The notes below the pieces were generated by a model. That model was not told the DNA's origin. It saw only the letters and a list, made by a program, of their open reading frames with translations, and ran no database searches. DNA of 64,000 nt from Cohnella cholangitidis. GTDB taxonomy: Bacteria; Bacillota; Bacilli; Paenibacillales; Paenibacillaceae. Location of the stretch: the NCBI RefSeq assembly GCF_014107495.1, contig NZ_CP041969.1, positions 6,063,501-6,127,500 of the forward strand. Direction: 5' to 3'. The position numbers were made by a program, and so were the translations under genes. This document shows, in pieces, positions 1 through 64,000 of this stretch; the stretch's first letter is position 1, and every line of letters begins with the position of its first letter.

Positions 1-870
1 GCCTACCTTTTTGGCTTCTCTCACAACTTCAAGTACCGCAAAACCTGCCTTACTATTGTTGTATTCCACGAAAAGTCTCGGCAAGCTGCCTTTTGCAAAA
101 ATAACCTTGGTAAAAAGTGTGCCGAGAAGGGCCGGTGGAATTTTAGTCAACAAGAGAGAAATGGCATCAAGCTTTGCACCTCTTGCTTTAAGTACAGGGA
201 TCATTTCCCTCATACTCAACCCAACATTGGAAAAGGATTCCTTATGGTTCAAGAGCGCTGGAAAACTTCCCCTTTTCAACACCTCGGTCTCCATAGCTGC
301 ATTCATGGCAAAGTGATTCCATAGCCAGTTTTGCATATCCTTTATCCAATTAATTTTAAAATGGGCACTTTCAAATAGTTCTTTGACCTTGTTGTTAATA
401 TGCTCAGTGCCTGCCCGTGGTTTTTCTAGAAATACCATTTTCAAAAAGCCGCCTTTAAGCTTATTGTCAGATATGCCGCCTCCTGCTCCGGGGAAGCCAA
501 AGACAACATTGTTCATAGACAATGGTGCGATCGATGATTTCAAATCTTGCCAAATGTTATTGAATATGAGGATAGGGGTATTTCCTGCGGCAGTTGATAG
601 GAATTGTGCTGCTTCCGGAAGCTGTTCCGTGTTGACACTCACAATAATGAGATCATAATTGGGAAGCATCTCCTCATGCAGCTTGACGCTCCAGCTTTCT
701 TTTATGAGCTTTTTCCCTCTTCGTGCGTCCCACATTTCAAGCTCTATACTGCTTCCTAAGGTTTCTTTTCTCCCCTTTCTAACGTAAAACTCCACTGTAT
801 GCCCTGCCTGTTCAAAAGCCCACGCATATTGGGTCGATATTACCCCTCTGCCGAAGAATAAAATTCTCAT
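1..870 (-). CDS. Ketopantoate reductase-like NAD(P)-dependent oxidoreductase (3' end cut by window edge)
   Basis: Reading the minus strand from an ATG at 870 gives 290 codons without a stop up to base 1, so the gene continues outside the window. The ATG is preceded by a clear GGAGG. The N-terminus (MRILFFGRGVISTQYAWAFE) is a Rossmann nucleotide-binding turn with G-x-G-x-x-S in place of the usual GxGxxG. A TIIVSVN-like strand follows near residue 75 and an N-x(n)-G-FPGAGG stretch near 110-130, as in 2-dehydropantoate 2-reductase (ApbA/PanE) family proteins. Paralogues of this family often do not act in pantothenate synthesis, so the substrate is open. It is divergent from the tetR gene at 1018 and shares the operator-containing gap with it, which suggests TetR control. 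Confidence 0.8.
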   Translation of the reverse strand, partial: MRILFFGRGVISTQYAWAFEQAGHTVEFYVRKGRKETLGSSIELEMWDARRGKKLIKESWSVKLHEEMLPNYDLIIVSVNTEQLPEAAQFLSTAAGNTPILIFNNIWQDLKSSIAPLSMNNVVFGFPGAGGGISDNKLKGGFLKMVFLEKPRAGTEHINNKVKELFESAHFKINWIKDMQNWLWNHFAMNAAMETEVLKRGSFPALLNHKESFSNVGLSMREMIPVLKARGAKLDAISLLLTKIPPALLGTLFTKVIFAKGSLPRLFVEYNNSKAGFAVLEVVREAKKVG

Positions 871-901
871 GTTCGCCTCCCTAAAATAGTTGATAATCCT
901 T

Positions 902-930
902 GTTGTTGATCCAACAACGTGTTGTATAAT
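902..930 (+). promoter_or_regulatory. Promoter with overlapping inverted repeats (probable TetR operator)
   Basis: TTGTTG (903-908), a 16-nt spacer and TATAAT (925-930) form a sigma-A-like promoter for the tetR gene at 1018. It is covered by two overlapping dyads: GTTGTTG-ATC-CAACAAC (902-918) and ACAAC-GT-GTTGT (914-925). The position fits autorepression and control of the divergent reductase gene. The link to this particular TetR is inferred from position only. Confidence 0.6.
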
Positions 931-1017
931 AATATTGTATGCATTCACTATACGGTCATCAACCATCAGATTTTTATGATCTGTCGGATAATCGATTGAA
1001 CAGAAAAGAGGCAAATC

Positions 1018-1584
1018 ATGAAGAAGCAGCCTGAAATTACGGACAAAACAAGGCAAGCCTTTATCCATGTATTCTGTGATTTATATAGCCAAAAACCAAT
1101 CGAAAAAATATCTATTCAAGAGATTGCTAACCAATCAGGATATAATCGCAGTACATTTTATCAATACTTTACAGATATCTATGAGTTACTGAACTACGTT
1201 GAAGAGAAGGTTTTGAAATCCATCAATGAGGAAATGGCAAGCAGGGAGCTTTCTACGCATACTTTCCAAGATGCGCTTCAATGCTTGGAAAATGCAGAGG
1301 AAATTTCAGTTCTTAAAGCCCTCTTAGGCGACTATGGTTCTGTTCATTTTGTTGAACGCCTGAAAAGAGAAATTCCCTTTGAAAGATTGATTGTGGGCCT
1401 TCCAACAAATGAGGTCTTAGCGCCATACCTGATTGAGTTTTACATATCAACATTAATCTCTTTGTTTCGCCTTTGGATACGCAACGGCAAAGATTTATCG
1501 TCGGAAGAATTGGTCAAGCTGATCGATAGCCTATTCGCAAATGGGATAAAACCGTATCATATCTTAATCAAAGGTGAGGGTTAG
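1018..1584 (+). CDS. TetR/AcrR family transcriptional regulator
   Basis: The protein has 188 residues. The N-terminal 60 residues hold the TetR helix-turn-helix, with ISIQEIANQSGYNRSTFYQY as the recognition part (about residues 30-50). The C-terminal ligand domain resembles the TetR_C_7 type seen in Firmicutes proteins such as DhaS. An AGAGGC ribosome binding site lies just upstream of the ATG. The gene is divergent from the oxidoreductase at 1-870 with inverted repeats between them, so autoregulation and control of the oxidoreductase are likely. The ligand is unknown. Confidence 0.88.
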   Translation: MKKQPEITDKTRQAFIHVFCDLYSQKPIEKISIQEIANQSGYNRSTFYQYFTDIYELLNYVEEKVLKSINEEMASRELSTHTFQDALQCLENAEEISVLKALLGDYGSVHFVERLKREIPFERLIVGLPTNEVLAPYLIEFYISTLISLFRLWIRNGKDLSSEELVKLIDSLFANGIKPYHILIKGEG

Positions 1585-1596
1585 TTATGCCAAAAA

Positions 1597-1665
1597 ATGA
1601 CAGAGAAGCTAAAGGATACACTTGTGGCGCTTGCCTCCGAGTTAATGAAATATCATCAAGCTTAA
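1597..1665 (+). other. Possible 22-codon remnant or small ORF
   Basis: The reading MTEKLKDTLVALASELMKYH and two more residues looks protein-like (amphipathic, coding-type codons). It lacks a convincing ribosome binding site and ends directly before a strong hairpin. It may be the tail of a gene lost by deletion between tetR and the PfpI-like gene. No function can be given. Confidence 0.2.
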
Positions 1666-1666
1666 T

Positions 1667-1703
1667 AACTTCACTGACAGCAGCTGTCAGTGAAGTTGTT
1701 TTA
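1667..1703 (+). terminator. Hairpin terminator after tetR
   Basis: AACTTCACTGACAG (1667-1680) pairs perfectly with 1684-1697 over a CAG loop and is followed by GTTTTA. It separates tetR from the DJ-1/PfpI gene at 1749. Confidence 0.7.
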
Positions 1704-1748
1704 TGATAAGGATTGTTACCGACTAATTTTGATGAGGAGTACTTAAAA

Positions 1749-2375
1749 ATGAATCGTACCGTATATCTGTATGTGTTTGATACCATGTCCGATTGGGAAA
1801 TCGGTTATGTAGCCGCGGAGCTGAACTCGGGAAGATACTTCAGAAAGGGGCTGGCTTCAGCCAAGATAGTCACCGTTGGGATCGAAAAGACCCCAGTCAC
1901 GACAATGGGCGGATTGAAATTAATGCCTGACCTTATAGTGGAGAAGTGCAGCATTCAAAGCGATGACGCCCTGATTTTACCCGGTGGAAATACGTGGACA
2001 GAAGCGATTCATATGCCCATATTAAACATGGCCGAGAGGTGTGTACAGGAAGGGATCGTAGTGGGAGCCATTTGCGGTGCTACCTTCGGACTTGCTCAAG
2101 CTGGCTTGTTGGATTCACGTGGGCACACAAGCAATGATTTGGCCTACCTCAAAATGGTTTGCCCTTCTTACACGGGCGAAGACTATTACAAAGTGGAATC
2201 GGCTGTCACCGATGGGACATTGATCACTGCATCCGGAGTAGCTCCCTTAGAATTTACGGTTCATGTGTTAAAAGCACTGGATGTATGTGCTCCCCAAACC
2301 TTAGACGCTTGGTATCATCTTAATAAAACGCATGAAGATAAATATTTCTACGAGTTAATGAATTCCATCCAATGA
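1749..2375 (+). CDS. DJ-1/PfpI family (class I glutamine amidotransferase-like) protein
   Basis: The protein has 208 residues from the ATG at 1749, chosen because GAGGAG sits 9 nt upstream; an earlier in-frame start at 1713 has no such site. The fold signature is the nucleophile elbow GAICGATFGLAQAGLLD near residue 100, with Cys flanked by small residues, and LILPGGNTWTE near 80. Such proteins are close to YajL/ThiJ and YdeA-type members, which range from amidases and glyoxalase-like enzymes to chaperones. It stands alone between two hairpin-bounded units, so context gives no substrate. The family call is firm and the activity is unknown. Confidence 0.85.
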   Translation: MNRTVYLYVFDTMSDWEIGYVAAELNSGRYFRKGLASAKIVTVGIEKTPVTTMGGLKLMPDLIVEKCSIQSDDALILPGGNTWTEAIHMPILNMAERCVQEGIVVGAICGATFGLAQAGLLDSRGHTSNDLAYLKMVCPSYTGEDYYKVESAVTDGTLITASGVAPLEFTVHVLKALDVCAPQTLDAWYHLNKTHEDKYFYELMNSIQ

Positions 2376-3072
<697 letters not shown>

Positions 3073-3124
3073 CCCAACGATCTGGTACTAGAAACCCAAA
3101 CTTGCGTGCTCCATGAAGCGAAAT

Positions 3125-3143
3125 AGTACCGGTACGCGGTACT
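3125..3143. repeat. Inverted repeat AGTACCG-N5-CGGTACT
   Basis: A 7-bp perfect dyad lies in the gap between the ferredoxin and the YlbF-like gene. Related GGTAC sequences occur nearby at 3086-3090 and 3190-3194. It may be an intergenic repeat; the function is unknown. Confidence 0.35.
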
Positions 3144-3290
3144 AATCGATGTCTGCGAGCAATATGGGGTAAATTAGTTCCGTCACGCGGGTACAACTTA
3201 GGTCTCTAAGGCGCGTATAGGGACGAGTTAGCCGATAAAACCGAGTAATTCAAGCCCGGTTTTAAAGCGAATAATACTAGATTCTAAAAT

Positions 3291-3340
3291 GGGGCTAAGT
3301 CGGAAGATCTTGATTGATCTTCCGACTTAGCCCCAACTTT
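3291..3340. terminator. Bidirectional terminator between fer and ylbF-like gene
   Basis: A perfect 19-bp stem (3291-3309 with 3316-3334) with a 6-nt loop is flanked by AAAAT on the left and AACTTTTT on the right. The genes on both sides converge on it. Confidence 0.85.
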
Positions 3341-3348
3341 TTGCCTTC

Positions 3349-3780
3349 TTATTGAGCTCCGCCGCAGCTTCCGCCGCAGCTTCCGCCGCAACCGCAACCG
3401 CCTTTTTGCAATTCATTCGGTTCTGGCAGTCTGTCCAACTCTACGGTTTTGGTGAAATACTGACTGATCAGGCTGTGCATTTGACTGAATTCTCTCTGCG
3501 CGTATAGAAACTTGCGAATAACGTCGTTGGCGTAAATCGCAGCCTCTTCCTGTTGGTATTCGGCCACTTCCGTCTCCGTTAACGCCAAGCCTTGGTTCTC
3601 TTTGCGCTGCAGCGAGTGATGCTTCTCCATAAAATGTTCATATTGTTGTATCGCCAGTTCGTCCGAAGCGAAGTGATCGATCATGATCTTTAATGGCTGA
3701 TAGCTTTCTTGTTGCAGCAGAGCCGTGCAAAGTTCCTCCATTTTCTCCAAGACAGCACCCGTGTCCAGATGAATGACCAT
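3349..3780 (-). CDS. YlbF/YmcA (Com_YlbF) family protein with Cys-rich tail
   Basis: The protein has 143 residues, starting at the ATG at 3780 behind GGGGAGG; the reading upstream of this lies beyond the inferred transcription start. The body is an all-helical YlbF/YmcA-type domain (residues about 8-115). The C-terminus is unusual: GGCGCGGSCGGSCGG, four cysteines in a Gly/Ser tail. In Bacillus subtilis YlbF, YmcA and YaaT form a complex that carries Fe-S clusters, so metal or cluster binding by this tail is a reasonable guess. A perfect FNR-type box upstream (3862-3877) implies anaerobic induction together with the divergent reductase operon. Confidence 0.8.
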   Translation of the reverse strand: MVIHLDTGAVLEKMEELCTALLQQESYQPLKIMIDHFASDELAIQQYEHFMEKHHSLQRKENQGLALTETEVAEYQQEEAAIYANDVIRKFLYAQREFSQMHSLISQYFTKTVELDRLPEPNELQKGGCGCGGSCGGSCGGAQ

Positions 3781-3834
3781 CGTAAAAGCCTCCCCTATTG
3801 TGTGACGACATTTCGAACCGATCGGCTCCACACA

Positions 3835-3877
3835 ACTGTACAACGAACCTAGGCGAATAACTGTGACACGACTCACA
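3835..3877 (-). promoter_or_regulatory. FNR-type box and -10 for the YlbF-like gene
   Basis: TGTGA-CACGAC-TCACA lies at 3862-3877. Read on the minus strand, TACAGT at 3840-3835 forms a -10 whose centre is 32 nt from the box centre. This predicts a start near 3828 and a box at -41.5, the classical activating position for FNR/CRP proteins. Confidence 0.75.
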
Positions 3878-4099
3878 TCTGCGAATCGGAAAATGTCAAT
3901 CAGGGAATTCCCTATCTTTTCCGAGGGATTTCTATCGTATTACGATATAAATTTCATTCGATGTTCAGGGTTTTCCCCGGTGAAAATCAGAGCTTCTCCC
4001 GATAACCAAACGCGGGTGAAGGAGTTAGAATTGGGGTATAAACATACGCAAGAGGTATCGGTTACAGTTCTGTGAACCTGCTTAGAGAATAGTTCGTTT

Positions 4100-4143
4100 T
4101 GTGAGCCTAATCACAGAGACCACCCTAACAAGCGTGTTGTAAT
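4100..4143 (+). promoter_or_regulatory. FNR-type box and -10 for the reductase operon
   Basis: TGTGA-GCCTAA-TCACA lies at 4100-4115 and TGTAAT at 4138-4143. The centres are 33 nt apart, so the box lies at about -42 of a start near 4149-4150. There is no -35 element, as expected for an activator-dependent promoter. A further half-site (TGTGAA) is at 4072-4077. Confidence 0.78.
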
Positions 4144-4175
4144 ACATGCAGACGATACGGAAAAGGAGAATGGAC

Positions 4176-5216
4176 ATGGATCGAGCTTTTGCGTCAAAAT
4201 TCGCCAAAATGGTTTTCTTGACCGTCATCGGTGTCATTATTCTGATGTACATCGGATCACGTTGGTTTACGCACATCGATTTGGCTTTATACGGCTATAT
4301 GGTCGGCACGTTCGTGTTTATAGCCGGGTTCTATTATCGGTTCCTCGCATGGGCCGAACGGCCGCCGACTAAACTGATCTTGAAAAAAGGGATCAAGCTG
4401 CTGTTCCGTAAGTCGACCCCGCAAACGACGGCGGAGCATTTGGTTACATATCGGTTTATTTGGAATCGCGGCTGGTACCGTTGGACGCAGCACGTCTTGC
4501 TCGGTTGGGGGTGCATCCTGTCGTGCTTCGTGACTTTCCCGCTCGTGTTCGGGTGGATGTACTTCACGATGGATGACAACGGCTACTACACGGTCGTAGG
4601 ATTCGGAATCGACATTATGAAAGTGCAGGCTGACGGAATTTTGGCGTTTCTGTTCTATAACGCGCTTAACATTACGGCGTTTATGGTGATCGGAGGCGTC
4701 AGCATGGCGCTTTATCGCAGGCTTAAGGATATGCAAGCCCGCGCGGAGCAGACGTTCGCCTATGATTTTCTTCCATTGTATCTTTTGCTGTTCATCAGCG
4801 TTACCGGTTTATGGCTTACGTTCAGCAACGTGTTCCTTCACGGGTTCGCTCATCCGCTCATGAGCGTCATTCACCAATGGTCGGTCATCCTCACTTTGAT
4901 TTATTTGCCTTTCGGCAAGCTGGCCCATATTCCGTTCCGTCCGATGAGCGTGCTGGCGCGCAATTATCGCGAGCATTACGGGGAGCAGCAGATGAAGGCG
5001 TGCAAAGTGTGCGGAACCGAATTCGTATCGGCGGAGCAATCCAATGACGTCATTGCGGTATTGAAACAGAACGAGATCGAATTCAGCATGAAGGAAGGCT
5101 TCCATCTGGCGGAGTTGTGCTTGCCTTGCAGGCGCAAATATCGCATGTCTCGCTTCGCCGGAATTCCCACTCATGAGATCAAGATTAAGGAGGCTAACCA
5201 GAATGCCAGAGGATAA
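4176..5216 (+). CDS. Membrane cytochrome b-like subunit with C-terminal Cys ribbon
   Basis: The protein has 346 residues from the ATG at 4176 (AAGGAG 7 nt upstream); the ATG at 4170 is too close to the site, and 4146 precedes the inferred transcript. There are about six hydrophobic segments (near 12-28, 37-58, 105-130, 152-178, 198-220 and 228-250). Histidines in or near them (H106, H222, H226, H233, H251) could ligate heme b. The last 80 residues are soluble, with CKVC (276-279) and CLPC (315-318), a zinc-ribbon or redox-type four-Cys site. As first gene of the operon it is the likely quinol-side anchor for the molybdenum reductase. The heme assignment is inferred; NarI and HdrE are only analogies. 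Confidence 0.7.
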   Translation: MDRAFASKFAKMVFLTVIGVIILMYIGSRWFTHIDLALYGYMVGTFVFIAGFYYRFLAWAERPPTKLILKKGIKLLFRKSTPQTTAEHLVTYRFIWNRGWYRWTQHVLLGWGCILSCFVTFPLVFGWMYFTMDDNGYYTVVGFGIDIMKVQADGILAFLFYNALNITAFMVIGGVSMALYRRLKDMQARAEQTFAYDFLPLYLLLFISVTGLWLTFSNVFLHGFAHPLMSVIHQWSVILTLIYLPFGKLAHIPFRPMSVLARNYREHYGEQQMKACKVCGTEFVSAEQSNDVIAVLKQNEIEFSMKEGFHLAELCLPCRRKYRMSRFAGIPTHEIKIKEANQNARG

Positions 5217-7386
5217 ATTCTTCAAAGTCGTCGCGAACAAACATCATCCTAGCGAATCGCTCGTTCCCACCCATTGCGCTTATTGCGGGATGCAATGCGG
5301 AATGAACCTTCGCGTAGACAAGTCTACCAACAAAATCATAGGCGTGGAGCCTCGATATGATTGGCCCGTGACGCTAGGGAAGATGTGTCCTAAAGGCGTG
5401 ACCGCCTACCAACAAACGAACCATGACGATCGATTGCTTCGTCCTTTGATTCGCGATAACCCGGCATTAAAAGGTACAAAGGAAGGGTTCCGCGAGGCTA
5501 GCTGGGAAGAAGCTTACGATCTGATCGTCAGGAAATTCCATAACCTGCAAGCTTTGCACGGCAAAGATTCGTTGTCCGTATTCAGCGGCGTGTCCATGAC
5601 GAACGAAAAATGTTATTTGACGGGAAAATTCGCTCGCGTTGCTTTACAGACAAGATACATCGATTACAACGGCCGGTTCTGCATGTCAAGCGCGGCTGCG
5701 GGCTTCATGCGTTCGTTCGGCGTCGATCGGGGATCGACATTGCCGTGGACGGACTTGCATGAAACGGATTGCTTGTTCATCGCGGGGAGCAATACGGCCG
5801 AATGTCACCCAACGTCGATGTTCCGCGTCTGGGAAGTACAGAATCGCGGAGGCTACTTGATCGTCGCCGATCCGAGGGAGACGCCGATCGCCAGAAGAGC
5901 CGATATTCATCTGGATTTGCGACCGGGAACCGATCTTGCGTTAGCGAACTGCATGGTGAACCTACTCGCGCAGAACGGATATGCGGATGAGGAGTTCGTG
6001 AGGCTGCATACGAACGGATACGATGAAATGCTCGAAGTGGTAAAAGAGTTCACTCCGGAATATACGAGCGAGATCACCGGGATTGCTCCCGAGAAGTTAA
6101 TTCGAGCGGCCGAGATTTACGGGAAGGCGCCCAATGCGGTCGTCATGTTCGCTCGCGGAATCGAACAACAGCACAAAGGTTCCGATAACGTGTCCGCCTA
6201 TACGAATATGTGTCTCGTCACCGGTAAGATCGGACGTCCCAAGTCGGGAGTCGCGACCTTTACCGGTCAAGGGAACGGACAGGGCGGACGCGAACACGGA
6301 CAGAAGGCGGACGCGCTTCCGGGTTATCGCAAAATAACGAATCCGAAGCATGTCGAAGAGGTATGCAAGGTGTGGGGCATTCAACCGGAGGAAATGCCGC
6401 AACCAGGGGTATCGGCTTACGAGATGTTCGAGTTGATGACGGATAAAACGATTCGCGCCTTGTACTTGCTTTGTTCTAACCCGGCAGTATCCGCGCCGAA
6501 TCAAAATTACGTTCGCGAAGCTTTCAAAGGCTTGGATTTCATGGTTTGCGCCGATTTCTATTTATCGGAATCCGCCGAATTCGCCGATGTAGTCCTGCCT
6601 GCCGTGACTTGGTCCGAGGATGAAGGGACCGTTACGAATTTGGAGGGGCGGATCATCAAGATCAACAAAGCCCAGGAACCGATCGGACAGTCGAAGCCCG
6701 ACTGGCTGATCCAGGTTGAGCTCGCGGAGAGACTCGGACGGGGGCAATACTTCCGCCATCTTAAGACCGCGAGAGACGTCGCGGACGAATTCCGTCTCGC
6801 CTCCAAGGGAGGGTACGCCGATTATTACGGTGCCACGTGGGATAAGATCGAAAAGCAGAACGGCGTCTTCTGGCCGTGCAAGAACGAAGAGGATCCCGGC
6901 ACTCCGCATATGTTCTTGGACAAGAAGTTCTACTATCCGGACGGAAAGGCGAAATTATGCGCGCTTCCTTATCGGCCGCCCGCGGAAGAGCCGTGCGAGG
7001 AGTATCCTCTGCGTTTAACGACGGGCCGGGTCGTCTATCATTATTTGTCCGGTAACCAGACTCGCAGAATCAAATTCCTCAAAGACATGTGCCCGGAGCC
7101 TTACGTCGAGGTTCATCCGATACAAGCGGCACGGTACGGGATCGTTCACGAAGAAGTCGTCAGACTCTACTCGCGTCGCGGGGAAGCCTTCTACAAAGTT
7201 AAAATTACCGAAGCGATTCGCGAGGATACCGTGTTCGTGCCTTATCATTTCGGCCATGATCAATCGATTAATTTGCTGACGATTCCCGCGCTCGATCCGA
7301 TGTCCCGCATGCCGGAATTCAAAGCGTGCGCGGCGCAGATCGAGAAAATCCCAGTCCGATCTCCCGTCGAAGCTGGACGATCCTAA
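5203..7386 (+). CDS. Molybdopterin oxidoreductase, NasC/NapA-type (probable nitrate reductase catalytic subunit)
   Basis: The protein has 727 residues. The start at 5203 has AAGGAGG upstream and overlaps the previous gene by 14 nt. N-terminal C25-x2-C28-x3-C32 with C62 (MCPKG) binds a [4Fe-4S] cluster. The sequence RFCMSSAAAGF places Cys160 as the molybdenum ligand, as in NapA and assimilatory NasC/NarB enzymes rather than the Asp of NarG. Further bis-MGD domain motifs include FARGIEQQHKG, GQGNGQGGREHGQKAD and a C-terminal Molydop_binding domain (LTTGRVVYHYLSGNQTRR). No signal peptide is present, so it should be cytoplasmic. NarK and NirK neighbours favour nitrate as substrate; another oxyanion or formate is not excluded. 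Confidence 0.88.
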   Translation: MPEDKFFKVVANKHHPSESLVPTHCAYCGMQCGMNLRVDKSTNKIIGVEPRYDWPVTLGKMCPKGVTAYQQTNHDDRLLRPLIRDNPALKGTKEGFREASWEEAYDLIVRKFHNLQALHGKDSLSVFSGVSMTNEKCYLTGKFARVALQTRYIDYNGRFCMSSAAAGFMRSFGVDRGSTLPWTDLHETDCLFIAGSNTAECHPTSMFRVWEVQNRGGYLIVADPRETPIARRADIHLDLRPGTDLALANCMVNLLAQNGYADEEFVRLHTNGYDEMLEVVKEFTPEYTSEITGIAPEKLIRAAEIYGKAPNAVVMFARGIEQQHKGSDNVSAYTNMCLVTGKIGRPKSGVATFTGQGNGQGGREHGQKADALPGYRKITNPKHVEEVCKVWGIQPEEMPQPGVSAYEMFELMTDKTIRALYLLCSNPAVSAPNQNYVREAFKGLDFMVCADFYLSESAEFADVVLPAVTWSEDEGTVTNLEGRIIKINKAQEPIGQSKPDWLIQVELAERLGRGQYFRHLKTARDVADEFRLASKGGYADYYGATWDKIEKQNGVFWPCKNEEDPGTPHMFLDKKFYYPDGKAKLCALPYRPPAEEPCEEYPLRLTTGRVVYHYLSGNQTRRIKFLKDMCPEPYVEVHPIQAARYGIVHEEVVRLYSRRGEAFYKVKITEAIREDTVFVPYHFGHDQSINLLTIPALDPMSRMPEFKACAAQIEKIPVRSPVEAGRS

Positions 7387-7404
7387 CGAAAGCAGGAGGG
7401 ACCG

Positions 7405-7968
7405 ATGAAACAATACTTATATATCGAGATGGACAACTGTATCGGTTGCCGAAGCTGTCTGGCCGCATGCACGCAATGCGGCGGCCACGATCAACGCAAC
7501 CGGAACTACGTATACGACGTGAATCCATTAGTCAATCGCCAAACGATCCCGCTCATGTGCTTGCATTGCGTGAACCCGGCTTGCGCGAGAAGTTGCCCGG
7601 CGCAAGCGATACAGATTACCCCGGAAGGCGCGGTGTTATCGGCACTGGTGGAGAAATGCATCGGATGCCAGAATTGCACGATAGCATGTCCTTACGGGAT
7701 TCCGAAGTTCGATACGGAGCAGAATCTCATGTACAAATGCGACTTGTGCTACGATCGAACGAAAGAAGGCATTCCGCCGATGTGCGCATCGGTATGTCCG
7801 ACGAACACGCTGCAATGGGTTACGGAAGATGAATTGAAAGAGAAGAAAGAGCAGCATCGTCTGGGAAAATGGATGTCCAGCCACGATCCGTATGACCCTC
7901 TTGAGGGCGATACGAACGTGAAAATCAGCTTGCCGGGCATTCTCCAAGGAAAGCAAAAGCTATTCTAA
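7405..7968 (+). CDS. Four-cluster ferredoxin subunit (NrfC/DmsB-type)
   Basis: The protein has 187 residues and starts 18 nt after the catalytic subunit with AGGAGG. It has the regular Cys spacing of electron-transfer subunits of the NarH/DmsB/NrfC/HycB group: CIGCRSCLAAC (12-22), CLHCVNPACARSC (52-64), CIGCQNCTIAC (85-95), and CDLC with a later CASVC (112-130). That allows four [4Fe-4S] clusters. It should pass electrons between the membrane partners and the molybdenum subunit. There is no signal peptide, consistent with the cytoplasmic side. Confidence 0.92.
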   Translation: MKQYLYIEMDNCIGCRSCLAACTQCGGHDQRNRNYVYDVNPLVNRQTIPLMCLHCVNPACARSCPAQAIQITPEGAVLSALVEKCIGCQNCTIACPYGIPKFDTEQNLMYKCDLCYDRTKEGIPPMCASVCPTNTLQWVTEDELKEKKEQHRLGKWMSSHDPYDPLEGDTNVKISLPGILQGKQKLF

Positions 7969-7999
7969 GCAACCATTAAGATGATGGGGGTGAATCCCA

Positions 8000-8539
8000 A
8001 TGGAACAAGATCGGAAAAAGGACAATAATCACGTTCCTTTCGATGAAGATAACTACACGCATAACATTCACAAGGCCAACGAACGCAGTCTGGACCGCCG
8101 CGGCTTTTTGAAAATGATGGTGGGAGCAGCCGGAGTATTCGCCGTATCGACATTGCCTTGGGGGACGATCGCGGTCAAGGAGTTGACCGGACTTCAGAAC
8201 AAGAAATACGCGGACAAGAAAATCGTGGACGTTAACTCGTTGCCCGTGGGAGAAGCAGTAGAGTTTGCGTATCCCGGCGAACACGATTCCGCGTTGCTGA
8301 TCAGGCTCGGCGACAACGAGTTCAAGGCGTATCAAAATGCATGCACCCATTTGAAATGTCCGGTTTTCTGGAGCAAGGAAGACGGAGAGATGATCTGTCC
8401 TTGCCATCATGGCGTGTTCGATCCGAAATCGGGCGTTCCGACGGCAGCGGGTCCTCCCAGAAGGCCTTTGCCCGAGGTTGAACTGAAGCGGGAGCAGGGT
8501 GCGATCTTCGCGACGGGAGTGAAACGATATGAAGCGTAG
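8000..8539 (+). CDS. Rieske [2Fe-2S] protein with twin-arginine signal
   Basis: The protein has 179 residues and follows GGGGGTGA. DRRGFLKM at 32-39 matches a twin-arginine motif and is followed by a hydrophobic segment, so the domain should lie outside the membrane, probably anchored. The Rieske motif is C115-T-H117-x2-C120 and C133-P-C135-H136. C115, H117, C133 and H136 are the cluster ligands. C120 and C135 form the disulfide typical of high-potential, bc1-type Rieske proteins. A Rieske subunit beside a Mo reductase resembles haloarchaeal nar operons and suggests a quinol-oxidising role. Confidence 0.9.
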   Translation: MEQDRKKDNNHVPFDEDNYTHNIHKANERSLDRRGFLKMMVGAAGVFAVSTLPWGTIAVKELTGLQNKKYADKKIVDVNSLPVGEAVEFAYPGEHDSALLIRLGDNEFKAYQNACTHLKCPVFWSKEDGEMICPCHHGVFDPKSGVPTAAGPPRRPLPEVELKREQGAIFATGVKRYEA

Positions 8540-8717
8540 CTACCGCGGGGTTATTTGGTTAAGTCTAGTTCTGCTGCTGAACATTGCTTGCACTCAACAA
8601 ACCGTGAACGCCTTCTTCTACGAGAAATATGAACGGGTTGTTCTGTTCGCGACGTTGAATATCGTATTATTTCCGATTGCCCTATGGATCTATCGCCGGG
8701 AGCGTGACGTGAGATGA
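8529..8717 (+). CDS. Small two-TM membrane protein
   Basis: The protein has 62 residues. Two hydrophobic segments (about 8-25 and 37-55) are separated by an acidic/basic loop and followed by a basic tail RRERDVR. It overlaps the Rieske gene by 11 nt and the transporter gene by ATGA, so it is translationally coupled in the operon. CTQQ after the first segment resembles a lipobox only weakly. I do not recognise the family; a small stabilising subunit of the membrane complex is a guess. Confidence 0.65.
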   Translation: MKRSYRGVIWLSLVLLLNIACTQQTVNAFFYEKYERVVLFATLNIVLFPIALWIYRRERDVR

Positions 8718-10243
8718 AGGTAAAGAAGCTGCAACTGCCGTTACAGACGGTTAGCTTGGTATTGGGGTTCATGGTTTGGGTCATTCTGTCGTCGTTAATG
8801 CCGTTTATTAAAGAAGATATCGTATTATCCTCGTCCCAATTGGCTTGGGTTACCGCGATTCCGATTCTATTCGGTTCGGTCATGCGGATTCCGGTCGGCT
8901 ATTGGACGAACCGCTATGGCGCCCGCAAGCTGTTCATGATTAGTTTTATTCTGCTGCTAGCTCCGATCTTCTGGGTTAGCCGAGCGGACTCGTTCGCAGA
9001 CTTGATCATCGGCGGTGTGTTTCTAGGCATCGGCGGTGCGGTATTTTCCGTCGGCGTAACCTCGTTGCCGAAATATTACCCGAAAGAGCGTCACGGATTC
9101 GTGAACGGGATCTACGGAATCGGGAATCTCGGAACGGCGATATCCGCATTCGGAGCGCCAGTCGTTGCTAGCGCGCTGGGATGGTCTCAAACGGTTATGG
9201 TCTATAGCATTATCTTGATCGCTCTTGCCGGATTGAACTTCATGTACGGCGATCGCGAAGAAACGAAAGTCAATACGCCGATCATGGAACAAATTAAATC
9301 CGTCTCAAGCAACGGGAAGCTTTGGCTGCTATGTATGTTTTACTTCCTGACCTTCGGTTCTTTCGTCGCGTTCACGGTGTACTTGCCGAACTTCCTAGTC
9401 AGCCATTTCGATCTGGCGAAGGTGGATGCCGGGATGAGAACGGCCGGATTCATCGTGCTCGCTACGGCTATGCGGCCGATAGGCGGTTGGCTCGGAGATC
9501 GCTTTAATCCGTTCAAAATTCTAATGTTCGTGTTCGCGGGATTAACGATTGCCGCAACTCTGCTTTCTTTTGCTCCATCCATGCATCTGTACACGGTCGG
9601 GTGCTTAACCGTCGCCTTGTGCGCGGGTACGGGCAACGGAACGATCTTTAAGCTTGTGCCTCTATATTTCACCAAGCAAGCAGGTATCGCGAACGGCATG
9701 ATCTCGGCTATGGGCGGTCTGGGAGGGTTTTTCCCGCCGTTGATCCTTACGATCATTTTCAACGCTACCGGGCACTATGCGATCGGCTTCATGGCGTTGT
9801 CCCAAGTCGCGCTAGCAAGCTTGATTCTTGTCATCGAAATGTTCTATCAGGAAAGATTGTCGCTGTCCGCCAATATCGTCGAGAATACGATCGAGGGAAT
9901 CATGATCACGGACGTCAAAGGAATCATTCGTTCCGTGAACGCCTCTTTTACCCGATTGACCGGCTACACATCGGAAGAAGCGATCGGTAAAACTTCGAAT
10001 CTATTGAAATCGGGAAGGCAAGATAAAAAGTTTTACGAGCAAATGTGGGACGATCTGCGCAATCAAGGCTTCTGGCAAGGAACGATCTGGAACCGCAAGA
10101 AAAGCGGGGAGATCTACTTGGAATGGCTTACGATCAGCGCGGTTAAGAACGATGCGGGAGAGATCGTTTATTACTCCGGCATGTTCAGCGACATTACGCG
10201 GCAGCAGATGAACTTGAAGGAAGCGGGTGGAGCCCATTCCTAG
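8714..10243 (+). CDS. narK: NarK-type nitrate/nitrite MFS transporter fused to a PAS domain
   Basis: The protein has 509 residues. Residues 1 to about 380 form a 12-TM major facilitator with the NNP (NarK/NasA) signatures GNLGTAISAFGAPVV and MGGLGGFFPP, plus GYWTNRYGARK after TM2. After the last TM, from about 385 to 500, comes a PAS domain (TIEGIMITDVKGIIRSVNAS, then GYTSEEAIGKTSNLLKSG and a PAC-like FSDITRQQ). There is no kinase or output domain behind it. The transporter part should import nitrate or export nitrite; the PAS may sense heme, flavin, redox state or a ligand. Normal NarK proteins stop near 400 residues. Confidence 0.9.
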   Translation: MKVKKLQLPLQTVSLVLGFMVWVILSSLMPFIKEDIVLSSSQLAWVTAIPILFGSVMRIPVGYWTNRYGARKLFMISFILLLAPIFWVSRADSFADLIIGGVFLGIGGAVFSVGVTSLPKYYPKERHGFVNGIYGIGNLGTAISAFGAPVVASALGWSQTVMVYSIILIALAGLNFMYGDREETKVNTPIMEQIKSVSSNGKLWLLCMFYFLTFGSFVAFTVYLPNFLVSHFDLAKVDAGMRTAGFIVLATAMRPIGGWLGDRFNPFKILMFVFAGLTIAATLLSFAPSMHLYTVGCLTVALCAGTGNGTIFKLVPLYFTKQAGIANGMISAMGGLGGFFPPLILTIIFNATGHYAIGFMALSQVALASLILVIEMFYQERLSLSANIVENTIEGIMITDVKGIIRSVNASFTRLTGYTSEEAIGKTSNLLKSGRQDKKFYEQMWDDLRNQGFWQGTIWNRKKSGEIYLEWLTISAVKNDAGEIVYYSGMFSDITRQQMNLKEAGGAHS

Positions 10244-10559
10244 CGAATATTCGGTTGATCTTGTATTCATTCGGCCGGAGTCGGAAATGCCGATTCCTTA
10301 CCCCGACTTGGAAGATCATATGAAAGCTTTGTTCAAGCGCCCTCATTCGTGTTTCGTGGAGCGCAGAAGAGAAGATCGGCTAGAAATCGCTACCGTTCAG
10401 ATCAATGGATTGTCGGCCGCATGGGCCGAGGAGCGGGAAGTCATTGCGCATATGGAAGAGCGGATGCCGATAGAACATTTGGAATGTCTGAGCGGCTACC
10501 GGGTTCAGGTTATCCCTAAGGAACATCACGGAACATGCGCGCTGCGGAAAAGAGGTTGA
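10227..10559 (+). CDS. Conserved-looking small protein of unknown function (operon gene 7)
   Basis: The protein has 110 residues from a GTG at 10227 that overlaps the transporter gene by 17 nt, with AAGGAAGC before it. It is soluble and acidic/basic mixed, with a single Cys pair spread widely (RPHSCFVERR and GTCALRKRG). No domain is recognised. Overlapping coding in an FNR-driven operon suggests an accessory or maturation role for the reductase. Confidence 0.65.
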   Translation: MEPIPSEYSVDLVFIRPESEMPIPYPDLEDHMKALFKRPHSCFVERRREDRLEIATVQINGLSAAWAEEREVIAHMEERMPIEHLECLSGYRVQVIPKEHHGTCALRKRG

Positions 10560-10561
10560 AC

Positions 10562-10852
10562 ATGGACTGGGAGACACGGTTGAATGCTTATCAAGGGTAT
10601 AAGATGGAGGTCATCATCGAAGACGTGGCAGGCACCGATCCGTTGGCGCCGCCGACAGCTCGCACGCTTCATCATGTTCGCTTAGCGGAGGAGCAAACGC
10701 ATCTTCAATTTTACTTCAACGAGACCCAGTTTCTGGCGATTCCCGTCTATGACGATGATAGGACCCGGGTAGAACAAACAGGAGCGGAGACGATATTTTG
10801 CTCGCATGACGACTCCGCTAAGCTAATCTATAAGCTGCGATTTATAGATTGA
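10562..10852 (+). CDS. Small protein of unknown function (operon gene 8)
   Basis: The protein has 96 residues. The ATG at 10562 has AGAGG about 7 nt upstream and lies 2 nt after the preceding stop. The sequence is beta-rich and acidic (YKMEVIIEDVAGTDPLAPPT, then VRLAEEQTHLQFYFNETQFL), with no Cys motif apart from one Cys near residue 80. I do not recognise it. As last gene of the operon it is followed by the palindromic repeat array that probably ends transcription. Confidence 0.65.
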   Translation: MDWETRLNAYQGYKMEVIIEDVAGTDPLAPPTARTLHHVRLAEEQTHLQFYFNETQFLAIPVYDDDRTRVEQTGAETIFCSHDDSAKLIYKLRFID

Positions 10853-10878
10853 TTCATGCTATACCCACTGCCCAGCGC

Positions 10879-11010
10879 CGAAATAACGGTGCTGGGCACC
10901 GTTATTTCGTGGCAAATGAGGTGGAGAACGCGAATAACGGTGCTGGACACCGTTATTTCGTGGTAAATGAGGCGGAGAGCGCGAATAACGGTGCTGGGCA
11001 CCGTTATTTT
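10879..11010. repeat. Three tandem 51-nt palindromic repeats
   Basis: AATAACGGTGC and its complement GCACCGTTATT form hairpins at 10879-10909, 10933-10957 and 10984-11008, exactly 51 nt apart. The spacers are near-identical (CGTGGCAAATGAGG/CGTGGTAAATGAGG types). They lie between convergent genes, so they may end transcription from both sides. The third copy is followed by TTTTTAT. The regular period suggests a mobile or amplified intergenic repeat like REP/BIME elements. Confidence 0.85.
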
Positions 11011-11033
11011 TATCGTTAATGCGCTGCGATCGC

Positions 11034-12011
11034 TTACTTGCGATCGAGGCCATCCTTGGTTACCCGAAGAATCCCGACGGCTCCCTTGGAAGCGTGGTTG
11101 AACTGGTGGGTGACGATCGGATAGTCGCCTTCTTCCGTAACCGTTAGTTCTATGACCGCTCCGCCGCTTGCCGGAAGCATCATCGTCTGAAGCCCGTACA
11201 AAATATTGTTCGGGTTTCCGTCGACGTATACCCGGTCCATGATCGTCCCAACCACATGGAACGAAGACACTTCGTTCGGTCCTACATTGTTGACGTACAA
11301 CCGCACTTTATCGCCGACTTTGGCCAACAGCGGTTGTTTGGTAAGCGCGAAGTCGCTGCCGTTAAACACGACGTACTCCGGTTCTTCGTTAAGGAAAGCT
11401 TCGAAATCATTTTCTTTATACCATTCGCTCTGCACGATCGTGTATTCGCGGTCGATTTCCTTATCCGTCGGATAACCGTCTTTGGGTTCTACGATGATGA
11501 TGCCGTACATGCCGTTGGCGATATGCGCGAGTACCGGCTTCGTTCCGCAATGATACATGAACACCCCTGGAGAATTGGCAGGGTACGTGAAGGTGCCTTG
11601 CTCATTCGGCATGACATCGATGAATTTTTTGCTCGGAGCGGCATGTACGGCATGGAAATCCATCGAGTGGGGGATCGCCGGATCTAGATTGCGAAGCGTG
11701 AAGTGGATCGTATCGCCTTCCTTGAACCTCAGTACCGGACCGGGTGCGGTACCATTAAATGTCCATGTGTTATAGAATACGTCGTCGGATATTTCGACAT
11801 CGGTCACCTGCGCGGTCATTTCGATATTCACTACGTTACCTTCCCTAGAAACGACAGGCTCGACGGGAGGCTGATTGATTTTCTCCCGAACCTGGCTAGG
11901 TTCGGCTTGGACGATCTCGGTGGAAGCTTCTTTGACGGTTTTGGCCGTGCAGGCTTCAAGCGGTAACGCTAGTACTACGATAGCGATGGCGATCTTGGAC
12001 AATCTGAACAT
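11034..12011 (-). CDS. nirK: Copper-containing nitrite reductase, lipoprotein NirK
   Basis: The protein has 325 residues from the ATG at 12011, preferred over a GTG at 12020 because GAGAGGG lies 8 nt upstream. LALPLEAC gives a lipoprotein signal with Cys21 as the lipidated residue. Two cupredoxin domains follow. HSMDFHA, YHCGTKP and LAHIANGM supply the His/Cys/His/Met type 1 and His type 2 copper ligands, and the second domain has SSFHVVG and VTHQFNHASKG for the remaining histidines. It reduces nitrite to NO outside the membrane. It is convergent with the nitrate reductase-like operon, which would supply nitrite. An upstream imperfect dyad (12035-12049) may regulate it. Confidence 0.88.
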   Translation of the reverse strand: MFRLSKIAIAIVVLALPLEACTAKTVKEASTEIVQAEPSQVREKINQPPVEPVVSREGNVVNIEMTAQVTDVEISDDVFYNTWTFNGTAPGPVLRFKEGDTIHFTLRNLDPAIPHSMDFHAVHAAPSKKFIDVMPNEQGTFTYPANSPGVFMYHCGTKPVLAHIANGMYGIIIVEPKDGYPTDKEIDREYTIVQSEWYKENDFEAFLNEEPEYVVFNGSDFALTKQPLLAKVGDKVRLYVNNVGPNEVSSFHVVGTIMDRVYVDGNPNNILYGLQTMMLPASGGAVIELTVTEEGDYPIVTHQFNHASKGAVGILRVTKDGLDRK

Positions 12012-12355
12012 GTAAAACACCCTCTCTTTAAGTTGGTGATTTTTTCACATATCCGGAGAATAGAAAATCCGCAACTCATTCGAAGGTCTTGTTGCAGACG
12101 GGGTGTAATTCCCTGCTAGTAGGGGAACGTTCTTCTCTCTAAATTCACCTTGATCTTATGATGGCGACAGGGGGACAAATGCGATACGGAACACATTTCG
12201 TGGGATGTCGGGAATTTGTAACATTTACCAGTAAATTTCGATCATTCCATGAACAAAGCCTTGTTTCCTACCCAAGTGTGATTGCCCTCACAGTGTTATC
12301 GCCCTCCTTTCATTAGGATAAACTCTGCGGACAGAATGCGGGAGGGAGGAAAACG
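12012..12355. promoter_or_regulatory. Divergent control region nirK / radical SAM gene
   Basis: The gap holds the FNR-type box at 12277-12292. It also has a near-match TGTGA-N5-TCACC (minus strand, 12049-12035) just ahead of the nirK ribosome binding site, a dyad ATTTAC-CA-GTAAAT (12223-12236), and an imperfect repeat TTCCC-N8-GGGGAA around 12109-12126. No ORF is credible here. Confidence 0.5.
12277..12319 (+). promoter_or_regulatory. FNR-type box and -10 for the radical SAM gene
   Basis: TGTGA-TTGCCC-TCACA lies at 12277-12292 and TAGGAT at 12314-12319, with centres 32 nt apart. This puts the box at -41.5 of a start near 12326, 30 nt before the ATG. Confidence 0.75.
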
Positions 12356-13453
12356 ATGTTGCCCTTTACTCAAGATAGAGATTATAACGAGAATCCGTTT
12401 ATCGTCATCTGGGAAGTAACGCGCGCCTGCGCGCTAAAGTGTCTTCATTGCCGGGCGGAAGCCCAGTATAAAGCGGATCCTCGGCAACTTACGTTCGAGG
12501 AGGGGAAGAGACTCATCGACGACATAGCGGAGATGAATCATCCGTTGTTCGTGTTTACGGGTGGCGATCCCTTAATGCGGCCGGATCTGTTCGATCTCGC
12601 TCGGTATGCGATCGAGCAGAAGAAGCTGCCCGTTTCGATGACGCCGAGCGCGACGCCGAAGGTTACGCAAGCCGCTATTGAGAAAGCGAAGGAGTTCGGA
12701 TTGTCCCGTTGGGCTTTCAGCCTTGACGGTTCAAGTGAAGAAATTCACGACCACTTCAGGGGAACGAAGGGCTCTTACCGGTTAACGATGAGAGGAATCG
12801 AGTATTTGCAGCAATTGCAAATTCCGATCCAAGTGAACACGACCGTGTCGAATTACAATCTTCATGATCTGGAAGCGATCGCGGTGAAGGTCAAGGAGAT
12901 GGGGGCGGTTTTGTGGAGCGTTTTTTTCTTGGTGCCAACCGGCAGAGGAATGGAAAAGGATATGATTACCCCGAATCAGCACGAAGAAGTCATGAAATGG
13001 TTGTGCCAAGTTCAACAGAGAATGCCTTACGGAGTGAAAGCGACGGAAGCTCCCCACTATCGACGAGTGTTCTTGCAAGAAAGGAAACGATTGGGAGAGC
13101 AACAAGCGGATTCCGGCATGAAAAGAGCGGATCTTCTTGGACGCGCTCATAAGGGAGTCAATGACGGAGACGGATTCGCGTTCATCAGCCACATTGGCGA
13201 CGTATACCCGAGCGGTTTCCTTCCCGTCGCTTGCGGTAATGTGAGAGAACGGTCGTTAAAGGAAATATATCGCCATTCCCCGGTCATGAAACAGCTTCGC
13301 GACAAATCGTTGCTGAAGGGGAAGTGCGGAGCATGCGAATTCAAGGATTTGTGCGGAGGATCCAGGGCGCGCGCGTATGCGGTCACGGGCGACTATTTGG
13401 AAAGCGATCCTTATTGCGCTTATATCCCGAAAGGTTGGACAGATCACGTCTAA
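12356..13453 (+). CDS. Radical SAM/SPASM enzyme related to AhbD/NirJ heme enzymes
   Basis: The protein has 365 residues and starts behind GGAGGGAGG. C25-x3-C29-x2-C32 (CALKCLHC) binds the SAM [4Fe-4S] cluster, and TGGDPLMRPD is the GGE-like motif. The C-terminal KCGACEFKDLCGG and a final YC supply SPASM-type ligands. The family is close to TIGR04053 proteins and to AhbD/NirJ, which modify heme precursors. It is 71 nt upstream of a CgoX/HemY-type oxidase and under an FNR-type promoter. An oxygen-independent heme-synthesis step, such as decarboxylation of coproheme when oxygen-linked ChdC cannot act, is the best guess. A peptide-modifying role cannot be excluded. Confidence 0.82.
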   Translation: MLPFTQDRDYNENPFIVIWEVTRACALKCLHCRAEAQYKADPRQLTFEEGKRLIDDIAEMNHPLFVFTGGDPLMRPDLFDLARYAIEQKKLPVSMTPSATPKVTQAAIEKAKEFGLSRWAFSLDGSSEEIHDHFRGTKGSYRLTMRGIEYLQQLQIPIQVNTTVSNYNLHDLEAIAVKVKEMGAVLWSVFFLVPTGRGMEKDMITPNQHEEVMKWLCQVQQRMPYGVKATEAPHYRRVFLQERKRLGEQQADSGMKRADLLGRAHKGVNDGDGFAFISHIGDVYPSGFLPVACGNVRERSLKEIYRHSPVMKQLRDKSLLKGKCGACEFKDLCGGSRARAYAVTGDYLESDPYCAYIPKGWTDHV

Positions 13454-13524
13454 AAAGACTGTGATAGCGGTGCTGCAGATATACGGGTGATCCTTATGTT
13501 CGCGAGGAAGGGAGATAGTGCGGC

Positions 13525-14949
13525 ATGGAAAGTTCGGTCAGGAAAATCGTCGTCTTAGGCGGGGGAATCACCGGCCTAAGCGCAGCGTACTACGCGAAAA
13601 AAAAGTTCGAGGAAGAGCGGATTCCGGTAGAAATCACGATCTTGGAGAAGAGCGATCGGCTGGGCGGGAAAATAAGGACTCTGCATCGCGACGGTTTTAC
13701 GATCGAGAAGGGGCCGGATTCTTTCCTGGCGCGCAAGCTGCCCATTATAGATTTGACTAGAGAGCTAGGGCTTGAAGACGAGCTCGTGGCCACTAATCCG
13801 AATGCAAAAACCAACTATATTTTGCGCAAGGGAATGCTGCATCCCATGCCGTTAGGGCTCGTGCTCGGCATTCCGACAGCGGTAACGCCTTTTATGAAGA
13901 CGCGGCTTATCTCGCCGGCGGGTAAACTACGGGCGGCACTCGATTTTGTGCTGCCAAGAAGAAAAGACGAAGGCGATGAATCGTTGGGCGGTTTTATCGA
14001 ACGGCGCTTGGGTAAAGAAGTGCTAGACAACATAACGGAGCCTCTACTCGCGGGAATCTATGCGGGGGATACTCAACAACTGAGCATGTATGCTACTTTT
14101 CCGCAATTTAAACAGCTCGAAAAGAAGCACAGGAGTCTAATCTTGGGGATGCTGGCCGGCAAGAAAAATCCGCCGCAGACTAGCGAATTGCCGGACATCG
14201 CCAAGAGAAGCATGTTCCTTACTTATAAGGGGGGGCTCGTCACGCTAGTGGATCGGCTGACGGATCGATTGCATCCTGTTCGGATCTTTACCGGCCACGG
14301 CGTCATGCAGCTCAAGCGGGAAGATCGTCAATACCGACTAACGCTCGATAACGGCACAGACATTCATGCGGACGGATTGATCATGGCCATTCCCGCGTTC
14401 GAAGCAGCGAAACTATTGATGGAATCGCCCGTCATGTATGGATTGGGACGAATCCAATACGTATCGGTGGCGAATATCGCTTTGGCGTATAAGAAGGAAC
14501 ATATTCGGTATCCTCTTAACGGTTCGGGGTTTGTCGTCCCCCGCAAAGAAGGCAGGATGATAACGGCCTGTACCTGGTCATCGTCTAAATGGCTTCATGC
14601 CGCGCCTCCAGGTGCCGTGCTGCTGCGAACATACGTAGGACGCTCGGGAGCGCAAGAATGGGTTGGCTTAACGGACGAGGAACTGATAGACGGGGTGCGC
14701 GAAGACTTGCGCCTAACGATGGGGATATCGGGTGAACCGCTATTCTCGGAAATTACCCGCTGCCATCGTTCCATGCCGCAATATCCGGTCGGTCATCCCG
14801 ATCAATTGAAGAAGTGGAGAACGTATCTGGCGGAGAATAAGCCGGGATTAATTTTATGCGGAGCGGGATACGGGGGAGTAGGCATTCCGGATTGCGTGGA
14901 TCAAGGGAAAAAAGCCGCCGAACAAATGTTAGGTTATCTCTTGAAGTGA
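13525..14949 (+). CDS. hemY: Coproporphyrinogen/protoporphyrinogen III oxidase, CgoX/HemY type
   Basis: The protein has 474 residues, the usual length for Bacillus HemY. The FAD-binding N-terminus reads KIVVLGGGITGLSAAYYAKK. It is followed by EKSDRLGGKIRT and the conserved GPDSFLARK. The C-terminal FAD motif lies in LCGAGYGGVGIPDCVDQGKK. In Firmicutes this enzyme oxidises coproporphyrinogen III to coproporphyrin III with oxygen as acceptor in known cases. Here it is downstream of an FNR-boxed radical SAM gene, away from any hemE/hemH genes in the window, so it may be an extra copy serving microaerobic heme production. Confidence 0.9.
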   Translation: MESSVRKIVVLGGGITGLSAAYYAKKKFEEERIPVEITILEKSDRLGGKIRTLHRDGFTIEKGPDSFLARKLPIIDLTRELGLEDELVATNPNAKTNYILRKGMLHPMPLGLVLGIPTAVTPFMKTRLISPAGKLRAALDFVLPRRKDEGDESLGGFIERRLGKEVLDNITEPLLAGIYAGDTQQLSMYATFPQFKQLEKKHRSLILGMLAGKKNPPQTSELPDIAKRSMFLTYKGGLVTLVDRLTDRLHPVRIFTGHGVMQLKREDRQYRLTLDNGTDIHADGLIMAIPAFEAAKLLMESPVMYGLGRIQYVSVANIALAYKKEHIRYPLNGSGFVVPRKEGRMITACTWSSSKWLHAAPPGAVLLRTYVGRSGAQEWVGLTDEELIDGVREDLRLTMGISGEPLFSEITRCHRSMPQYPVGHPDQLKKWRTYLAENKPGLILCGAGYGGVGIPDCVDQGKKAAEQMLGYLLK

Positions 14950-14983
14950 GAATTTAGGCCGACAGCGATTGCTTTACCAAATG

Positions 14984-15020
14984 CCAATGCAGAGAAGATT
15001 CTGCGTTGGTTTATTTATTT
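14984..15020 (+). terminator. Terminator after hemY
   Basis: CCAATGCAGA (14984-14993) pairs with TCTGCGTTGG (15000-15009), with one G-T pair, and is followed by TTTATTTATTT. Confidence 0.8.
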
Positions 15021-15042
15021 AAATTTTGACACTAAATAAAAA

Positions 15043-15071
15043 TTGACAGTCACTATCAAAATAAATATACT
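15043..15071 (+). promoter_or_regulatory. Promoter and operator of the DHA2 efflux operon
   Basis: TTGACA (15043-15048), a 17-nt spacer and TATACT (15066-15071) form a near-consensus sigma-A promoter. TTGACAGTCACTATCAA (15043-15059) is a 17-bp dyad with one mismatch over the -35 element, and a related half-site TTGACACT lies at 15026-15033. The TetR protein encoded downstream is the likely repressor. Confidence 0.78.
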
Positions 15072-15116
15072 TCCATTATATCGGTCGATCAAGACCGCGA
15101 AAGGTGGAGGTTTCGA

Positions 15117-16634
15117 ATGCGCAAAGAAAATGCGCGCAAATGGTGGGTGCTTGGTGCGCTTACGTTCGGATTGTTGGCGATTTCTTTGGACTTGACGATT
15201 CTTAATGTCGCGTTGCCTACGCTCGCATCCGATTTGGATGCGTCGACAAGCTCGCTTCAATGGATTGTCGATTCCTATAATTTGGTGCTGGCCGCTATTT
15301 TGCTTCCCGCCGGCATGTTGGGAGACCGCTACGGACGCAAGAAATTTCTACTGGCAGCGCTGGTCCTGTTCGGCTTGGCGTCGGCGGGTTGCGCGCTAGC
15401 GGATTCGTCGGAGATGTTGATCGTGATGCGTTGTTTTCTTGGGTTGGGAGCCGCTTTCATCATGCCACTATCCATGTCGATTCTTCCCGTTTTGTTCGAG
15501 GGGGCGGAACGCACGAAAGCGATGATGGTGTGGGCGATGGCGAACATGTTCGGCATTCCGCTCGGACCGATTGTCGGGGGCTGGCTGCTGAAGCATTACG
15601 AATGGAGTTCCGTCTTCGTCATTAATATTCCGTTAGCCGCCATTGCCGTTGTCGCCGTCGGGTGGCTGCTTCCCGAGTCCCGCAGCGCGGCGCGTTCCGG
15701 ATTGGATGGTTTCGGGATCGTGACCTCAAGCCTCGGACTCATTAGCATCACCTACGGCGTAATCCGCGCGGGCGAGCATAGCTGGACGGATCCGTTTGCG
15801 CTCGCTACGATTGCGATTGGATCGTTAATGATAGCCGTCTTTATCCTATGGCAACGCAGAGCCGCTCATCCGCTGATCGATCTGACCTTATTTAAGTCGG
15901 CGCGCTTCACATGGGGAGCCATTCTCGCTACCATTGCTACTTTTGCTATTTTCGGGCTAATGTTTGCGACACCGCTCTACTTCCAAATCATCCAAGGAGC
16001 AGATTCGTTGAGTACGGGATTACGTCTGCTTCCGATGATCGGCGGATTGATCTTGGGGGCTAAAATCGCGCAAAGCTTGCTCATGAGATCCGGTACTAAA
16101 GTCGTTGTCGGAGCGGGGTTCGCAATCATTGCCGTAGGCTTGGTAGCCGGTGCGATGACTGGAATGGACAGCGGGTACGGCTATGCGGCCGTATGGATTA
16201 CGGTATCGGGGTTTGGACTTGGCATGGTGTTGCCGGCCTCGATGGATGCCGCTACGGGCGAGCTGTCCGCCGAACGAAGCGGGGTCGGTTCGGCGCTTAT
16301 AATGGTCATGCGCCAAGTCGGAGGCGCATTCGGCGTCGCCTTGCTCGGCAGCGCGCTTAACGCGACTTATCGTTCGCAGCTGGATTTGACCGACGTACCG
16401 GAGTCGGCAGCGGGGCTTGTCCGCCAAAGCGTTGTAGGAGGGTCTATGGTCGCTCGGCAATTGTCTTCCGAATCGCTTCTGCATTCCGTGCATCTCTCGT
16501 TTATACATGGAATGAATAATCTTTTATTCGTATGCTGCGGGTTTGCTATCGTTGGTTTGGCTTTAACGCTACGATTCTTGCCGCGGTCTTCCGGTACGCC
16601 GCAAACCGAGAAGGCGCAACAAATGAGCCTATAA
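15117..16634 (+). CDS. DHA2 family (14-TM) multidrug efflux MFS transporter
   Basis: The protein has 505 residues with a strong ribosome binding site (AAGGTGGAGG). The N-terminus has the DHA2 motif LDLTILNVALPTL, followed by the motif A loop GMLGDRYGRKKFL and motif C around GIPLGPIVGGWLL. About 14 hydrophobic segments can be counted, as in QacA/EmrB/Mmr proteins. It exports drugs or metabolites using the proton gradient. A TetR gene follows 69 nt downstream and an operator covers the promoter, so it is probably inducible by its substrate. Confidence 0.92.
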   Translation: MRKENARKWWVLGALTFGLLAISLDLTILNVALPTLASDLDASTSSLQWIVDSYNLVLAAILLPAGMLGDRYGRKKFLLAALVLFGLASAGCALADSSEMLIVMRCFLGLGAAFIMPLSMSILPVLFEGAERTKAMMVWAMANMFGIPLGPIVGGWLLKHYEWSSVFVINIPLAAIAVVAVGWLLPESRSAARSGLDGFGIVTSSLGLISITYGVIRAGEHSWTDPFALATIAIGSLMIAVFILWQRRAAHPLIDLTLFKSARFTWGAILATIATFAIFGLMFATPLYFQIIQGADSLSTGLRLLPMIGGLILGAKIAQSLLMRSGTKVVVGAGFAIIAVGLVAGAMTGMDSGYGYAAVWITVSGFGLGMVLPASMDAATGELSAERSGVGSALIMVMRQVGGAFGVALLGSALNATYRSQLDLTDVPESAAGLVRQSVVGGSMVARQLSSESLLHSVHLSFIHGMNNLLFVCCGFAIVGLALTLRFLPRSSGTPQTEKAQQMSL

Positions 16635-16703
16635 CATTGCCCGCCACCCGCAAAAACGGTAAACTTATAGAAGAAAGCAAAAGAGTTACCGGGAGGCAAA
16701 CGC

Positions 16704-17312
16704 GTGTTTTTAGACGATCAGCCCAAGCTAGGGCTTCGCGAACGGAAGAAGTTAAAAACCCGGGAAACGATCCAGCAGAACGCGGTCCGATTGTTCCGAG
16801 ATCAAGGGTACCAAGAGACGACGATCGAGCAGATCGCCGATCAATCCGACGTATCACCGAGTACCGTTTTTCGTTATTTTCCGACTAAGGAAGCGATCGT
16901 CCTGCAAGACGAATTCGATCCGCTTCTGATGGCCTATTATCGTAAGCAGCCCCCGGAGTTAAGTCCGATACAAGCATTCAGGCGGACGGTTAAGGAAGCC
17001 TCTGAGATTATTACCGCGGAAGAGCGTAGGGCGATTCGAGAACGGACCGAACTGATCATGTCGGTACCCGAGCTGAGGGCAGCCAATATGAGCCAGTACT
17101 CGGATACGCTGCTCATGATTGCCGGATTGATTGCCGAGAGAGTAGGGCGAGAGAGCGAAGATTTAGTTGTTCTTGGTTTAGCGGGCTCGATCGTAGGAGC
17201 GATTCTCGGCGCACATATTTACTGCAGCATGAATGCCGAAGCGGATTATGTCGAGACGATTGAACGTACGATCGAGCAGTTTGAAGAAGGATTCCAATTT
17301 CAGAATGAATGA
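16704..17312 (+). CDS. TetR/AcrR family regulator of the efflux pump
   Basis: The protein has 202 residues, with a GTG start behind GGGAGG (7 nt). The N-terminal DNA-binding domain reads TIEQIADQSDVSPSTVFRYF (about 38-57). The C-terminal domain is of the TetR_C_17/AcrR-like type common next to MFS pumps. It is probably co-transcribed with the upstream DHA2 gene and represses their shared promoter through the 17-bp dyad. Confidence 0.9.
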   Translation: MFLDDQPKLGLRERKKLKTRETIQQNAVRLFRDQGYQETTIEQIADQSDVSPSTVFRYFPTKEAIVLQDEFDPLLMAYYRKQPPELSPIQAFRRTVKEASEIITAEERRAIRERTELIMSVPELRAANMSQYSDTLLMIAGLIAERVGRESEDLVVLGLAGSIVGAILGAHIYCSMNAEADYVETIERTIEQFEEGFQFQNE

Positions 17313-17316
17313 AGAT

Positions 17317-17345
17317 GACGCTCCGACAGAGGGGCGTCTTTTTTT
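17317..17345 (+). terminator. Terminator after efflux operon
   Basis: GACGCTCC (17317-17324) pairs with GGGGCGTC (17331-17338) over GACAGA and is followed by seven T. Confidence 0.85.
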
Positions 17346-17415
17346 GGGTCGTTTTTCATAGTTGTTTCCCGACGCTAATATTTATAGCAAAAAATTGACA
17401 TGTAATTCCAGACTA

Positions 17416-17443
17416 TTGACATAGATACAATTTGTATCATAAT
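17416..17443 (+). promoter_or_regulatory. Promoter with 15-bp palindrome
   Basis: TTGACA (17416-17421) and CATAAT (17438-17443) are 16 nt apart. The spacer is filled by a perfect palindrome GATACAA-T-TTGTATC (17424-17438), a clear operator candidate for an unidentified repressor or activator of the gene at 17480. Confidence 0.65.
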
Positions 17444-17479
17444 ATTAGAGAGTGAAATCGGGAAAGGAGAAGCTCTTTA

Positions 17480-18442
17480 ATGGATAACAAAAGCAAATAC
17501 AGAGAGTTATGCAAAACGAACTTTGACATCCCTATTTTCTCCATGGATTGGTGGTTGGACATCACGGCAGGCGAGAGAAATTGGGATGTAAGCATCGTAG
17601 AGAGAAATGACGAAATCATCGCCAGCCTGCCCTATTACATTACGAAAAAGTACTTTTTTAACATGATCAACATGCCCAAGCTGACCCCGTCGATGGGCGT
17701 TTGGATTAAATATCCGAGCCAACAAAAGTATACGACGAAGCTCTCTTACGAAAAGGAGATTTTTCAAGCTTTAATCGAGAACCTTCCGCAGTTCGATTTT
17801 TTCTATCAGCACTTCCATTGGTCGATTACGAATTGGATGCCATTTCATTGGCAAGGCTTCAAGCAAAGCACCGACTACACTTACGTGCTCGAGAACACTC
17901 AAAATTTGGAGTTGCTATTTTCCGACTTCCGGGAAAATATCCGCCGAGAGATCCGCAAAGCGGAGAAGTTGTTGAAGGTTGTAGAAGAAGAGGATGTCGA
18001 AAGGTTTTATCAGATCCATAAAAAGACGTTCGACAGGCAACAGATGAGCAATCCTTATAAATTCGAGTTAATCAAGCAAATCGATGAAGCTTGCCGCGCT
18101 CGAAACTGCCGCAAAATGTGGTTCGCCATCGATGATATCGGACAGGTGCATAGCGCGATTTACGTCGTGTGGGATGAACAATCCGCTTATTACATAATGG
18201 GAGGTGCCGACCCGCTGCTCAGAACAAGCGGCGCGACGTCGTTGCTGTTATGGACGGCGATCAAGGAAGCTTCCCGGCAAGGAAAGCAATTCGATTTCGT
18301 AGGCAGCATGTTCGAGCCGATAGACCGGTTCTTTAGGGGGTTCGGCGCCGTTCAGAAGCCGTATTTGCAAATCTCTAAGACGAACGGGAAGTTGATCAAA
18401 AGTTCGTTTTGGATAAAGGAAGGCTTGAAATTGTTACGATGA
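17480..18442 (+). CDS. FemAB/GNAT-like acetyltransferase-fold protein
   Basis: The protein has 320 residues. The C-terminal half has a GNAT-type fold as in the BioF2-like/FemAB group: an FRENIRREIRKAEK basic helix, then an IYVVWDEQSAYYIMGGADP strand pair and a SLLLWTAIKEASRQGKQFDF helix. These proteins transfer acyl or aminoacyl groups in peptidoglycan, lipid or polysaccharide modification. The gene is alone behind its own operator-containing promoter. The acceptor is unknown. Confidence 0.72.
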   Translation: MDNKSKYRELCKTNFDIPIFSMDWWLDITAGERNWDVSIVERNDEIIASLPYYITKKYFFNMINMPKLTPSMGVWIKYPSQQKYTTKLSYEKEIFQALIENLPQFDFFYQHFHWSITNWMPFHWQGFKQSTDYTYVLENTQNLELLFSDFRENIRREIRKAEKLLKVVEEEDVERFYQIHKKTFDRQQMSNPYKFELIKQIDEACRARNCRKMWFAIDDIGQVHSAIYVVWDEQSAYYIMGGADPLLRTSGATSLLLWTAIKEASRQGKQFDFVGSMFEPIDRFFRGFGAVQKPYLQISKTNGKLIKSSFWIKEGLKLLR

Positions 18443-18540
18443 TCGCATAAACGGCGGAATTCAACCCTTGCGAAGCAAGGGTTTTTTATTGTTGTTCGTA
18501 ACCGATAAGAGATGTGGAGTGGATATCTGTAATATTGTTC

Positions 18541-18572
18541 TTGACCCCGTACTTAGGTACGGGGATTATCAT
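18541..18572 (+). promoter_or_regulatory. mer-type operator/promoter
   Basis: TTGACC (18541-18546) and TATCAT (18567-18572) are 20 nt apart, the overlong spacer typical of MerR-activated promoters. The spacer carries CCCCGTAC-N4-GTACGGGG (18545-18564), which contains the CCGTAC-N4-GTACGG core known from mercury-resistance operons. Confidence 0.85.
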
Positions 18573-18596
18573 AATTTTCGAGGAGGTAACGAAGAG

Positions 18597-19007
18597 ATGG
18601 CCTATACGATTAGTCAGATTGCCCGCGAATCCAACGTTAATATTGAAACGGTAAGATATTATGAAAAGCGTGGGCTCATCTCGAAGGTTGCGCGCAACGA
18701 ATCCGGATATCGCATCTATACGCAAGACGACGTCAAAGACATTCAATTTATTAAGAGGGCGCAAGAAATCGGATTTACCCTGGAAGAGATCAGAGAGGTC
18801 TTGTACTTGTATAAGCATGATAACGAACGGCACGCGTCGGACATGTACCAGTTCGCTTTAGCTAAGATCCAGCAAATCGATCAGAAAATCGGTCAGTTAC
18901 AAAACTTCAAATCTCTGTTGGAGTCCGTTACCGATCGGCCGCCGTCCTCGTTGCCGTTATCCAAGTCCCAATGCCCGGTCATTCAAAAATGTACGGAAGG
19001 GGAGTAA
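18597..19007 (+). CDS. MerR family transcriptional regulator
   Basis: The protein has 136 residues. The ATG at 18597 follows AGGAGG, while the longer reading would begin upstream of the promoter. The winged helix (YTISQIARESNVNIETVRYY) and a long dimerisation helix are typical. The C-terminus has SQCPVIQKC, like the metal loop of mercury MerR. The cysteine that begins the dimerisation helix in Tn501 MerR (Cys82) appears replaced in ERHASDMYQF. The operator is of the mer type, so it may sense mercury with altered ligands or another thiophilic agent. Confidence 0.85.
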   Translation: MAYTISQIARESNVNIETVRYYEKRGLISKVARNESGYRIYTQDDVKDIQFIKRAQEIGFTLEEIREVLYLYKHDNERHASDMYQFALAKIQQIDQKIGQLQNFKSLLESVTDRPPSSLPLSKSQCPVIQKCTEGE

Positions 19008-19258
19008 TGACATTGAGCGCGAAAGTCGAAGTATTCGTGGATGGCAGTCCGAGATGCGAGGATGTCGTAAGGCAAGTCAAGGAGCTAGCTTGTTCCAAAT
19101 GCGAAGTGATCGTTTACAACCTGAATGATCCAATCAGTATCGCAAACATGGCGAACAAAGCTTCGGATTACGGAATCGAAAATTTTCCCGCGGTTACGAT
19201 AAACGGGAAATTAGTTGAAATCGATAAACTAAAAAACGTAAAAGCATCTCATTCATAA
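19007..19258 (+). CDS. Thioredoxin-like small protein
   Basis: The protein has 83 residues. Its ATG overlaps the merR stop codon (TAATG) and has GGGGAG upstream. The fold is thioredoxin/glutaredoxin-like: a VEVFVDGSPRCEDVVRQV strand-helix with a single Cys, then ELACSKCEVIVYNL with a CSKC pair, and NFPAVTINGKLV with the cis-Pro. It is co-transcribed with merR and probably has a metal- or thiol-related role. No mercuric reductase or transporter gene follows. Confidence 0.8.
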   Translation: MTLSAKVEVFVDGSPRCEDVVRQVKELACSKCEVIVYNLNDPISIANMANKASDYGIENFPAVTINGKLVEIDKLKNVKASHS

Positions 19259-19265
19259 CGTGATG

Positions 19266-19312
19266 AAAGGCAGATCGGCACTCGAATTTCGAGCGTTGAA
19301 CTGCCTTTTTAT
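19266..19312 (+). terminator. Terminator after merR unit
   Basis: AAAGGCAG (19266-19273) pairs with CTGCCTTT (19301-19308), with an inner CTCGAA/TTCGAG hairpin, and is followed by TTATT. Confidence 0.7.
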
Positions 19313-19373
19313 TAGAAAAGTTAAAATCGTTCATAAATGTGAAATTACTAAAAATGAATAGAATTAGCACCTA

Positions 19374-19432
19374 TTTACATTTAAAAGAATCGATGACATA
19401 ATGTTTCGTAGTTACCATGCAAACGTTTGCAT
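19374..19432 (+). promoter_or_regulatory. Amylase promoter with cre/LacI-type operator
   Basis: TTTACA (19374-19379), a 17-nt spacer and CATAAT (19397-19402) form the promoter. A perfect 16-bp palindrome ATGCAAACGTTTGCAT (19417-19432) lies just downstream of the predicted start. It matches the CcpA cre consensus TGNAANCGNTNNCA and also MalR-like LacI operators. Carbon catabolite repression by roadblock is expected. Confidence 0.78.
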
Positions 19433-19524
19433 TAAAATGTAATTCCATTTCCGACTTATTTCAATCTCCGTGTTTTACGGCCTAAAAGGCTGAAAACAAA
19501 TAAATACCAAGAGGAGAGTAGGTC

Positions 19525-21822
19525 ATGAGAAGAAAGGGAAGGTCATTTTGGAGTGCGGTTTTGTTCGTGGCTTTATTGTTGCAGACATTCGGCTTTACGG
19601 CAGTCGCGCAAGACGACGCGTATTCGCAAACGAGCGGCGCGGCCAATGTTCAAGGTGCCGCGACGCAGAGTTACGGACTTCCGGCTAACACGAAAGACGG
19701 TCTTATTTTCCATGCATGGAACTGGTCGTTCGATACGATCACGGACAATCTGCCGGCGATAGCCGCCGCAGGGTTCAAATCGGTTCAAACTTCTCCGATT
19801 CAAGGCACGAAGGAAAATTCGATGGGAGGCTCTTATTGGTGGGTTCTGTATCAGCCGGTGAACTTCAAGATCGGAAATGCGCAATTAGGCGGCAGGGATC
19901 AATTCAAGCGCCTGTGCGAAGAAGCGGAAAAGCACGGTATCAGCATTATCGTGGACGTTGTCGCTAATCATATGGGCAATGCCGGCGGAGGATCGCTCGA
20001 GTACACGCCGGCTTACAATGTCGATCCGGCAATTCGTAATAATCCGTATTTCTGGCATGAGGCCAGGGGGATTACAAGCTATGATAGAAGATGGGAAGTT
20101 ACGCAGTGGGGAATCGGTCTGCCGGATTTGAATACGGCCAATCAGGAACTGCAGGACATGATTATCGGTTTCCTGAACGATGCGATCAATTTAGGAGCGG
20201 ACGGCTTCCGATTCGACGCCGCCAAGCATATCGAGCTTCCTAACGATGAGGCCCCGTCCAACTTCTGGCCACGAGTGTTAGGTTCTTTGAACAACAAGCA
20301 AAATTTATTCAATTATGGCGAAGTGCTTCAGGGCGGCAAAGATTATATCGGTGCATATGATGATTATATTTCCGTGACGGCTTCCTATTTTGGACGCAAC
20401 GTCAGGCACGCCGTTGGCTATAATAGCGGTAAAAACGTAAACGATGCCAAACATTTCAGCGTCGACGGAGTGGCTCCAAACAAACTGGTCACCTGGGTGG
20501 AATCCCACGACAGTTATGCGAATGATAGCAGCGAATCGACGTATATGAACGATTGGCAAATCAAGATGGGGTGGGCGCTTATCGCTTCCCGCGCGGAAAC
20601 ATCCTCCTTGTTCTTTAACAGACCCGTCACTAATGGCGGAAGATTCGCAAACACTCTTGGAGAGGCGGGTAACAATCTGTGGAAGGATGCCGATATTGCC
20701 GCGGTCAACAAATTCCACAATGCGATGGTCGGCCAGAACGAATATTTGAGAACGCAAGGAAACGAAATCATGCTCATCGACCGGGGGACGAAAGGGACGA
20801 CGATCGTCAACTTGGGCAGCGATGCCCAAATCGATTCCGCAACGAACCTCGCAAATGGCATCTACACGAATAAAGCGAGCGGGGGCGGGACGTTCACCGT
20901 ATCGAACGGAAGAATAACGGGAAGTATCGGCGGCGGTAAAATCGCCGTTCTGTACCAAGGGACGGACGTGCTTGAACCGACGGTTTCGATCGACGTTCCG
21001 GAAGGCGGATTTTATTCCGATACATTGAACGTCAAGATGTCATACGCCAACGCGGATTCGGCGACCTACTCGCTCAACGATGGAACACCGGTGTCCTTCG
21101 GCTCCGGACAAAGTATTAGCATCGGAACGGGAGTTCCCTTCGGCTCTACATTCGCGCTTAAGATTACGGCGATTAAAGCTCAACTGCAAACAACCAAGAC
21201 TTTTACCTTCGTCAAAGAAAATCCTAATCCCGCACTGAAAGTCCATTATTACAAGCCATCCCAGTGGGGCGCTCCTAACCTGTATTATTATGATGATTCG
21301 GTATCTCCGACGAAGATCGGTACGGCCTGGCCCGGCGTCGCGATGCAGAGCGAAGGCGATGGATGGTATGTATACGAAGTGCCAAACTGGAAGCAAGCGA
21401 AAGTCATTTTTAACTCAGGAGGCAATCAGACTCCGGGTGCTAACCAACCGGGTTATTCGATAACGGGGGAGAAGTGGATCAAAGACGGGGTCGTCACGAA
21501 TCGTAAGCCGGATAGCGGCAATCAGCTTGTTCCCGTTACGTTTAACGTCAACAACGCCACGACCGTTCCGGGCCAAAACATTTACATCGTAGGCAGCGCA
21601 GCAGAGCTTGGCAATTGGAATCCCGCAAACGCGATCGGTCCGGGAGCCAACCCGAACTATCCGAATTGGACGATTACCGTTAACCTGCCGGCAGGGGCGC
21701 ATGTCCAGTTCAAGGCGGTTAAGAAGGACGCGAACAACCATGTAGTATGGGAGAGCGGCTCTAACCACAGTTACACCGTATCGGCTAGCAATCCGGTAGT
21801 GAACTTTAATTTCAACAATTAA
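19525..21822 (+). CDS. Secreted alpha-amylase (GH13, AmyE-like) with CBM26 and CBM20
   Basis: The protein has 765 residues. A signal peptide covers about 1-28 (FTAVAQ). The catalytic domain (about 55-475) resembles Bacillus subtilis AmyE, with DVVANH at 144-149, GFRFDAAKH with nucleophile D231, acid/base E266 in YGEV, and D329 in VESHD. A beta-sandwich linker (about 484-565), a CBM26 (about 570-658) and a CBM20 (about 668-765, GSAAELGNWNP) follow. It hydrolyses starch outside the cell and binds raw starch. A cre-like palindrome controls it, and a separate CBM21-only protein is encoded at 28398. Confidence 0.95.
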   Translation: MRRKGRSFWSAVLFVALLLQTFGFTAVAQDDAYSQTSGAANVQGAATQSYGLPANTKDGLIFHAWNWSFDTITDNLPAIAAAGFKSVQTSPIQGTKENSMGGSYWWVLYQPVNFKIGNAQLGGRDQFKRLCEEAEKHGISIIVDVVANHMGNAGGGSLEYTPAYNVDPAIRNNPYFWHEARGITSYDRRWEVTQWGIGLPDLNTANQELQDMIIGFLNDAINLGADGFRFDAAKHIELPNDEAPSNFWPRVLGSLNNKQNLFNYGEVLQGGKDYIGAYDDYISVTASYFGRNVRHAVGYNSGKNVNDAKHFSVDGVAPNKLVTWVESHDSYANDSSESTYMNDWQIKMGWALIASRAETSSLFFNRPVTNGGRFANTLGEAGNNLWKDADIAAVNKFHNAMVGQNEYLRTQGNEIMLIDRGTKGTTIVNLGSDAQIDSATNLANGIYTNKASGGGTFTVSNGRITGSIGGGKIAVLYQGTDVLEPTVSIDVPEGGFYSDTLNVKMSYANADSATYSLNDGTPVSFGSGQSISIGTGVPFGSTFALKITAIKAQLQTTKTFTFVKENPNPALKVHYYKPSQWGAPNLYYYDDSVSPTKIGTAWPGVAMQSEGDGWYVYEVPNWKQAKVIFNSGGNQTPGANQPGYSITGEKWIKDGVVTNRKPDSGNQLVPVTFNVNNATTVPGQNIYIVGSAAELGNWNPANAIGPGANPNYPNWTITVNLPAGAHVQFKAVKKDANNHVVWESGSNHSYTVSASNPVVNFNFNN

Positions 21823-21839
21823 GAAGGCATAAGCCGGAG

Positions 21840-21874
21840 ACAGCCCCACCATCCTAATCGGAAGGTGGGGCTGT
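21840..21874 (+). terminator. Hairpin after amylase
   Basis: ACAGCCCCACC (21840-21850) pairs with GGTGGGGCTGT (21864-21874) and is followed by TGTTTG. It is strong in stem but has only a short T run. Confidence 0.65.
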
Positions 21875-21965
21875 TGTTTGCCCTGAAACAAGGATATCCA
21901 GTCAAACCGTTTACGACCCTACCAAACTAAGGTAATCTATATTCAGACTAGGAGGCGGGTCGAGG

Positions 21966-24113
21966 TTGCATTTCATACGAGCCATGTTGCGCTATTTTAT
22001 TCCATATAAGTTTTTGATGGCTATTTTCTTATTCAGTTCATTCATTGAAGTCGCTTACGCAGTTGCCGCGCCGTTGAGCTTGAAATACTTGGTGGACGAT
22101 GCTTTTACGCCTAAGGACTTTGGAGCGTTTGTCTTCATTTTATGTTTGTTGCTGGGCGGGGGATTTTTGAATATCGTCGCGGGCGCAAGCGCGGACTATT
22201 CGATAGGGAAGCTGAGCGGAGAAGTCATTCGGATATTGAGAGAGAGATTATTTAGCCATTTGCAACGACAATCTCTTCCTTTCTATCAACGATATCGGGT
22301 TGGCGATCTTGTCACAAGGTTTGCTTCGGACATGTCTTCGATAGAGAGAGTGATCCGTACTTCGAGTCCGTTCTTTATCAAGGAGACTTTAAGTGTCTTG
22401 CTCGGGCTCTTCATGTTATTCTCCATTGAATGGAAGCTAACGTTAGCCATGTTGGCCGGTTCGGCGCTCATGTTCCTTGGCCCCCGCTTACTGCAAGGGA
22501 GGGCGGAAACCGATAATTTGAAGTACAAGGAAGCCCAAGAGCGATTCTCCAATACGATCGACGAAGCGGTCAAAGGCCACAAAACGATAAAAGGCTTGCA
22601 TCAACAAGCACGGTATCGGGAGAGGGCAGGAAAGCAAATTCGCGAGTTGTTTTCTTTCGGGATGAAGCTTCACGTAACCAATTCATTGATGGAACGCCTG
22701 CCTTTAACGGCATTAATGATATTGAACGGGATCATGATGGGCTTCGGCGGTTATTTGATTTTCCATGACCAAATGTCGGTCGGCGGGTTTATTGCTTTCT
22801 TTACTTTATTTATGAGCGTAGGCCAAGCCGGCACCAATCTATCCTTCCTCATTCCGAGCATTATCGAATCCAGCATAAGCTTTCGGAGAATCGAAGAAAT
22901 CTTCGATCAACAGCCTTCCGTCCAGGAGGCGGCGCGTCCGGTGGAGCTGAGTTCCGATATGGCTTCGTTAGAGATGGACCGGGTTACTTTCGGTTATACG
23001 GAAGATACGAATCAATTGCAGGACGTCAGTATGCGCATTACTGCAGGTACTTACGTTGCATTAGTAGGAGCGAGCGGTTCGGGCAAAAGTACGGCTCTGC
23101 AGCTATTGTCGCGTTTCTATGATCCGAGGCAAGGCGCGGTTAGAATCAACGATCGCGATCTGCGCACGGTTAGCGAAGCTTCATTGCGCCAGCTGACTAC
23201 GCTGGTCAGTCAGGATACTTTCCTGTTCAACGCGACAATCAAAGACAACTTGCTGTTAGACAACGCCGATCGTTCGGAAGAGCAGATGCTTGAGGCTGCT
23301 AAGAAAGCAAAAATTCACGATGTTATCTCGCAATGGCCTGAAGGCTACGATACATGGATTCATCATGAGGGAGGATCGTTGTCAGGCGGCGAACGACAGA
23401 GAATCGCGATTGCCAGGGCACTGTTGCGTCAACCGAAGCTGCTTCTCCTAGACGAGGTGACGTCCGCTTTAGACCCGGCGACCGAAGCGGATATCAATGG
23501 CCTGATTCAAGAAATCCGGCCTCATACGACGATCGTATCCGTTACTCATCGGCTGGCGTCCGTAATGGAAGCGGATATGATTCATGTTTTTCAGGGAGGT
23601 CGAATCTTGGAGTCCGGCACCCATCAAGAGCTTCTGAGCAAGCAAGGCCTATATGCGGGACTTTGGGACAAGCAGCATGGCTTTCAACTGTCAGGCGATG
23701 GGCTCCACGCTACGGTGGACGTGGAATGGCTTGCGAAGCTGCCTTTCTTCCATGGCATCGAGCTTCCGTTGCTTCGCGAGATCGCCGGCATGCTGTCGAC
23801 CGAAACGTGCAAGGAGGGCGATGTCATCGTACGCGAGGGAGAGGAAGGCCACAAATTTTATATTATCGTTCGCGGTAAATTCGAAATTCTAAAGGCGTTC
23901 CCCGGCGAGGGGGAGAAGAAGGTAGCGGCATTAGCCGATGGCGATTATTTCGGCGAGATCGCGCTGCTTAGAGGCATTCCCCGCACCGCCACAGTCAAAG
24001 CGGCTAGTCCGGCCGTTCTGTTGTCCGTAAGGCGGGAAACGTTCCATCGGCTTGCGACGCAATATCCGCAAATCGTAGAGACGTTGGAGTTTGCTCTGGA
24101 GCAGCGGAAATGA
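21966..24113 (+). CDS. ABC exporter fused to a cyclic-nucleotide-binding domain
   Basis: The protein has 715 residues from a TTG with TAGGAGG 10-11 nt upstream. Residues 1-310 are a six-TM type IV exporter domain. The ATPase has Walker A GASGSGKST (368-376), signature LSGGE (472-476) and LLLLDE (about 492-497). Residues about 588-715 form a CAP-type cyclic-nucleotide-binding fold with the phosphate-binding cassette FGEIALLRGIPRTATV. The Arg of that cassette is present, so cNMP or c-di-nucleotide binding is possible. The half-transporter should homodimerise; its substrate is unknown. Confidence 0.9.
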   Translation: MHFIRAMLRYFIPYKFLMAIFLFSSFIEVAYAVAAPLSLKYLVDDAFTPKDFGAFVFILCLLLGGGFLNIVAGASADYSIGKLSGEVIRILRERLFSHLQRQSLPFYQRYRVGDLVTRFASDMSSIERVIRTSSPFFIKETLSVLLGLFMLFSIEWKLTLAMLAGSALMFLGPRLLQGRAETDNLKYKEAQERFSNTIDEAVKGHKTIKGLHQQARYRERAGKQIRELFSFGMKLHVTNSLMERLPLTALMILNGIMMGFGGYLIFHDQMSVGGFIAFFTLFMSVGQAGTNLSFLIPSIIESSISFRRIEEIFDQQPSVQEAARPVELSSDMASLEMDRVTFGYTEDTNQLQDVSMRITAGTYVALVGASGSGKSTALQLLSRFYDPRQGAVRINDRDLRTVSEASLRQLTTLVSQDTFLFNATIKDNLLLDNADRSEEQMLEAAKKAKIHDVISQWPEGYDTWIHHEGGSLSGGERQRIAIARALLRQPKLLLLDEVTSALDPATEADINGLIQEIRPHTTIVSVTHRLASVMEADMIHVFQGGRILESGTHQELLSKQGLYAGLWDKQHGFQLSGDGLHATVDVEWLAKLPFFHGIELPLLREIAGMLSTETCKEGDVIVREGEEGHKFYIIVRGKFEILKAFPGEGEKKVAALADGDYFGEIALLRGIPRTATVKAASPAVLLSVRRETFHRLATQYPQIVETLEFALEQRK

Positions 24114-24173
24114 TCCGCTTTGTTTTATGGAGGAGCCTGTTCGACTTGGCTTGAGCATAGGAGGCAACAGAAC

Positions 24174-25265
24174 TTGAGAAAATACGGGGTATGGGGCGTT
24201 GCCGTTCTCGTTGCACTGTTGGCGGGATGTCAGTCCGTCAGCAAGGAGGAAGAATCGTATCGACAGGGAATGCGATTGATTGAGCAAGGCAGTTATCCGC
24301 AAGCCATAGGCGTGCTAACGGATTTAGGCGATTATAAGGAATCGAGAAGCGCCGTTGCTCGATTGAGATATTTGATTAACGGCGATTATATCGGAGCCGG
24401 CAACTCCGTGATCGCCGCGATCAAAAGCGATGGCACCGTCGTCTATACAGGAGGATACGAAGACTCGAAGAGCGCTGGGGATTGGAAGCAGTTAACCGCA
24501 CTATCGACAGACGGAGAGTATATGGAAGGACTGGATGCGAACGGGAAATTATCGACGACTTCTCCCTGGACTTCCGAGCAGCTGCAAGCTTCTACCGTAG
24601 GTTCGACATCGGCTATGAGCCTTGTAATAGAGGCTATGCCTAAGTTGGAGCATATCCTAGCATTCGATGGAAATTATCCGGCCAATTTAATCGCGCTGTT
24701 AGAGAATGGCGCCGTTAAAGTCGTAAGCGCGAGTATGGTCGAGGAGGACATAGCCGCTGCGGAAGCATGGGTAAAGATCGTGTCCGTTGCCAACGGGGGC
24801 CATTACGTAGCGGGATTACATGCGGACGGTACGGTGTCCGTAGCCGGCAATGAACTTATACGAGTCCTTACTAAGGATTGGAAAGACATTGTAGCGATAA
24901 CGTCCTCAGGCGGACTTATCGGCTTGAAGGAAGACGGCACGGTTGTCGCAGCGGGCGACAACCGGTTCGGAGAGTGCAACGTGGACGGTTGGAACGATAT
25001 CGTGGCAATCGCCGCGGGAGACCGGCATACCGTCGGATTGCGCAGTGACGGTACGGTAATCTCCACGGGCAGCGGAGCTTTCGGACAACGCGACATCGAA
25101 GATTGGAAGGATATCGTTGCCATCGATGCTAGCGAGTATTTCACGCTAGGGTTAAAGCGTGACGGAACATTGGCGATTGCCGGCGATAATAGCACAAGCG
25201 GCGGAGCGAAACCGGACATAGCGGATATTTCGGGATTGTTGGTGCCGACCGTTCCCGGGATGTAG
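24174..25265 (+). CDS. Lipoprotein with RCC1-like repeats
   Basis: The protein has 363 residues from a TTG with AGGAGG 9 nt upstream. VALLAGC gives a lipobox, so the protein is anchored outside the cell. After a short helical stretch (SYRQGMRLIEQGSYPQAIGV, tetratricopeptide-like), blocks of about 40 residues repeat with the pattern hhGL+xDGTVhxxGxN and WxDIVAIAAGxxHTxGL. This is the RCC1/propeller-type repeat found in bacterial surface proteins. The gene lies 60 nt after the ABC-cNMP gene on the same strand. The function is unknown. Confidence 0.78.
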   Translation: MRKYGVWGVAVLVALLAGCQSVSKEEESYRQGMRLIEQGSYPQAIGVLTDLGDYKESRSAVARLRYLINGDYIGAGNSVIAAIKSDGTVVYTGGYEDSKSAGDWKQLTALSTDGEYMEGLDANGKLSTTSPWTSEQLQASTVGSTSAMSLVIEAMPKLEHILAFDGNYPANLIALLENGAVKVVSASMVEEDIAAAEAWVKIVSVANGGHYVAGLHADGTVSVAGNELIRVLTKDWKDIVAITSSGGLIGLKEDGTVVAAGDNRFGECNVDGWNDIVAIAAGDRHTVGLRSDGTVISTGSGAFGQRDIEDWKDIVAIDASEYFTLGLKRDGTLAIAGDNSTSGGAKPDIADISGLLVPTVPGM

Positions 25266-25269
25266 CGTC

Positions 25270-25986
25270 TTACAATGATTTTAAGGCAAGCAACACCGCT
25301 CCGATCATCGCGATGACACCGCCTACCTTGCACATGAAATAGTAAAAAACGTTAGGTTCCGGGTCCCGTACCCATATCCAGCGTAACGAGAGAATGAACA
25401 TTAATTTTTGAAACCTGAGATATCGGTATCCGCACCATCCGTAAATCAATAAGAGGAAAGATAGGCCGAATAAGACCGGGCTGCCTTGTTTGGAGTGATA
25501 CTCGGAATAGGCGGCGATAACAAGGGAACTAGGAAAGAACCGTTCTTCTCCTTCATGAATAACTCTTTGGCCATTAACGTAAAACGAGGACTCCATTAAC
25601 GGTTCTCCGCTGGAATCGACGCTCATTAGAGTTCCGGAATGATCGTCGACTTCATATTGATGCCCGTTTGGGTAGAGGATTTTAAATCGCGTGCCTTGCA
25701 CGTTTGAGCTTCTGCTGATCGTATAGGTTTGACCGTCGATGATGAGTTTTCTATTCTGGATCTCGATTTGCACTTCGACGGAAGGCGCAGCGCCGGAACG
25801 GTATCGAATGGACTCGCCGTGCTCCTCATGCGTTTTATATCTGTGCTGATTGATGTAAAATACGGATTCGGAGAAATAGGAACGGGCAAAGAACGCGATG
25901 CCGGTTGCCGCTATTATTAAGCAGACAATAACCATTGGTCTCTGGTGTCCGTAAGGTATGATGGCTGTGTAGAGCAACGATGACAA
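25270..25986 (-). CDS. Membrane protein of unknown function (possible DUF6199-like C-terminus)
   Basis: The reading has 238 residues from a TTG at 25986, or 221 from the ATG at 25935; neither has a strong ribosome binding site, so the start is uncertain. TM segments lie near 18-35, 168-188 and 218-236. Between the first two is a beta-rich extracellular region of about 120 residues. The final WIWVRDPEPNVFYYFMCKVG followed by a TM resembles the end of DUF6199-type small proteins, a resemblance by eye only. It converges with the RCC1-like gene 4 nt away. Confidence 0.6.
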   Translation of the reverse strand: MSSLLYTAIIPYGHQRPMVIVCLIIAATGIAFFARSYFSESVFYINQHRYKTHEEHGESIRYRSGAAPSVEVQIEIQNRKLIIDGQTYTISRSSNVQGTRFKILYPNGHQYEVDDHSGTLMSVDSSGEPLMESSFYVNGQRVIHEGEERFFPSSLVIAAYSEYHSKQGSPVLFGLSFLLLIYGWCGYRYLRFQKLMFILSLRWIWVRDPEPNVFYYFMCKVGGVIAMIGAVLLALKSL

Positions 25987-25992
25987 TAAAAC

Positions 25993-26035
25993 AAAAAATA
26001 GCGTCGGAAGGATGAGCCTTCCGACGCTATTTTTT
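25993..26035. terminator. Strong bidirectional terminator
   Basis: A 19-bp perfect stem (25993-26011 with 26017-26035) over ATGAG has A6 on one side and T6 on the other. It ends the VOC gene transcript on the minus strand. Confidence 0.9.
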
Positions 26036-26048
26036 CGAGGTTAGCCGT

Positions 26049-26474
26049 TTACCACGTCTCGCCGCTGTCGTAATTGAACTGCCATTCGATTCCGAACTTG
26101 TCTTTAAGGCTTCCGTAGCATTTGCTCCAGAACGTTTCTTGGAGCTCCATGCCTACGGTGCCTCCTTCTTTTAATTTGTGAAAGAGCGATTTAATTTTGT
26201 CGATGTCTTTGTTGACGACGGAGAGGCTAATGTTGTTTCCCGGGTTAAACGGCATGCCGGGAAAGACATCGGAAAACATCACGTTGCTGCCGTCGAGATT
26301 AAGCCGCGTATGCATGACTAAGTTTTTGGCCTCTTCGGGAAGCGGATACTCGGGGTTAGGCGGCGTTTCGCCGAATGTCATGATCTTCGGTCTCTCCGTG
26401 CCGAACACCTCTGCATAAAACTCAGCAGCTTCGCGGCAGTTGCCATTGAAATTAAGATAAACATCGATAGACAT
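26049..26474 (-). CDS. VOC superfamily protein, PhnB/YjdN-like
   Basis: The protein has 141 residues and an AAGGAG site. The VOC fold is evident from IDVYLNFNGNCREAAEFYAE at the start, then a MFSDVFPG strand and KCYGSLKDKFGIEWQF at the end, as in PhnB-like proteins. Members bind metals or small molecules and are often controlled by ArsR regulators; activity is mostly unassigned. ATTTAC/GTAAAT half-sites at the start codon and at 26531-26544 may be operators. Confidence 0.88.
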   Translation of the reverse strand: MSIDVYLNFNGNCREAAEFYAEVFGTERPKIMTFGETPPNPEYPLPEEAKNLVMHTRLNLDGSNVMFSDVFPGMPFNPGNNISLSVVNKDIDKIKSLFHKLKEGGTVGMELQETFWSKCYGSLKDKFGIEWQFNYDSGETW

Positions 26475-26544
26475 TTACTTCACTCCTTAATGGTAAATGA
26501 GGGAAACAAGCCTTTCATCCCTATTGTATCATTTACCTGTAAAT
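26473..26544 (-). promoter_or_regulatory. ATTTAC/GTAAAT dyads before VOC gene
   Basis: ATTTAC-N14-GTAAAT spans 26473-26498, and a compact ATTTAC-CT-GTAAAT lies at 26531-26544. The compact form also occurs at 12223-12236. They look like binding sites of one regulator, perhaps ArsR-like. Confidence 0.45.
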
Positions 26545-26707
26545 AAAAAAAATACGCATGCCGACATTGAAGGTTCCGCGAATGCGCAAGGGTGATTGAG
26601 GTTGAATACGAAGTGCCTATATTGATAATTTACATAAGACGATAGATACTATCTATTAGCGTTGTAATTGACAATAAAATACAGTCAGTGCTAGAGTTGT
26701 TTCAACT

Positions 26708-26736
26708 ATAATTCCAATATAAACCATAGGAATTAT
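26708..26736 (+). promoter_or_regulatory. Inverted repeat before amino-acid-binding protein gene
   Basis: ATAATTCC (26708-26715) and GGAATTAT (26729-26736) form a perfect 8-bp dyad with a 13-nt centre. TATAAT at 26707-26712 overlaps the left arm. A repressor site is likely; the protein is not identified, though sulfur-type control is conceivable for cystine uptake. Confidence 0.5.
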
Positions 26737-26768
26737 AAGTTTAATCGAAGTTAACATTGGAGGAAATC

Positions 26769-27572
26769 ATGTTGAAAAAAATCACGGTTTACGTATTGCT
26801 GCTCATTGTTGCGATTATCGCAGCCGGTTGCGGATCGAACTCGACTTTGGACGAATCCGCGCAAGTCAAGAAGATCACCGTCGGCACGGCCAACGATTTC
26901 GAGCAGGTAGCCTTTCTCGACGAGAACGGTAAGCTGACCGGATACGACGTCGAGGTCATTAAAGAGATCGATAAGCGTCTGGCCGAATATGAATTCGAGT
27001 TCCAAACGATGGATTTTTCCAACATCCTACTTAGTCTTGAGACGAAGAAAGTAGATATTGCGGCCCATCTCTTCGAGAAAAATCCGGAGCGGGAACAGAA
27101 GTTTTCGTTTAACAAGGAGCCTTACGCTTACTGGAGGAACAAAATCATTGTAGCGGCGAGCAATAACGATCCGATCGAGACCTTAGCCGATTTGGCGGGA
27201 AAGAAGGTACTGATCGGGCCGACAAGCGCGCAAGCCCAGTTACTTGAAAAATATAACAAAGAAAACAAAGAAGGCATTGAGATCGTTTACCAGCAAGGGG
27301 ATGCCAACGACGAGGTTCCGCAGATCTCATCCGGACGCGTATACGCGACGCTCGGAGCCGATTTTCTGCTCCCGATCAAAGATCCAGAAGGCAAGCTCAA
27401 AACGGTAGGCAATGCACTTAACGAAGGGAACATTCTGTATGTATTCCGCAAGGACGATGCGGAGTCCCAGAAGCTTGCGGATGCCGTTGATGCGACAATT
27501 AAGCAGCTAAAAGCGGACGGTACGCTGGCTAAGCTCAGCACGGAATGGCTTGGTCAAGATTTTTCGAAATAA
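26769..27572 (+). CDS. Amino-acid ABC transporter substrate-binding lipoprotein (SBP family 3)
   Basis: The protein has 267 residues. The ATG at 26769 has GGAGG close upstream, and the signal ends in IIAAGC. The mature part has the family 3 pattern KITVGTANDFEQVAFLDENG with LTGYDVEVIKEIDKRL, as in glutamine-, cystine- or lysine-binding proteins. No permease or ATPase gene follows; instead a flavin-fold reductase starts 16 nt later. It may serve a transporter encoded elsewhere. Confidence 0.88.
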   Translation: MLKKITVYVLLLIVAIIAAGCGSNSTLDESAQVKKITVGTANDFEQVAFLDENGKLTGYDVEVIKEIDKRLAEYEFEFQTMDFSNILLSLETKKVDIAAHLFEKNPEREQKFSFNKEPYAYWRNKIIVAASNNDPIETLADLAGKKVLIGPTSAQAQLLEKYNKENKEGIEIVYQQGDANDEVPQISSGRVYATLGADFLLPIKDPEGKLKTVGNALNEGNILYVFRKDDAESQKLADAVDATIKQLKADGTLAKLSTEWLGQDFSK

Positions 27573-27588
27573 GAGAGGTCGATCAATA

Positions 27589-28125
27589 ATGGGCATCGCC
27601 GTAATCTACGGAAGTTCGCGTCATAACGGAAATTCGGAGCAACTTGCCGATTTGTTAGTCGAAGGATTTGAAGCCGATAAAATTCGTTTGTCCGAGTATA
27701 TCATTGAGCCTATAAGAGACTACCGCCACGGGGAAAAGGGGCCTTATCCCGATGACGACTATCATCATGTGATCGAACGAGTGCTGGTCCAAGACGTTCT
27801 TGTGTTCGCGACGCCGATCTATTGGTACGGCGCGTCGGGTTTAACGAAAACGTTCATCGATCGTTGGTCCCAGTCTTTGCGGGAGGATCGGGCAGGGTTT
27901 TTGACAAAATTCGCCACGAAAACGGCTTGGCTCATAGGCGTCGGCGATGACGAGCCGCGAATAAAAGGGAATGCGCTCGTTCAGCAATTCCAGCATATTT
28001 TCGATTTTACGGGAACGAAGTTTGCCGGGCATATCCTTGGTCAAGGCAATAAGCCTGGGGATATCGCGCAAGATGCCGAGGCATTGGCGAAGGTACGGGA
28101 CATCCGAGCAAAATGGCGTCCATGA
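27589..28125 (+). CDS. NAD(P)H-dependent FMN reductase / flavodoxin-fold protein
   Basis: The protein has 178 residues from the ATG at 27589 with GAGAGG upstream. GSSRHNGNSEQLADLLV is the FMN phosphate loop and FATPIYWYGASGLTKTFIDR the second flavin loop, typical of the FMN_red/iron-sulfur flavoprotein group. The spacing suggests an operon with the solute-binding protein, so it may act on the imported compound, but that is inferred. Confidence 0.85.
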   Translation: MGIAVIYGSSRHNGNSEQLADLLVEGFEADKIRLSEYIIEPIRDYRHGEKGPYPDDDYHHVIERVLVQDVLVFATPIYWYGASGLTKTFIDRWSQSLREDRAGFLTKFATKTAWLIGVGDDEPRIKGNALVQQFQHIFDFTGTKFAGHILGQGNKPGDIAQDAEALAKVRDIRAKWRP

Positions 28126-28397
28126 AGGCGTTCCGGCGGTTGTTCGTTCGACAAAATCCTACCCGCAGCGTTCGACAAACTCTATCATAATTACCACCTT
28201 TATTACTATTTACAGTAAAATTTCCCAAAGCTATAGTGAAGGAAGGGAACCGGTTTCCTAAATGAAATGGCTACTGTTGTTTCCAATAGACCACAGAAGG
28301 GAGGGACGATTTAGTACTCGTCTAACAAAGTATTTTTTGCATCATGTCAGACTAGAAAACCAATAGAGAAAAAAATAGGATAAGAGGAGAGATCGCA

Positions 28398-29159
28398 ATG
28401 AAAGCAATGAAAAAGCTAGTAGCAGGATTGATGATGTTTGCCGTGATTTTTGGTGTTTCCTTCGCAGGATCGGCGTTTGCAGCCGGCAATGAGGTCAAGC
28501 TTATCGATTCTCATATTTTCACCTACAAATACGGTTATGTCGAGTTTAGCGGCAACATCGAGGTCGAGAATTTGGGATACGCGAAGGAAGTCGTCGTCCA
28601 TTACACGACCGACAACGTTCAATGGCACGATATCAATGCTAATTACGTGGGACCTACGGATGCAACTCACGAGAAATGGAAATTTCTGATTTCCACGAGC
28701 TCGTTTTCCACCTATCATCCCGAGTTGCAGAACCTCACTTTCATAAAGTTCGCGATTCAATACAAGGTTAACGGCAATATTTACTGGGATAACAACGGAG
28801 GCGCGGACTATAACAACGTACCGTATTACATGGGCACGCCTTCCGTTATTTTAGGTAAAGCAAGCGTGCTGAATGGTTATGCGGAATTGTCTAACGGCAC
28901 TTTCAGCGGCACTTTCTACGTTAAAAATCTAAGCCCGACGAAAACGGTGAAAGTTCGGTACACGACCGATAACTGGGCAACCTATCAAGAAGGAAACGCT
29001 ACTTACTACAGTAACGCAAATCCTTCGGGCACGGTGGAAAACTGGAAATTCAACTTCAGCGTCCCGGGTGCGACCGAGATCAAGTACGCGTTATCCTTAA
29101 CCGCAAACGGACAAACGTATTGGGACAATAACTATGGCAATAACTTTGTTCTAAACTAA
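28398..29159 (+). CDS. Secreted protein consisting of two CBM21 starch-binding modules
   Basis: The protein has 253 residues. A signal peptide ends at SAFAAG near 29. Two modules (about 30-145 and 148-253) each show the CBM21 pattern VxVxNLxxxKxVxVxYTTDNWxxY and end in YWDNNxGxxY/NF. No catalytic domain is present. CBM21 binds starch or glycogen, so this could capture starch for the amylase encoded 6.6 kb upstream or dock glycan at the surface. It stands alone with its own ribosome binding site (AAGAGGAGAG) and terminator. Confidence 0.85.
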   Translation: MKAMKKLVAGLMMFAVIFGVSFAGSAFAAGNEVKLIDSHIFTYKYGYVEFSGNIEVENLGYAKEVVVHYTTDNVQWHDINANYVGPTDATHEKWKFLISTSSFSTYHPELQNLTFIKFAIQYKVNGNIYWDNNGGADYNNVPYYMGTPSVILGKASVLNGYAELSNGTFSGTFYVKNLSPTKTVKVRYTTDNWATYQEGNATYYSNANPSGTVENWKFNFSVPGATEIKYALSLTANGQTYWDNNYGNNFVLN

Positions 29160-29173
29160 CTAATCCTTCAAGA

Positions 29174-29217
29174 AACAGGATCGAAGGCGGTTTATTCCGC
29201 ACTCGGTCCTGTTTTTT
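29174..29217 (+). terminator. Terminator after CBM21 gene
   Basis: AACAGGATCGA (29174-29184) pairs with TCGGTCCTGTT (29203-29213), with one G-T pair, and is followed by T6. Confidence 0.85.
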
Positions 29218-29316
29218 ATGTTTCCGATTTACACCCATTCCAATCGTGCACGAAAAGTCGGATGGAAGTTAACGACTTCTGCTATTTTATAGATATGCGA
29301 AGGAGGTGTTCATGAA

Positions 29317-30195
29317 TTGCTTGAGAACATGAACAAAGCGTTAGCTTACGTTGAAGATAACCTTGATCAAGAGATCGACTTCAAAGAAGTGGCGAGATTG
29401 GCTTTGTGCTCGGAGTATCATTTTAAGAGAATGTTTTCTTTCCTAGCCGGTGTATCGCTATCCGAATACATTCGACGCAGACGGCTTACTCTTGCGGCGT
29501 TTGAGCTAAACCGGAGCGACATCAAGATCATCGACCTGGCGGTCAAATACGGATACCAATCGCCAGACGCCTTTGCAAGAGCTTTCCAAAGCTTGCACGG
29601 GATTACGCCAAGCGAGGCAAAAGGCAAAGGCCAATCGTTAAAGGCCTATCCAAGAATGACCTTTCAGCTGACCATTAAAGGGGGAAACGAAATGAATTAC
29701 CGCGTGGAACAAAAAGAAGCGTTTCGAATCGTAGGGATCATGAAAAGAGTTCCGATTCGATTCGAAGGCGTGAATCCGGAAATCGCCGCGTTGGCGGGTA
29801 GTCTAAATGAAGAGACGATACGATATTTGAAAAAGATATCCAATGTTTCTCCGATTGGAATGCTTAGCGCATCAGCGAATTTCTCCGAAGGGCGAATGGA
29901 GGAAAAAGGGGAGCTTGATCATTATATCGGCGTGGCGACGACGGAGGAGTGTCCGGCTCATCTCGCGCAGCTTGAAGTTCCCGCATCGGCTTGGGCCGTA
30001 TTCGAAGCAGTCGGCCCCTTTCCGGGCACGCTTCAAAACGTATGGGGACGCATTTATTCCGAATGGTTTCCGTCCACGAACTATGAACTTGCGGAAGGGC
30101 CGGAAATATTGTGGAACGAACATCCGGACATCTCTTCGCCGACCTACAAAAGCGAAATTTGGATACCCGTAGCCTTAAACCCTCGATCGATTTAA
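29317..30195 (+). CDS. AraC family regulator with GyrI-like effector domain
   Basis: The protein has 292 residues from a TTG 8 nt after AAGGAGGTG. Residues about 5-105 hold two AraC helix-turn-helix motifs ([20 protein letters not shown] and [20 protein letters not shown]). Residues about 125-292 form a GyrI/SOUL-like ligand-binding domain ([17 protein letters not shown], then [20 protein letters not shown]). Such Rob/BmrR-like proteins bind hydrophobic drugs or peptides. No neighbouring target is apparent. Confidence 0.9.
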
Positions 30196-30218
30196 CCACT
30201 ACCCTTCATGAATAAACG

Positions 30219-30252
30219 ACCTTCAGCCGATTTATTGTCTGAAGGTTTTTTT
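30219..30252 (+). terminator. Terminator after AraC/GyrI gene
   Basis: ACCTTCAG (30219-30226) pairs with CTGAAGGT (30239-30246) and is followed by seven T. Confidence 0.85.
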
Positions 30253-30410
30253 GCGGAATTCAAAGCAAATGGGAAAAAAATACTCAGTCAATAAAACCCT
30301 TTTTATTACAGCTCATGTAAATTTTTAATGGTTTTTTAACGGGCGCCTCACTATGATATTGTTAGTTAGTGCATATTTTTACCAATGCCAATCGCAACAG
30401 GGGGAGAATA

Positions 30411-32099
30411 ATGAGATCGGTAAGAACGAAATTGCTCGGCTCTTTTTTAATCGTGCTCGTATTTGTCGTCGTGCTAGGGTTGAACGGATTAACGCAAATC
30501 AAGAAAATGGGAGATTTTACGAAGGATGTTACGACGAATTGGATGTTCGGGATCGAGACGATTAACCAAGTCAACTTGAACATTGAGCAATTTCTAAGCA
30601 ATTATTACCAAACCATGATTCAAAAAGATCCCGAGCAAGTAAAGGCATTAAATGAAACAAGCAATTCTTTGGTCGTGTCCATCGATAAGGGGATTATTAA
30701 ATATGGGGACACATCGGGCGAAGGGGATATGAAAGACTACGAAGCTCTTAAGGATGCTTGGGGACGGTTCCAGAAAGCGCTTGCAACAACCAAGTCGACG
30801 ACCGCGACTAAAGAGGAACAAGCTCAAGCCATGCAGGACGTGGGACAAGCTTTCGCGGATGTACGGACTTCCGTTAATGCTTTAATCGAATATAACCACA
30901 ACGGAGCGGAACAAAGCCTGACGGATAGCGACGATATGTACACGCAAACCTCGTCTGCGCTGTTCTATCTCGGGATCGCGATTTTACTTGTCGTCGGGCT
31001 TCTGGCTTGGGCATTGATCGTGAACTTGATAAGGCCGTTACGAGCGACGACCAATATGATGAATCGTATTTCCGCTGGTGATCTTAAAGTGGATCCGCTC
31101 GTGATCAAACGCAAGGACGAATTCGGCACCATGATGGAATCCGTTAATAAAACATTGGCGAGCTTGCAACAGTCGGTTAGACAAATGCAAGACGCTTCGA
31201 CATCGGTTGCGACGGCATCCGCGCAGCTGTTTGCCAGCTCCGAGCAAAACTCCGAAGCGGCGAGACACGTATCGGAGTCGATCGGGCATGTGGCAACCGG
31301 CTCCGAGGAACAAGCGAACACGGCGACCGAATGCGGTCGCGTCATAGACGAGATGGCCGAAGGCGTGCAGCGAATCGCCGAGACGACCGGCGAAGTATCC
31401 GAACTGTCCCAGAACGCGGCAATCCTCGCGAATAACGGGTTGGAGCGCATCGAAGACGTAACGGATCGCATGCACAGAGTGTATCAGTCGGTTGAAAGAT
31501 CCAGCGATACGATTCGCAAGCTGGAAGAGCAGTCCGTTCAAATCAGCGAAATCTCCGCGCTTATTAGCGATATTGCCGCGCGTACGAATCTGCTTGCTTT
31601 GAATGCCGCGATTGAAGCCGCTCGGGCGGGAGAACATGGCAAAGGATTCGCGGTTGTAGCCGGCGAGGTTCGCAAGCTGGCTTCACAGAGCGATGAGTCG
31701 TCCCAAGGCATTATCGAGTTGATCTCGTCGATTCAGCACGATACGGTCAGCGCGGCGGAGACGATGAAGAAAAGCTTAGCCGAGGTTCAAGAAGGCGTAC
31801 TCGCGGTAGAGCATGCCGAGCAAGCGTTTAAGGAGATCGTCGGTTCCACCGGCGATGTATCGAGCCGCGTGCAAGAGGCTGCCGCGGCAGCCGAGCAGCT
31901 TGCCGCAAGCTCGGAGGAAGTCGCGGCATCGATCGCGAACATGGGTCACATTGCAAGGCAAACCGCTGGTATGTCGCAGCAGGTTGCCGCTTCTACCGAA
32001 GAACAGCTCGCATCTAGCGAAGAGATGACGCAATCCTCGCAGACTTTGTCCGGAATAGCCAAAGACCTGCAGACGATCGTAAAGAAGTTTACGGTATAA
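30411..32099 (+). CDS. Methyl-accepting chemotaxis protein
   Basis: The protein has 562 residues from the ATG at 30411 with GGGGGAG upstream. TM1 is near 12-30, followed by a helical 4HB-type extracellular sensor and TM2 near 180-200. HAMP is [20 protein letters not shown]. The C-terminal signalling hairpin has the conserved tip [32 protein letters not shown] in altered form at about 380-410. It transmits ligand binding to CheA/CheW. The ligand is unknown; the sugar importer downstream is separated from it by a terminator. Confidence 0.93.
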
Positions 32100-32143
32100 C
32101 TTGGCTCCAAAACATTGATGGCCTATGAATGAACACGATAGCG

Positions 32144-32191
32144 AACGGCGATTTCTTCCCGGTTAAAACCCGGGCGGAAGTCGCCGTTTTT
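32144..32191 (+). terminator. Terminator after chemoreceptor
   Basis: AACGGCGA (32144-32151) pairs with TCGCCGTT (32181-32188), with an inner CCGGTT/AACCCGG stem, and is followed by TTTTTG. Confidence 0.85.
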
Positions 32192-32372
32192 GCGTTCCCG
32201 TGAACGATGATTTCGGCTTTTTTCACAAATATTCAAATTGTTCACTATGAAATCCTTTGATTTGTTCATCTTTTTCGCAATGTTTCTCTACCCCGAGTGC
32301 ATAGAGCGGCCTTAGACTGTGGTCATGCAACCCGGTTGTACGAAGCCGTTCGCAGGACGCGGTGCGGCTATC

Positions 32373-32412
32373 GTTCAATCGATTCTGAACAATCGAGTTC
32401 ACACCTGTGAAC
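32373..32412 (+). promoter_or_regulatory. Two palindromes before the sugar importer operon
   Basis: GTTCA-N8-TGAAC lies at 32373-32390 and GTTCACA-CC-TGTGAAC, a perfect 16-bp palindrome, at 32397-32412. They share half-sites and end just before the GGGGGAGG of the first permease gene. The rest of 32192-32435 shows no gene. Confidence 0.55.
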
Positions 32413-32435
32413 GAATAGGGGGAGGCTTACTTCTA

Positions 32436-33359
32436 ATGCCGTCTAGAAAAACGTTATTCGGTGAAATGGTCGCCAATCGGATTTTGTTTTTGATGCTGCT
32501 GCCCGCGATCGTTTTTTTTCTAATTAACTCGTACGTTCCCATGGTCGGAATCTATTATGCCTTTACCCGATTCGACTTCAATACGAGCTTATTTAACAGT
32601 CAATTCGTTTGGTTCGAAAATTTCGAATTTCTGTGGAAGTCGGGCATCTTGACGAAGCTGACCTTGAACACGCTCGGTTACAATCTCGCATTTATCCTAT
32701 TCGGCAATGTACTCGCCATAATCTCCGCGGTTCTATTAAGCGAATTAAAAATCAAGTGGTTCAAGAAGCTGACGCAGTCGATCATGTTTTTACCGTACTT
32801 TATCTCCTTCGTTATCCTTAGCGTCATCGTCTATAACTTGTTCAGCTACGAGAACGGATTCCTTAACACCTTTTTGAAATCGTTCAGCATGGAGCCGGTC
32901 GACGTATACAACACGCCGTGGGTATGGGTTATCCTCGTCGTCGTCTTTTATATTTGGAAAAACCTCGGTTACAGCATGATTATCTACTTGGCGGCCATCA
33001 CGGGCATTAGCGACGAATACTACGAAGCGGCGAAAATCGATGGAGCTAACATCTTCCAACGTACGTGGTACGTGACGATTCCGATGCTGAAGACGACCTT
33101 CATCGTTCTTCTGCTGTTCGCCCTGGGCAGCATTATGAAGGGTCAGTTCGATTTGTTCTATCAATTGATCGGCAACAACGGAGTCCTGTACAACGCGACG
33201 GATATTTTGGATACGTACGTATATCGTTCGCTTAAAGTGACCTTCGATATCGGAATGGCAAGCGCGGCAGGCTTGTATCAATCGCTGTTCGGATTCGTCC
33301 TGGTCATGACGGTCAATTCGATCATTCGCAAAGTAAACGAAGATTACGCGTTGTTCTAG
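32436..33359 (+). CDS. Sugar ABC transporter permease, LplB-like
   Basis: The protein has 307 residues. The ATG at 32436 follows GGGGGAGG; the longer reading upstream lacks a site and crosses the palindromes. There are six TM segments. EAAKIDGANIFQRTWYVTIP is the EAA loop that contacts the ATPase. It has the LplB/YtcP-type N-terminus without a MalF-like extra domain. With the next two genes it forms a carbohydrate importer of the Paenibacillus polygalacturonan/oligosaccharide type. The ATPase is not encoded here and is probably a shared MsmX-like protein. Confidence 0.92.
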   Translation: MPSRKTLFGEMVANRILFLMLLPAIVFFLINSYVPMVGIYYAFTRFDFNTSLFNSQFVWFENFEFLWKSGILTKLTLNTLGYNLAFILFGNVLAIISAVLLSELKIKWFKKLTQSIMFLPYFISFVILSVIVYNLFSYENGFLNTFLKSFSMEPVDVYNTPWVWVILVVVFYIWKNLGYSMIIYLAAITGISDEYYEAAKIDGANIFQRTWYVTIPMLKTTFIVLLLFALGSIMKGQFDLFYQLIGNNGVLYNATDILDTYVYRSLKVTFDIGMASAAGLYQSLFGFVLVMTVNSIIRKVNEDYALF

Positions 33360-33369
33360 GGGGGTAACC

Positions 33370-34263
33370 ATGAAGATCAAAGACGACAAATATACGGGAT
33401 TGTTCCATGGGATTGCCTATTCGGTCATCATCATGGCAACGGCGGCTTGTCTATTCCCTTTCTTGCTAGTCATTTCCGCTTCGTTTACCCAGAACGAATC
33501 CATCTTGAAGGACGGATTCCACCTGATTCCGAAAGTGTTTTCTCTGGAAGGTTACCGATTGGTGTTCCGCTTCCCCGAACATATCCTTCGGGCATATGGG
33601 GTTACCGCCTTCACGACGGTCGTCGGAACGTTGCTCGGCCTGCTCTTCATTACGATGGCGGGTTACGTTCTGCAGCGAAAAGATTTCAAGTACCGTAACG
33701 GATTTTCCTTCTTCATCTATTTCACGACGTTGTTCGGCGGGGGATTGGTACCGTGGTATATCCTCCTTACCAAACATCTTAAGCTGACGGATACGTACAC
33801 CGTGCTGATCTTCCCGGGATTAATGACTCCGTTTCTCATTATCTTGATGAAAAATTTCATCCGTTCGGCGGTGCCCGACGAAATCATCGAATCCGCCAAA
33901 ATCGACGGAGCTAACGATTTCAAAATCTATTACCGCATCGTTCTTCAGCTGTCGATGCCCGGAATCGCAACCGTAGGACTGTTCTTGGCGCTGGCGTACT
34001 GGAACGATTGGTTTCTTTCCTCGCTGTTCATTAACAACCAAGACTTATACCAGCTTCAGTTCTATCTCTATAACGTAATCAACACGATCCAATTCATTAA
34101 CCAACTCGGTGCGGGTACGGGGGTTTCGCTCGGAGGGGACATCCCGACGGAATCGACCAAGATGGCTATGGCCATCATCGCCACGGGACCAATCGTGTTC
34201 CTCTATCCGTTCGTCCAGCGTTACTTCGTGAGAGGTTTGACGATCGGAGCCGTTAAAGGATGA
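33370..34263 (+). CDS. Sugar ABC transporter permease, LplC/YtcP-like
   Basis: The protein has 297 residues starting 10 nt after the first permease gene behind GGGGGG. ESAKIDGANDFKIYYRIVLQ is the EAA loop. TM count is six and the C-terminus YPFVQRYFVRGLTIGAVKG is the conserved end of LplC/YtcP (CUT1) permeases. It pairs with the LplB-like subunit to form the channel. Confidence 0.93.
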   Translation: MKIKDDKYTGLFHGIAYSVIIMATAACLFPFLLVISASFTQNESILKDGFHLIPKVFSLEGYRLVFRFPEHILRAYGVTAFTTVVGTLLGLLFITMAGYVLQRKDFKYRNGFSFFIYFTTLFGGGLVPWYILLTKHLKLTDTYTVLIFPGLMTPFLIILMKNFIRSAVPDEIIESAKIDGANDFKIYYRIVLQLSMPGIATVGLFLALAYWNDWFLSSLFINNQDLYQLQFYLYNVINTIQFINQLGAGTGVSLGGDIPTESTKMAMAIIATGPIVFLYPFVQRYFVRGLTIGAVKG

Positions 34264-34339
34264 AATTGGGGTTATTCCCGCAGAGGAATTTCAACCTTCT
34301 GCGGCTAACATATTAAACACGCGAAAAGGGAGGATTCAA

Positions 34340-35944
34340 ATGAAGAAGAAAGGCAAGCTCTTATCTTCGGTACTGGCAAGCTTTATGATCGTTTCCGCAT
34401 TGGCGGGTTGCAGCGGCAGCGACGGGAATAATTCGAGTCCCAGCGCCTCTCAGGCAAGCAATGCCTCGCCGTCCGAATCCGCTTCGGCATCCGCTTCGTC
34501 TTCGGCTTCATCGAGCGCCGGACTTGATACTTCCAAGAAAGTCGAGCTCCAGTTCTATATGCTCGGCGACGCGCCTAAAGATTTGCCTACGATTCAAGCC
34601 GAAATCAACAAAATGGCGGAAGCGGAATTGAACGCGACCGTAAAATTCAACTTCACCTCTTGGACGGACTGGGATCAGAAATACAAGCTGTTATTATCGT
34701 CCGGCCAGCCGGTAGACCTGATATTTACCGCGGAATGGACGCAATACCAATCTTACGCGAAGAGCGGAGCATTCCTGCCGCTAGACGAGCTGCTGCCTGC
34801 GGCCGCTCCCAAACTCCAACAATTCGTGCCTCAAGACATGTGGGACGCCGTAAGAATCGACGGGAAAATCTATACCGTTCCGGCAACTTACAAAGAGTAT
34901 GTCAACAACGGCTTCGTCTACCGCGAAGATCTTCGGGAGAAGCACAATCTCCCGGTACCTAAAGATATTGCCAGCTTTGAAGCGTATCTTGACGGAATTA
35001 AAGCCAATGAGCCGGGCATCCAACCCTTGTCCATGAACTCAGACGTTAGACAGAATCTGATGGACGTCTTCCGGGAAGTCAACGACGATACGATCGGCGG
35101 CCCTCTTCCTTACGGCGTAGGCATTAAATACAATAAACCGGGCGAATTTTACTCGTATTGGGGCTCCGATGAGCAGAAGAAAGATCTGGAAACGATTCAA
35201 CGTTGGCAGCAGAAGGGCTTTTTCGCCAAAAACGTACTGAACGTCAAAGACACGTTGCAGGACCCGATCACAAGCGGTAAAGCCGCTGCCATACTAGGAG
35301 ATAATCCGACCCGTTACAACGATACGTTAAGAAAAATGCAATCGACCCATCCGGACTGGAAGCTCGGTTACACTCCATACGCGGAAACGAGAGGTTTCGC
35401 GACGCCGGTGCATCCGATCCATAACGGCTTCGCTATTCCGCAAAGCAGTAAAAATCCGGAACGCGCGCTTGCCTTCTACGAGAAGATGGTTACGGACAAA
35501 CGGTACAATCAATTAACGCAATACGGCATCGAAGGCAAGAACTATACAGTAGAAGACGGATACTATACAATGGTTGGCGACAGCACGTCCAACGGTTTCT
35601 TGCGCGAAGGCATGCAAGGCTGGGCATGGAGAAATCCCGAGTACATGCTGTTCGATAAGAGCTACGACGGCGTTAAAGCGATATTCGATCAACTCGACAA
35701 GATCGCCAAACCCGATTTGTTCACCGGCTTCGTCGAGGATTATTCCTCCTATCAGCCGGAGAGGGCGGCCCTGGAACAAGTCGAGAAGCAATATTTCTAT
35801 CCGTTATACGCCGGGCTTGTCAAAGACATAGACGAAGGCGTACAGACGGCTATGGACAAAGCGAAAAGCGCCGGACTCGAGAAAATACATGCTTCTTATA
35901 AACAGCAGTGGCTGGATTACGTTGCGAAAAACGGAATTAAATAG
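34340..35944 (+). CDS. Extracellular sugar-binding lipoprotein (LipO/YtcQ-like)
   Basis: The protein has 534 residues starting behind AAAGGGAGG. SALAGC is the lipobox. A Ser/Ala-rich linker (about 28-62) precedes the family 1-type binding protein, which begins KKVELQFYMLGDAPKDLPTI. Size and order match LplA/LipO proteins that deliver oligosaccharides to LplBC. It is the third gene of the importer operon; a hairpin then separates it from the regulator. Confidence 0.92.
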   Translation: MKKKGKLLSSVLASFMIVSALAGCSGSDGNNSSPSASQASNASPSESASASASSSASSSAGLDTSKKVELQFYMLGDAPKDLPTIQAEINKMAEAELNATVKFNFTSWTDWDQKYKLLLSSGQPVDLIFTAEWTQYQSYAKSGAFLPLDELLPAAAPKLQQFVPQDMWDAVRIDGKIYTVPATYKEYVNNGFVYREDLREKHNLPVPKDIASFEAYLDGIKANEPGIQPLSMNSDVRQNLMDVFREVNDDTIGGPLPYGVGIKYNKPGEFYSYWGSDEQKKDLETIQRWQQKGFFAKNVLNVKDTLQDPITSGKAAAILGDNPTRYNDTLRKMQSTHPDWKLGYTPYAETRGFATPVHPIHNGFAIPQSSKNPERALAFYEKMVTDKRYNQLTQYGIEGKNYTVEDGYYTMVGDSTSNGFLREGMQGWAWRNPEYMLFDKSYDGVKAIFDQLDKIAKPDLFTGFVEDYSSYQPERAALEQVEKQYFYPLYAGLVKDIDEGVQTAMDKAKSAGLEKIHASYKQQWLDYVAKNGIK

Positions 35945-35966
35945 AACCGATCGCAACCGTTATAGG

Positions 35967-36006
35967 AATACCGGGTTCCCTAAGCGAAGGCTTAGGGCTC
36001 GGTATT
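35967..36006 (+). terminator. Hairpin after sugar-binding protein gene
   Basis: AATACCG (35967-35973) and CCCTAAGC pair with GCTTAGGG and CGGTATT (ending 36006), with a small internal bulge. The T run is short, so it may be a partial terminator that lowers expression of the downstream regulator. Confidence 0.6.
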
Positions 36007-36053
36007 TACGGAATAATTGCCGGCTAGTCGATAAGCTTCTGGAGGTGGTCGGT

Positions 36054-38303
36054 ATGAGCTTTAGAAAAACAGGGGAGAGCAAGGGCTTCTACGGCAAGAT
36101 GCTGCTTAGCATCGTTTTGTGCACCGCTCTGACTCTAACCGTTTCTTCTACGATTTTAATCGTGTTTTTTAACCGGATCGTTCTCAATCAAGTGTACCAA
36201 TCCGACTTGAACAACTTAACGTTAACGAGCCGCGAAGTGCTCAACATGACCGAAAACGCGCAGTCTCTTACTTTCCAAATATACCGGAATCTCAACGTCA
36301 TGAAGCTGTTGTTTTATTCCAATCCGAACATTTACGATACGATAGGGGCTATGGGCGAACTGTCCAATTACTTGAATTCCATGCCTTATATCGAATCGAT
36401 TTACGTATATAACCCTAGATCATCAAACGTCTATATTGCTTCCGATTCCGGGCAAAACGGCGTGCTTACCAAAAACGAACTGACCGACAAAGAGATCTTG
36501 AACCTGCTGGATCATTATAAGGATTACAAACCGTTCACTCCTATTCCGCGGACTTACAAAACAGGCGATTCCGAAGAGGAGCAGAAAAGCGTATACACCT
36601 ATTTGTGCTACGACGCGATCGGCGCCAAGGGCAGCGTAAATTCCGCGATTATCGTCAACATTTCGGCGGAATGGATCAATAAAGATATCGGCAACCGAAA
36701 TCCGAATCATTCGGGCGAGTCTTTTATTATCGACAACCGCGGTACGTTGCTGAACGGAGAGAACTTGCAGCCGGATATATCCGACTCCATACTCGGTCCC
36801 ATTCTTAATACGGAAGAAGCAGGGTTTCGAATCCAAAAGGTAGCGGGCGTAAAGTCGTTTATTTCCTATACGGTGCCGGACACGCTGGAATGGCGCTACG
36901 TACGCGTAACTCCGTACCGGTTAATTACGCAAAAGGTCGACGATATTTTATGGACCACGATTTGGATTGCCGGCGGAATTATCGTGGCGGGCTTGTTCCT
37001 ATCCTGGTATTTGTCCCGCAGGTTATACGTTCCTTATGGACGAATGGCTAATCGAATGCACGCGCTTGAGAACGAGAAGAGAAACAATCTGTATACGATA
37101 CGCCAGCAGTTTCTGCGCAGCCTCATTCAAGGAACGGAAGCGATCAATATGAAATCGCTTCGTTCCAAGATGACGGAATGGGGCGTATCCGTAGATTTTA
37201 ATAAAAGGTACAGGCTCATCTTGATCAGAATCGATGGCTTCCGGGAATTCTCGGAACAGAAGGGCGCCGATCTTCGGGTGTATAAGTATGCCATGATGAA
37301 TATCGGGTCGGAGCTCGCCATGCAGTCCTTTTCCGTCGAGACAGTGGAGCTGGAAGATGACCGCGTTCTGATTATCGTAGGCGAATCGTCCGACGTGGAC
37401 ATCGAGAATGAAGGATATTTGCATTCTTTGCTGCTTCAGATTCGCCAAGCGGTTCACGAGCACTTGAAGATCGGCATCTCGTTGGCCTATTCCCCTATTG
37501 AAGAGCAAGTGCTCCAATTACATGGGGCCTTTAGGCAGACGAACGATGCATCCGATCACCGGTTCTTTACCGGCCATGGAGCAATAATTCGCGTTAAGGA
37601 CGTCGAGCTGACAAGAGCGGAAAATTACGTCTTTCCGGTCGATAAGGAGAAAAAACTCGTAGACTTCATGATGGCAGGGAGGATGGAGGAGGCGAAGACG
37701 GTATGCCGGACTATGATCAACGAGACTGCGTCCTATCCGCTTCTCGTAGTCCAGTCTGCGGTTACGAGGCTGAACATTACCATTAACAGCGTCATTCATA
37801 CTTTTCAGAAAAATCGGATAGTGGATTCCATTGCCGGCAAGGATCCAGCAATTCCGCCGATGGAGCAGCTCGAAACGATACTGGAGCTAGATAATCGGTT
37901 CACGCAAATTTTCGACGAGCTCCGGGAGAAGCTGGAGGGCAAACGCAATATGAAACACGAAGAGCTCATTCGTCGAGTCAACGAAACCATCGATATCCAT
38001 TACGGAGACCCTAACCTAAGCTTAAACGGGATAGCGGCCGAACTCGATATTACGCCGAGTTATTTGGGCAAAATTTATAAGCAAGCGACCATGCATGCTT
38101 TATTAGACGTAATCAATCGTGTCAGAATCGAGAAGTCTGCCGAGATGCTTAGGAATACGGATAGCCCGATAGCGGAAATCGCCGAGAAATCCGGGTTTAC
38201 CAATTCATCTTATTATTATAGAATGTTCAAACGGCATTACGGTTTAACGCCTACGGATTTTCGTAAAAGCATTAGCCGTAATCAACAAGAAAGACTTGGT
38301 TAG
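36054..38303 (+). CDS. Membrane-bound AraC family regulator (YesM-sensor/YesN-like)
   Basis: The protein has 749 residues from the ATG at 36054 with GGAGGTGG; the longer reading starts inside the previous gene. TM1 (about 16-40) and TM2 (about 303-325) enclose a dCache-like extracellular sensor. A cytoplasmic region of about 320 residues follows. The last 100 residues hold two AraC motifs (LNGIAAELDITPSYLGKIYK and IAEIAEKSGFTNSSYYYRMF). Such one-component sensors sit beside LplBC importers in Paenibacillus and probably activate them on sensing the extracellular glycan. Confidence 0.9.
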   Translation: MSFRKTGESKGFYGKMLLSIVLCTALTLTVSSTILIVFFNRIVLNQVYQSDLNNLTLTSREVLNMTENAQSLTFQIYRNLNVMKLLFYSNPNIYDTIGAMGELSNYLNSMPYIESIYVYNPRSSNVYIASDSGQNGVLTKNELTDKEILNLLDHYKDYKPFTPIPRTYKTGDSEEEQKSVYTYLCYDAIGAKGSVNSAIIVNISAEWINKDIGNRNPNHSGESFIIDNRGTLLNGENLQPDISDSILGPILNTEEAGFRIQKVAGVKSFISYTVPDTLEWRYVRVTPYRLITQKVDDILWTTIWIAGGIIVAGLFLSWYLSRRLYVPYGRMANRMHALENEKRNNLYTIRQQFLRSLIQGTEAINMKSLRSKMTEWGVSVDFNKRYRLILIRIDGFREFSEQKGADLRVYKYAMMNIGSELAMQSFSVETVELEDDRVLIIVGESSDVDIENEGYLHSLLLQIRQAVHEHLKIGISLAYSPIEEQVLQLHGAFRQTNDASDHRFFTGHGAIIRVKDVELTRAENYVFPVDKEKKLVDFMMAGRMEEAKTVCRTMINETASYPLLVVQSAVTRLNITINSVIHTFQKNRIVDSIAGKDPAIPPMEQLETILELDNRFTQIFDELREKLEGKRNMKHEELIRRVNETIDIHYGDPNLSLNGIAAELDITPSYLGKIYKQATMHALLDVINRVRIEKSAEMLRNTDSPIAEIAEKSGFTNSSYYYRMFKRHYGLTPTDFRKSISRNQQERLG

Positions 38304-38312
38304 CTTATAAAT

Positions 38313-38348
38313 AAAGCCCCGTATCGGAAGCGACCGATACGGGGCTTT
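38313..38348. terminator. Bidirectional terminator
   Basis: AAAGCCCCGTATCGG (38313-38327) pairs perfectly with 38334-38348 over AAGCGA. It serves the regulator gene (+) and the DUF2653 gene (-). Confidence 0.9.
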
Positions 38349-38351
38349 GGA

Positions 38352-38630
38352 TTAATGGGCGATGTCCGCCCACATTTCGTCTTCGACGTCCAACTGAATT
38401 TGCGAAGGGTAAACGCGTAGTCCGAACTGTTGGAGAACGTACCGCATAATGGCTTCCTTAAGGTTGGCTTCGATCAGGAAACGGCCACGCCCTTGAATCC
38501 AAACCTCGGCGCTGAAGCCTTGATCCTCATCGTACAGAAGCTCCACCTCGACTGAATCGACGGAAACCTCATGCCTCTCCGCCATATGAAGACAGATCGC
38601 GTTAACGATTTGATCCATGGTTAATCTCAT
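38352..38630 (-). CDS. DUF2653 family protein (YxcD-like)
   Basis: The protein has 92 residues. It begins MRLTMDQIVNAICLHMAERH and includes VELLYDEDQGFSAEVWIQGR, which matches the short DUF2653/YxcD family of Bacillales, whose function is unknown. It starts 6 nt after the upstream gene's stop on the minus strand with only a weak ribosome binding site, so translation is probably coupled. An ATG at residue 5 (38618) is an alternative start. Confidence 0.82.
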   Translation of the reverse strand: MRLTMDQIVNAICLHMAERHEVSVDSVEVELLYDEDQGFSAEVWIQGRGRFLIEANLKEAIMRYVLQQFGLRVYPSQIQLDVEDEMWADIAH

Positions 38631-38636
38631 CTGCGG

Positions 38637-39068
38637 TTACCAGCGTCTTTGGTTAGGATCGTTCGATTGCCTGCGGCGTTTAATCGCATTGTAAATCCCT
38701 CTGACAGCAATGAACAACACGATCAAAGCTGCTACGTTAACGATTAGGCCAAGCATGTTTGCGAAAAATCCGGTCCCGAACATGCCTCCGAACAACAAGC
38801 CGGCCAACCCGCCGATCATTAATCCTTTCATGAAGCTGCCGCCGCTGAAAAATCCGCGTTTCGTAGAAGCTCCCGTTGAAGATGTTGCCGAAGATTTATT
38901 TGCAGTCGAGCTTTTGCTCACGCTATCTTGTGATTGTGCCGGCGTTTTGTTGAAGGATTTTTTTCCCGAGCTGAACGATCTTGGGCGAGCATCCGCGCTG
39001 TCGACCGGAATCGTGACGGCTGCGGTGAATGCGAATAAGCTGAGCACGAGCAGTGCTTTTTTCCACAT
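38637..39068 (-). CDS. Exported/membrane protein with Ser-rich linker (Tim44-like N-terminus type)
   Basis: The protein has 143 residues with AGGAGG upstream. A signal sequence (about 1-24, ending DSADARP) is followed by a Ser/Lys/Thr-rich stretch (30-70). GFFSGGSFMKGLMIGGLAGL and a second TM near 104-124 come next, and the protein ends in a basic RRRQSNDPNQRRW tail. The RPRSFSSG start and Gly-rich membrane segment resemble Tim44-domain proteins of Firmicutes that lack the Tim44 domain itself. It forms an operon with the DUF2653 gene. The role is unknown. Confidence 0.7.
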   Translation of the reverse strand: MWKKALLVLSLFAFTAAVTIPVDSADARPRSFSSGKKSFNKTPAQSQDSVSKSSTANKSSATSSTGASTKRGFFSGGSFMKGLMIGGLAGLLFGGMFGTGFFANMLGLIVNVAALIVLFIAVRGIYNAIKRRRQSNDPNQRRW

Positions 39069-39225
39069 GATGTTGGTTCCTCCTGCGATAGTTGTTATTG
39101 CTTACGTATATTTCATACGCGCATAGGGTTTCGGGGTTTCAAAATAAGATAGGGATGCCAGCTAGTAAATTTTGAGGTATGCTTGTCACTAGGAAGCGGA
39201 AGAACGAGGAAAGAGGAGTTATACG

Positions 39226-39783
39226 ATGACAACGATTGCGTATCCCTTTGAATATATCCGATATTTAGCAGAGTACAACGGTTCGCGAGATTATTTCGAA
39301 TGTCACGAGATCATGGAGGAGTATTGGAAGGAACATCCCGAGTCGGAGTATTCGACTTGTTGGCTGGTGCTCATTCGGATTTCCGTCTGTTTGTATCACG
39401 GAAGGCGCGGGAATTGGACTGGGGCGATCAAGCTTATGAGGAAAGCAGCCGGCGAGGCGAATGCCGATCAATTCGAAGAATTGGGGCTGGATGGCAAGAA
39501 GCTTGTGGAGGAGATCAAACGAGCGGCGATCGTATGGGCGGAGCCGGGAGTCGTATATGAGGATTTACAATTGCCGATACGCGATCTAAGCCTGCGTGAA
39601 GCTGCGCAACGGTTATGCCGCGAGCTCGGTTATGAGTGGGGATCCTCCGGCATCGAAGCAGGAGAAGAGGTCATTCACCGGCATCTGACGAGAGACCGAA
39701 GCGAAGTCACGCAAGCGAGGGCGGAATCGGCTAAACGCAAAGCGCTTATACGCGAGATTGCAAATACCGATAACCGTCCGTGA
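39226..39783 (+). CDS. DUF309 family protein
   Basis: The protein has 185 residues and an AGAGGAG site. The N-terminal YNGSRDYFECHEIMEEYWKE is the signature of DUF309, a helical family with an H-E-x2-E-x2-W motif, followed by LVLIRISVCLYHGRRGNW. The C-terminal 80 residues are extra and charged. The function is unknown. Its last 38 nt overlap the 3' end of the convergent carbonic anhydrase gene. Confidence 0.88.
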   Translation: MTTIAYPFEYIRYLAEYNGSRDYFECHEIMEEYWKEHPESEYSTCWLVLIRISVCLYHGRRGNWTGAIKLMRKAAGEANADQFEELGLDGKKLVEEIKRAAIVWAEPGVVYEDLQLPIRDLSLREAAQRLCRELGYEWGSSGIEAGEEVIHRHLTRDRSEVTQARAESAKRKALIREIANTDNRP

Positions 39784-40324
39784 CCATTTCGAGCTCTCCC
39801 GTATCGGGATGGATGATCAATCCGTGTACGGGCGTGCCGGGAGGGAGCAGCGGATGATTGCGCACGATCTCGACGCTGTTCTCGACGCTCTCCTTGACGC
39901 TGTCGAAACCCGTTAACCAACGGAAGAGATTAATTCCGGAATGTCGTAGCGTATGGATGACGTGCTGCTCTACGCCGCGAGCCTCCATATGAGCGACTAC
40001 GTTGTTCGGATCGATCCCGGTCATCCCGCATTCGTGGTGGCCGATAATGAATACTTCATGCGCATTCAATTCGTATAAAGCAACGAGAATGCTGCGCATG
40101 ATGTTGCCGAACGGGGATGTCAAGATGGCGCCGGCGTTCTTGATGATCTTGGCGTCGCCGTTCTTGAGGTTCATCGCTTTGGGCAGCAGCTCGGTTAGTC
40201 GCGCATCCATGCAAGTGACGATGACGATGCGTTTATCCGGGAACTTGGTCGTCAAATATTCCTCGTAATTTCTATTTTCGACGAAATCTTTGTTGAAAGC
40301 CATAATATCGTCTTTAATCCGCAA
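39746..40324 (-). CDS. Beta-class carbonic anhydrase
   Basis: The protein has 192 residues. The TTG at 40324 has GGAGGG 7 nt upstream; an ATG lies seven codons later (40303). TCMDARLTELLP supplies the first Cys and Asp/Arg pair of the zinc site, and IGHHECGMTG the His and second Cys. It interconverts CO2 and bicarbonate in the cytoplasm. The sequence is of the short Gram-positive YtiB-like type. The C-terminus overlaps the DUF309 gene antisense by 38 nt. Confidence 0.93.
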   Translation of the reverse strand: MRIKDDIMAFNKDFVENRNYEEYLTTKFPDKRIVIVTCMDARLTELLPKAMNLKNGDAKIIKNAGAILTSPFGNIMRSILVALYELNAHEVFIIGHHECGMTGIDPNNVVAHMEARGVEQHVIHTLRHSGINLFRWLTGFDSVKESVENSVEIVRNHPLLPPGTPVHGLIIHPDTGELEMVTDGYRYLQSRV

Positions 40325-40345
40325 CGCAATTCCCTCCAGTTCAAT

Positions 40346-40687
40346 CTATCTCGCGGCGTCCGCCGTGCGTTTATCTTCCAGCCTCAAACGATTGCTATAG
40401 ATTTGCCCGTCGCTTGCCAATTGGAAAGCGCGATGGTCCGGCAAGTAAGTAACGCGCATGGATTCGTCGAAAAAAACCTCGTGACGCTGCTCGAACCATA
40501 CTTCGAAGACGTTGCTCTCCGCTTGCAAATCGCCGGTTTCCGGAGCATTCAACGCCCAGAACGTGGCGACACCGTCCATGGAGCATCCGCAGCCTTCCGA
40601 ATCGGAAACGAGCTTCCAAGTCGTGGCGTCCGCGCCGAATCTAGCTTGTACTTCTTTGATGGCCTGTTCGCTCCAATGTATTTTCAT
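40346..40687 (-). CDS. HesB/IscA-like iron-sulfur biosynthesis family protein
   Basis: The protein has 113 residues from the ATG at 40687 behind GGAGAGGAG. The pattern MKIHWSEQAIKEVQARFG with DSEGCGCSMDGVATFWAL matches the HesB-like (Fe-S_biosyn) proteins of Bacillales such as YqkB. It has only the central CGC pair and no C-terminal CxC, unlike true IscA scaffolds, so a scaffold role is doubtful. It lies 21 nt upstream of the carbonic anhydrase gene on the same strand. Confidence 0.82.
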   Translation of the reverse strand: MKIHWSEQAIKEVQARFGADATTWKLVSDSEGCGCSMDGVATFWALNAPETGDLQAESNVFEVWFEQRHEVFFDESMRVTYLPDHRAFQLASDGQIYSNRLRLEDKRTADAAR

Positions 40688-40744
40688 CCGTACGATCTCC
40701 TCTCCGGGAAACAAGTTGCATGTGCCAATATTTAACCCGGTAAG

Positions 40745-40773
40745 TTGATTATAAATTTAGCTGGGGGTATGAT
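40745..40773 (+). promoter_or_regulatory. Candidate promoter of the M32 peptidase gene
   Basis: TTGATT (40745-40750), a 17-nt spacer and TATGAT (40768-40773) lie 41 nt before the start codon. Confidence 0.5.
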
Positions 40774-40813
40774 CAAGTTGACAATATCTATAATTTAGAA
40801 AGGCCGTGAACCT

Positions 40814-42340
40814 ATGAGCACCGTGGAGTTGGCGGTATCATCGCCATTAAAGCGTTTTCGTGAGATCATAAGCCAAATCAAACAATACGAAGAAATTTTA
40901 GGCGTAGTCTATTGGGATATGAGGACGGGCGCGCCGCGCAAAGGAATCGAGCTTCGTTCGGAAGCGGTTGGCGCGTTGTCTTCCGAGACGTTTAAGCTGT
41001 CTACGTCGAGCGAACTAGGAGAATTGCTTGCGAAGCTTAACGAGCCCGAAATCCAAGCGGAACTGAGCGAGATCGATCGCCGCCTCGTCGAGGAATCGAC
41101 GAAGGAATACGAGCGCAACCGGAAAATACCTCCCGAGCTGCACCGCGAGTACGTCGTCCTGACATCCCAAGCCGAGTCCGCTTGGGAGGAGGCGAAGGAA
41201 AACAACGATTTCGCGGGTTTCGTCCCTTATTTGGAGAAAATCGTCGCCATTAACCGTCGGTTCATCGAGCTATGGGGAGTGAAGTCGACTCCGTACGATA
41301 CTCTATTGGATATGTACGAGCCGGGACTAACGACGGTTGAATTAGATCGATTGTTCGGAGAGCTGAGAGCGCGTCTTGTTCCGTTGGCGGAACAAATCGC
41401 CAATGCCAAGGATAAGCCGGATACTTCATTCCTCGAGGGAACGTTCGATAAGGAAGCGCAGAAAACGTTCAGCAAGCTCATTCTGAAGGAAATGGGTTAC
41501 GATTTCGAGGCCGGCAGGCTCGACGAGAGCGTTCATCCCTTTGCGACGGGGTTGAGCATCGGCGACGTGCGGATTACGACCCGCTATTTGACCGACGATA
41601 TCACAAGCGCTTTGTTCGGAACGATCCATGAAGGCGGGCATGCCCTGTATGAGCAGAACATTGATCCGGAGCTTGCGCGGACCACTTTGAGCACGGGGAC
41701 TTCAATGGGGATCCATGAATCGCAGTCTCGGCTGTGGGAAAATATGGTCGGGCGCAGCCTCGGATTCTGGAAACGGTATTTACCGGATCTGAAAGCCCAT
41801 TTCCCGGGCCAATTAGATAACGTGACCGCCGAACAGTTCTATCGCGGGATCAACGTCGTTCAGCCGTCGCTAATTAGAATCGAAGCGGATGAACTCACTT
41901 ATAATTTGCATATCATGATTAGATACGAGATCGAGAAAATGCTGTTTAATGAAGATTTGAACCCGCGCGATTTGCCTGAAGTATGGAACAAGAAGTATTC
42001 GGAGGCGCTCGGAATTACGCCGTCGACCGATTCGGAAGGCGTATTGCAGGACGTTCATTGGTCGGGCGGGGCTTTCGGTTATTTCCCTTCGTATTCTCTC
42101 GGGAACATGTACGGGGCGCAGATGGTGGACGTCGCGCGCCGGGAGATCCCGGACTTGGATGATCAAATCGCTTCCGGACAGCTGTTGCCTCTAAAAGAAT
42201 GGTTGACGAAGCAAGTGTATCAATACGGCAAACTGCTTCAGCCTGCCGAGATTATCGAACGAATCAGCGGCAAACCGTTGCAGTCATCGTATCTATGCGA
42301 CTACTTGGAAAATAAATACCGGGAAATTTATCGCCTGTAA
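40814..42340 (+). CDS. Carboxypeptidase M32 (thermostable carboxypeptidase 1 type)
   Basis: The protein has 508 residues, the usual length. H272-E-G-G-H276 is the zinc-binding HExxH motif and HESQ (301-304) supplies the third ligand. The flanking HPFATGLSIGDVRITTRYLT and the later DVHWSGGAFGYFPSYSLGNM are conserved in the family. It is a cytoplasmic metal-dependent enzyme that trims C-terminal residues from peptides. A xylanase gene starts 19 nt after it, but no functional link is evident. Confidence 0.94.
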   Translation: MSTVELAVSSPLKRFREIISQIKQYEEILGVVYWDMRTGAPRKGIELRSEAVGALSSETFKLSTSSELGELLAKLNEPEIQAELSEIDRRLVEESTKEYERNRKIPPELHREYVVLTSQAESAWEEAKENNDFAGFVPYLEKIVAINRRFIELWGVKSTPYDTLLDMYEPGLTTVELDRLFGELRARLVPLAEQIANAKDKPDTSFLEGTFDKEAQKTFSKLILKEMGYDFEAGRLDESVHPFATGLSIGDVRITTRYLTDDITSALFGTIHEGGHALYEQNIDPELARTTLSTGTSMGIHESQSRLWENMVGRSLGFWKRYLPDLKAHFPGQLDNVTAEQFYRGINVVQPSLIRIEADELTYNLHIMIRYEIEKMLFNEDLNPRDLPEVWNKKYSEALGITPSTDSEGVLQDVHWSGGAFGYFPSYSLGNMYGAQMVDVARREIPDLDDQIASGQLLPLKEWLTKQVYQYGKLLQPAEIIERISGKPLQSSYLCDYLENKYREIYRL

Positions 42341-42359
42341 GGGAAGGAGAGTTACGATT

Positions 42360-44054
42360 TTGACGTCCGCGAAGAGAATGTCGAGACTGGGTCTCGTGAT
42401 GCTCTTGACCGCGGCGCTGCTTCCGGCCGACTCCCTAGTAACGACTGCATTCGCCGTGGATAAGCTGCCAGTCATAGGAGCCAAGGTTGTAAAGCAGAAG
42501 GGGAATAATGCGAACATACCTTCGCAGAATGGAATTACCGCTAGCAAACCATCCGAGCAAACGATCGGATCGACGGGATTCGAAAACCGATCGTCGGATG
42601 GCTGGGTTTCCCATACGGGGAATGAAACCGTAACGGTAACGGATTCCGACGCGAAGAGCGGCAACAATAGCTTGTTCACGTCCAATCGCCATGAACCGTT
42701 TCAAGGTCCGTCTCTCAACGTAACAGGCAAAATACATAAAGGCAATAAGTATCGGATAAAGGTTTGGGCCAAGCTGGCGAAAGGAGAAGCGGATGCCAAG
42801 CTAAAGCTTACGATGCAGCGCAAGATCAAGTCGACCGTTTCGTATGAATCGATAGTAGGCGAATCCAACGTTACGGACGGAGAGTGGGTGCCGTTTACCG
42901 GCATTTACACGGTGGACCGGCAAGCGGATTCGATGACCGTCTATTTGGAATCGAGCAATCCTAACGTATCGTACTATATCGACGACTTCGAGCTTACGTA
43001 TATTCCGCAATTGGAGATAGAAGACATTCCTCGGCTGTATAAGAAATTCGAAGGGAAGTTTAAGCTCGGAGTCGCGGTAGAACCGGAGCAGACGAAGGAC
43101 CAATACGCCAAGTTAGTCAGCAAGCACTACAATTCGCTCGTCGGCAGCAACGTCATGAAGCCCGTATCGATCATGCCGGCCGAGAACCGATTCACGTGGG
43201 ACAAAACCGATCGGCTTATCGCGTTCGCCAAGAAGAACGGGATGGACATTCGTTTCCATACTTTGGTATGGCATCAACAAACGGGAGAATGGATGTTCAA
43301 GGATAAAGCCGGAGCGGAAATGACGCCAACGCCGGAGAACAAGAAGCTGCTTCTTGAGCGGTTGGAAACCTATATTCGGGCAGTCGTTGGCCGATACGGG
43401 CGCGATATTACCGACTGGGACGTCGTGAACGAAATTATCGATCCGAATCGTCCGGACGGACTGCGGGATACGAAGTGGTATCAAATCGCGGGCACCGATT
43501 ATATCAAACTCGCGTTCCGGGTTACGCGCGAAGTACTGGATGAAATGGGCGTCGATCATGCTCGTCTGTACATCAACGATTATGATACCCATGATCCGGT
43601 GAAACGGGATATATTATATGATTTAATCGAGGATTTGCGGGAAGAGGGAGTTCCGATTGACGGGGTAGGGCACCAAATGCACGTGAATATCTCGAATCCG
43701 TCGCTAGAGGAAATCCGCGCATCGATCGAGAAGTTCGCCGCCCTGGGATTGGATAATCAAATTACCGAGCTTGATGTTAGCGTATATACGAACGGTACGG
43801 ATACGATGGCGGAAGTTCCTGAACGATTGTTAGTCGTTCAAGCTCGCCGATATAAGCAGTTGTTTGATCTATTCGAGGAGTTGCACGAAAATATCAGTAA
43901 CGTAACGTTATGGGGCACGGATGACGGTACGACGTGGTTAACGAAATACCCGATCGAGAGGCTCGATATGCCGTTGCTGTTCGACCACCAACTTCAATCC
44001 AAATTCGCTTACTGGGCATTAATCGATTCCGAGCAAATACCCGATAAGCTCTAA
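42360..44054 (+). CDS. Secreted endo-1,4-beta-xylanase (GH10) with N-terminal CBM
   Basis: The protein has 564 residues from a TTG with GGAAGGAG upstream; the ATG at 42378 is an alternative. A signal peptide ends near 31 (TTAFAV). Residues about 70-215 are a CBM_4_9/CBM22-like module. GH10 covers about 220-560. WDVVNE gives acid/base E358 and ITELDVS the nucleophile E470, with DIRFHTLVWHQQ before them. It cleaves xylan outside the cell. Only one CBM and no S-layer domains are present. Confidence 0.93.
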   Translation: MTSAKRMSRLGLVMLLTAALLPADSLVTTAFAVDKLPVIGAKVVKQKGNNANIPSQNGITASKPSEQTIGSTGFENRSSDGWVSHTGNETVTVTDSDAKSGNNSLFTSNRHEPFQGPSLNVTGKIHKGNKYRIKVWAKLAKGEADAKLKLTMQRKIKSTVSYESIVGESNVTDGEWVPFTGIYTVDRQADSMTVYLESSNPNVSYYIDDFELTYIPQLEIEDIPRLYKKFEGKFKLGVAVEPEQTKDQYAKLVSKHYNSLVGSNVMKPVSIMPAENRFTWDKTDRLIAFAKKNGMDIRFHTLVWHQQTGEWMFKDKAGAEMTPTPENKKLLLERLETYIRAVVGRYGRDITDWDVVNEIIDPNRPDGLRDTKWYQIAGTDYIKLAFRVTREVLDEMGVDHARLYINDYDTHDPVKRDILYDLIEDLREEGVPIDGVGHQMHVNISNPSLEEIRASIEKFAALGLDNQITELDVSVYTNGTDTMAEVPERLLVVQARRYKQLFDLFEELHENISNVTLWGTDDGTTWLTKYPIERLDMPLLFDHQLQSKFAYWALIDSEQIPDKL

Positions 44055-44070
44055 CTTGCCGAGGTAAACG

Positions 44071-45048
44071 ATGCTAATGGGATTTCGCGTCATCAAGACC
44101 GCTGCCGCTACTCTGACTGCAATCGGGACGGCAGTGCTGTTCGGAACGGAAAACCCGCTGTCGGCGGGATTACTGGCGATACTCGGAGTGGATACGACGC
44201 GGTGGCGGGGATTGCGCACCGTGTTCGCCCGTTTTTCGGCATCGCTTCTCAGCCTGCTGCTGGCTTCCCTTTTGTTCGAAGCCATAGGTTTTCAAATCTG
44301 GGTATTATCCTTATATATCCTTATCGCGTTTCCCTTGTTCGCCAGATTCGGTTTGAAGGACGGTCTCGTTACCGGAGCCGTAGTCGTCTTCCATGTATTC
44401 GCCAAAGGGGAAGTCTCTTTTCGCGTGATCGGCACGGAGCTGGAGTTGCTGGCGATCGGCTTGGGTTGGGCGACCGTCTTTAATCTTCTCTATACGCCTA
44501 AATATTATGGAAAGCTTAAAGAACTGAGAGCCGTCACGGAGTCGGGCTTCTCGGATATTTTCCGTCAACTGGCCATCCATTTGCGCAATCCGGAGTCGGT
44601 ATGGAGCGGCGAGGAAGTGCTCATGACGGGAGCCGCCATCGAGGAAGGAATCGAAATCTCCCAACGCGCGCGCGAAAACAGGCTGATCCCCCAGGACGAG
44701 CCATGGCAGCTGTACTTTCAGATGCGGAGGCAGCAAATGGAATCCATTCAATTAATGATGGAATCCGTAGCGTTCGTTTCGCGGCACGTCCCGCAAGCCG
44801 AACTGATCGCGGTATTGTTCGACAGGCTGACGGAGGACGTCAAATCGGACTATTACGAAGGCGAAACGGAGCGAATGCTGTCCGAATTGGAGAAAAGCTT
44901 CAGAGGAATGCCGTTGCCGGCCACCAGGGACGAGTTCGAGACCCGCTCGGCTCTCTTTCAACTCACTCGCGAATTGAGGCGCTATTTGGGAATAGCGAGC
45001 CGCGAGAAAAAACAAAAGTCAATTTCCGCCCAAGCGATCATACAATGA
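44071..45048 (+). CDS. Aromatic acid exporter-like membrane protein (ArAE_1/DUF939)
   Basis: The protein has 325 residues with GAGGT upstream. Four or more TM segments lie in the first 140 residues (FRVIKTAAATLTAIGTAVLF, then LLAILGVDTTRWRGLRTVFA). A long helical cytoplasmic part of about 180 residues follows (RQQMESIQLMMESVAFVSRH). This is the layout of Firmicutes YgaE/DUF939 proteins related to AaeB-type exporters. The substrate is unknown. Confidence 0.85.
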   Translation: MLMGFRVIKTAAATLTAIGTAVLFGTENPLSAGLLAILGVDTTRWRGLRTVFARFSASLLSLLLASLLFEAIGFQIWVLSLYILIAFPLFARFGLKDGLVTGAVVVFHVFAKGEVSFRVIGTELELLAIGLGWATVFNLLYTPKYYGKLKELRAVTESGFSDIFRQLAIHLRNPESVWSGEEVLMTGAAIEEGIEISQRARENRLIPQDEPWQLYFQMRRQQMESIQLMMESVAFVSRHVPQAELIAVLFDRLTEDVKSDYYEGETERMLSELEKSFRGMPLPATRDEFETRSALFQLTRELRRYLGIASREKKQKSISAQAIIQ

Positions 45049-45127
45049 AACGTAAAGTCTATCCCGGCGAAGCCGAGTCTATCGGAGCCGGGAAACGGTT
45101 GCGGGTTGCATGAACACATTTTTGTCA

Positions 45128-45153
45128 CTCTAGACGAATGTCCTGCATAGACT
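45128..45153 (+). promoter_or_regulatory. Possible sporulation promoter of cotE
   Basis: CATAGACT (45146-45153) partly matches the sigma-E -10 consensus, and GTCACTC sits about 15 nt upstream. The start codon is 37 nt further on. The match is weak and rests on cotE being sigma-E dependent in Bacillus. Confidence 0.3.
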
Positions 45154-45189
45154 TTAAGTGACTTGATCGTATGGAGGAGGTCTACTGAA

Positions 45190-45753
45190 ATGGCTATTGC
45201 GGATAAACGGCTGCAGCGCAGGGAAATCATCACGAAGGCGGTTTGCGGCAAAGGCCGTAAGTTCTCGACGATTACCCACACCGTAACGCCGCCGCACCAC
45301 CCGACCAGCATACTGGGCGCGTGGATCATCAATCATCAGTATGAAGCGGTGAAATCAGGGGACGGAATCGAAGTCATCGGGTCTTACGATATTAACATCT
45401 GGTATTCGTACAACAAAAACTCGCAAACCGATGTCGCGAAGGAAACGATCTCCTATGTTGAGCTCGTTCCCCTTTCGTACGTAGATCCGAAGCATCGCTC
45501 TTCCACGGAAGAGGTTTCTGCGGATGCGACGCAGGAGCCTAATTGCGTGGAAGCGACGATCAGTTCCAATGGTTCATCCGTGCTCATCCGCGTCGAACGG
45601 GAATTCGCCGTGGCGATGGTTGCGGAAACGAAGGTGTGTGTCGTAGTAGATCCGAATGGATTCGACGACGAAGGGAAAGACGTCGACTTCGGCCTTGGCG
45701 ACGATGGAGATTTCGAGGATCTCGATTCCGATTTACTGGAAGACGATTTGTAA
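45190..45753 (+). CDS. cotE: Outer spore coat protein CotE
   Basis: The protein has 187 residues from the ATG at 45190 behind GGAGGAGG. RREIITKAVCGKGRKFSTIT and HPTSILGAWIINHQYEAV are characteristic of CotE, and the C-terminus is strongly acidic (DDGDFEDLDSDLLEDDL) as in Bacillus. It directs assembly of the outer coat around the forespore. Its place upstream of mutS/mutL repeats the Bacillus order, with a ligase gene and fni inserted. Confidence 0.95.
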   Translation: MAIADKRLQRREIITKAVCGKGRKFSTITHTVTPPHHPTSILGAWIINHQYEAVKSGDGIEVIGSYDINIWYSYNKNSQTDVAKETISYVELVPLSYVDPKHRSSTEEVSADATQEPNCVEATISSNGSSVLIRVEREFAVAMVAETKVCVVVDPNGFDDEGKDVDFGLGDDGDFEDLDSDLLEDDL

Positions 45754-45829
45754 TCGGTTCGGTCATCGGCCGGTACTTAAGTCTATGCAGAGGCGGAACA
45801 ATAGTCGAGGGCGGATGCCCTGTCGTAAC

Positions 45830-45920
45830 AACAGGATAAGCCTGTTTTTAGCAGCGGCGCACATAGGGAAGGGTCATTCGGCTTCGGCGTTTATGCGCCG
45901 CCTGCGGGACGGCCCTTCCC
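45830..45920 (+). terminator. Terminator after cotE and structured leader before the ligase gene
   Basis: AACAGG-N5-CCTGTT (45830-45846) with a T run ends the cotE transcript. A second structure follows: GGGAAGGG (45866-45873) pairs with CCCTTCCC (45913-45920) and encloses a CGGCG/CGCCG hairpin. It lies directly before the GGGAGGAGG of the next gene and could affect its translation. Confidence 0.6.
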
Positions 45921-45944
45921 GTGTTTCGCGGGAGGAGGCTCCTA

Positions 45945-47381
45945 ATGATTGGGCATGAAGGGACCGTATGGCTCTATAATAGTGGCGGCAAGCGTAGAAG
46001 CGCGTTGGAGCGGACGGGGCTGCCGGAGCTGAGCGACCTTGCCTTGGCCGGAAGGCACGATTGCGTCATGCTGGTCGGAAATGCGGAAGAGAGTAGTATT
46101 GAGGCATCGAGATCGGCAACGTCGTTATCCCCTTGGCTCATGAACGATAGCGCGGCACGGGTAGCGGCACTGCGCAGCGAAGAGATAGAGCGTCGGCTTC
46201 GACGGGAAGGTGTCCCGGCGAACATGAGAGCCGACGATCATTCCAGATCAAGCACCCCTATTACGGTGCTCGTTTGGGGACACGATGCCATCGAGATGAG
46301 ACGATCCTTTCCGGATACCAAGAAATTTAATGAGGTTAAATACAGGGATGACCCTTGGAATAAATCGCTTATTACGAAAGAGCATCCGATCTGGAAAGCG
46401 GCGGAAAGAACGTCCGTGCGCGCGGTTTATTTGCTTGGTCTCGACTATGGCCGAGTCGAGCTGTTGTTAACCGAGAGCGGAAAGCTCATCGTCACCGAGG
46501 TCGCAGCGGAGTTGAAGATGGTCGGAGGGGAATCGCTTTTCCGGTTGCGGGAAATGGTCCAAGCGTTCTCGGCCGCTTGGGCCGCGGAAACGTCCGGAGG
46601 AGTGCGAGTAAAGCTCGGCGCCGATCCGGAATTCCTCTTGTTATCGAGGGAGGGGCGAGTCGTTCCGGCTTCGAAGTATTTTACGCCGAAAGGGGAAGCG
46701 GGGTGCGATTCCGTCCGTATACGGGGAGAGAAACGTTGGCCTTTAGTCGAGCTAAGGCCTAGGCCCACGGAAAATCCGAATCATTTGACTTCGGATTTGC
46801 GTCGGCTGCTTGCGTTAGCGACGGAACGGACGGCGGGAGCTTCGCTCACTTGGAAAGCCGGCGGGCTGCCGGTTCCCGGATTGCCGTTAGGCGGCCATGT
46901 CCATTTGAGCGGAGCGGCCTTAACCGGCGAACGCTTACGCGCGCTGGATAACGCGGTCGCGTTGCCGCTTCGCTTGCTTGAGCCGGCCGAAGCGGCGCGC
47001 AGGCGTCCTCGCTACGGCTCGCTTGGAGACGTGCGACGCCAGCCGCATGGCGGATTCGAATATCGGACGCCTCCAAGCTGGCTGGTATCCCCCCGTCTGG
47101 CGCTAGCGACTTTCGCGCTTGCCAAAGTCGCCGCGGAGCACTCGCGCGAGCTCGCAACCGACCGTCCGCTCGATGAAGAGCGGTATCGCGAAGCGTTCTA
47201 TTCGGGTGAACGCCAACCGTTGTTAACGGCCGTTTCAAGAATATACCGGGCTATATCGGGAACATCCGGTTATGCAGCCTATCGAGAGCCCATCGATTTT
47301 TTGTTCGATGCGATTTCTCGAGGACGCAGTTGGGATGAGGGTGCGGATATCCGGACGAAATGGCGTATCCCGATAAATTGA
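45945..47381 (+). CDS. Putative amidoligase (COOH-NH2 ligase type 2)
   Basis: The protein has 478 residues from the ATG at 45945 with GGGAGGAGG. The first 215 residues resemble no domain I know. The second half starts VRVKLGADPEFLLLSREGRV and has VELRPRPTENP, LPLGGHVHLSGA and GGFEYRTPPSWL, the pattern of PF14395-type amidoligases in the glutamine-synthetase/gamma-glutamyl ligase fold. Such enzymes form isopeptide-like bonds with free amines or peptides. Its place after cotE in a spore-former suggests modification of a coat or wall component. Confidence 0.8.
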   Translation: MIGHEGTVWLYNSGGKRRSALERTGLPELSDLALAGRHDCVMLVGNAEESSIEASRSATSLSPWLMNDSAARVAALRSEEIERRLRREGVPANMRADDHSRSSTPITVLVWGHDAIEMRRSFPDTKKFNEVKYRDDPWNKSLITKEHPIWKAAERTSVRAVYLLGLDYGRVELLLTESGKLIVTEVAAELKMVGGESLFRLREMVQAFSAAWAAETSGGVRVKLGADPEFLLLSREGRVVPASKYFTPKGEAGCDSVRIRGEKRWPLVELRPRPTENPNHLTSDLRRLLALATERTAGASLTWKAGGLPVPGLPLGGHVHLSGAALTGERLRALDNAVALPLRLLEPAEAARRRPRYGSLGDVRRQPHGGFEYRTPPSWLVSPRLALATFALAKVAAEHSRELATDRPLDEERYREAFYSGERQPLLTAVSRIYRAISGTSGYAAYREPIDFLFDAISRGRSWDEGADIRTKWRIPIN

Positions 47382-47496
47382 CGCGAAAGCGGAACAAGCT
47401 GTATCGGTTATCGTCGTTTGCCGTAATTCGGACGGTTGTTGGACAACCTTAGTTCAAGGCGATGACAATGATGATTCTCATACGGGGGCTTTAACA

Positions 47497-48552
47497 ATGG
47501 AACATAAAGAATGGCATCCGGACACAGAACCGGATATCGGGCGGAGAAAAAGAGAGCATATCGAAGTCTGCCTTCAAGAGGACGTGCAAGGAAGAAGCGA
47601 AGGTAACGGATTCGATCGGTACAGGTTCCGCCATCAAGGCCTACCCGAAATCGACTACCGGATGATCGATACGTCGACGGAATTTCTCTCCCGCGCCTTG
47701 AAAGTTCCCCTCATGGTCAGTTCGATGACCGGAGGGACGGACGAATCCGGACGAATCAACGTGCGGTTGGCGGAAATCGCCGAGCATAGAGGATGGGCTA
47801 TGGGATTAGGCTCGCTAAGGGCCGCTATAGAAGTTCCGCATACGGCAAGAAGTTATCAAGTGAGAAAGTATGCGCCGACCATTCCGATCGTTGCTAATCT
47901 GGGCGCTGTCCAATTGAACTATGGATACGGGATAGCGGAATGCCGCCGGGCGGTCGAGATGACGGAAGCGAATGGGCTAGTTCTACACCTTAACGGGATG
48001 CAAGAGCTGTTTCAGAACGGCGGAGATATCGATTTCAGCGGATTGCTAAGCAAGATCGAACGTTTATGCATGGAAGCGGAATTTCCGATCGGAGTAAAGG
48101 AAGTGGGGTGGGGCATTGACGGATCTGCGGCTAAAACGCTGATAGAGGCCGGCGTGTCCTTCGTTGACGTTGCCGGGGCGGGAGGCACTTCCTGGATCGA
48201 AGTGGAGAAACATCGTTCGGAAGATCCGGTTAAGAGGGAAGCGGCAAAAGCGTTCGAAGATTGGGGAACGCCTACCGCTCAGTGTATCTTGGAAACTAGG
48301 GAGGCATTGCCGGAGGTCTTCTTGATCGGCAGCGGAGGCTTGGCGAATGGCGTGGACGCCGCCAAGGCATTGGCGCTCGGCGCCAATCTTGCCTCGTTCG
48401 GCCGGGCGTTATTGGCACCGGCCGTGCATTCGTCCGAGCAGCTGTCCCGATTGTTCGAAAGGCTGGAGTTCGAATTGAAAGCGGCGATGTTCGGAATCGG
48501 AGCCGCCGACGTAAGTCAGTTAAACCATACGAACCGGCTTCTGGGAAGATGA
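47497..48552 (+). CDS. fni: Isopentenyl-diphosphate delta-isomerase, type II
   Basis: The protein has 351 residues. The FMN/NADPH-dependent type II enzyme is recognised by RRKREHIEVCLQEDVQGR at the start. MVSSMTGGTDESGRINVRLA, LHLNGMQELFQ, VKEVGWGIDGSAAKTLIEAG and GSGGLANGVDAAKALALGA then follow. It interconverts IPP and DMAPP for isoprenoid synthesis. The ATG at 47497 has only a G-run (GGGGG) as ribosome binding site. Confidence 0.95.
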   Translation: MEHKEWHPDTEPDIGRRKREHIEVCLQEDVQGRSEGNGFDRYRFRHQGLPEIDYRMIDTSTEFLSRALKVPLMVSSMTGGTDESGRINVRLAEIAEHRGWAMGLGSLRAAIEVPHTARSYQVRKYAPTIPIVANLGAVQLNYGYGIAECRRAVEMTEANGLVLHLNGMQELFQNGGDIDFSGLLSKIERLCMEAEFPIGVKEVGWGIDGSAAKTLIEAGVSFVDVAGAGGTSWIEVEKHRSEDPVKREAAKAFEDWGTPTAQCILETREALPEVFLIGSGGLANGVDAAKALALGANLASFGRALLAPAVHSSEQLSRLFERLEFELKAAMFGIGAADVSQLNHTNRLLGR

Positions 48553-48610
48553 GTCTCGGGAAGCCGGGCATATCTTTTTGGACGGAAGCTGTCCCGGTAC
48601 AATTCATTTT

Positions 48611-48619
48611 TGCTATAAT
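48611..48619 (+). promoter_or_regulatory. Extended -10 promoter before mutS
   Basis: TGCTATAAT (48611-48619) is a perfect extended -10 element 49 nt before the mutS start; no good -35 is seen. Confidence 0.6.
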
Positions 48620-48667
48620 GAGATATTGAACTTGTTAAGTACTGCTTAAGATACCGGGAGGAAGACC

Positions 48668-51352
48668 ATGGCTGGATATACCCCCATGATGGAGCAATAT
48701 TTATCGGTTAAGGCGACGGCTAAAGATGCTTTGCTGTTTTTCCGTCTTGGCGATTTCTATGAAATGTTTTTCGAGGATGCGATAACCGCTTCGCGCGAGT
48801 TGGAGATTACGTTAACCGGACGCGGCGCCGGCCAAGAGGAACGGATTCCGATGTGCGGCGTTCCGCATCATGCCGCTGAAGGATACATAGCGAGGCTGAT
48901 CGACAAAGGCTACAAAGTAGCCGTATGCGAACAGGTGGAGGATCCGGCAAGCACCAAGGGCGTCGTTAAGCGCGAGATCGTCCGCATCGTCACGCCGGGT
49001 ACGGTCATGGATTCGAAAATGCTGGGCGACGCTTCGAACAATTTTATCGTCGGGGCCGCGCAGCAAGGCGGACGCGTCGGCATAGCCGCATGCGATTTGA
49101 CGACGGGCGAGCTGTACGTGACTTCCTTCGCCGAGTCGCGCGAAGCGGTAAAAAACATTATGAACGTATACAGGCCGGCGGAAGCGGTCGGAGACGAGGC
49201 ATCGATCGCTGCGATTAACGCCGATCTTAACCCGACGTCCCGCGCAGTGCTGACAACCGTGCGGGAAGAGGCCGATCTGACGAGACTCGTCAGCCAATTT
49301 CCGGACGAGCCTTGGAGCGCGCATGAAGCGGTTCGCCAACAAGCGGTGTCGCGCCTTGTTGCTTATTTGGACGAGACTCAGAAGCGGTCGCTTGCGCATC
49401 TGCGTTCCGTTAAAGCCTACGATTCCGAAGCTTACATGTCTCTCGACGCGTTCACGAGACGTAATCTGGAATTGACGGAAACGGTGCGCGATCGTTCAAG
49501 GAAGGGCTCGTTGCTGAGCTTGCTCGATCGGACCCGAACGGCGATGGGCGCGCGATTGCTGAAGCGGTGGATCGACCAGCCCCTGCTGAACCGCGACGAA
49601 GCGGAGCGCAGGCTGGATGCCGTCGAAGCCTTAAATAAAGACTGGATCAAGCGCAAGGAGCTTCGCGACGAGCTGGGAGAGGTGTACGATCTCGAGCGGC
49701 TCGCGGGAAGAATCGCTTATGGAACCGCCAACGCTAGAGATTTGAACGCGCTGAAAAATTCCTTGCGACGCATTCCTTCGATTCAAGAACTGTGTCAAAG
49801 CCTGAACGCGTCGCCTTTGAGCGCGTTAGCGGATCGTATGGATGCGTGCGCCGATATCGCGGACGCCATCGAGAAAGCCATCTCGGACGAACCGCCCGTG
49901 ACGCTGAAGGACGGAGGCATCATACGTCAGGGCTACGACAAGAAGCTCGACGAGCTGCGCGAGGCGAGCCAGAACGGCAAGCAATGGATCGCCGAACTGG
50001 AACGGATGGAGCGCGAAGCAACGGGAATTAAATCTTTGAAAATCGGCTTTAACAAAGTTTTCGGCTACTACTTGGAGGTAACTCGGGCGAACTTGGTCAA
50101 TCTTCCGGAAGGAAGGTACGAGAGGAAGCAGACGCTGGCGAACGCCGAGAGATACGTCACTCCCGAGCTTAAGGAGAAGGAAGCTCTTATCCTTGAAGCG
50201 GAAGATCGGATGTTCGATCTGGAGTACGAGAGCTTCATCGCTTTGCGCGACAGCATCGCCGGCCAGATGGCCAGGCTGCAGCGGCTTGCGGAAAGCGTAG
50301 CGGCGCTCGACGTTCTTCAGGCTTTCGCGGAAGCGAGCGCCGAGAGGAGATATACGCGACCGAATTGGACGGAAGGCGACGGGTACGATCTGATCATAGA
50401 AGACGGCAGGCATCCGGTCGTGGAATCGGTGAACGAGAACGGAGTGTTCATCGCGAACGAAACCTCGTTGACCGCCTCCGGGGGTTCGATTCTGTTAATA
50501 ACGGGACCGAATATGGCGGGTAAAAGCACGTACATGCGTCAAGTGGCGATGATTACGATCATGGCGCAGATCGGTTGCTTCGTGCCGGCTCGTCGGGCGA
50601 TACTGCCGTTCGTCGATCGCATTTTCACGCGGATCGGCGCTGCCGACGACCTTGTCGGCGGACAAAGTACGTTCATGGTCGAGATGAAAGATATCCAAGT
50701 GATGACGGAACAGGCGACTTCTAAGAGCCTTATCATTATCGACGAGCTCGGACGCGGAACTTCGACGGACGAGGGGATGGCGATCGCCCAGTCGGTCATC
50801 GAATACGTACATGACCACATCGGCTGCAAAGCGCTAGTGTCGACCCATTTCCATGAATTGGCGCATCTTGAGAACTCGCTGCCCGGCTTGCGCAACGGCT
50901 GCATGGCCGTCAAAGAAAGCGCGGACGGCGTCACTTTCCTGCGTAAGCTGGTGCCGGGCGCGGCGGATTCCAGTTATGGAATTTACTGCGCGCAGTTAGC
51001 CGGATTGCCTGAGACGATCGTATCCCGCGCGTATACGCTGCTGAGCGACCACGGCTCCATCGAGAGCATCGCAGCTCGGAATAGCGTTACGGTCAAGGAA
51101 ACGGCAGCGACGTTAACCGAGACGGACGAAACGGCAGCCCGTTTGGGCAAGCCTGCCGAACACTCTCCCGGCATCGTGCAACTTTCCATGTTCGCGGAAG
51201 CGACGGCTCCGTCCAAGCCGGCGAAACCGAACGCGAACGATAAACTGTTAGAGAAGCTTAGAAAGCTTGACGTCATGAGAATGACACCTATGCAAGCGTT
51301 GGAATGGTTAAACGACGCGAGGAACCAATTGGCGGAAAGCGGGGATCATTAA
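48668..51352 (+). CDS. mutS: DNA mismatch repair protein MutS
   Basis: The protein has 894 residues and starts behind GGGAGGAAG. The N-terminal mismatch-contact motif lies in LFFRLGDFYEMFFEDAITAS (Phe-x-Glu). The ATPase has the P-loop TGPNMAGKSTYMRQ and later IIIDELGRGTSTDEGMAIA with the helix-turn-helix beyond. It recognises base mismatches and recruits MutL. Its stop codon overlaps the start of the protease gene. Confidence 0.98.
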   Translation: MAGYTPMMEQYLSVKATAKDALLFFRLGDFYEMFFEDAITASRELEITLTGRGAGQEERIPMCGVPHHAAEGYIARLIDKGYKVAVCEQVEDPASTKGVVKREIVRIVTPGTVMDSKMLGDASNNFIVGAAQQGGRVGIAACDLTTGELYVTSFAESREAVKNIMNVYRPAEAVGDEASIAAINADLNPTSRAVLTTVREEADLTRLVSQFPDEPWSAHEAVRQQAVSRLVAYLDETQKRSLAHLRSVKAYDSEAYMSLDAFTRRNLELTETVRDRSRKGSLLSLLDRTRTAMGARLLKRWIDQPLLNRDEAERRLDAVEALNKDWIKRKELRDELGEVYDLERLAGRIAYGTANARDLNALKNSLRRIPSIQELCQSLNASPLSALADRMDACADIADAIEKAISDEPPVTLKDGGIIRQGYDKKLDELREASQNGKQWIAELERMEREATGIKSLKIGFNKVFGYYLEVTRANLVNLPEGRYERKQTLANAERYVTPELKEKEALILEAEDRMFDLEYESFIALRDSIAGQMARLQRLAESVAALDVLQAFAEASAERRYTRPNWTEGDGYDLIIEDGRHPVVESVNENGVFIANETSLTASGGSILLITGPNMAGKSTYMRQVAMITIMAQIGCFVPARRAILPFVDRIFTRIGAADDLVGGQSTFMVEMKDIQVMTEQATSKSLIIIDELGRGTSTDEGMAIAQSVIEYVHDHIGCKALVSTHFHELAHLENSLPGLRNGCMAVKESADGVTFLRKLVPGAADSSYGIYCAQLAGLPETIVSRAYTLLSDHGSIESIAARNSVTVKETAATLTETDETAARLGKPAEHSPGIVQLSMFAEATAPSKPAKPNANDKLLEKLRKLDVMRMTPMQALEWLNDARNQLAESGDH

Positions 51353-52773
51353 TGAACGTATTCAAGAAATTGCGCATCGCTCTAGCTCTTCTGCTCACGG
51401 TCGCTTTACTGACGGTAGGGGCTCCGGTCGCGTTAGGGGCCACCGAAGATCAGGTCGAGGAAGTCCGAGAACTGCTCGAGCAATACCACCTCAGCAAACC
51501 TAACGATGATGAATTGACCGATAAGGAAATGGAAGATATGGTCGATTCCCTTCACGATCCTTACACGCAATATTTCGACGAGGACCAATGGGAATCGTTC
51601 AATTCGTCCCTGGAGCAAACGTTCGTAGGCGTCGGAATCGTCATGATCGAGGACCAAGGAGTCGTATACGTCGAGGATGTCATACCCGGAAGCCCGGCGG
51701 AAGCGGCCGGCGTTCAACCGGGCGACGTGCTTGCGGGCGCCGACGGCAAATCTTTCAAAGGAAAATCATCTTCGGAAATACAGAAAGAGCTGCGCGGAGC
51801 GGAAGGTACGGTCGTCGGATTAAGCGTGACGCGCGGCGGCAAAGCGCTGAAATTCAAATTGACGCGAAAATCGGTGCAAATTCCGGTAGTTACGACGAAG
51901 ATGCTCGACAAAGGCGTAGGTTACTTGTCGCTATCGGGATTCACCTTGGAAGCAGGCAAGGAATTCAAACAGCAATTGTCGAAGCTGGAGAAGAACGGGC
52001 TGACGTCATTGGTGCTTGATCTGCGCGACAACGGCGGCGGTTACGTTAACGCCGCCCAGGATATTGCCGGCTCGTTCGTAGAGAAAGGCGTTCTTGCCCA
52101 CATGCGCGACCGGGAAGGCGTTGACGAGCCTTTAGATATAAGCGGCACGTCCAAACCCTATTCCGTCGTCGTTCTCGTGAACGGGAATTCGGCAAGCGCA
52201 TCCGAATTGCTCTCCGGAGCGTTGCAAGATTACGGAGTAGCCAAGCTGGTCGGCACGAAGACTTACGGCAAAGGCGTCGTGCAATCCCTTATCCCCGTCA
52301 AGAGCGGCGGGATGCTTAAAGTGACGATACAGGAGTACTATACTCCGACCGGACGCAAAGTAGATAAAGTGGGGTTGACGCCGGACCTGGTCGTGAACGG
52401 GGTTGCCGAGCAGTTAATCGGCGCCTACCGTTTGGCGGGAGGCAAAAAACTGTCCGTGACTTCCGGCAAAGGCGTCCTGACGGTCAACGGAGTGCGGATG
52501 GCGCAACCTGGAGCAGCTTGGAAGGAAAATACCGTCTGGTATGTCAATCTGAAGCTGGCCGCGACCGTGATCGGCGCTAAACTAAGCTATAATTCTAAAA
52601 ATCATACTTACACGCTTGCGAAAGGCGATCAGGTTCAAACGATCAAGACTACCGATTCCCGCTTGAAGATGAAAGATGGCCGATCCAATATCGACGTAAG
52701 GTTGTTGAAAAAATGGTTCTCCGGCTTTACGTATTCCGCCGGGGGAGACACGATTAAGCTAATCGCGAGCTAA
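51352..52773 (+). CDS. S41 family carboxyl-terminal processing protease with copper amine oxidase-like stalk domain
   Basis: The protein has 473 residues. Its ATG overlaps the mutS stop (TAATG). A signal peptide ends near 29 (VALGAT). A PDZ domain spans about 85-170 and the S41 core about 185-370. S280 in NGNSASASE, K307 in TYGKG and Q311 form the expected catalytic set of CtpA/CtpB proteins. Residues about 395-473 are a CuAmine_oxidN1-type domain, common at the ends of Paenibacillus exported proteins. It acts outside the membrane. It separates mutS from mutL, which are adjacent in Bacillus. Confidence 0.92.
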   Translation: MNVFKKLRIALALLLTVALLTVGAPVALGATEDQVEEVRELLEQYHLSKPNDDELTDKEMEDMVDSLHDPYTQYFDEDQWESFNSSLEQTFVGVGIVMIEDQGVVYVEDVIPGSPAEAAGVQPGDVLAGADGKSFKGKSSSEIQKELRGAEGTVVGLSVTRGGKALKFKLTRKSVQIPVVTTKMLDKGVGYLSLSGFTLEAGKEFKQQLSKLEKNGLTSLVLDLRDNGGGYVNAAQDIAGSFVEKGVLAHMRDREGVDEPLDISGTSKPYSVVVLVNGNSASASELLSGALQDYGVAKLVGTKTYGKGVVQSLIPVKSGGMLKVTIQEYYTPTGRKVDKVGLTPDLVVNGVAEQLIGAYRLAGGKKLSVTSGKGVLTVNGVRMAQPGAAWKENTVWYVNLKLAATVIGAKLSYNSKNHTYTLAKGDQVQTIKTTDSRLKMKDGRSNIDVRLLKKWFSGFTYSAGGDTIKLIAS

Positions 52774-52792
52774 AAGGAAGGAGCGAATCGGC

Positions 52793-54697
52793 ATGGGTAT
52801 CATTCGTCCCCTCGACGAACATTTAGCGAATCAGATCGCGGCAGGCGAGGTGGTCGAACGGCCGGCCTCCGTCCTGAAGGAATTGATCGAGAACGCCGTG
52901 GACGCCGGCGCGACGAGAATCGACGTGTCCGCGGAGGAAGGCGGCTTGCAGCTGTTGCGGGTTGCGGACGACGGCGGCGGCATTCAGCCGGACGACGTCC
53001 TGCTTGCTTTCCAGCGTCATGCGACGAGTAAAATCTCGACGGGCAAAGATCTGTTCCAGATCGCTACCTTAGGGTTCCGGGGAGAAGCATTGCCAAGTAT
53101 CGCGGCTGTCGCCAAGGTGAAATGCGTAAGCGCAACGGATGACAGCGGATTAGGCCGACTGCTTGAGATCGAAGGAGGCGCTATTCTCGCCAATCGGGAG
53201 ACGAGCGCGCCGAAGGGCACGGAGATGGTCGTTAAAGATTTGTTCTATAATACGCCCGCCAGACTTAAATACATGAAGACGATTCAGACGGAGCTGGGAC
53301 ATCTGTCCGATGTCGTTTACCGGCAAGCGCTTGCTCGTCCCGACATCGCGTTCACGTTTTCCCATAACGGCAACATCCTGCTGCGCACGCCGGGCAACGG
53401 CGATCTTCGCCAAGTGGTAGCGGCGATTTACGGAACGGCTTCGGCGAAAGCGATGCTCGAAGTGCAAGACGAAAGTCCGGACTACTCTCTGAACGGGCTA
53501 ACCGCCATGCCGATCGAAACGCGGGCGAATCGCAATGCGGTGACCGTGCTGGTCAATGGCCGATACGTTCGCAGCCAAGCCGTCGTTCAGCCGCTCATGC
53601 AAGCCTACCATACTTTGTTGCCGTTGCACCGTTTCCCGCTCACGGTTATAGAGCTGAAGATGCATCCAAGCCTGGTGGACGTCAACGTACATCCCGCCAA
53701 GCTTGAAGTAAGATTCAGCAAAGAGAACGAGCTGCGCTCCTTCGTGGAAAGCGCGATTAAAAAGGCGCTGAGCTCGGAAGCCTATATCCCGTCGGGCGCC
53801 GCGACGCGCACGCCCAAATCGCATACATGGGTTCAGGACCAGATCCGTTTTCAAGTTCCCGCGGAGGCGGCTGCTTCAACGCAACCGGTCGTTGCGGAAC
53901 CCGAGTCGGAGTACCGGGTTTCAACGCCGAATCCCTCTAGTCCTGCTTTTCCCGCTAGGAGCGAACTTGCTTCGCCGGCAGGACGAACCGCCAGTTATAA
54001 CTCGGAGAGAGCCGCTTCGGTCCGTTGGACGGAGAAGCCCGTCGCGGAAAAAATCCCCGAACAAGTATGGGAACGGGCATTCGCTCAGCCCGATCGCAAG
54101 CCTCAAGCGCCGGAGTTTCCGGAACTGAGCTGGATCGGGCAGTTGCACGGCACGTACATCGTCGCCCAGAATCCGACGGGATTGTACTTAATCGATCAAC
54201 ATGCCGCCCATGAGCGGATTCACTACGAATTTTACTATGATAAATTCGGGCGACCCGAGGAAGCGAGCCAAGAGCTGCTTCTACCGGTTACGCTGGAGTT
54301 CGCGCCGGACGAAGGCACGGTTCTGCGCGGACGAATGGCAGCATTCCAAAGCGCGGGCGTATACATGGAGGATTTCGGCGGCAATACCTTTATTATACGT
54401 GCCGTTCCGCATTGGTTTCCCGGCGGCGACGAAGCCGCGATCGTGCGCGAAATGGCGGAATGGGTCATTCAAGAGCGCAGCGTCGACTTGCATGCCTTGA
54501 GAGAGAAGGCGGCGATTATGTGCTCGTGCAAAGCCTCCATCAAAGCCAATCAAGCGCTCACGAGAGAGTCCGGCGAGAAGCTGCTGGAACGATTGGCCGC
54601 ATGCCGGCAGCCGTACACTTGCCCTCACGGACGTCCGATCGTCGTAAGCTTCAGCACGTACGAGCTCGAAAAAATGTTTAAGCGGGTGACGTCTTGA
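52793..54697 (+). CDS. mutL: DNA mismatch repair protein MutL
   Basis: The protein has 634 residues starting behind AAGGAAGGAG. GHKL ATPase motifs are QIAAGEVVERPASV, ENAVDAGATRID and TLGFRGEALPS. The linker from about 345 to 440 is Pro/Ala-rich. The C-terminal endonuclease-type domain has LIDQHAAHERIHYE (DQHA-x2-E-x4-E), CSCKASIKA and CPHGRP, so it should nick DNA like B. subtilis MutL. Confidence 0.97.
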   Translation: MGIIRPLDEHLANQIAAGEVVERPASVLKELIENAVDAGATRIDVSAEEGGLQLLRVADDGGGIQPDDVLLAFQRHATSKISTGKDLFQIATLGFRGEALPSIAAVAKVKCVSATDDSGLGRLLEIEGGAILANRETSAPKGTEMVVKDLFYNTPARLKYMKTIQTELGHLSDVVYRQALARPDIAFTFSHNGNILLRTPGNGDLRQVVAAIYGTASAKAMLEVQDESPDYSLNGLTAMPIETRANRNAVTVLVNGRYVRSQAVVQPLMQAYHTLLPLHRFPLTVIELKMHPSLVDVNVHPAKLEVRFSKENELRSFVESAIKKALSSEAYIPSGAATRTPKSHTWVQDQIRFQVPAEAAASTQPVVAEPESEYRVSTPNPSSPAFPARSELASPAGRTASYNSERAASVRWTEKPVAEKIPEQVWERAFAQPDRKPQAPEFPELSWIGQLHGTYIVAQNPTGLYLIDQHAAHERIHYEFYYDKFGRPEEASQELLLPVTLEFAPDEGTVLRGRMAAFQSAGVYMEDFGGNTFIIRAVPHWFPGGDEAAIVREMAEWVIQERSVDLHALREKAAIMCSCKASIKANQALTRESGEKLLERLAACRQPYTCPHGRPIVVSFSTYELEKMFKRVTS

Positions 54698-55470
54698 TCG
54701 TTACGACCTCGGAGAGCCCGTCGGCTTGCACGGTAAATCAGGCAAATCTGTTAGCTTCCGAACTGCAAGCCGCGTATGTTCCGCGCGCTAACAAAACGAT
54801 TCGCGCTTTGCGCGAGAATTGGGACGCGGATGAGATTGTCGTCGTCGGTCCCCGGGAAATCCGGCTCATGCAGGAGGGGCAGCCGCCGTTTTATTTTCAC
54901 CCGAGCATGGCGCTTGTTCGGTTAAAGAGGTTAATAGCTGGGGGCAAAGATACGCTTGTGGCGGTATCGGGAGTTATGCCCGGCGATTCGGTGCTGGATT
55001 GCACGGCGGGGTTATGCTCGGATTCCCTAGTGTTCAGCTATGCGGTTGGACAACAGGGGCAGGTCACAGCATTGGAAGCCTCGCGCCTGTTGCATGCGAT
55101 CGTGAGGGAGGGCCTTCGTACGTACGAGACGGGCATTCCCGTTATCGATCAGGCAATGAGAGCGATTCAACCCGTTCATGGACGGCATACGGAGCATCTG
55201 GCCTCTATGCGGAACAATAGCGTAGACGTCGTCTATTTCGATCCGATGTTCGAGCGCCCCGTCACGACCTCGAGCTCGATGGTTCCGCTTCGCTCCCAAG
55301 CTCTGAGAGAACCTTTGTCGGCCGATGCCGTTAGGGAGGCGATCCGCGTCGCCCGCAAGAAAGTGGTGCTTAAAGATCATCGCGACAGCGGCCGATTCGA
55401 ACGGCTGGGCTTCCGCCTAGCCCGGGTATCCGCATCGTCGGTAGCATACGGAGTGATAGATATTGAATAA
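54694..55470 (+). CDS. Class I SAM-dependent methyltransferase (RsmJ-like SAM_MT)
   Basis: The protein has 258 residues from a TTG that overlaps the end of mutL by 4 nt. PFYFHPSMALVRLKRL and then DSVLDCTAGLCSDSLVFSYA (SAM-binding glycine loop in altered form) match the PF04445 group. VDVVYFDPMFERP (DPMF/DPPY catalytic-type motif) supports this. E. coli RsmJ methylates G1516 of 16S rRNA, but Firmicutes members are uncharacterised. It sits between mutL and miaA in a tightly packed operon. Confidence 0.83.
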   Translation: MIVTTSESPSACTVNQANLLASELQAAYVPRANKTIRALRENWDADEIVVVGPREIRLMQEGQPPFYFHPSMALVRLKRLIAGGKDTLVAVSGVMPGDSVLDCTAGLCSDSLVFSYAVGQQGQVTALEASRLLHAIVREGLRTYETGIPVIDQAMRAIQPVHGRHTEHLASMRNNSVDVVYFDPMFERPVTTSSSMVPLRSQALREPLSADAVREAIRVARKKVVLKDHRDSGRFERLGFRLARVSASSVAYGVIDIE

Positions 55471-56452
55471 CGAATCGGAAGACAACCGTCCTCCGTTGCT
55501 CGTCTTGGTCGGTCCGACAGCAGTCGGCAAAACCGCGCTTAGCCTTAAGCTGGCCCAAGCTTTGAACGCGGAAATCATTAGCGGAGATTCGATGCAGGTG
55601 TATCGCGGCATGGACATCGGCACGGCTAAACTAATGCCCGAAGACCGGGAAGGAGTTCCTCATCATCTCATCGATATCTGCGAGCCTGAGCATCCTTTTT
55701 CCGTATCCGAGTTTCAAAGCTTGTGCAAGCGGCATATTCAAGATATTCATGGCAGAGGCCGGCTGCCGTTTATCGTTGGAGGGACGGGATTATACGTAGA
55801 GTCCGTTTGTTACGGATTTCAATTCCGGGACATCGGAGCGGACGAAGCGTACAGGGCGGAAATGCGCGACTTCGCGCGCGAACACGGAGCGCAGGCGTTG
55901 CACGATCGCTTGAACGCGATCGATCCGGTTACCGCGTCCAAGCTTCATCCGAACGACGAAGGCAGGGTCATAAGGGCGCTGGAAGTTTATCGTCTGACAG
56001 GCAAGCCGCTGTCCGAGTCGCAAGAGCAGAAACGCGGGGATGACAAGAAGTCTCCTTATCGGTTGTGCATCGTCGGGTTGACGATGGATCGCGCGGAATT
56101 GTACGGCCGAATCGAGCAACGCGTCGATGCCATGCTGGCGGACGGCTTGGTAGATGAAGTTCGCTCTTTGCTGGAAGTGGGCGTGCCGAGGGACTCGGTC
56201 TCTATGCGCGGACTCGGTTATAAGGAAATTGCGGCATACTTGGCTGGAGAGACGAGCTACGAGGAAGCGGTAGCCATTCTCAAGCGGGACACGAGGCATT
56301 TCGCCAAGAGGCAGCTGAGCTGGTTTCGCCACATGAAAGCGCTGGAATGGGTAGATGTTGGCGAAGCGGCAAAAAACAACGATCTTTTCCCGCGGATTTG
56401 TGCTATAATAGCAGGAAAGTTTAAGATTGATATTGAATATATTTCTTCATAA
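55463..56452 (+). CDS. miaA: tRNA dimethylallyltransferase MiaA
   Basis: The protein has 329 residues from a TTG that overlaps the preceding gene by 8 nt. The P-loop is VGPTAVGKTALS. ISGDSMQVYRGMDIGTAK, PHHLIDI and FIVGGTGLYVES are the family signatures. It transfers the dimethylallyl group to A37 of tRNAs reading UNN codons. It uses DMAPP, the product of the fni enzyme encoded 7 kb upstream. Confidence 0.97.
   Translation: MNNESEDNRPPLLVLVGPTAVGKTALSLKLAQALNAEIISGDSMQVYRGMDIGTAKLMPEDREGVPHHLIDICEPEHPFSVSEFQSLCKRHIQDIHGRGRLPFIVGGTGLYVESVCYGFQFRDIGADEAYRAEMRDFAREHGAQALHDRLNAIDPVTASKLHPNDEGRVIRALEVYRLTGKPLSESQEQKRGDDKKSPYRLCIVGLTMDRAELYGRIEQRVDAMLADGLVDEVRSLLEVGVPRDSVSMRGLGYKEIAAYLAGETSYEEAVAILKRDTRHFAKRQLSWFRHMKALEWVDVGEAAKNNDLFPRICAIIAGKFKIDIEYISS
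56401..56409 (+). promoter_or_regulatory. Extended -10 promoter for hfq inside miaA
   Basis: TGCTATAAT (56401-56409) lies within the 3' end of miaA, 72 nt before the hfq start. It would let hfq be expressed apart from the repair operon. Confidence 0.55.
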
Positions 56453-56480
56453 ATCAGAGTAGCGGTGGGGGGTACGGCCA

Positions 56481-56723
56481 ATGAACAAGTCCATTAACAT
56501 CCAGGATACATTTCTCAATCAACTTCGCAAAGACAGCATTCCGGTCACTGTTTATTTGACCAACGGGTTTCAAATTCGCGGCGTTGTCCGCGCCTTTGAC
56601 AACTTCACCATCGTGATCGATAGCGAGGGGCGCCAACAGATGGTTTACAAGCATGCGATCAGCACGTTTATGCCACAGCGCAACGTTTCCCTTATGCATC
56701 AAGAAAGCGGATCCGACAATTAA
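56481..56723 (+). CDS. hfq: RNA chaperone Hfq
   Basis: The protein has 80 residues with GGTGGGGGG upstream. Sm1 motif [20 protein letters not shown] and Sm2 [13 protein letters not shown] are intact. It forms a hexameric RNA-binding ring. The C-terminal tail is short, as in other Firmicutes. Confidence 0.97.
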
Positions 56724-56784
56724 TCCGAAGTCCATCGGGCAACGGGTTCGTGAAACTTTTCCAAGGTAATAAGCGTCTAACACA

Positions 56785-56840
56785 ATAGGCCGGCACCTGA
56801 GCAACCCCTCACCGGGTTGTTCTTTCTTTATGGGGCCTAT
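56785..56840 (+). terminator. Nested hairpin after hfq
   Basis: An outer stem ATAGGCC (56785-56791)/GGCCTAT (56834-56840) encloses GCAACCC (56801-56807)/GGGTTGT (56814-56820), followed by TCTTTCTTT. The inner hairpin plus T-rich tract is a plausible terminator. Confidence 0.6.
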
Positions 56841-56919
56841 CGATCCGGCTACGGGTAGAGTCGCTTATGTTGGGTAAATTAGAGAAAAGAGAGAGTACCG
56901 GATAGAAGGGGAGAATAAG

Positions 56920-59436
56920 ATGAACCAACCTGAAGTTCACAGCAATTCGGGCATAGCGGGAAGAGGGTCAAAGAACGGTAAGGTTAAAGGCAAAGGGAAA
57001 GGCAAAGGACCTCGCAAAGGAAGAAAAAAGGCTGCGCTAATCTGGCTTTTCTTCGTGGCGTTGTTCGGAATCGTTTGCGCGGTCGTCGGTTATTTGCTAG
57101 TCATCTTGAACGGCGAGCGCATTCTCAGCGCGAATATTAATAAATTGAACTTGGACCAAGCGTCGATTATCGTGGACAGCAACGACAATCAGGTAGCCAA
57201 GCTATACGTTGCCGAAGGAAATCGGGAATTCGTGCCGTTCGCTGATATTCCGAAAATCGTGCAGGACGCTTTCGTGGCGACCGAGGATAAGCGGTTCTAT
57301 GAGCATAGCGGGGTAGATTTGCTCGGGATCGGCCGAGCGCTAGTGAAAGATATTATCGCCAGAAGCGCCGTGGAAGGCGCGAGTACGATTACGCAGCAGT
57401 TGGCCAAAAACTTGTTCCTGAACGCCGACAAGACGATATTCCGCAAAGGGACGGAAGCTTCCATCGCGCTCGCTCTCGAGCAGCAGAAGAGCAAGCAGGA
57501 AATATTGGAGCTCTACCTGAATCGGATTTATTTCGGTAAAGGACAATATGGAGTCAAGACGGCGGCGAAATACTATTTCGGCGTGTCCGATCTCGATAAG
57601 CTGAAGTTATGGCAAGTGGCTACATTGGCCGGTATCCCCAAAGCTCCGGGCGTATATAATCCGATCTCCAATCCGGAGAAATCGATGGAGCGCAGAGCCG
57701 TCGTGCTGAAATTGATGTTCGACCAAGGATTGATAACGGAAGAAGAGAAGGAAGCCGCGGCAAAGGTCGTATACAAGGCGACGGCGGCAACCGGGAAGAA
57801 CGCGAAGTATTTGACTTACGTCGATTACGTCGTGGACGAAGCGGTGGAAAGAACCGGCCTAACCGAGGAAGAATTGAGAAGCGCCGGTTATACCATTAAG
57901 ACGACGATAAATACGAAAGCCCAACTGGCGATGGAACAGGAGTTCGCCAACGCCGAACGGTTCGATAAGAGCGTCGACGACAAGATCGTTCAAGGATCCA
58001 TGGTCATCATGGATCAGCATGACGGCTCGTTGATCGCGATGGTCGGGGGAAGGAATTACGAGACGCAAGGCTGGAACCGCGTGACGAAGAAGCGGCAGCC
58101 CGGTTCTTCCTTCAAACCGATCATGGACTACGGTCCGGCTATCGAGACGGGAGACTACTTCCCTTGGTCCCTCGTGCAGGACGAGAAAAAATGTTACGGA
58201 GACTACTGTCCTTCGAACACGAACGGCTACAAGGGAGCTATTCCGATGAAAGAAGCGATCAAGGAGTCCCGCAACGTGTCCGCGGTTTGGTTGCTTAATG
58301 AAATCGGAATCGGAAAAGGAATGGATTTCGCGGAGAAACTCGGCATAGATCTGGAAAAAGAAGACCGTAACCTCTCATCGGCGTTAGGCGGATTATACCG
58401 CGGCGTTACCCCTCTCCAAATGGCAAGAGCATACGGTGCTTTCGCGAACGGAGGGAAGCTGCAGGATCCGCACAGTATACTGGAAATCGTCAACAGCTCG
58501 GGAAAATCCATTTATAAGTACGACGATTCCAACGTCAAGCGGGTCATGGACGAGAAAACCGCTTACTACGTGACCGACTTGCTTAAAGGAGTCGTCCAGA
58601 AGGGCGGTACCGGAGTAAGAGCGGCTATCAGCGGCCGTACGGTCGCCGGTAAGACGGGGACGACGCAGGCCGGCATTCCGGGCTACAAGACGAGCAAGAA
58701 CCGCGACGCCTGGTTCGTCGGGTTTACGCCGGAGTGGACGGCCGCGGTATGGATGGGATACGACGAAACCGACAAGCAGCACTTGCTGGATTCCAGCAGC
58801 AGCAAATCCGCGCAATTGTTTTCGGCGGTCATGTCCAAGGCGCTGGAAGGCGTCAAACGCCAAAGCTTCCCCGTTCCTGCCGACATGCAGGAAGATGAGG
58901 AAGAACCTACGCTTCCGGGCGTGAGCGGGCTAATGGCCTCCTACTCGCCGGAGTTGATCACGGTTGAATTGATGTGGGGACCAGTCGAGGGCAAAGATAT
59001 TACCTACAAGGTCTACCGCAAAGGCAATGACGAGGCGGAGTTCAGGCTGTTGGCGGAAACGGCGGAACCCGCGTACGACGATCTTGCCATATTGCCGGAT
59101 CAGACGTTCACCTATTACGTTACTGCTTATCAAGCTGACAAGAAGCTGGAAAGCGAGCCTTCCGAGCAAGTCACGGTCACGATTACGAGCGGCATGGAAG
59201 TCACGCCTCCTCCCGGAGAGGGGGACGGGGAGAACATCCCGCCGGATCAATCCGGGGAACCTGGCGAAGCCACGGAGCCGCCTCCGATCGAGATCGAGGT
59301 TCCGGGCGAATCTCCTTCCCTGACGCCGCCGCCAACGGAGAGTCCGTCGGAGACCCCTTCGCCATCTCCTTCTCCCAACGAGAACGCAGTGACGCAGTCA
59401 GAAGAGGTCCCCGTACAAAACTCCGCGCAGCCATGA
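56920..59436 (+). CDS. Class A penicillin-binding protein (PBP1A family)
   Basis: The protein has 838 residues. A short Lys/Gly-rich cytoplasmic N-terminus (about 1-40) is followed by a TM (about 41-65). The GT51 transglycosylase has EDKRFYEHSGVD and STITQQLAKNLFL. The transpeptidase has the SxxK motif in QPGSSFKP, SRN in ESRNVSAVW and KTGTTQ. A fibronectin III-like domain (about 675-755) and a Pro/Glu/Ser-rich tail end the protein. It polymerises and cross-links peptidoglycan. The start at 56920 has AAGGGGAG upstream. Confidence 0.96.
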   Translation: MNQPEVHSNSGIAGRGSKNGKVKGKGKGKGPRKGRKKAALIWLFFVALFGIVCAVVGYLLVILNGERILSANINKLNLDQASIIVDSNDNQVAKLYVAEGNREFVPFADIPKIVQDAFVATEDKRFYEHSGVDLLGIGRALVKDIIARSAVEGASTITQQLAKNLFLNADKTIFRKGTEASIALALEQQKSKQEILELYLNRIYFGKGQYGVKTAAKYYFGVSDLDKLKLWQVATLAGIPKAPGVYNPISNPEKSMERRAVVLKLMFDQGLITEEEKEAAAKVVYKATAATGKNAKYLTYVDYVVDEAVERTGLTEEELRSAGYTIKTTINTKAQLAMEQEFANAERFDKSVDDKIVQGSMVIMDQHDGSLIAMVGGRNYETQGWNRVTKKRQPGSSFKPIMDYGPAIETGDYFPWSLVQDEKKCYGDYCPSNTNGYKGAIPMKEAIKESRNVSAVWLLNEIGIGKGMDFAEKLGIDLEKEDRNLSSALGGLYRGVTPLQMARAYGAFANGGKLQDPHSILEIVNSSGKSIYKYDDSNVKRVMDEKTAYYVTDLLKGVVQKGGTGVRAAISGRTVAGKTGTTQAGIPGYKTSKNRDAWFVGFTPEWTAAVWMGYDETDKQHLLDSSSSKSAQLFSAVMSKALEGVKRQSFPVPADMQEDEEEPTLPGVSGLMASYSPELITVELMWGPVEGKDITYKVYRKGNDEAEFRLLAETAEPAYDDLAILPDQTFTYYVTAYQADKKLESEPSEQVTVTITSGMEVTPPPGEGDGENIPPDQSGEPGEATEPPPIEIEVPGESPSLTPPPTESPSETPSPSPSPNENAVTQSEEVPVQNSAQP

Positions 59437-59453
59437 TAAACGGATAAGCAACG

Positions 59454-59489
59454 ACAAACAGCCGAACCCGGCCGGGTTCGGCTGTTTGT
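59454..59489. terminator. Perfect palindrome after PBP gene
   Basis: A fully palindromic 36-nt sequence (18-bp half-sites centred on GGCC) lies 18 nt after the stop codon. It has no long T run but is a strong stem and the probable terminator. Confidence 0.75.
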
Positions 59490-59624
59490 GTATCCGGAAG
59501 TGGAGCGGGCGGTTAGTCAACTGGTTCGCGCAGGCAAGTTGTGGTAAGCTTTGAGTATATGGAGCTGTCTATGAGGCAGCAATGGGTCACATACTATCGT
59601 TGGACGGACGGAAAGGAATTGCCT

Positions 59625-60185
59625 ATGAAACGTAAATTTTCGGATCGGGCCAATTGGCGGCGAATCTTAAAGAAAAGCTACGCTTGCATCCCTATGGAAG
59701 AGCCTCAGTTCAGAGGTTTCGTCACTTTATATCGCATCCATGAGCTGAGGGATCCATTGTGGAAGGAATACAACGGCCGTAAAATGTGCTTGGCCGATCG
59801 CGGTTATTTGTGGATGCAGCATTTTCCGCGCGGAGAGCATTTCGTGGTCACCACGATGTTCGATGACAAGGGACAGGTCGTTCAGTGGTATATCGATATT
59901 TGCAAAATCCAAGGGCTTACGGATCAGCAGGTGCCGTGGTTCGATGATTTGTTTCTGGACATCGTCGTTCTGCCGACGGGAGAGAAGCTTCTGCTTGACG
60001 AGGATGAGCTGGAAGAGGCGCTCGACGAGGGGCAGATCACTCCCCGAGATTCAGCGATGGCGCAGAAAACGGCTAGACGTTTAATGGAGTTAATTAATCA
60101 CAATAAATTTCCGTATTTCGACCTGAGCTTGACGCATCGTAAACAGTTGCTCGACAAGCTAGGGTGGGAGAAAGGAACCGTTTAA
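59625..60185 (+). CDS. DUF402 family protein
   Basis: The protein has 186 residues from the ATG at 59625 with GGAAAGGA 7 nt upstream. GYLWMQHFPRGEHFVVTTMF, QVVQWYIDICK, WFDDLFLDIVVLPTGE and LLDEDELEEALDEGQIT are typical of DUF402 (FomD-like) proteins. Those characterised act on phosphoric anhydride or nucleotide substrates with divalent metals. Its stop overlaps the next gene's start. Confidence 0.9.
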   Translation: MKRKFSDRANWRRILKKSYACIPMEEPQFRGFVTLYRIHELRDPLWKEYNGRKMCLADRGYLWMQHFPRGEHFVVTTMFDDKGQVVQWYIDICKIQGLTDQQVPWFDDLFLDIVVLPTGEKLLLDEDELEEALDEGQITPRDSAMAQKTARRLMELINHNKFPYFDLSLTHRKQLLDKLGWEKGTV

Positions 60186-60853
60186 TGAACGGATTTGCCA
60201 AAGGTAAAGGATACCCAACGTCATTGATCTATGCTGTTCCCAAACGGCGTCCGAGGTGGCTGAAGTGGACATTATGGTTAGTTTTGGCAGGTGCGATCGC
60301 GCTTCTCGCGTGGTGCTCGATTTTGTATTATTGGATTACCCGATTCGAAGGAACGCCGGCTCCGGGTACTCCTATTCAAGCAGACGTAGGCATCGTGCTT
60401 GGAGCCACTTTGTGGAACGACGAGCCAAGCCCGGGCCTGAAGGAAAGGTTGGATCACGCGCTCGCCTTGTATCGATCCGGATCGTTCAAGAGCTTCATCG
60501 TGACCGGCGGATTGGACGCCAACGGGGCGACGATTACAGAGGCGGAAGGAATGCGCAACTATTTGATCGGACAGGGGGTGCCTGCGGGCGCAATCCTGAT
60601 GGACTCGCTGTCCAGGAGCACATACGAGAATCTGGTCTTCGCGCAACGAATCATGGAAGATCATGATTGGAAGTCCGCCGTCATCGTGACCCACGACTAT
60701 CATGGATCCAGAGCGGCCGATATCGCCGAGAAGGTGGGATATCATCCCGTTCAAGTCAGCATAACGAAATCCAAAGTGTTAAAGATGTCTTACCATGAAA
60801 CCCGCGAAGTACTTGCCTATACGAAATGGCTCGCCACTAAGCTCTTCCTATGA
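60185..60853 (+). CDS. YdcF/SanA/ElyC family (DUF218) membrane-anchored protein
   Basis: The protein has 222 residues; its ATG overlaps the DUF402 stop (TAATG). One TM segment (about 32-54) precedes the DUF218 domain, which shows QADVGIVLGATLWNDEPSPG, IVTGGLD, EAEGMRNYLIGQGVP, STYENLVFAQRIM and VTHDYHGSRAADIAEKVG. Family members act on cell-envelope precursors or bind SAM; the exact role is unknown. It is co-transcribed with the DUF402 gene. Confidence 0.9.
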   Translation: MNGFAKGKGYPTSLIYAVPKRRPRWLKWTLWLVLAGAIALLAWCSILYYWITRFEGTPAPGTPIQADVGIVLGATLWNDEPSPGLKERLDHALALYRSGSFKSFIVTGGLDANGATITEAEGMRNYLIGQGVPAGAILMDSLSRSTYENLVFAQRIMEDHDWKSAVIVTHDYHGSRAADIAEKVGYHPVQVSITKSKVLKMSYHETREVLAYTKWLATKLFL

Positions 60854-60927
60854 CTAGGGATCGGACGAACGGAATACATTGGTATTGCGGCATATTCGTC
60901 GACACAAGCCATATGGGGTGAAGCTTG

Positions 60928-61914
60928 ATGAACGCTAAAGCGAGCACGTCGGACGCAAGGGAAGCTTCGGCCGCGCAGAAAAGGCCCTCCCGCCAGATCA
61001 ACGTGATTTTGCGTAATTCGGAACACGATTCGGCGCCCGGAACCGCGAATGCGGCGGATGTTTCGGGAAGCTCGAAAACGTTGCCTCAATCCGGTCCATG
61101 GGCGGAATGGCGGAAGGAGCTCGACCGGATGGTCGGGTTAGACAACATTAAGGAGCTTGTGTACGAAATATACGCTTTGCTGCAGATTATGCAGTATCGT
61201 CAGGATGCCAGTTTGCAAGCCCACGCTCACGTCTACCATATGATTTTCAAAGGAAATCCCGGTACGGGCAAAACGACCGTAGCGAGGCTGCTCGCTAAGC
61301 TGTTTCAGAGTATGGGGCTGCTTGCGAAAGGACATCTCGTAGAAGTGGAAAGAGCGGATCTCGTCGGGGAATACATCGGGCATACGGCTCAGAAGACAAG
61401 GGAATTGGTTAAAAAATCGCTGGGCGGCGTATTGTTCGTAGACGAAGCCTATAGTCTGGCCCGAGGCGGCGAGAAGGACTTCGGCAAGGAAGCGATCGAT
61501 ACGTTAGTGAAAGCGATGGAAGATTATAAAAATCAGTTCGTGCTCATCCTTGCGGGTTATACGCTGGAGATTGAGACGTTCTTAATGACGAATCCGGGAC
61601 TTCCTTCCCGATTTCCGATCCAGATGGAGTTTCCCGATTACTCGGTCGATCAGCTTGTGCAGATCGCCGAAGGCATGACGAAAGAAAGAGATTACACGTT
61701 GATGCCCCAATCCCTGTTCAAGCTGCGCCAGTTGCTCGTTCAGGAGAAGGCGGATTCGGAATACGATTTCAGCAATGCCAGATACGTCCGCAACGTTTTG
61801 GAGCGGGCCATTCGCAATCAAGCGGTTCGGCTCTTGTCCCAATACCCGGTTCAATCTCCCGGGCGGTCTGAGCTGATGGCGATTCGCCCAGAGGATATTC
61901 GTAATTTGACATAG
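60928..61914 (+). CDS. spoVK: Stage V sporulation protein K-like AAA+ ATPase
   Basis: The protein has 328 residues. The ATG at 60928 follows GGGGTGAA closely. The first 60 residues are low-complexity. The CbxX/CfqX-type AAA+ core has Walker A GNPGTGKTTVARLLAK, GEYIGHTAQKTRELVKKSLG, Walker B GGVLFVDEAYSLARGG and sensor/arginine region NPGLPSRFPIQMEF. In Bacillus SpoVK is needed for late sporulation. The order hfq, spoVK, hflX, ynbB is the Bacillales one, with four genes inserted after hfq here. Confidence 0.93.
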   Translation: MNAKASTSDAREASAAQKRPSRQINVILRNSEHDSAPGTANAADVSGSSKTLPQSGPWAEWRKELDRMVGLDNIKELVYEIYALLQIMQYRQDASLQAHAHVYHMIFKGNPGTGKTTVARLLAKLFQSMGLLAKGHLVEVERADLVGEYIGHTAQKTRELVKKSLGGVLFVDEAYSLARGGEKDFGKEAIDTLVKAMEDYKNQFVLILAGYTLEIETFLMTNPGLPSRFPIQMEFPDYSVDQLVQIAEGMTKERDYTLMPQSLFKLRQLLVQEKADSEYDFSNARYVRNVLERAIRNQAVRLLSQYPVQSPGRSELMAIRPEDIRNLT

Positions 61915-61944
61915 CGCTAACCGCAATGAGAAAGAGGGTTATGA

Positions 61945-63234
61945 ATGAGACAAAGTACATACGAAACGGGAGCCGGGGAACAGGAAAAAGCGTTGCTTGT
62001 CAGTCTGGTCACCGACGATGTCAGAAGATCGGGCGCCGACCCGCAGCATTCCATAGAAGAACTCGCATCGCTGGCTGATACGGCCGGCGTTGCGGTTATC
62101 GATTCCATTATGCAAAACCTGGACGTACCGGACAAAAGATATTTCGTCGGCAAAGGCAAAGCCCAGGAAATCCGCGAGTTGGCGGAGCAGACCGGCGCGA
62201 CGACCGCGATCTTCGATCAAGAGTTGTCCGGCGCGCAGGTGCGCAACCTGGAAGAAATACTGGACATGAAGATTATCGACCGCACCCAGCTCATTTTGGA
62301 TATATTCGCGGGACGCGCCAAGACGCGGGAGGGCATTCTTCAGGTGGAGCTTGCCCAGCTGTCTTATTTGCTTCCGAGATTGTCCGGTCATGGCAAAAAT
62401 CTATCCCGGCTAGGCGGAGGGATCGGTACGAGGGGACCGGGCGAAACGAAGCTGGAGACCGACCGCAGGCACATCCGCAACCGGATTACCGAGCTGAAAC
62501 GCCAATTAGAAGCGGTAACGGCCCATCGGAACCTGCATCGCGAGCGCCGGCGCAAAGTCGGCGCGGTTCAGGTCGCGCTCGTCGGCTATACGAACGCGGG
62601 CAAATCGACTTTGCTTAGACAGTTGACGGAAGCCGACGTCCTGGCGGAAGACAAGCTGTTCGCCACCTTGGATCCGACTTCGCGCAACTTGATATTGCCG
62701 AGCGGCAAAGAGATTATTTTAACGGATACGGTCGGTTTTATCCAGAACTTGCCACATGATCTCGTAGCGGCTTTTCGCGCCACTTTGGAAGAGGCGGCGG
62801 AAGCCGATCTTCTGCTTCATGTCGTTGATGCTTCGTCTCCTATGCGCGTTCGTCAGCAGAAGGTCGTGGATGAAGTGCTTCAGGAGCTTGGCGCGGGAGG
62901 CAAACCGACTCTGATCGTTTATAACAAAATCGATCTCAGCTCGGAGGAAGCTTTGTCGATGTTGACCGGCGGGCAGGACACGATTCGGGTAAACGCCTTT
63001 TTCGAGCAGGATATGACGCGTCTTAGGGAAGCGATCGAGGATCGGATTCTCGGCGAAGTGGCGGAGTTCCGGATTCCGGCGTCCCGCGGCGATTTGGCGG
63101 CATTAGTATACCGCGTCGGCGAAGTCTTGGAGCAGGATACGGACGAGGACTTCCTGGTGCTTAGCGTTCGGCTTAATCCGGCGGACATGGAGAAATCGGG
63201 ACGAGCGCTCGAGCCATATCGCGCATCCGAGTAA
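61945..63234 (+). CDS. hflX: GTPase HflX
   Basis: The protein has 429 residues. The N-terminal domain includes VPDKRYFVGKGKAQEIRELA and the coiled region GPGETKLETDRRHIRNRI. The G domain has GYTNAGKST, ILTDTVGFIQNLPHDLVAAF and VYNKIDLS. HflX binds ribosomes and can split stalled ones under stress. It corresponds to ynbA in Bacillus. Confidence 0.97.
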   Translation: MRQSTYETGAGEQEKALLVSLVTDDVRRSGADPQHSIEELASLADTAGVAVIDSIMQNLDVPDKRYFVGKGKAQEIRELAEQTGATTAIFDQELSGAQVRNLEEILDMKIIDRTQLILDIFAGRAKTREGILQVELAQLSYLLPRLSGHGKNLSRLGGGIGTRGPGETKLETDRRHIRNRITELKRQLEAVTAHRNLHRERRRKVGAVQVALVGYTNAGKSTLLRQLTEADVLAEDKLFATLDPTSRNLILPSGKEIILTDTVGFIQNLPHDLVAAFRATLEEAAEADLLLHVVDASSPMRVRQQKVVDEVLQELGAGGKPTLIVYNKIDLSSEEALSMLTGGQDTIRVNAFFEQDMTRLREAIEDRILGEVAEFRIPASRGDLAALVYRVGEVLEQDTDEDFLVLSVRLNPADMEKSGRALEPYRASE

Positions 63235-63272
63235 ATATCGTTTGTTTTTTCGATTCAGAAAGGGAGAACATA

Positions 63273-64000
63273 ATGCAGGTCCAAATACAAACAGAGTTTG
63301 AGCAGCAATGGGAGCAGTGGGCGGAAGCGGCGGAAGAACTGGCGGCTTCGCGGTTTCGCGTCATCGATCGGATCGTGGAGAACAATCAGGGAAAGGTTAT
63401 TCGTGCTTTCCAGAAGCACCGGGTGAGCGATTTTCATTTCGCGGCGTCTACCGGATACGGATATAACGACAGCGGCCGCGAGGTACTCGATCTCGTGTAC
63501 GCTGACGTATTCGGAGCCGAAGCGGCTATCGTAAGACCGCATCTCGTTTCGGGAACGCATACGATATCGGCAGCCTTGTTCGGTTGCTTGCGTCCCGGAG
63601 ACGAACTGCTGTTCGTTACGGGGCGGCCGTACGATACGCTGCATAAAGTCATCGGCAAGCCGGGAGACGGATTAGGTTCATTGGCCGATTGGGGCGTCCA
63701 TTCGAAAATCGTGCCGTTGCAAGCGGACGGAAGCGTCGATTGGGACGGCGTAGCGGCCGCGACGACGGAACGAACGAAAGTGTTCGCGATCCAACGTTCG
63801 AGAGGTTATGACTGGAGGCCGTCTTTCAGCGTGGATCAGATCGGAGAGATGGTATCCCGTATTAAATCGATATGTCCCGAAGGGATCATATTTGTAGATA
63901 ATTGCTACGGAGAGTTTACGGAAGAGAAGGAACCTACCGAAGTCGGCGTCGATTTGATCGCAGGGTCGCTCATCAAGAATCCGGGCGGCGGTCTGGCCGC
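63273..64000 (+). CDS. ynbB: Methionine gamma-lyase / aluminium-resistance family PLP enzyme (3' end cut by window edge)
   Basis: 242 codons are visible. The start has AAAGGGAG upstream. FHFAASTGYGYNDSGREVLD and RPHLVSGTHTISAALFGCLR near the N-terminus match. The PLP-binding lysine lies in LIAGSLIKNPGGG at the window end. This matches the YnbB-type fold-I PLP enzymes encoded between hflX and glnR in Bacillales. It is probably a C-S lyase; the activity in this lineage is unproven. Confidence 0.93.
   Translation, partial: MQVQIQTEFEQQWEQWAEAAEELAASRFRVIDRIVENNQGKVIRAFQKHRVSDFHFAASTGYGYNDSGREVLDLVYADVFGAEAAIVRPHLVSGTHTISAALFGCLRPGDELLFVTGRPYDTLHKVIGKPGDGLGSLADWGVHSKIVPLQADGSVDWDGVAAATTERTKVFAIQRSRGYDWRPSFSVDQIGEMVSRIKSICPEGIIFVDNCYGEFTEEKEPTEVGVDLIAGSLIKNPGGGLA

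Follow-up and report, generated by a model that had tools for sequence, protein, structure and literature searches.

A conserved operon combining a NasC-type molybdenum subunit, a NarI-like anchor and a Rieske protein in Cohnella cholangitidis: a putative menaquinol-linked nitrate reductase

Gene content and subunit features of the operon

In a 64-kb window of the Cohnella cholangitidis genome (the whole stretch analysed, 64,000 nucleotides), eight co-directional open reading frames occupy positions 4176-10852 (Table 1). All eight frames were verified at their coordinates, in agreement with the initial annotation, which had described an eight-gene respiratory operon and noted that standard nar and nap operons lack its combination of reductase and partners; the gene set is indeed unlike nar, nap or nas operons. 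Start codons were refined from ribosome-binding sites. The anchor starts at ATG 4176 with aaaggagaa upstream, and for the catalytic subunit ATG 5203, preceded by aaggaggc, was preferred over 5173. With the preferred starts, neighbouring genes overlap at four of the seven junctions (anchor/Mo subunit by 14 nt, Rieske/small protein, small protein/NarK and NarK/orf110). The orf110/orf105 junction would be a fifth only if orf105 started at 10535; its true start is probably near 10562, where its homologues start. Terminator-like hairpins at 10869-10898 and 10983-11009, directly 3' of the last gene, likely mark the end of the operon.

Table 1. Features of the operon and its surroundings (positions within the window).
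Feature	Position	Strand	Remark
Perfect FNR-type box TGTGA-N6-TCACA, upstream of operon	4100..4115	+	
Membrane anchor, 346 aa, six-helix NarI-like, C-terminal four-Cys (CxxC...CxxC) domain	4176..5216	+	
Mo catalytic subunit, 727 aa, NasC-type, Cys ligand, without signal peptide	5203..7386	+	
Four-[4Fe-4S] ferredoxin subunit, DmsB/NrfC-like, 187 aa, without signal peptide	7405..7968	+	
Twin-arginine, disulfide-type Rieske protein, 179 aa	8000..8539	+	Pfam Rieske E 1.6e-9
62-aa hydrophobic membrane protein, overlapping Rieske stop codon	8529..8717	+	
NarK-family nitrate/nitrite transporter with fused C-terminal PAS domain	8714..10243	+	
orf110, accessory protein, no family assigned	10227..10559	+	
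orf105, accessory protein, predicted PH-like beta barrel, nearest B. subtilis YojF	10535..10852	+	
Terminator-like hairpins	10869..11009	+	within 51-bp tandem repeat
NirK-type copper nitrite reductase, convergent neighbour, not in complex	11034..12020	-	TIGR02376 202 bits (cut-off 296)
Perfect FNR-type box, between nirK and radical-SAM gene	12277..12292	+	
Radical-SAM protein TIGR04053	12356..13453	+	496.7 bits, above cut-off 395; next best AhbD, anaerobic heme b synthase

The motifs proposed for three of the core subunits were all recovered. In the catalytic subunit the Mo ligand is Cys170 (numbering from 5173), there is no signal peptide, and the Cys-Met pair at the ligand position is the nitrate-reductase active-site signature. 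The ferredoxin carries 17 cysteines, sufficient for the four clusters assigned to it. The Rieske protein begins with the twin-arginine motif DRRGFLK and contains CTHLKC and CPCHHG, that is, CxHxxC plus CxCH with both disulfide cysteines of the disulfide type; among 77 filtered relatives the first motif is kept in all 77 and the second in 76. Its best NCBIfam match is the arsenite oxidase small subunit AioB (59.3 bits, below the cut-off of 95.7).

The fourth core protein had been described as a cytochrome-like, multi-TM partner. A membrane anchor it is, and the description can be refined to a NarI-like protein with six predicted helices and an extra CxxC...CxxC domain. Homology to NarI covers the last three helices, with H233 aligned to NarI H187 and H251 to H205. 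NarI is also the best structural match, and Pfam and family scores stay below cut-off. The anchor is a probable cytochrome b with putative heme ligands; its predicted structure (pLDDT 64, pTM 0.50) is too poor for judging heme-ligand distances. On the NarI homology we reject the MFS-transporter identity given in plasmid annotation. Mean loop charges over 95 anchor rows are +8.5 for loops 2-3, +1.9 for 4-5, +3.1 after the last helix and -2.0 for loop 3-4, placing the four-Cys domain, by prediction, in the cytoplasm, on the same side as the unsignalled Mo and Fe-S subunits.

This topology bears on a reading in which the Rieske protein takes the Mo and Fe-S subunits with it through Tat as 'hitchhikers', giving an extracytoplasmic nitrate reductase. 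AioA/AioB of arsenite oxidase are exported by Tat in this hitchhiker manner, and the Rieske protein, whose best family match is AioB, is the one core subunit with a Tat motif. However, that match is below cut-off, the loop charges put the four-Cys domain inside, the operon's NarK-type transporter fits an active site in the cytoplasm, and the nearest relatives of the catalytic subunit in the tree described below are cytoplasmic assimilatory enzymes. We regard such export as quite improbable.

The remaining genes are accessory. The NarK-PAS protein scored 216 bits against TIGR00886 (cut-off 311.7) and also matched a PAS domain; full-length relatives occur in 49 of 80 homologous loci. A homologue of the 62-aa protein was counted in 77/80 loci at first, and L050 and L075 were added on recheck. 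For orf110, which has a homologue in 52/80 loci, there was no Pfam match at E 0.1 and no NCBIfam match at E 0.01. Neither orf110 nor orf105 gave a Pfam match when the window proteins or a few homologues were scanned, and a family scan of orf105 over 45 rows returned isolated weak matches in two single rows. Pfam and NCBIfam profile searches found no NarJ match among the eight operon proteins.

Lineage of the catalytic subunit and comparison with known systems

Profile scores of the catalytic subunit fell below the cut-off for the following families: 850 bits against the NasC model NF047855 (NCBIfam; cut-off 1100), 623.9 against formate dehydrogenase TIGR01591 (666), 320.6 against NapA TIGR01706 (930.55), 154.9 against AioA (359) and 49.8 against NarG TIGR01580 (1084). 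A Tat signal, too, is absent in comparison with NapA, and the active site reads Cys-Met instead of the Cys/Sec-His of formate dehydrogenase. In the tree, the catalytic subunit and assimilatory NasC form one clade with support of 100/100, apart from formate dehydrogenases, while the clade of cassette catalytic subunits by itself is supported at only 80/55. Tree placement and the Cys-Met pair assign the protein to the NasC/NasA lineage. The nitrate-reductase lineage first proposed for it is supported, and identity as a formate dehydrogenase or another MopB enzyme is rejected on the tree and the active-site signature.

We compared the gene set with systems of known function. NarGHI shares the four-cluster ferredoxin and the NarI-like anchor, NarK and Nre-type regulators lie nearby in many of our loci, and a cytoplasmic Mo site, heme b and the quinol-to-nitrate logic would also be common to both. 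In contrast, NarG has about 1240 residues against 727 in the NasC-type subunit with its Cys ligand, and the operon has a six-helix anchor with a four-Cys domain, an added Rieske protein and no NarJ match. Assimilatory NasC of the Bacillus type shares the clade, the Cys-Met site and the missing signal peptide, but has NirB-type partners where the operon has anchor, ferredoxin and Rieske protein; the present subunit also stays short of the NasC cut-off and its loci carry FNR/Nre-type signals. Arsenite oxidase AioAB likewise has a Tat-Rieske protein as small subunit next to its Mo subunit, but it differs in the anchor, the four-cluster ferredoxin and the Cys at the Mo site, AioA having no protein ligand to Mo according to the accessible part of a 2020 phylogeny paper (PMC7331816); scores to both AioA and AioB are below cut-off.

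The initial annotation had pointed to the Rieske/cytochrome b pair of haloarchaeal nar operons as the closest analogy. In haloarchaeal pNar, the genes of an extracytoplasmic Nar lie together with those of a Rieske protein and a bc1-type cytochrome b. A Nap cluster with Rieske/cytochrome b is described for Caldithrix abyssi in the portion of PMC5317091 consulted. The clustering of nitrate reductase genes with a Rieske gene is shared with both, but they combine bc1-type cytochromes b with Nar or Nap, whereas the operon combines a NarI-like anchor with a NasC-type subunit; because the anchor is NarI-like rather than cytochrome-bc-like, the analogy is loose.

The suggestion that the system was undescribed holds in part. 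In the sections available to us, Heylen & Keltjens 2012 (PMC3475470) already noted that nasC of Bacillus bataviensis, 80% identical to a Paenibacillus gene, is linked to iron-sulfur and Rieske genes; the set was called assimilatory, and an anchor is unmentioned in those sections. From that description the locus is probably the same system, and a Neobacillus locus in our set (L094) likewise lacks a linked NarK; it would differ if the Fe-S gene, named 'hybrid iron sulfur protein (HCP)', encodes a true hybrid cluster protein. As far as the open-licence PMC texts extend, we found no description of the whole system and no experimental evidence on it. The same 2020 paper, in the part available, describes the NasA/NasC clade as without four-cluster or anchor partners and as serving assimilation only (PMC7331816). 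The gene content here contradicts the first of these statements as worded there, and a confirmed respiratory role would contradict the second too.

Distribution, regulation and genomic context

Homologous loci were compared in 80 of 398 relatives; all are labelled as Bacillales genera except two MAGs labelled only Bacillota and one record labelled Pseudomonas. The core order anchor, NasC-type Mo subunit, four-cluster ferredoxin and Tat-Rieske protein is kept in 79/80 loci, the 80th stopping at a contig edge, so that the neighbours, whose absence from relatives had been a concern, are retained. The same order was found on Deinococcus plasmids (in all three examined, of four found), with anchors 34-35% identical. 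Recurrence of a gene order in two phyla is well beyond chance. Catalytic, four-cluster and anchor subunits are encoded together and conserved, as in complex iron-sulfur molybdoenzymes, and by its sequences the core would be a variant within that group with a Rieske protein added.

Regulatory signals accompany most loci. The 64 kb contain three perfect FNR-type boxes against 0.06 expected from mononucleotide shuffles, and a perfect box lies upstream of 26/78 homologous operons (0.019 expected per window). A relaxed FNR box or an NreA-like gene was found in 67/80 loci and neither in 13/80. These signals suggest anaerobic or nitrate control. A linked sensor in one locus (L105) has NreA, a nitrate-sensor family, as its best match, below cut-off.

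The genome holds a separate assimilatory cluster, nirB-narK-nirB-nasC, whose NasC scores 1208 bits, above the cut-off. This weighs on the reading published in 2012 for B. bataviensis (PMC3475470, as far as its text was available), in which NasC is an alternative assimilatory enzyme, fed by Fe-S and Rieske proteins and making nitrite for NirBD. The nearest tree relatives of the catalytic subunit are assimilatory, and membrane-fed assimilation is conceivable. However, the genome is already equipped for assimilation, FNR boxes and linked NreA-like genes suggest regulation by anoxia or nitrate, a NarI-like anchor would fit respiration better, and nirK adjoins the operon. We consider an assimilatory role unlikely.

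Searches of 55 cassette genomes found no NarG and no NapA over cut-off in 47 of them, and the cassette may be the sole respiratory nitrate-reducing enzyme in many relatives. NarG is equally rare with the cassette (5/55) and without it (4/51), giving no sign that the cassette replaces NarG, and its role as a NarG substitute is unsupported. NirK resembling that of the window is somewhat commoner with the cassette (12/55 versus 5/51, in unmatched samples), a weak basis for strong linkage although nirK adjoins the operon here. In eight of those 12 genomes, too, NarG and NapA are both missing. In a 2024 survey of Bacillota denitrification, narGH and napA served as the markers of nitrate reduction, according to the portion of the paper accessible (PMC11388526); with 47/55 cassette genomes, and 8/12 of those with NirK, lacking both, such a survey would miss the first step. 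No NosZ over cut-off was found in the C. cholangitidis genome, which speaks against a complete denitrification pathway. A radical-SAM gene lies near the anchor in 15/80 loci, general radical-SAM cross-matches included.

A proposed route from menaquinol to nitrate

We propose, with a probability of about 0.6, that the core encodes a membrane-bound menaquinol:nitrate oxidoreductase whose active site is cytoplasmic and which serves dissimilatory nitrate reduction under anaerobic conditions. The proposal draws on the core order conserved in Bacillota and on Deinococcus plasmids, the NasC placement with Cys-Met at the Mo ligand, the NarI homology and loop charges of the anchor, the NarK-type gene, the FNR boxes or NreA-like genes, the separate assimilatory cluster and the 47 cassette genomes without NarG and NapA. 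It is weakened by the modest support of the cassette clade, the rarity of NarG also without the cassette, the weak nirK excess, the poor anchor model, the sub-cut-off family scores and the 13 loci with neither regulatory signal.

In the proposed complex, the NarI-like anchor would oxidise menaquinol at the outer face. The initial annotation had suggested that a Rieske subunit bridges quinol and the anchor; here the Tat-exported, membrane-tethered Rieske protein may carry or gate electrons next to the outer heme site. Electrons would cross the membrane through heme b, with H106/H251 as the putative inner site and H233 plus H33 or H162 as the outer one. They would then pass from the four-Cys cytoplasmic domain through the four-cluster ferredoxin and a [4Fe-4S] cluster to the Mo-bisPGD of the NasC-type subunit, which would reduce nitrate to nitrite in the cytoplasm. 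NarK-PAS would swap nitrate and nitrite, and the nitrite could go to NirK outside or NirB inside.

Nitrate as the substrate could be questioned. MopB enzymes switch substrate readily, and the Rieske protein is reminiscent of arsenite oxidase, so the core might instead reduce another oxyanion (chlorate, selenate or arsenate) or run in reverse as a nitrite or arsenite oxidase. The nitrate-reductase lineage with its Cys-Met signature, NarK within the operon, NirK alongside and the NreA-related sensor in L105 all argue against this, which we hold to be very unlikely. The Rieske protein might also stand outside the nitrate path and serve a periplasmic acceptor or donor such as NirK, the other subunits forming an ordinary NarI-type nitrate reductase. 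With the Rieske protein predicted outside and the Mo site inside, electrons would be spared a detour if the former had an outer role of its own; but the Rieske gene is core-linked throughout the 79 loci and Deinococcus, and window-like NirK is present in only 12 of the 55 cassette genomes, which leaves a separate Rieske role highly improbable.

If the menaquinol:nitrate oxidoreductase proves correct, it would be a tractable case for studying how respiration came to employ a cytoplasmic assimilatory enzyme and what a NarI-type anchor gains from a Rieske protein. One answer to the latter, itself unlikely, is that the Rieske protein and the anchor form a second, independent Rieske/cytochrome b quinol oxidase in Bacillota and Deinococcus, splitting menaquinol electrons at the outer face. 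One electron would enter the Rieske centre, from where it would reach a periplasmic acceptor or return to the complex; the other would travel via heme b to cytoplasmic nitrate, a Q-cycle-like coupling that NarGHI lacks. The outer heme ligand would have been swapped in evolution, with H33 serving where position 162 is Asn and H162 elsewhere.

Conservation and layout of the cassette

The initial annotation described an eight-gene operon, and eight co-directional genes were indeed present (table). Ribosome-binding sites back the starts at 4176, 5203 and 7405. Of the seven junctions, four show overlapping genes (14 nt at the first), and a fifth overlap arises only with the orf105 start at 10535, not with that at 10562. 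In this 6.4-Mb genome the operon adjoins a convergent copper nitrite reductase gene (nirK), followed by a divergent radical-SAM gene.

Features in and around the operon
Feature	Position	Remarks
YlbF/YmcA-family gene	3349-3876	divergent; C-terminal tail rich in Gly-Cys
FNR-type box	3862-3877	perfect TGTGA-N6-TCACA; 5' end of ylbF-like gene
FNR-type box	4100	perfect TGTGA-N6-TCACA; upstream of operon
Operon	4176-10852	eight genes
NarK transporter	8714-10243	C-terminal PAS fusion; top PAS matches of NifL/DibA type
Hairpin	10869-10898	3' of operon; partly inside tandem repeat
51-bp tandem repeat	10882-11009	2.5 copies, between operon and nirK; units form terminator-like hairpins
Hairpin	10983-11009	3' of operon; inside tandem repeat
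FNR-type box	12277	perfect TGTGA-N6-TCACA; between nirK and radical-SAM gene
Radical-SAM TIGR04053 gene	within 12356-14949	behind FNR-type box; next best model AhbD, 361 bits, below cut-off

A scan of genome contigs with nine anchors as queries matched 464 stretches, 398 with an encoded relative, from which the best 80 were kept; these were titled with Bacillales genera, save two MAGs titled Bacillota only and Pseudomonas sp. ISL-84. At first count these best 80 of 398 contained the catalytic subunit in 80, the Rieske protein in 79, the small membrane protein in 77, the ferredoxin in 76, orf105 in 75 and orf110 in 52. NarK-PAS matches, which may include PAS-only kinases, occurred in 60 and full-length NarK-PAS relatives in 49; the fusion is possibly a redox-sensing transporter. 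Rechecking six loci recovered the ferredoxin in L029, L051 and L054, so that the four-gene core (NarI-like anchor, NasC-type Mo subunit, four-cluster ferredoxin, Tat-Rieske protein) is kept in 79 of the best 80. The cassette is real and conserved, its neighbours persisting in relatives as the initial annotation's proposal implied. Frames are interrupted in loci L054 and L067, and the L085 sequence stops 1.4 kb beyond the anchor. Counting the genome itself, the anchor was found in 9 of 60 relatives and in just 2 of 398 genomes sampled across the phylum.

Catalytic and Rieske subunits

The closest NCBIfam model to the catalytic subunit is NasC (850 bits, cut-off 1100), followed by formate dehydrogenase (624, cut-off 666), with haloarchaeal NasA at 374 (cut-off 1000) and NapA models at 321-327 (cut-offs 904-931). 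A 33-row tree placed it, with support of 100/100, in a 19-row clade that also holds the genome's own assimilatory NasC and, from Deinococcus aquaticus, a Nas linked to NirBD. Outside it lie NapA, the larger Nas enzymes and four proteins annotated as formate dehydrogenases, a result that upholds the NasC-type assignment and rules out a formate dehydrogenase placement. The 17 cassette rows formed a clade of their own with support of only 80/55. All 17 have Cys-Met at the Mo-ligand position, in agreement with the Cys ligand first read from the sequence; the same pair occurs in the two NapA rows and in every other Nas row except Rhodococcus (Cys-Thr). The formate dehydrogenases have Cys-His (two), Sec-His or Cys-Gln, and two distant paralogues in the genome Cys-Asn and Cys-His. 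The second NasC of the genome scores 1208 bits and lies in a nirB-narK-nirB-nasC row, so nitrate assimilation appears to be served by a separate enzyme. On a Deinococcus aquaticus plasmid (L116:2738-9544), a Mo subunit from the 100/100 clade is encoded beside a transporter gene and nirBD, and the annotation of the surroundings contains neither an anchor nor a Rieske gene; this Mo subunit is an assimilatory counterpart of the cassette enzyme.

The twin-arginine Rieske protein proposed initially is a common trait. Among 77 relatives filtered by length and identity, all carry the first cluster motif CTHL[KRQ]C, 76 the second, CPCHHGxF, and 73 the twin-arginine pattern. In bc1 Rieske proteins, Ser and Tyr raise the redox potential; Gly and Phe occupy these positions here, which suggests a moderate potential. 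Top matches were AioB, at 59 bits in NCBIfam and E 7e-15 for PDB 8r3a, and the Thermus Rieske protein 3fou/1nyk (E 2e-13), and neither gave a confident family assignment.

The best-fitting arrangement would be a quinol:nitrate oxidoreductase with the Mo site inside, a NarI-like anchor and the Rieske protein outside. The latter could be the first acceptor of quinol electrons beside the outer heme site, split electrons between two acceptors, or serve another partner. Arsenite oxidase AioAB is exported by a Tat-hitchhiker route, and the same topology for the cassette enzyme is a real rival because the Rieske protein alone among the core subunits bears a signal; by this analogy the Mo subunit would be carried out with it, which we consider improbable given the loop charges and the NarK gene in the operon.

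Regulation and the dissimilatory reading

Three perfect FNR-type boxes were observed in the window versus 0.06 expected from mononucleotide shuffles. The search allowing one mismatch was weaker (3 observed versus 0.92 expected; at least three in 7 of 100 dinucleotide shuffles). Perfect boxes precede 26 of 78 related anchors (two of the 80 lacked sequence), versus 0.019 expected from the remainder of the loci; with no more than one edge relaxed the number is 38, versus 0.029. Many Bacillaceae loci instead have downstream genes matching in size the set of locus L105, which comprises a PAS kinase, a fragment of a histidine kinase, a NarL-like regulator and an NreA-like protein scoring 104 bits against a cut-off of 175. 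Of the best 80 of 398 loci, 34 carry NreA-like genes, 67 have a relaxed box or NreA, and 13 have neither.

We sampled 55 cassette genomes, nine from the relatives' anchor search and the others from 47 of the 80 kept loci, L030 excluded. NarG exceeded its cut-off in five and NapA in three, never together, leaving 47 with neither. NarG is also rare in relatives without the anchor (4/51); this lack of depletion counts against a dissimilatory reading. NirK relatives (E < 1e-50) were found in 12/55 genomes with the cassette versus 5/51 without, in unmatched samples, and 8 of those 12 lack NarG and NapA. Judged from sequence, the system is most likely an unrecognised variant of dissimilatory nitrate reductase.

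No description of the whole system was found in the open-licence PMC literature searched. PMC3475470 describes a system in B. bataviensis (1NLA3E is mentioned), a nasC beside an iron-sulfur gene, named there 'hybrid iron sulfur protein (HCP)', and a Rieske gene, without NarK linkage, interpreted as alternative assimilatory; its nasC is 80% identical to a Paenibacillus gene. From that identity and the published gene order we infer that it is the cassette system; a true hybrid cluster protein there would count against this. PMC7331816 and PMC10100899 treat NasA/NasC as exclusively assimilatory, the former within a clade with AioA and NapA that lacks four-cluster and anchor subunits. Three further papers score Bacillota by narGH and napA (PMC11388526), report a Nap cluster with Rieske/cytochrome b (PMC5317091) and note a Sulfobacillus NasC without NasB, its donor unclear (PMC4378227).

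Distant and variant cassettes

Four Deinococcus plasmids carry anchors at 34-35% identity. All three plasmids examined encode, in order, anchor, Mo subunit, 4Fe-4S protein, Rieske protein, small protein and nitrate/MFS transporter. Their anchors are publicly annotated as 'MFS transporter' (e.g. L005:8878-9990), although one Deinococcus anchor that was scanned gave a weak NarI family match (E 6e-4). In the distant cassette of genome G500, a NUBPL/ParA-type iron-sulfur carrier gene (L114:12601-13344) lies between the ferredoxin and Rieske genes.

Cohnella panacarvi has both type I and type II cassettes, each with a full core. In Paenibacillus phyllosphaerae (L075:22-4266 and L075:8908-10566), a few kb separate a complete type II set from a remnant of type I, which retains anchor, Rieske domain and small protein and lacks the catalytic and ferredoxin genes. 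A small frame after its type II core (L075:4484-4843) looks truncated-hemoglobin-like by eye and possibly has a nitric oxide role. Near our operon, a protoporphyrinogen-oxidase-type gene, also judged by eye, follows the radical-SAM gene, and this candidate pair could provide O2-independent heme supply. The Pseudomonas sp. ISL-84 contig matches Cytobacillus loci such as L082 nearly exactly in cassette order and sizes, and that genome is probably mislabelled or contaminated.
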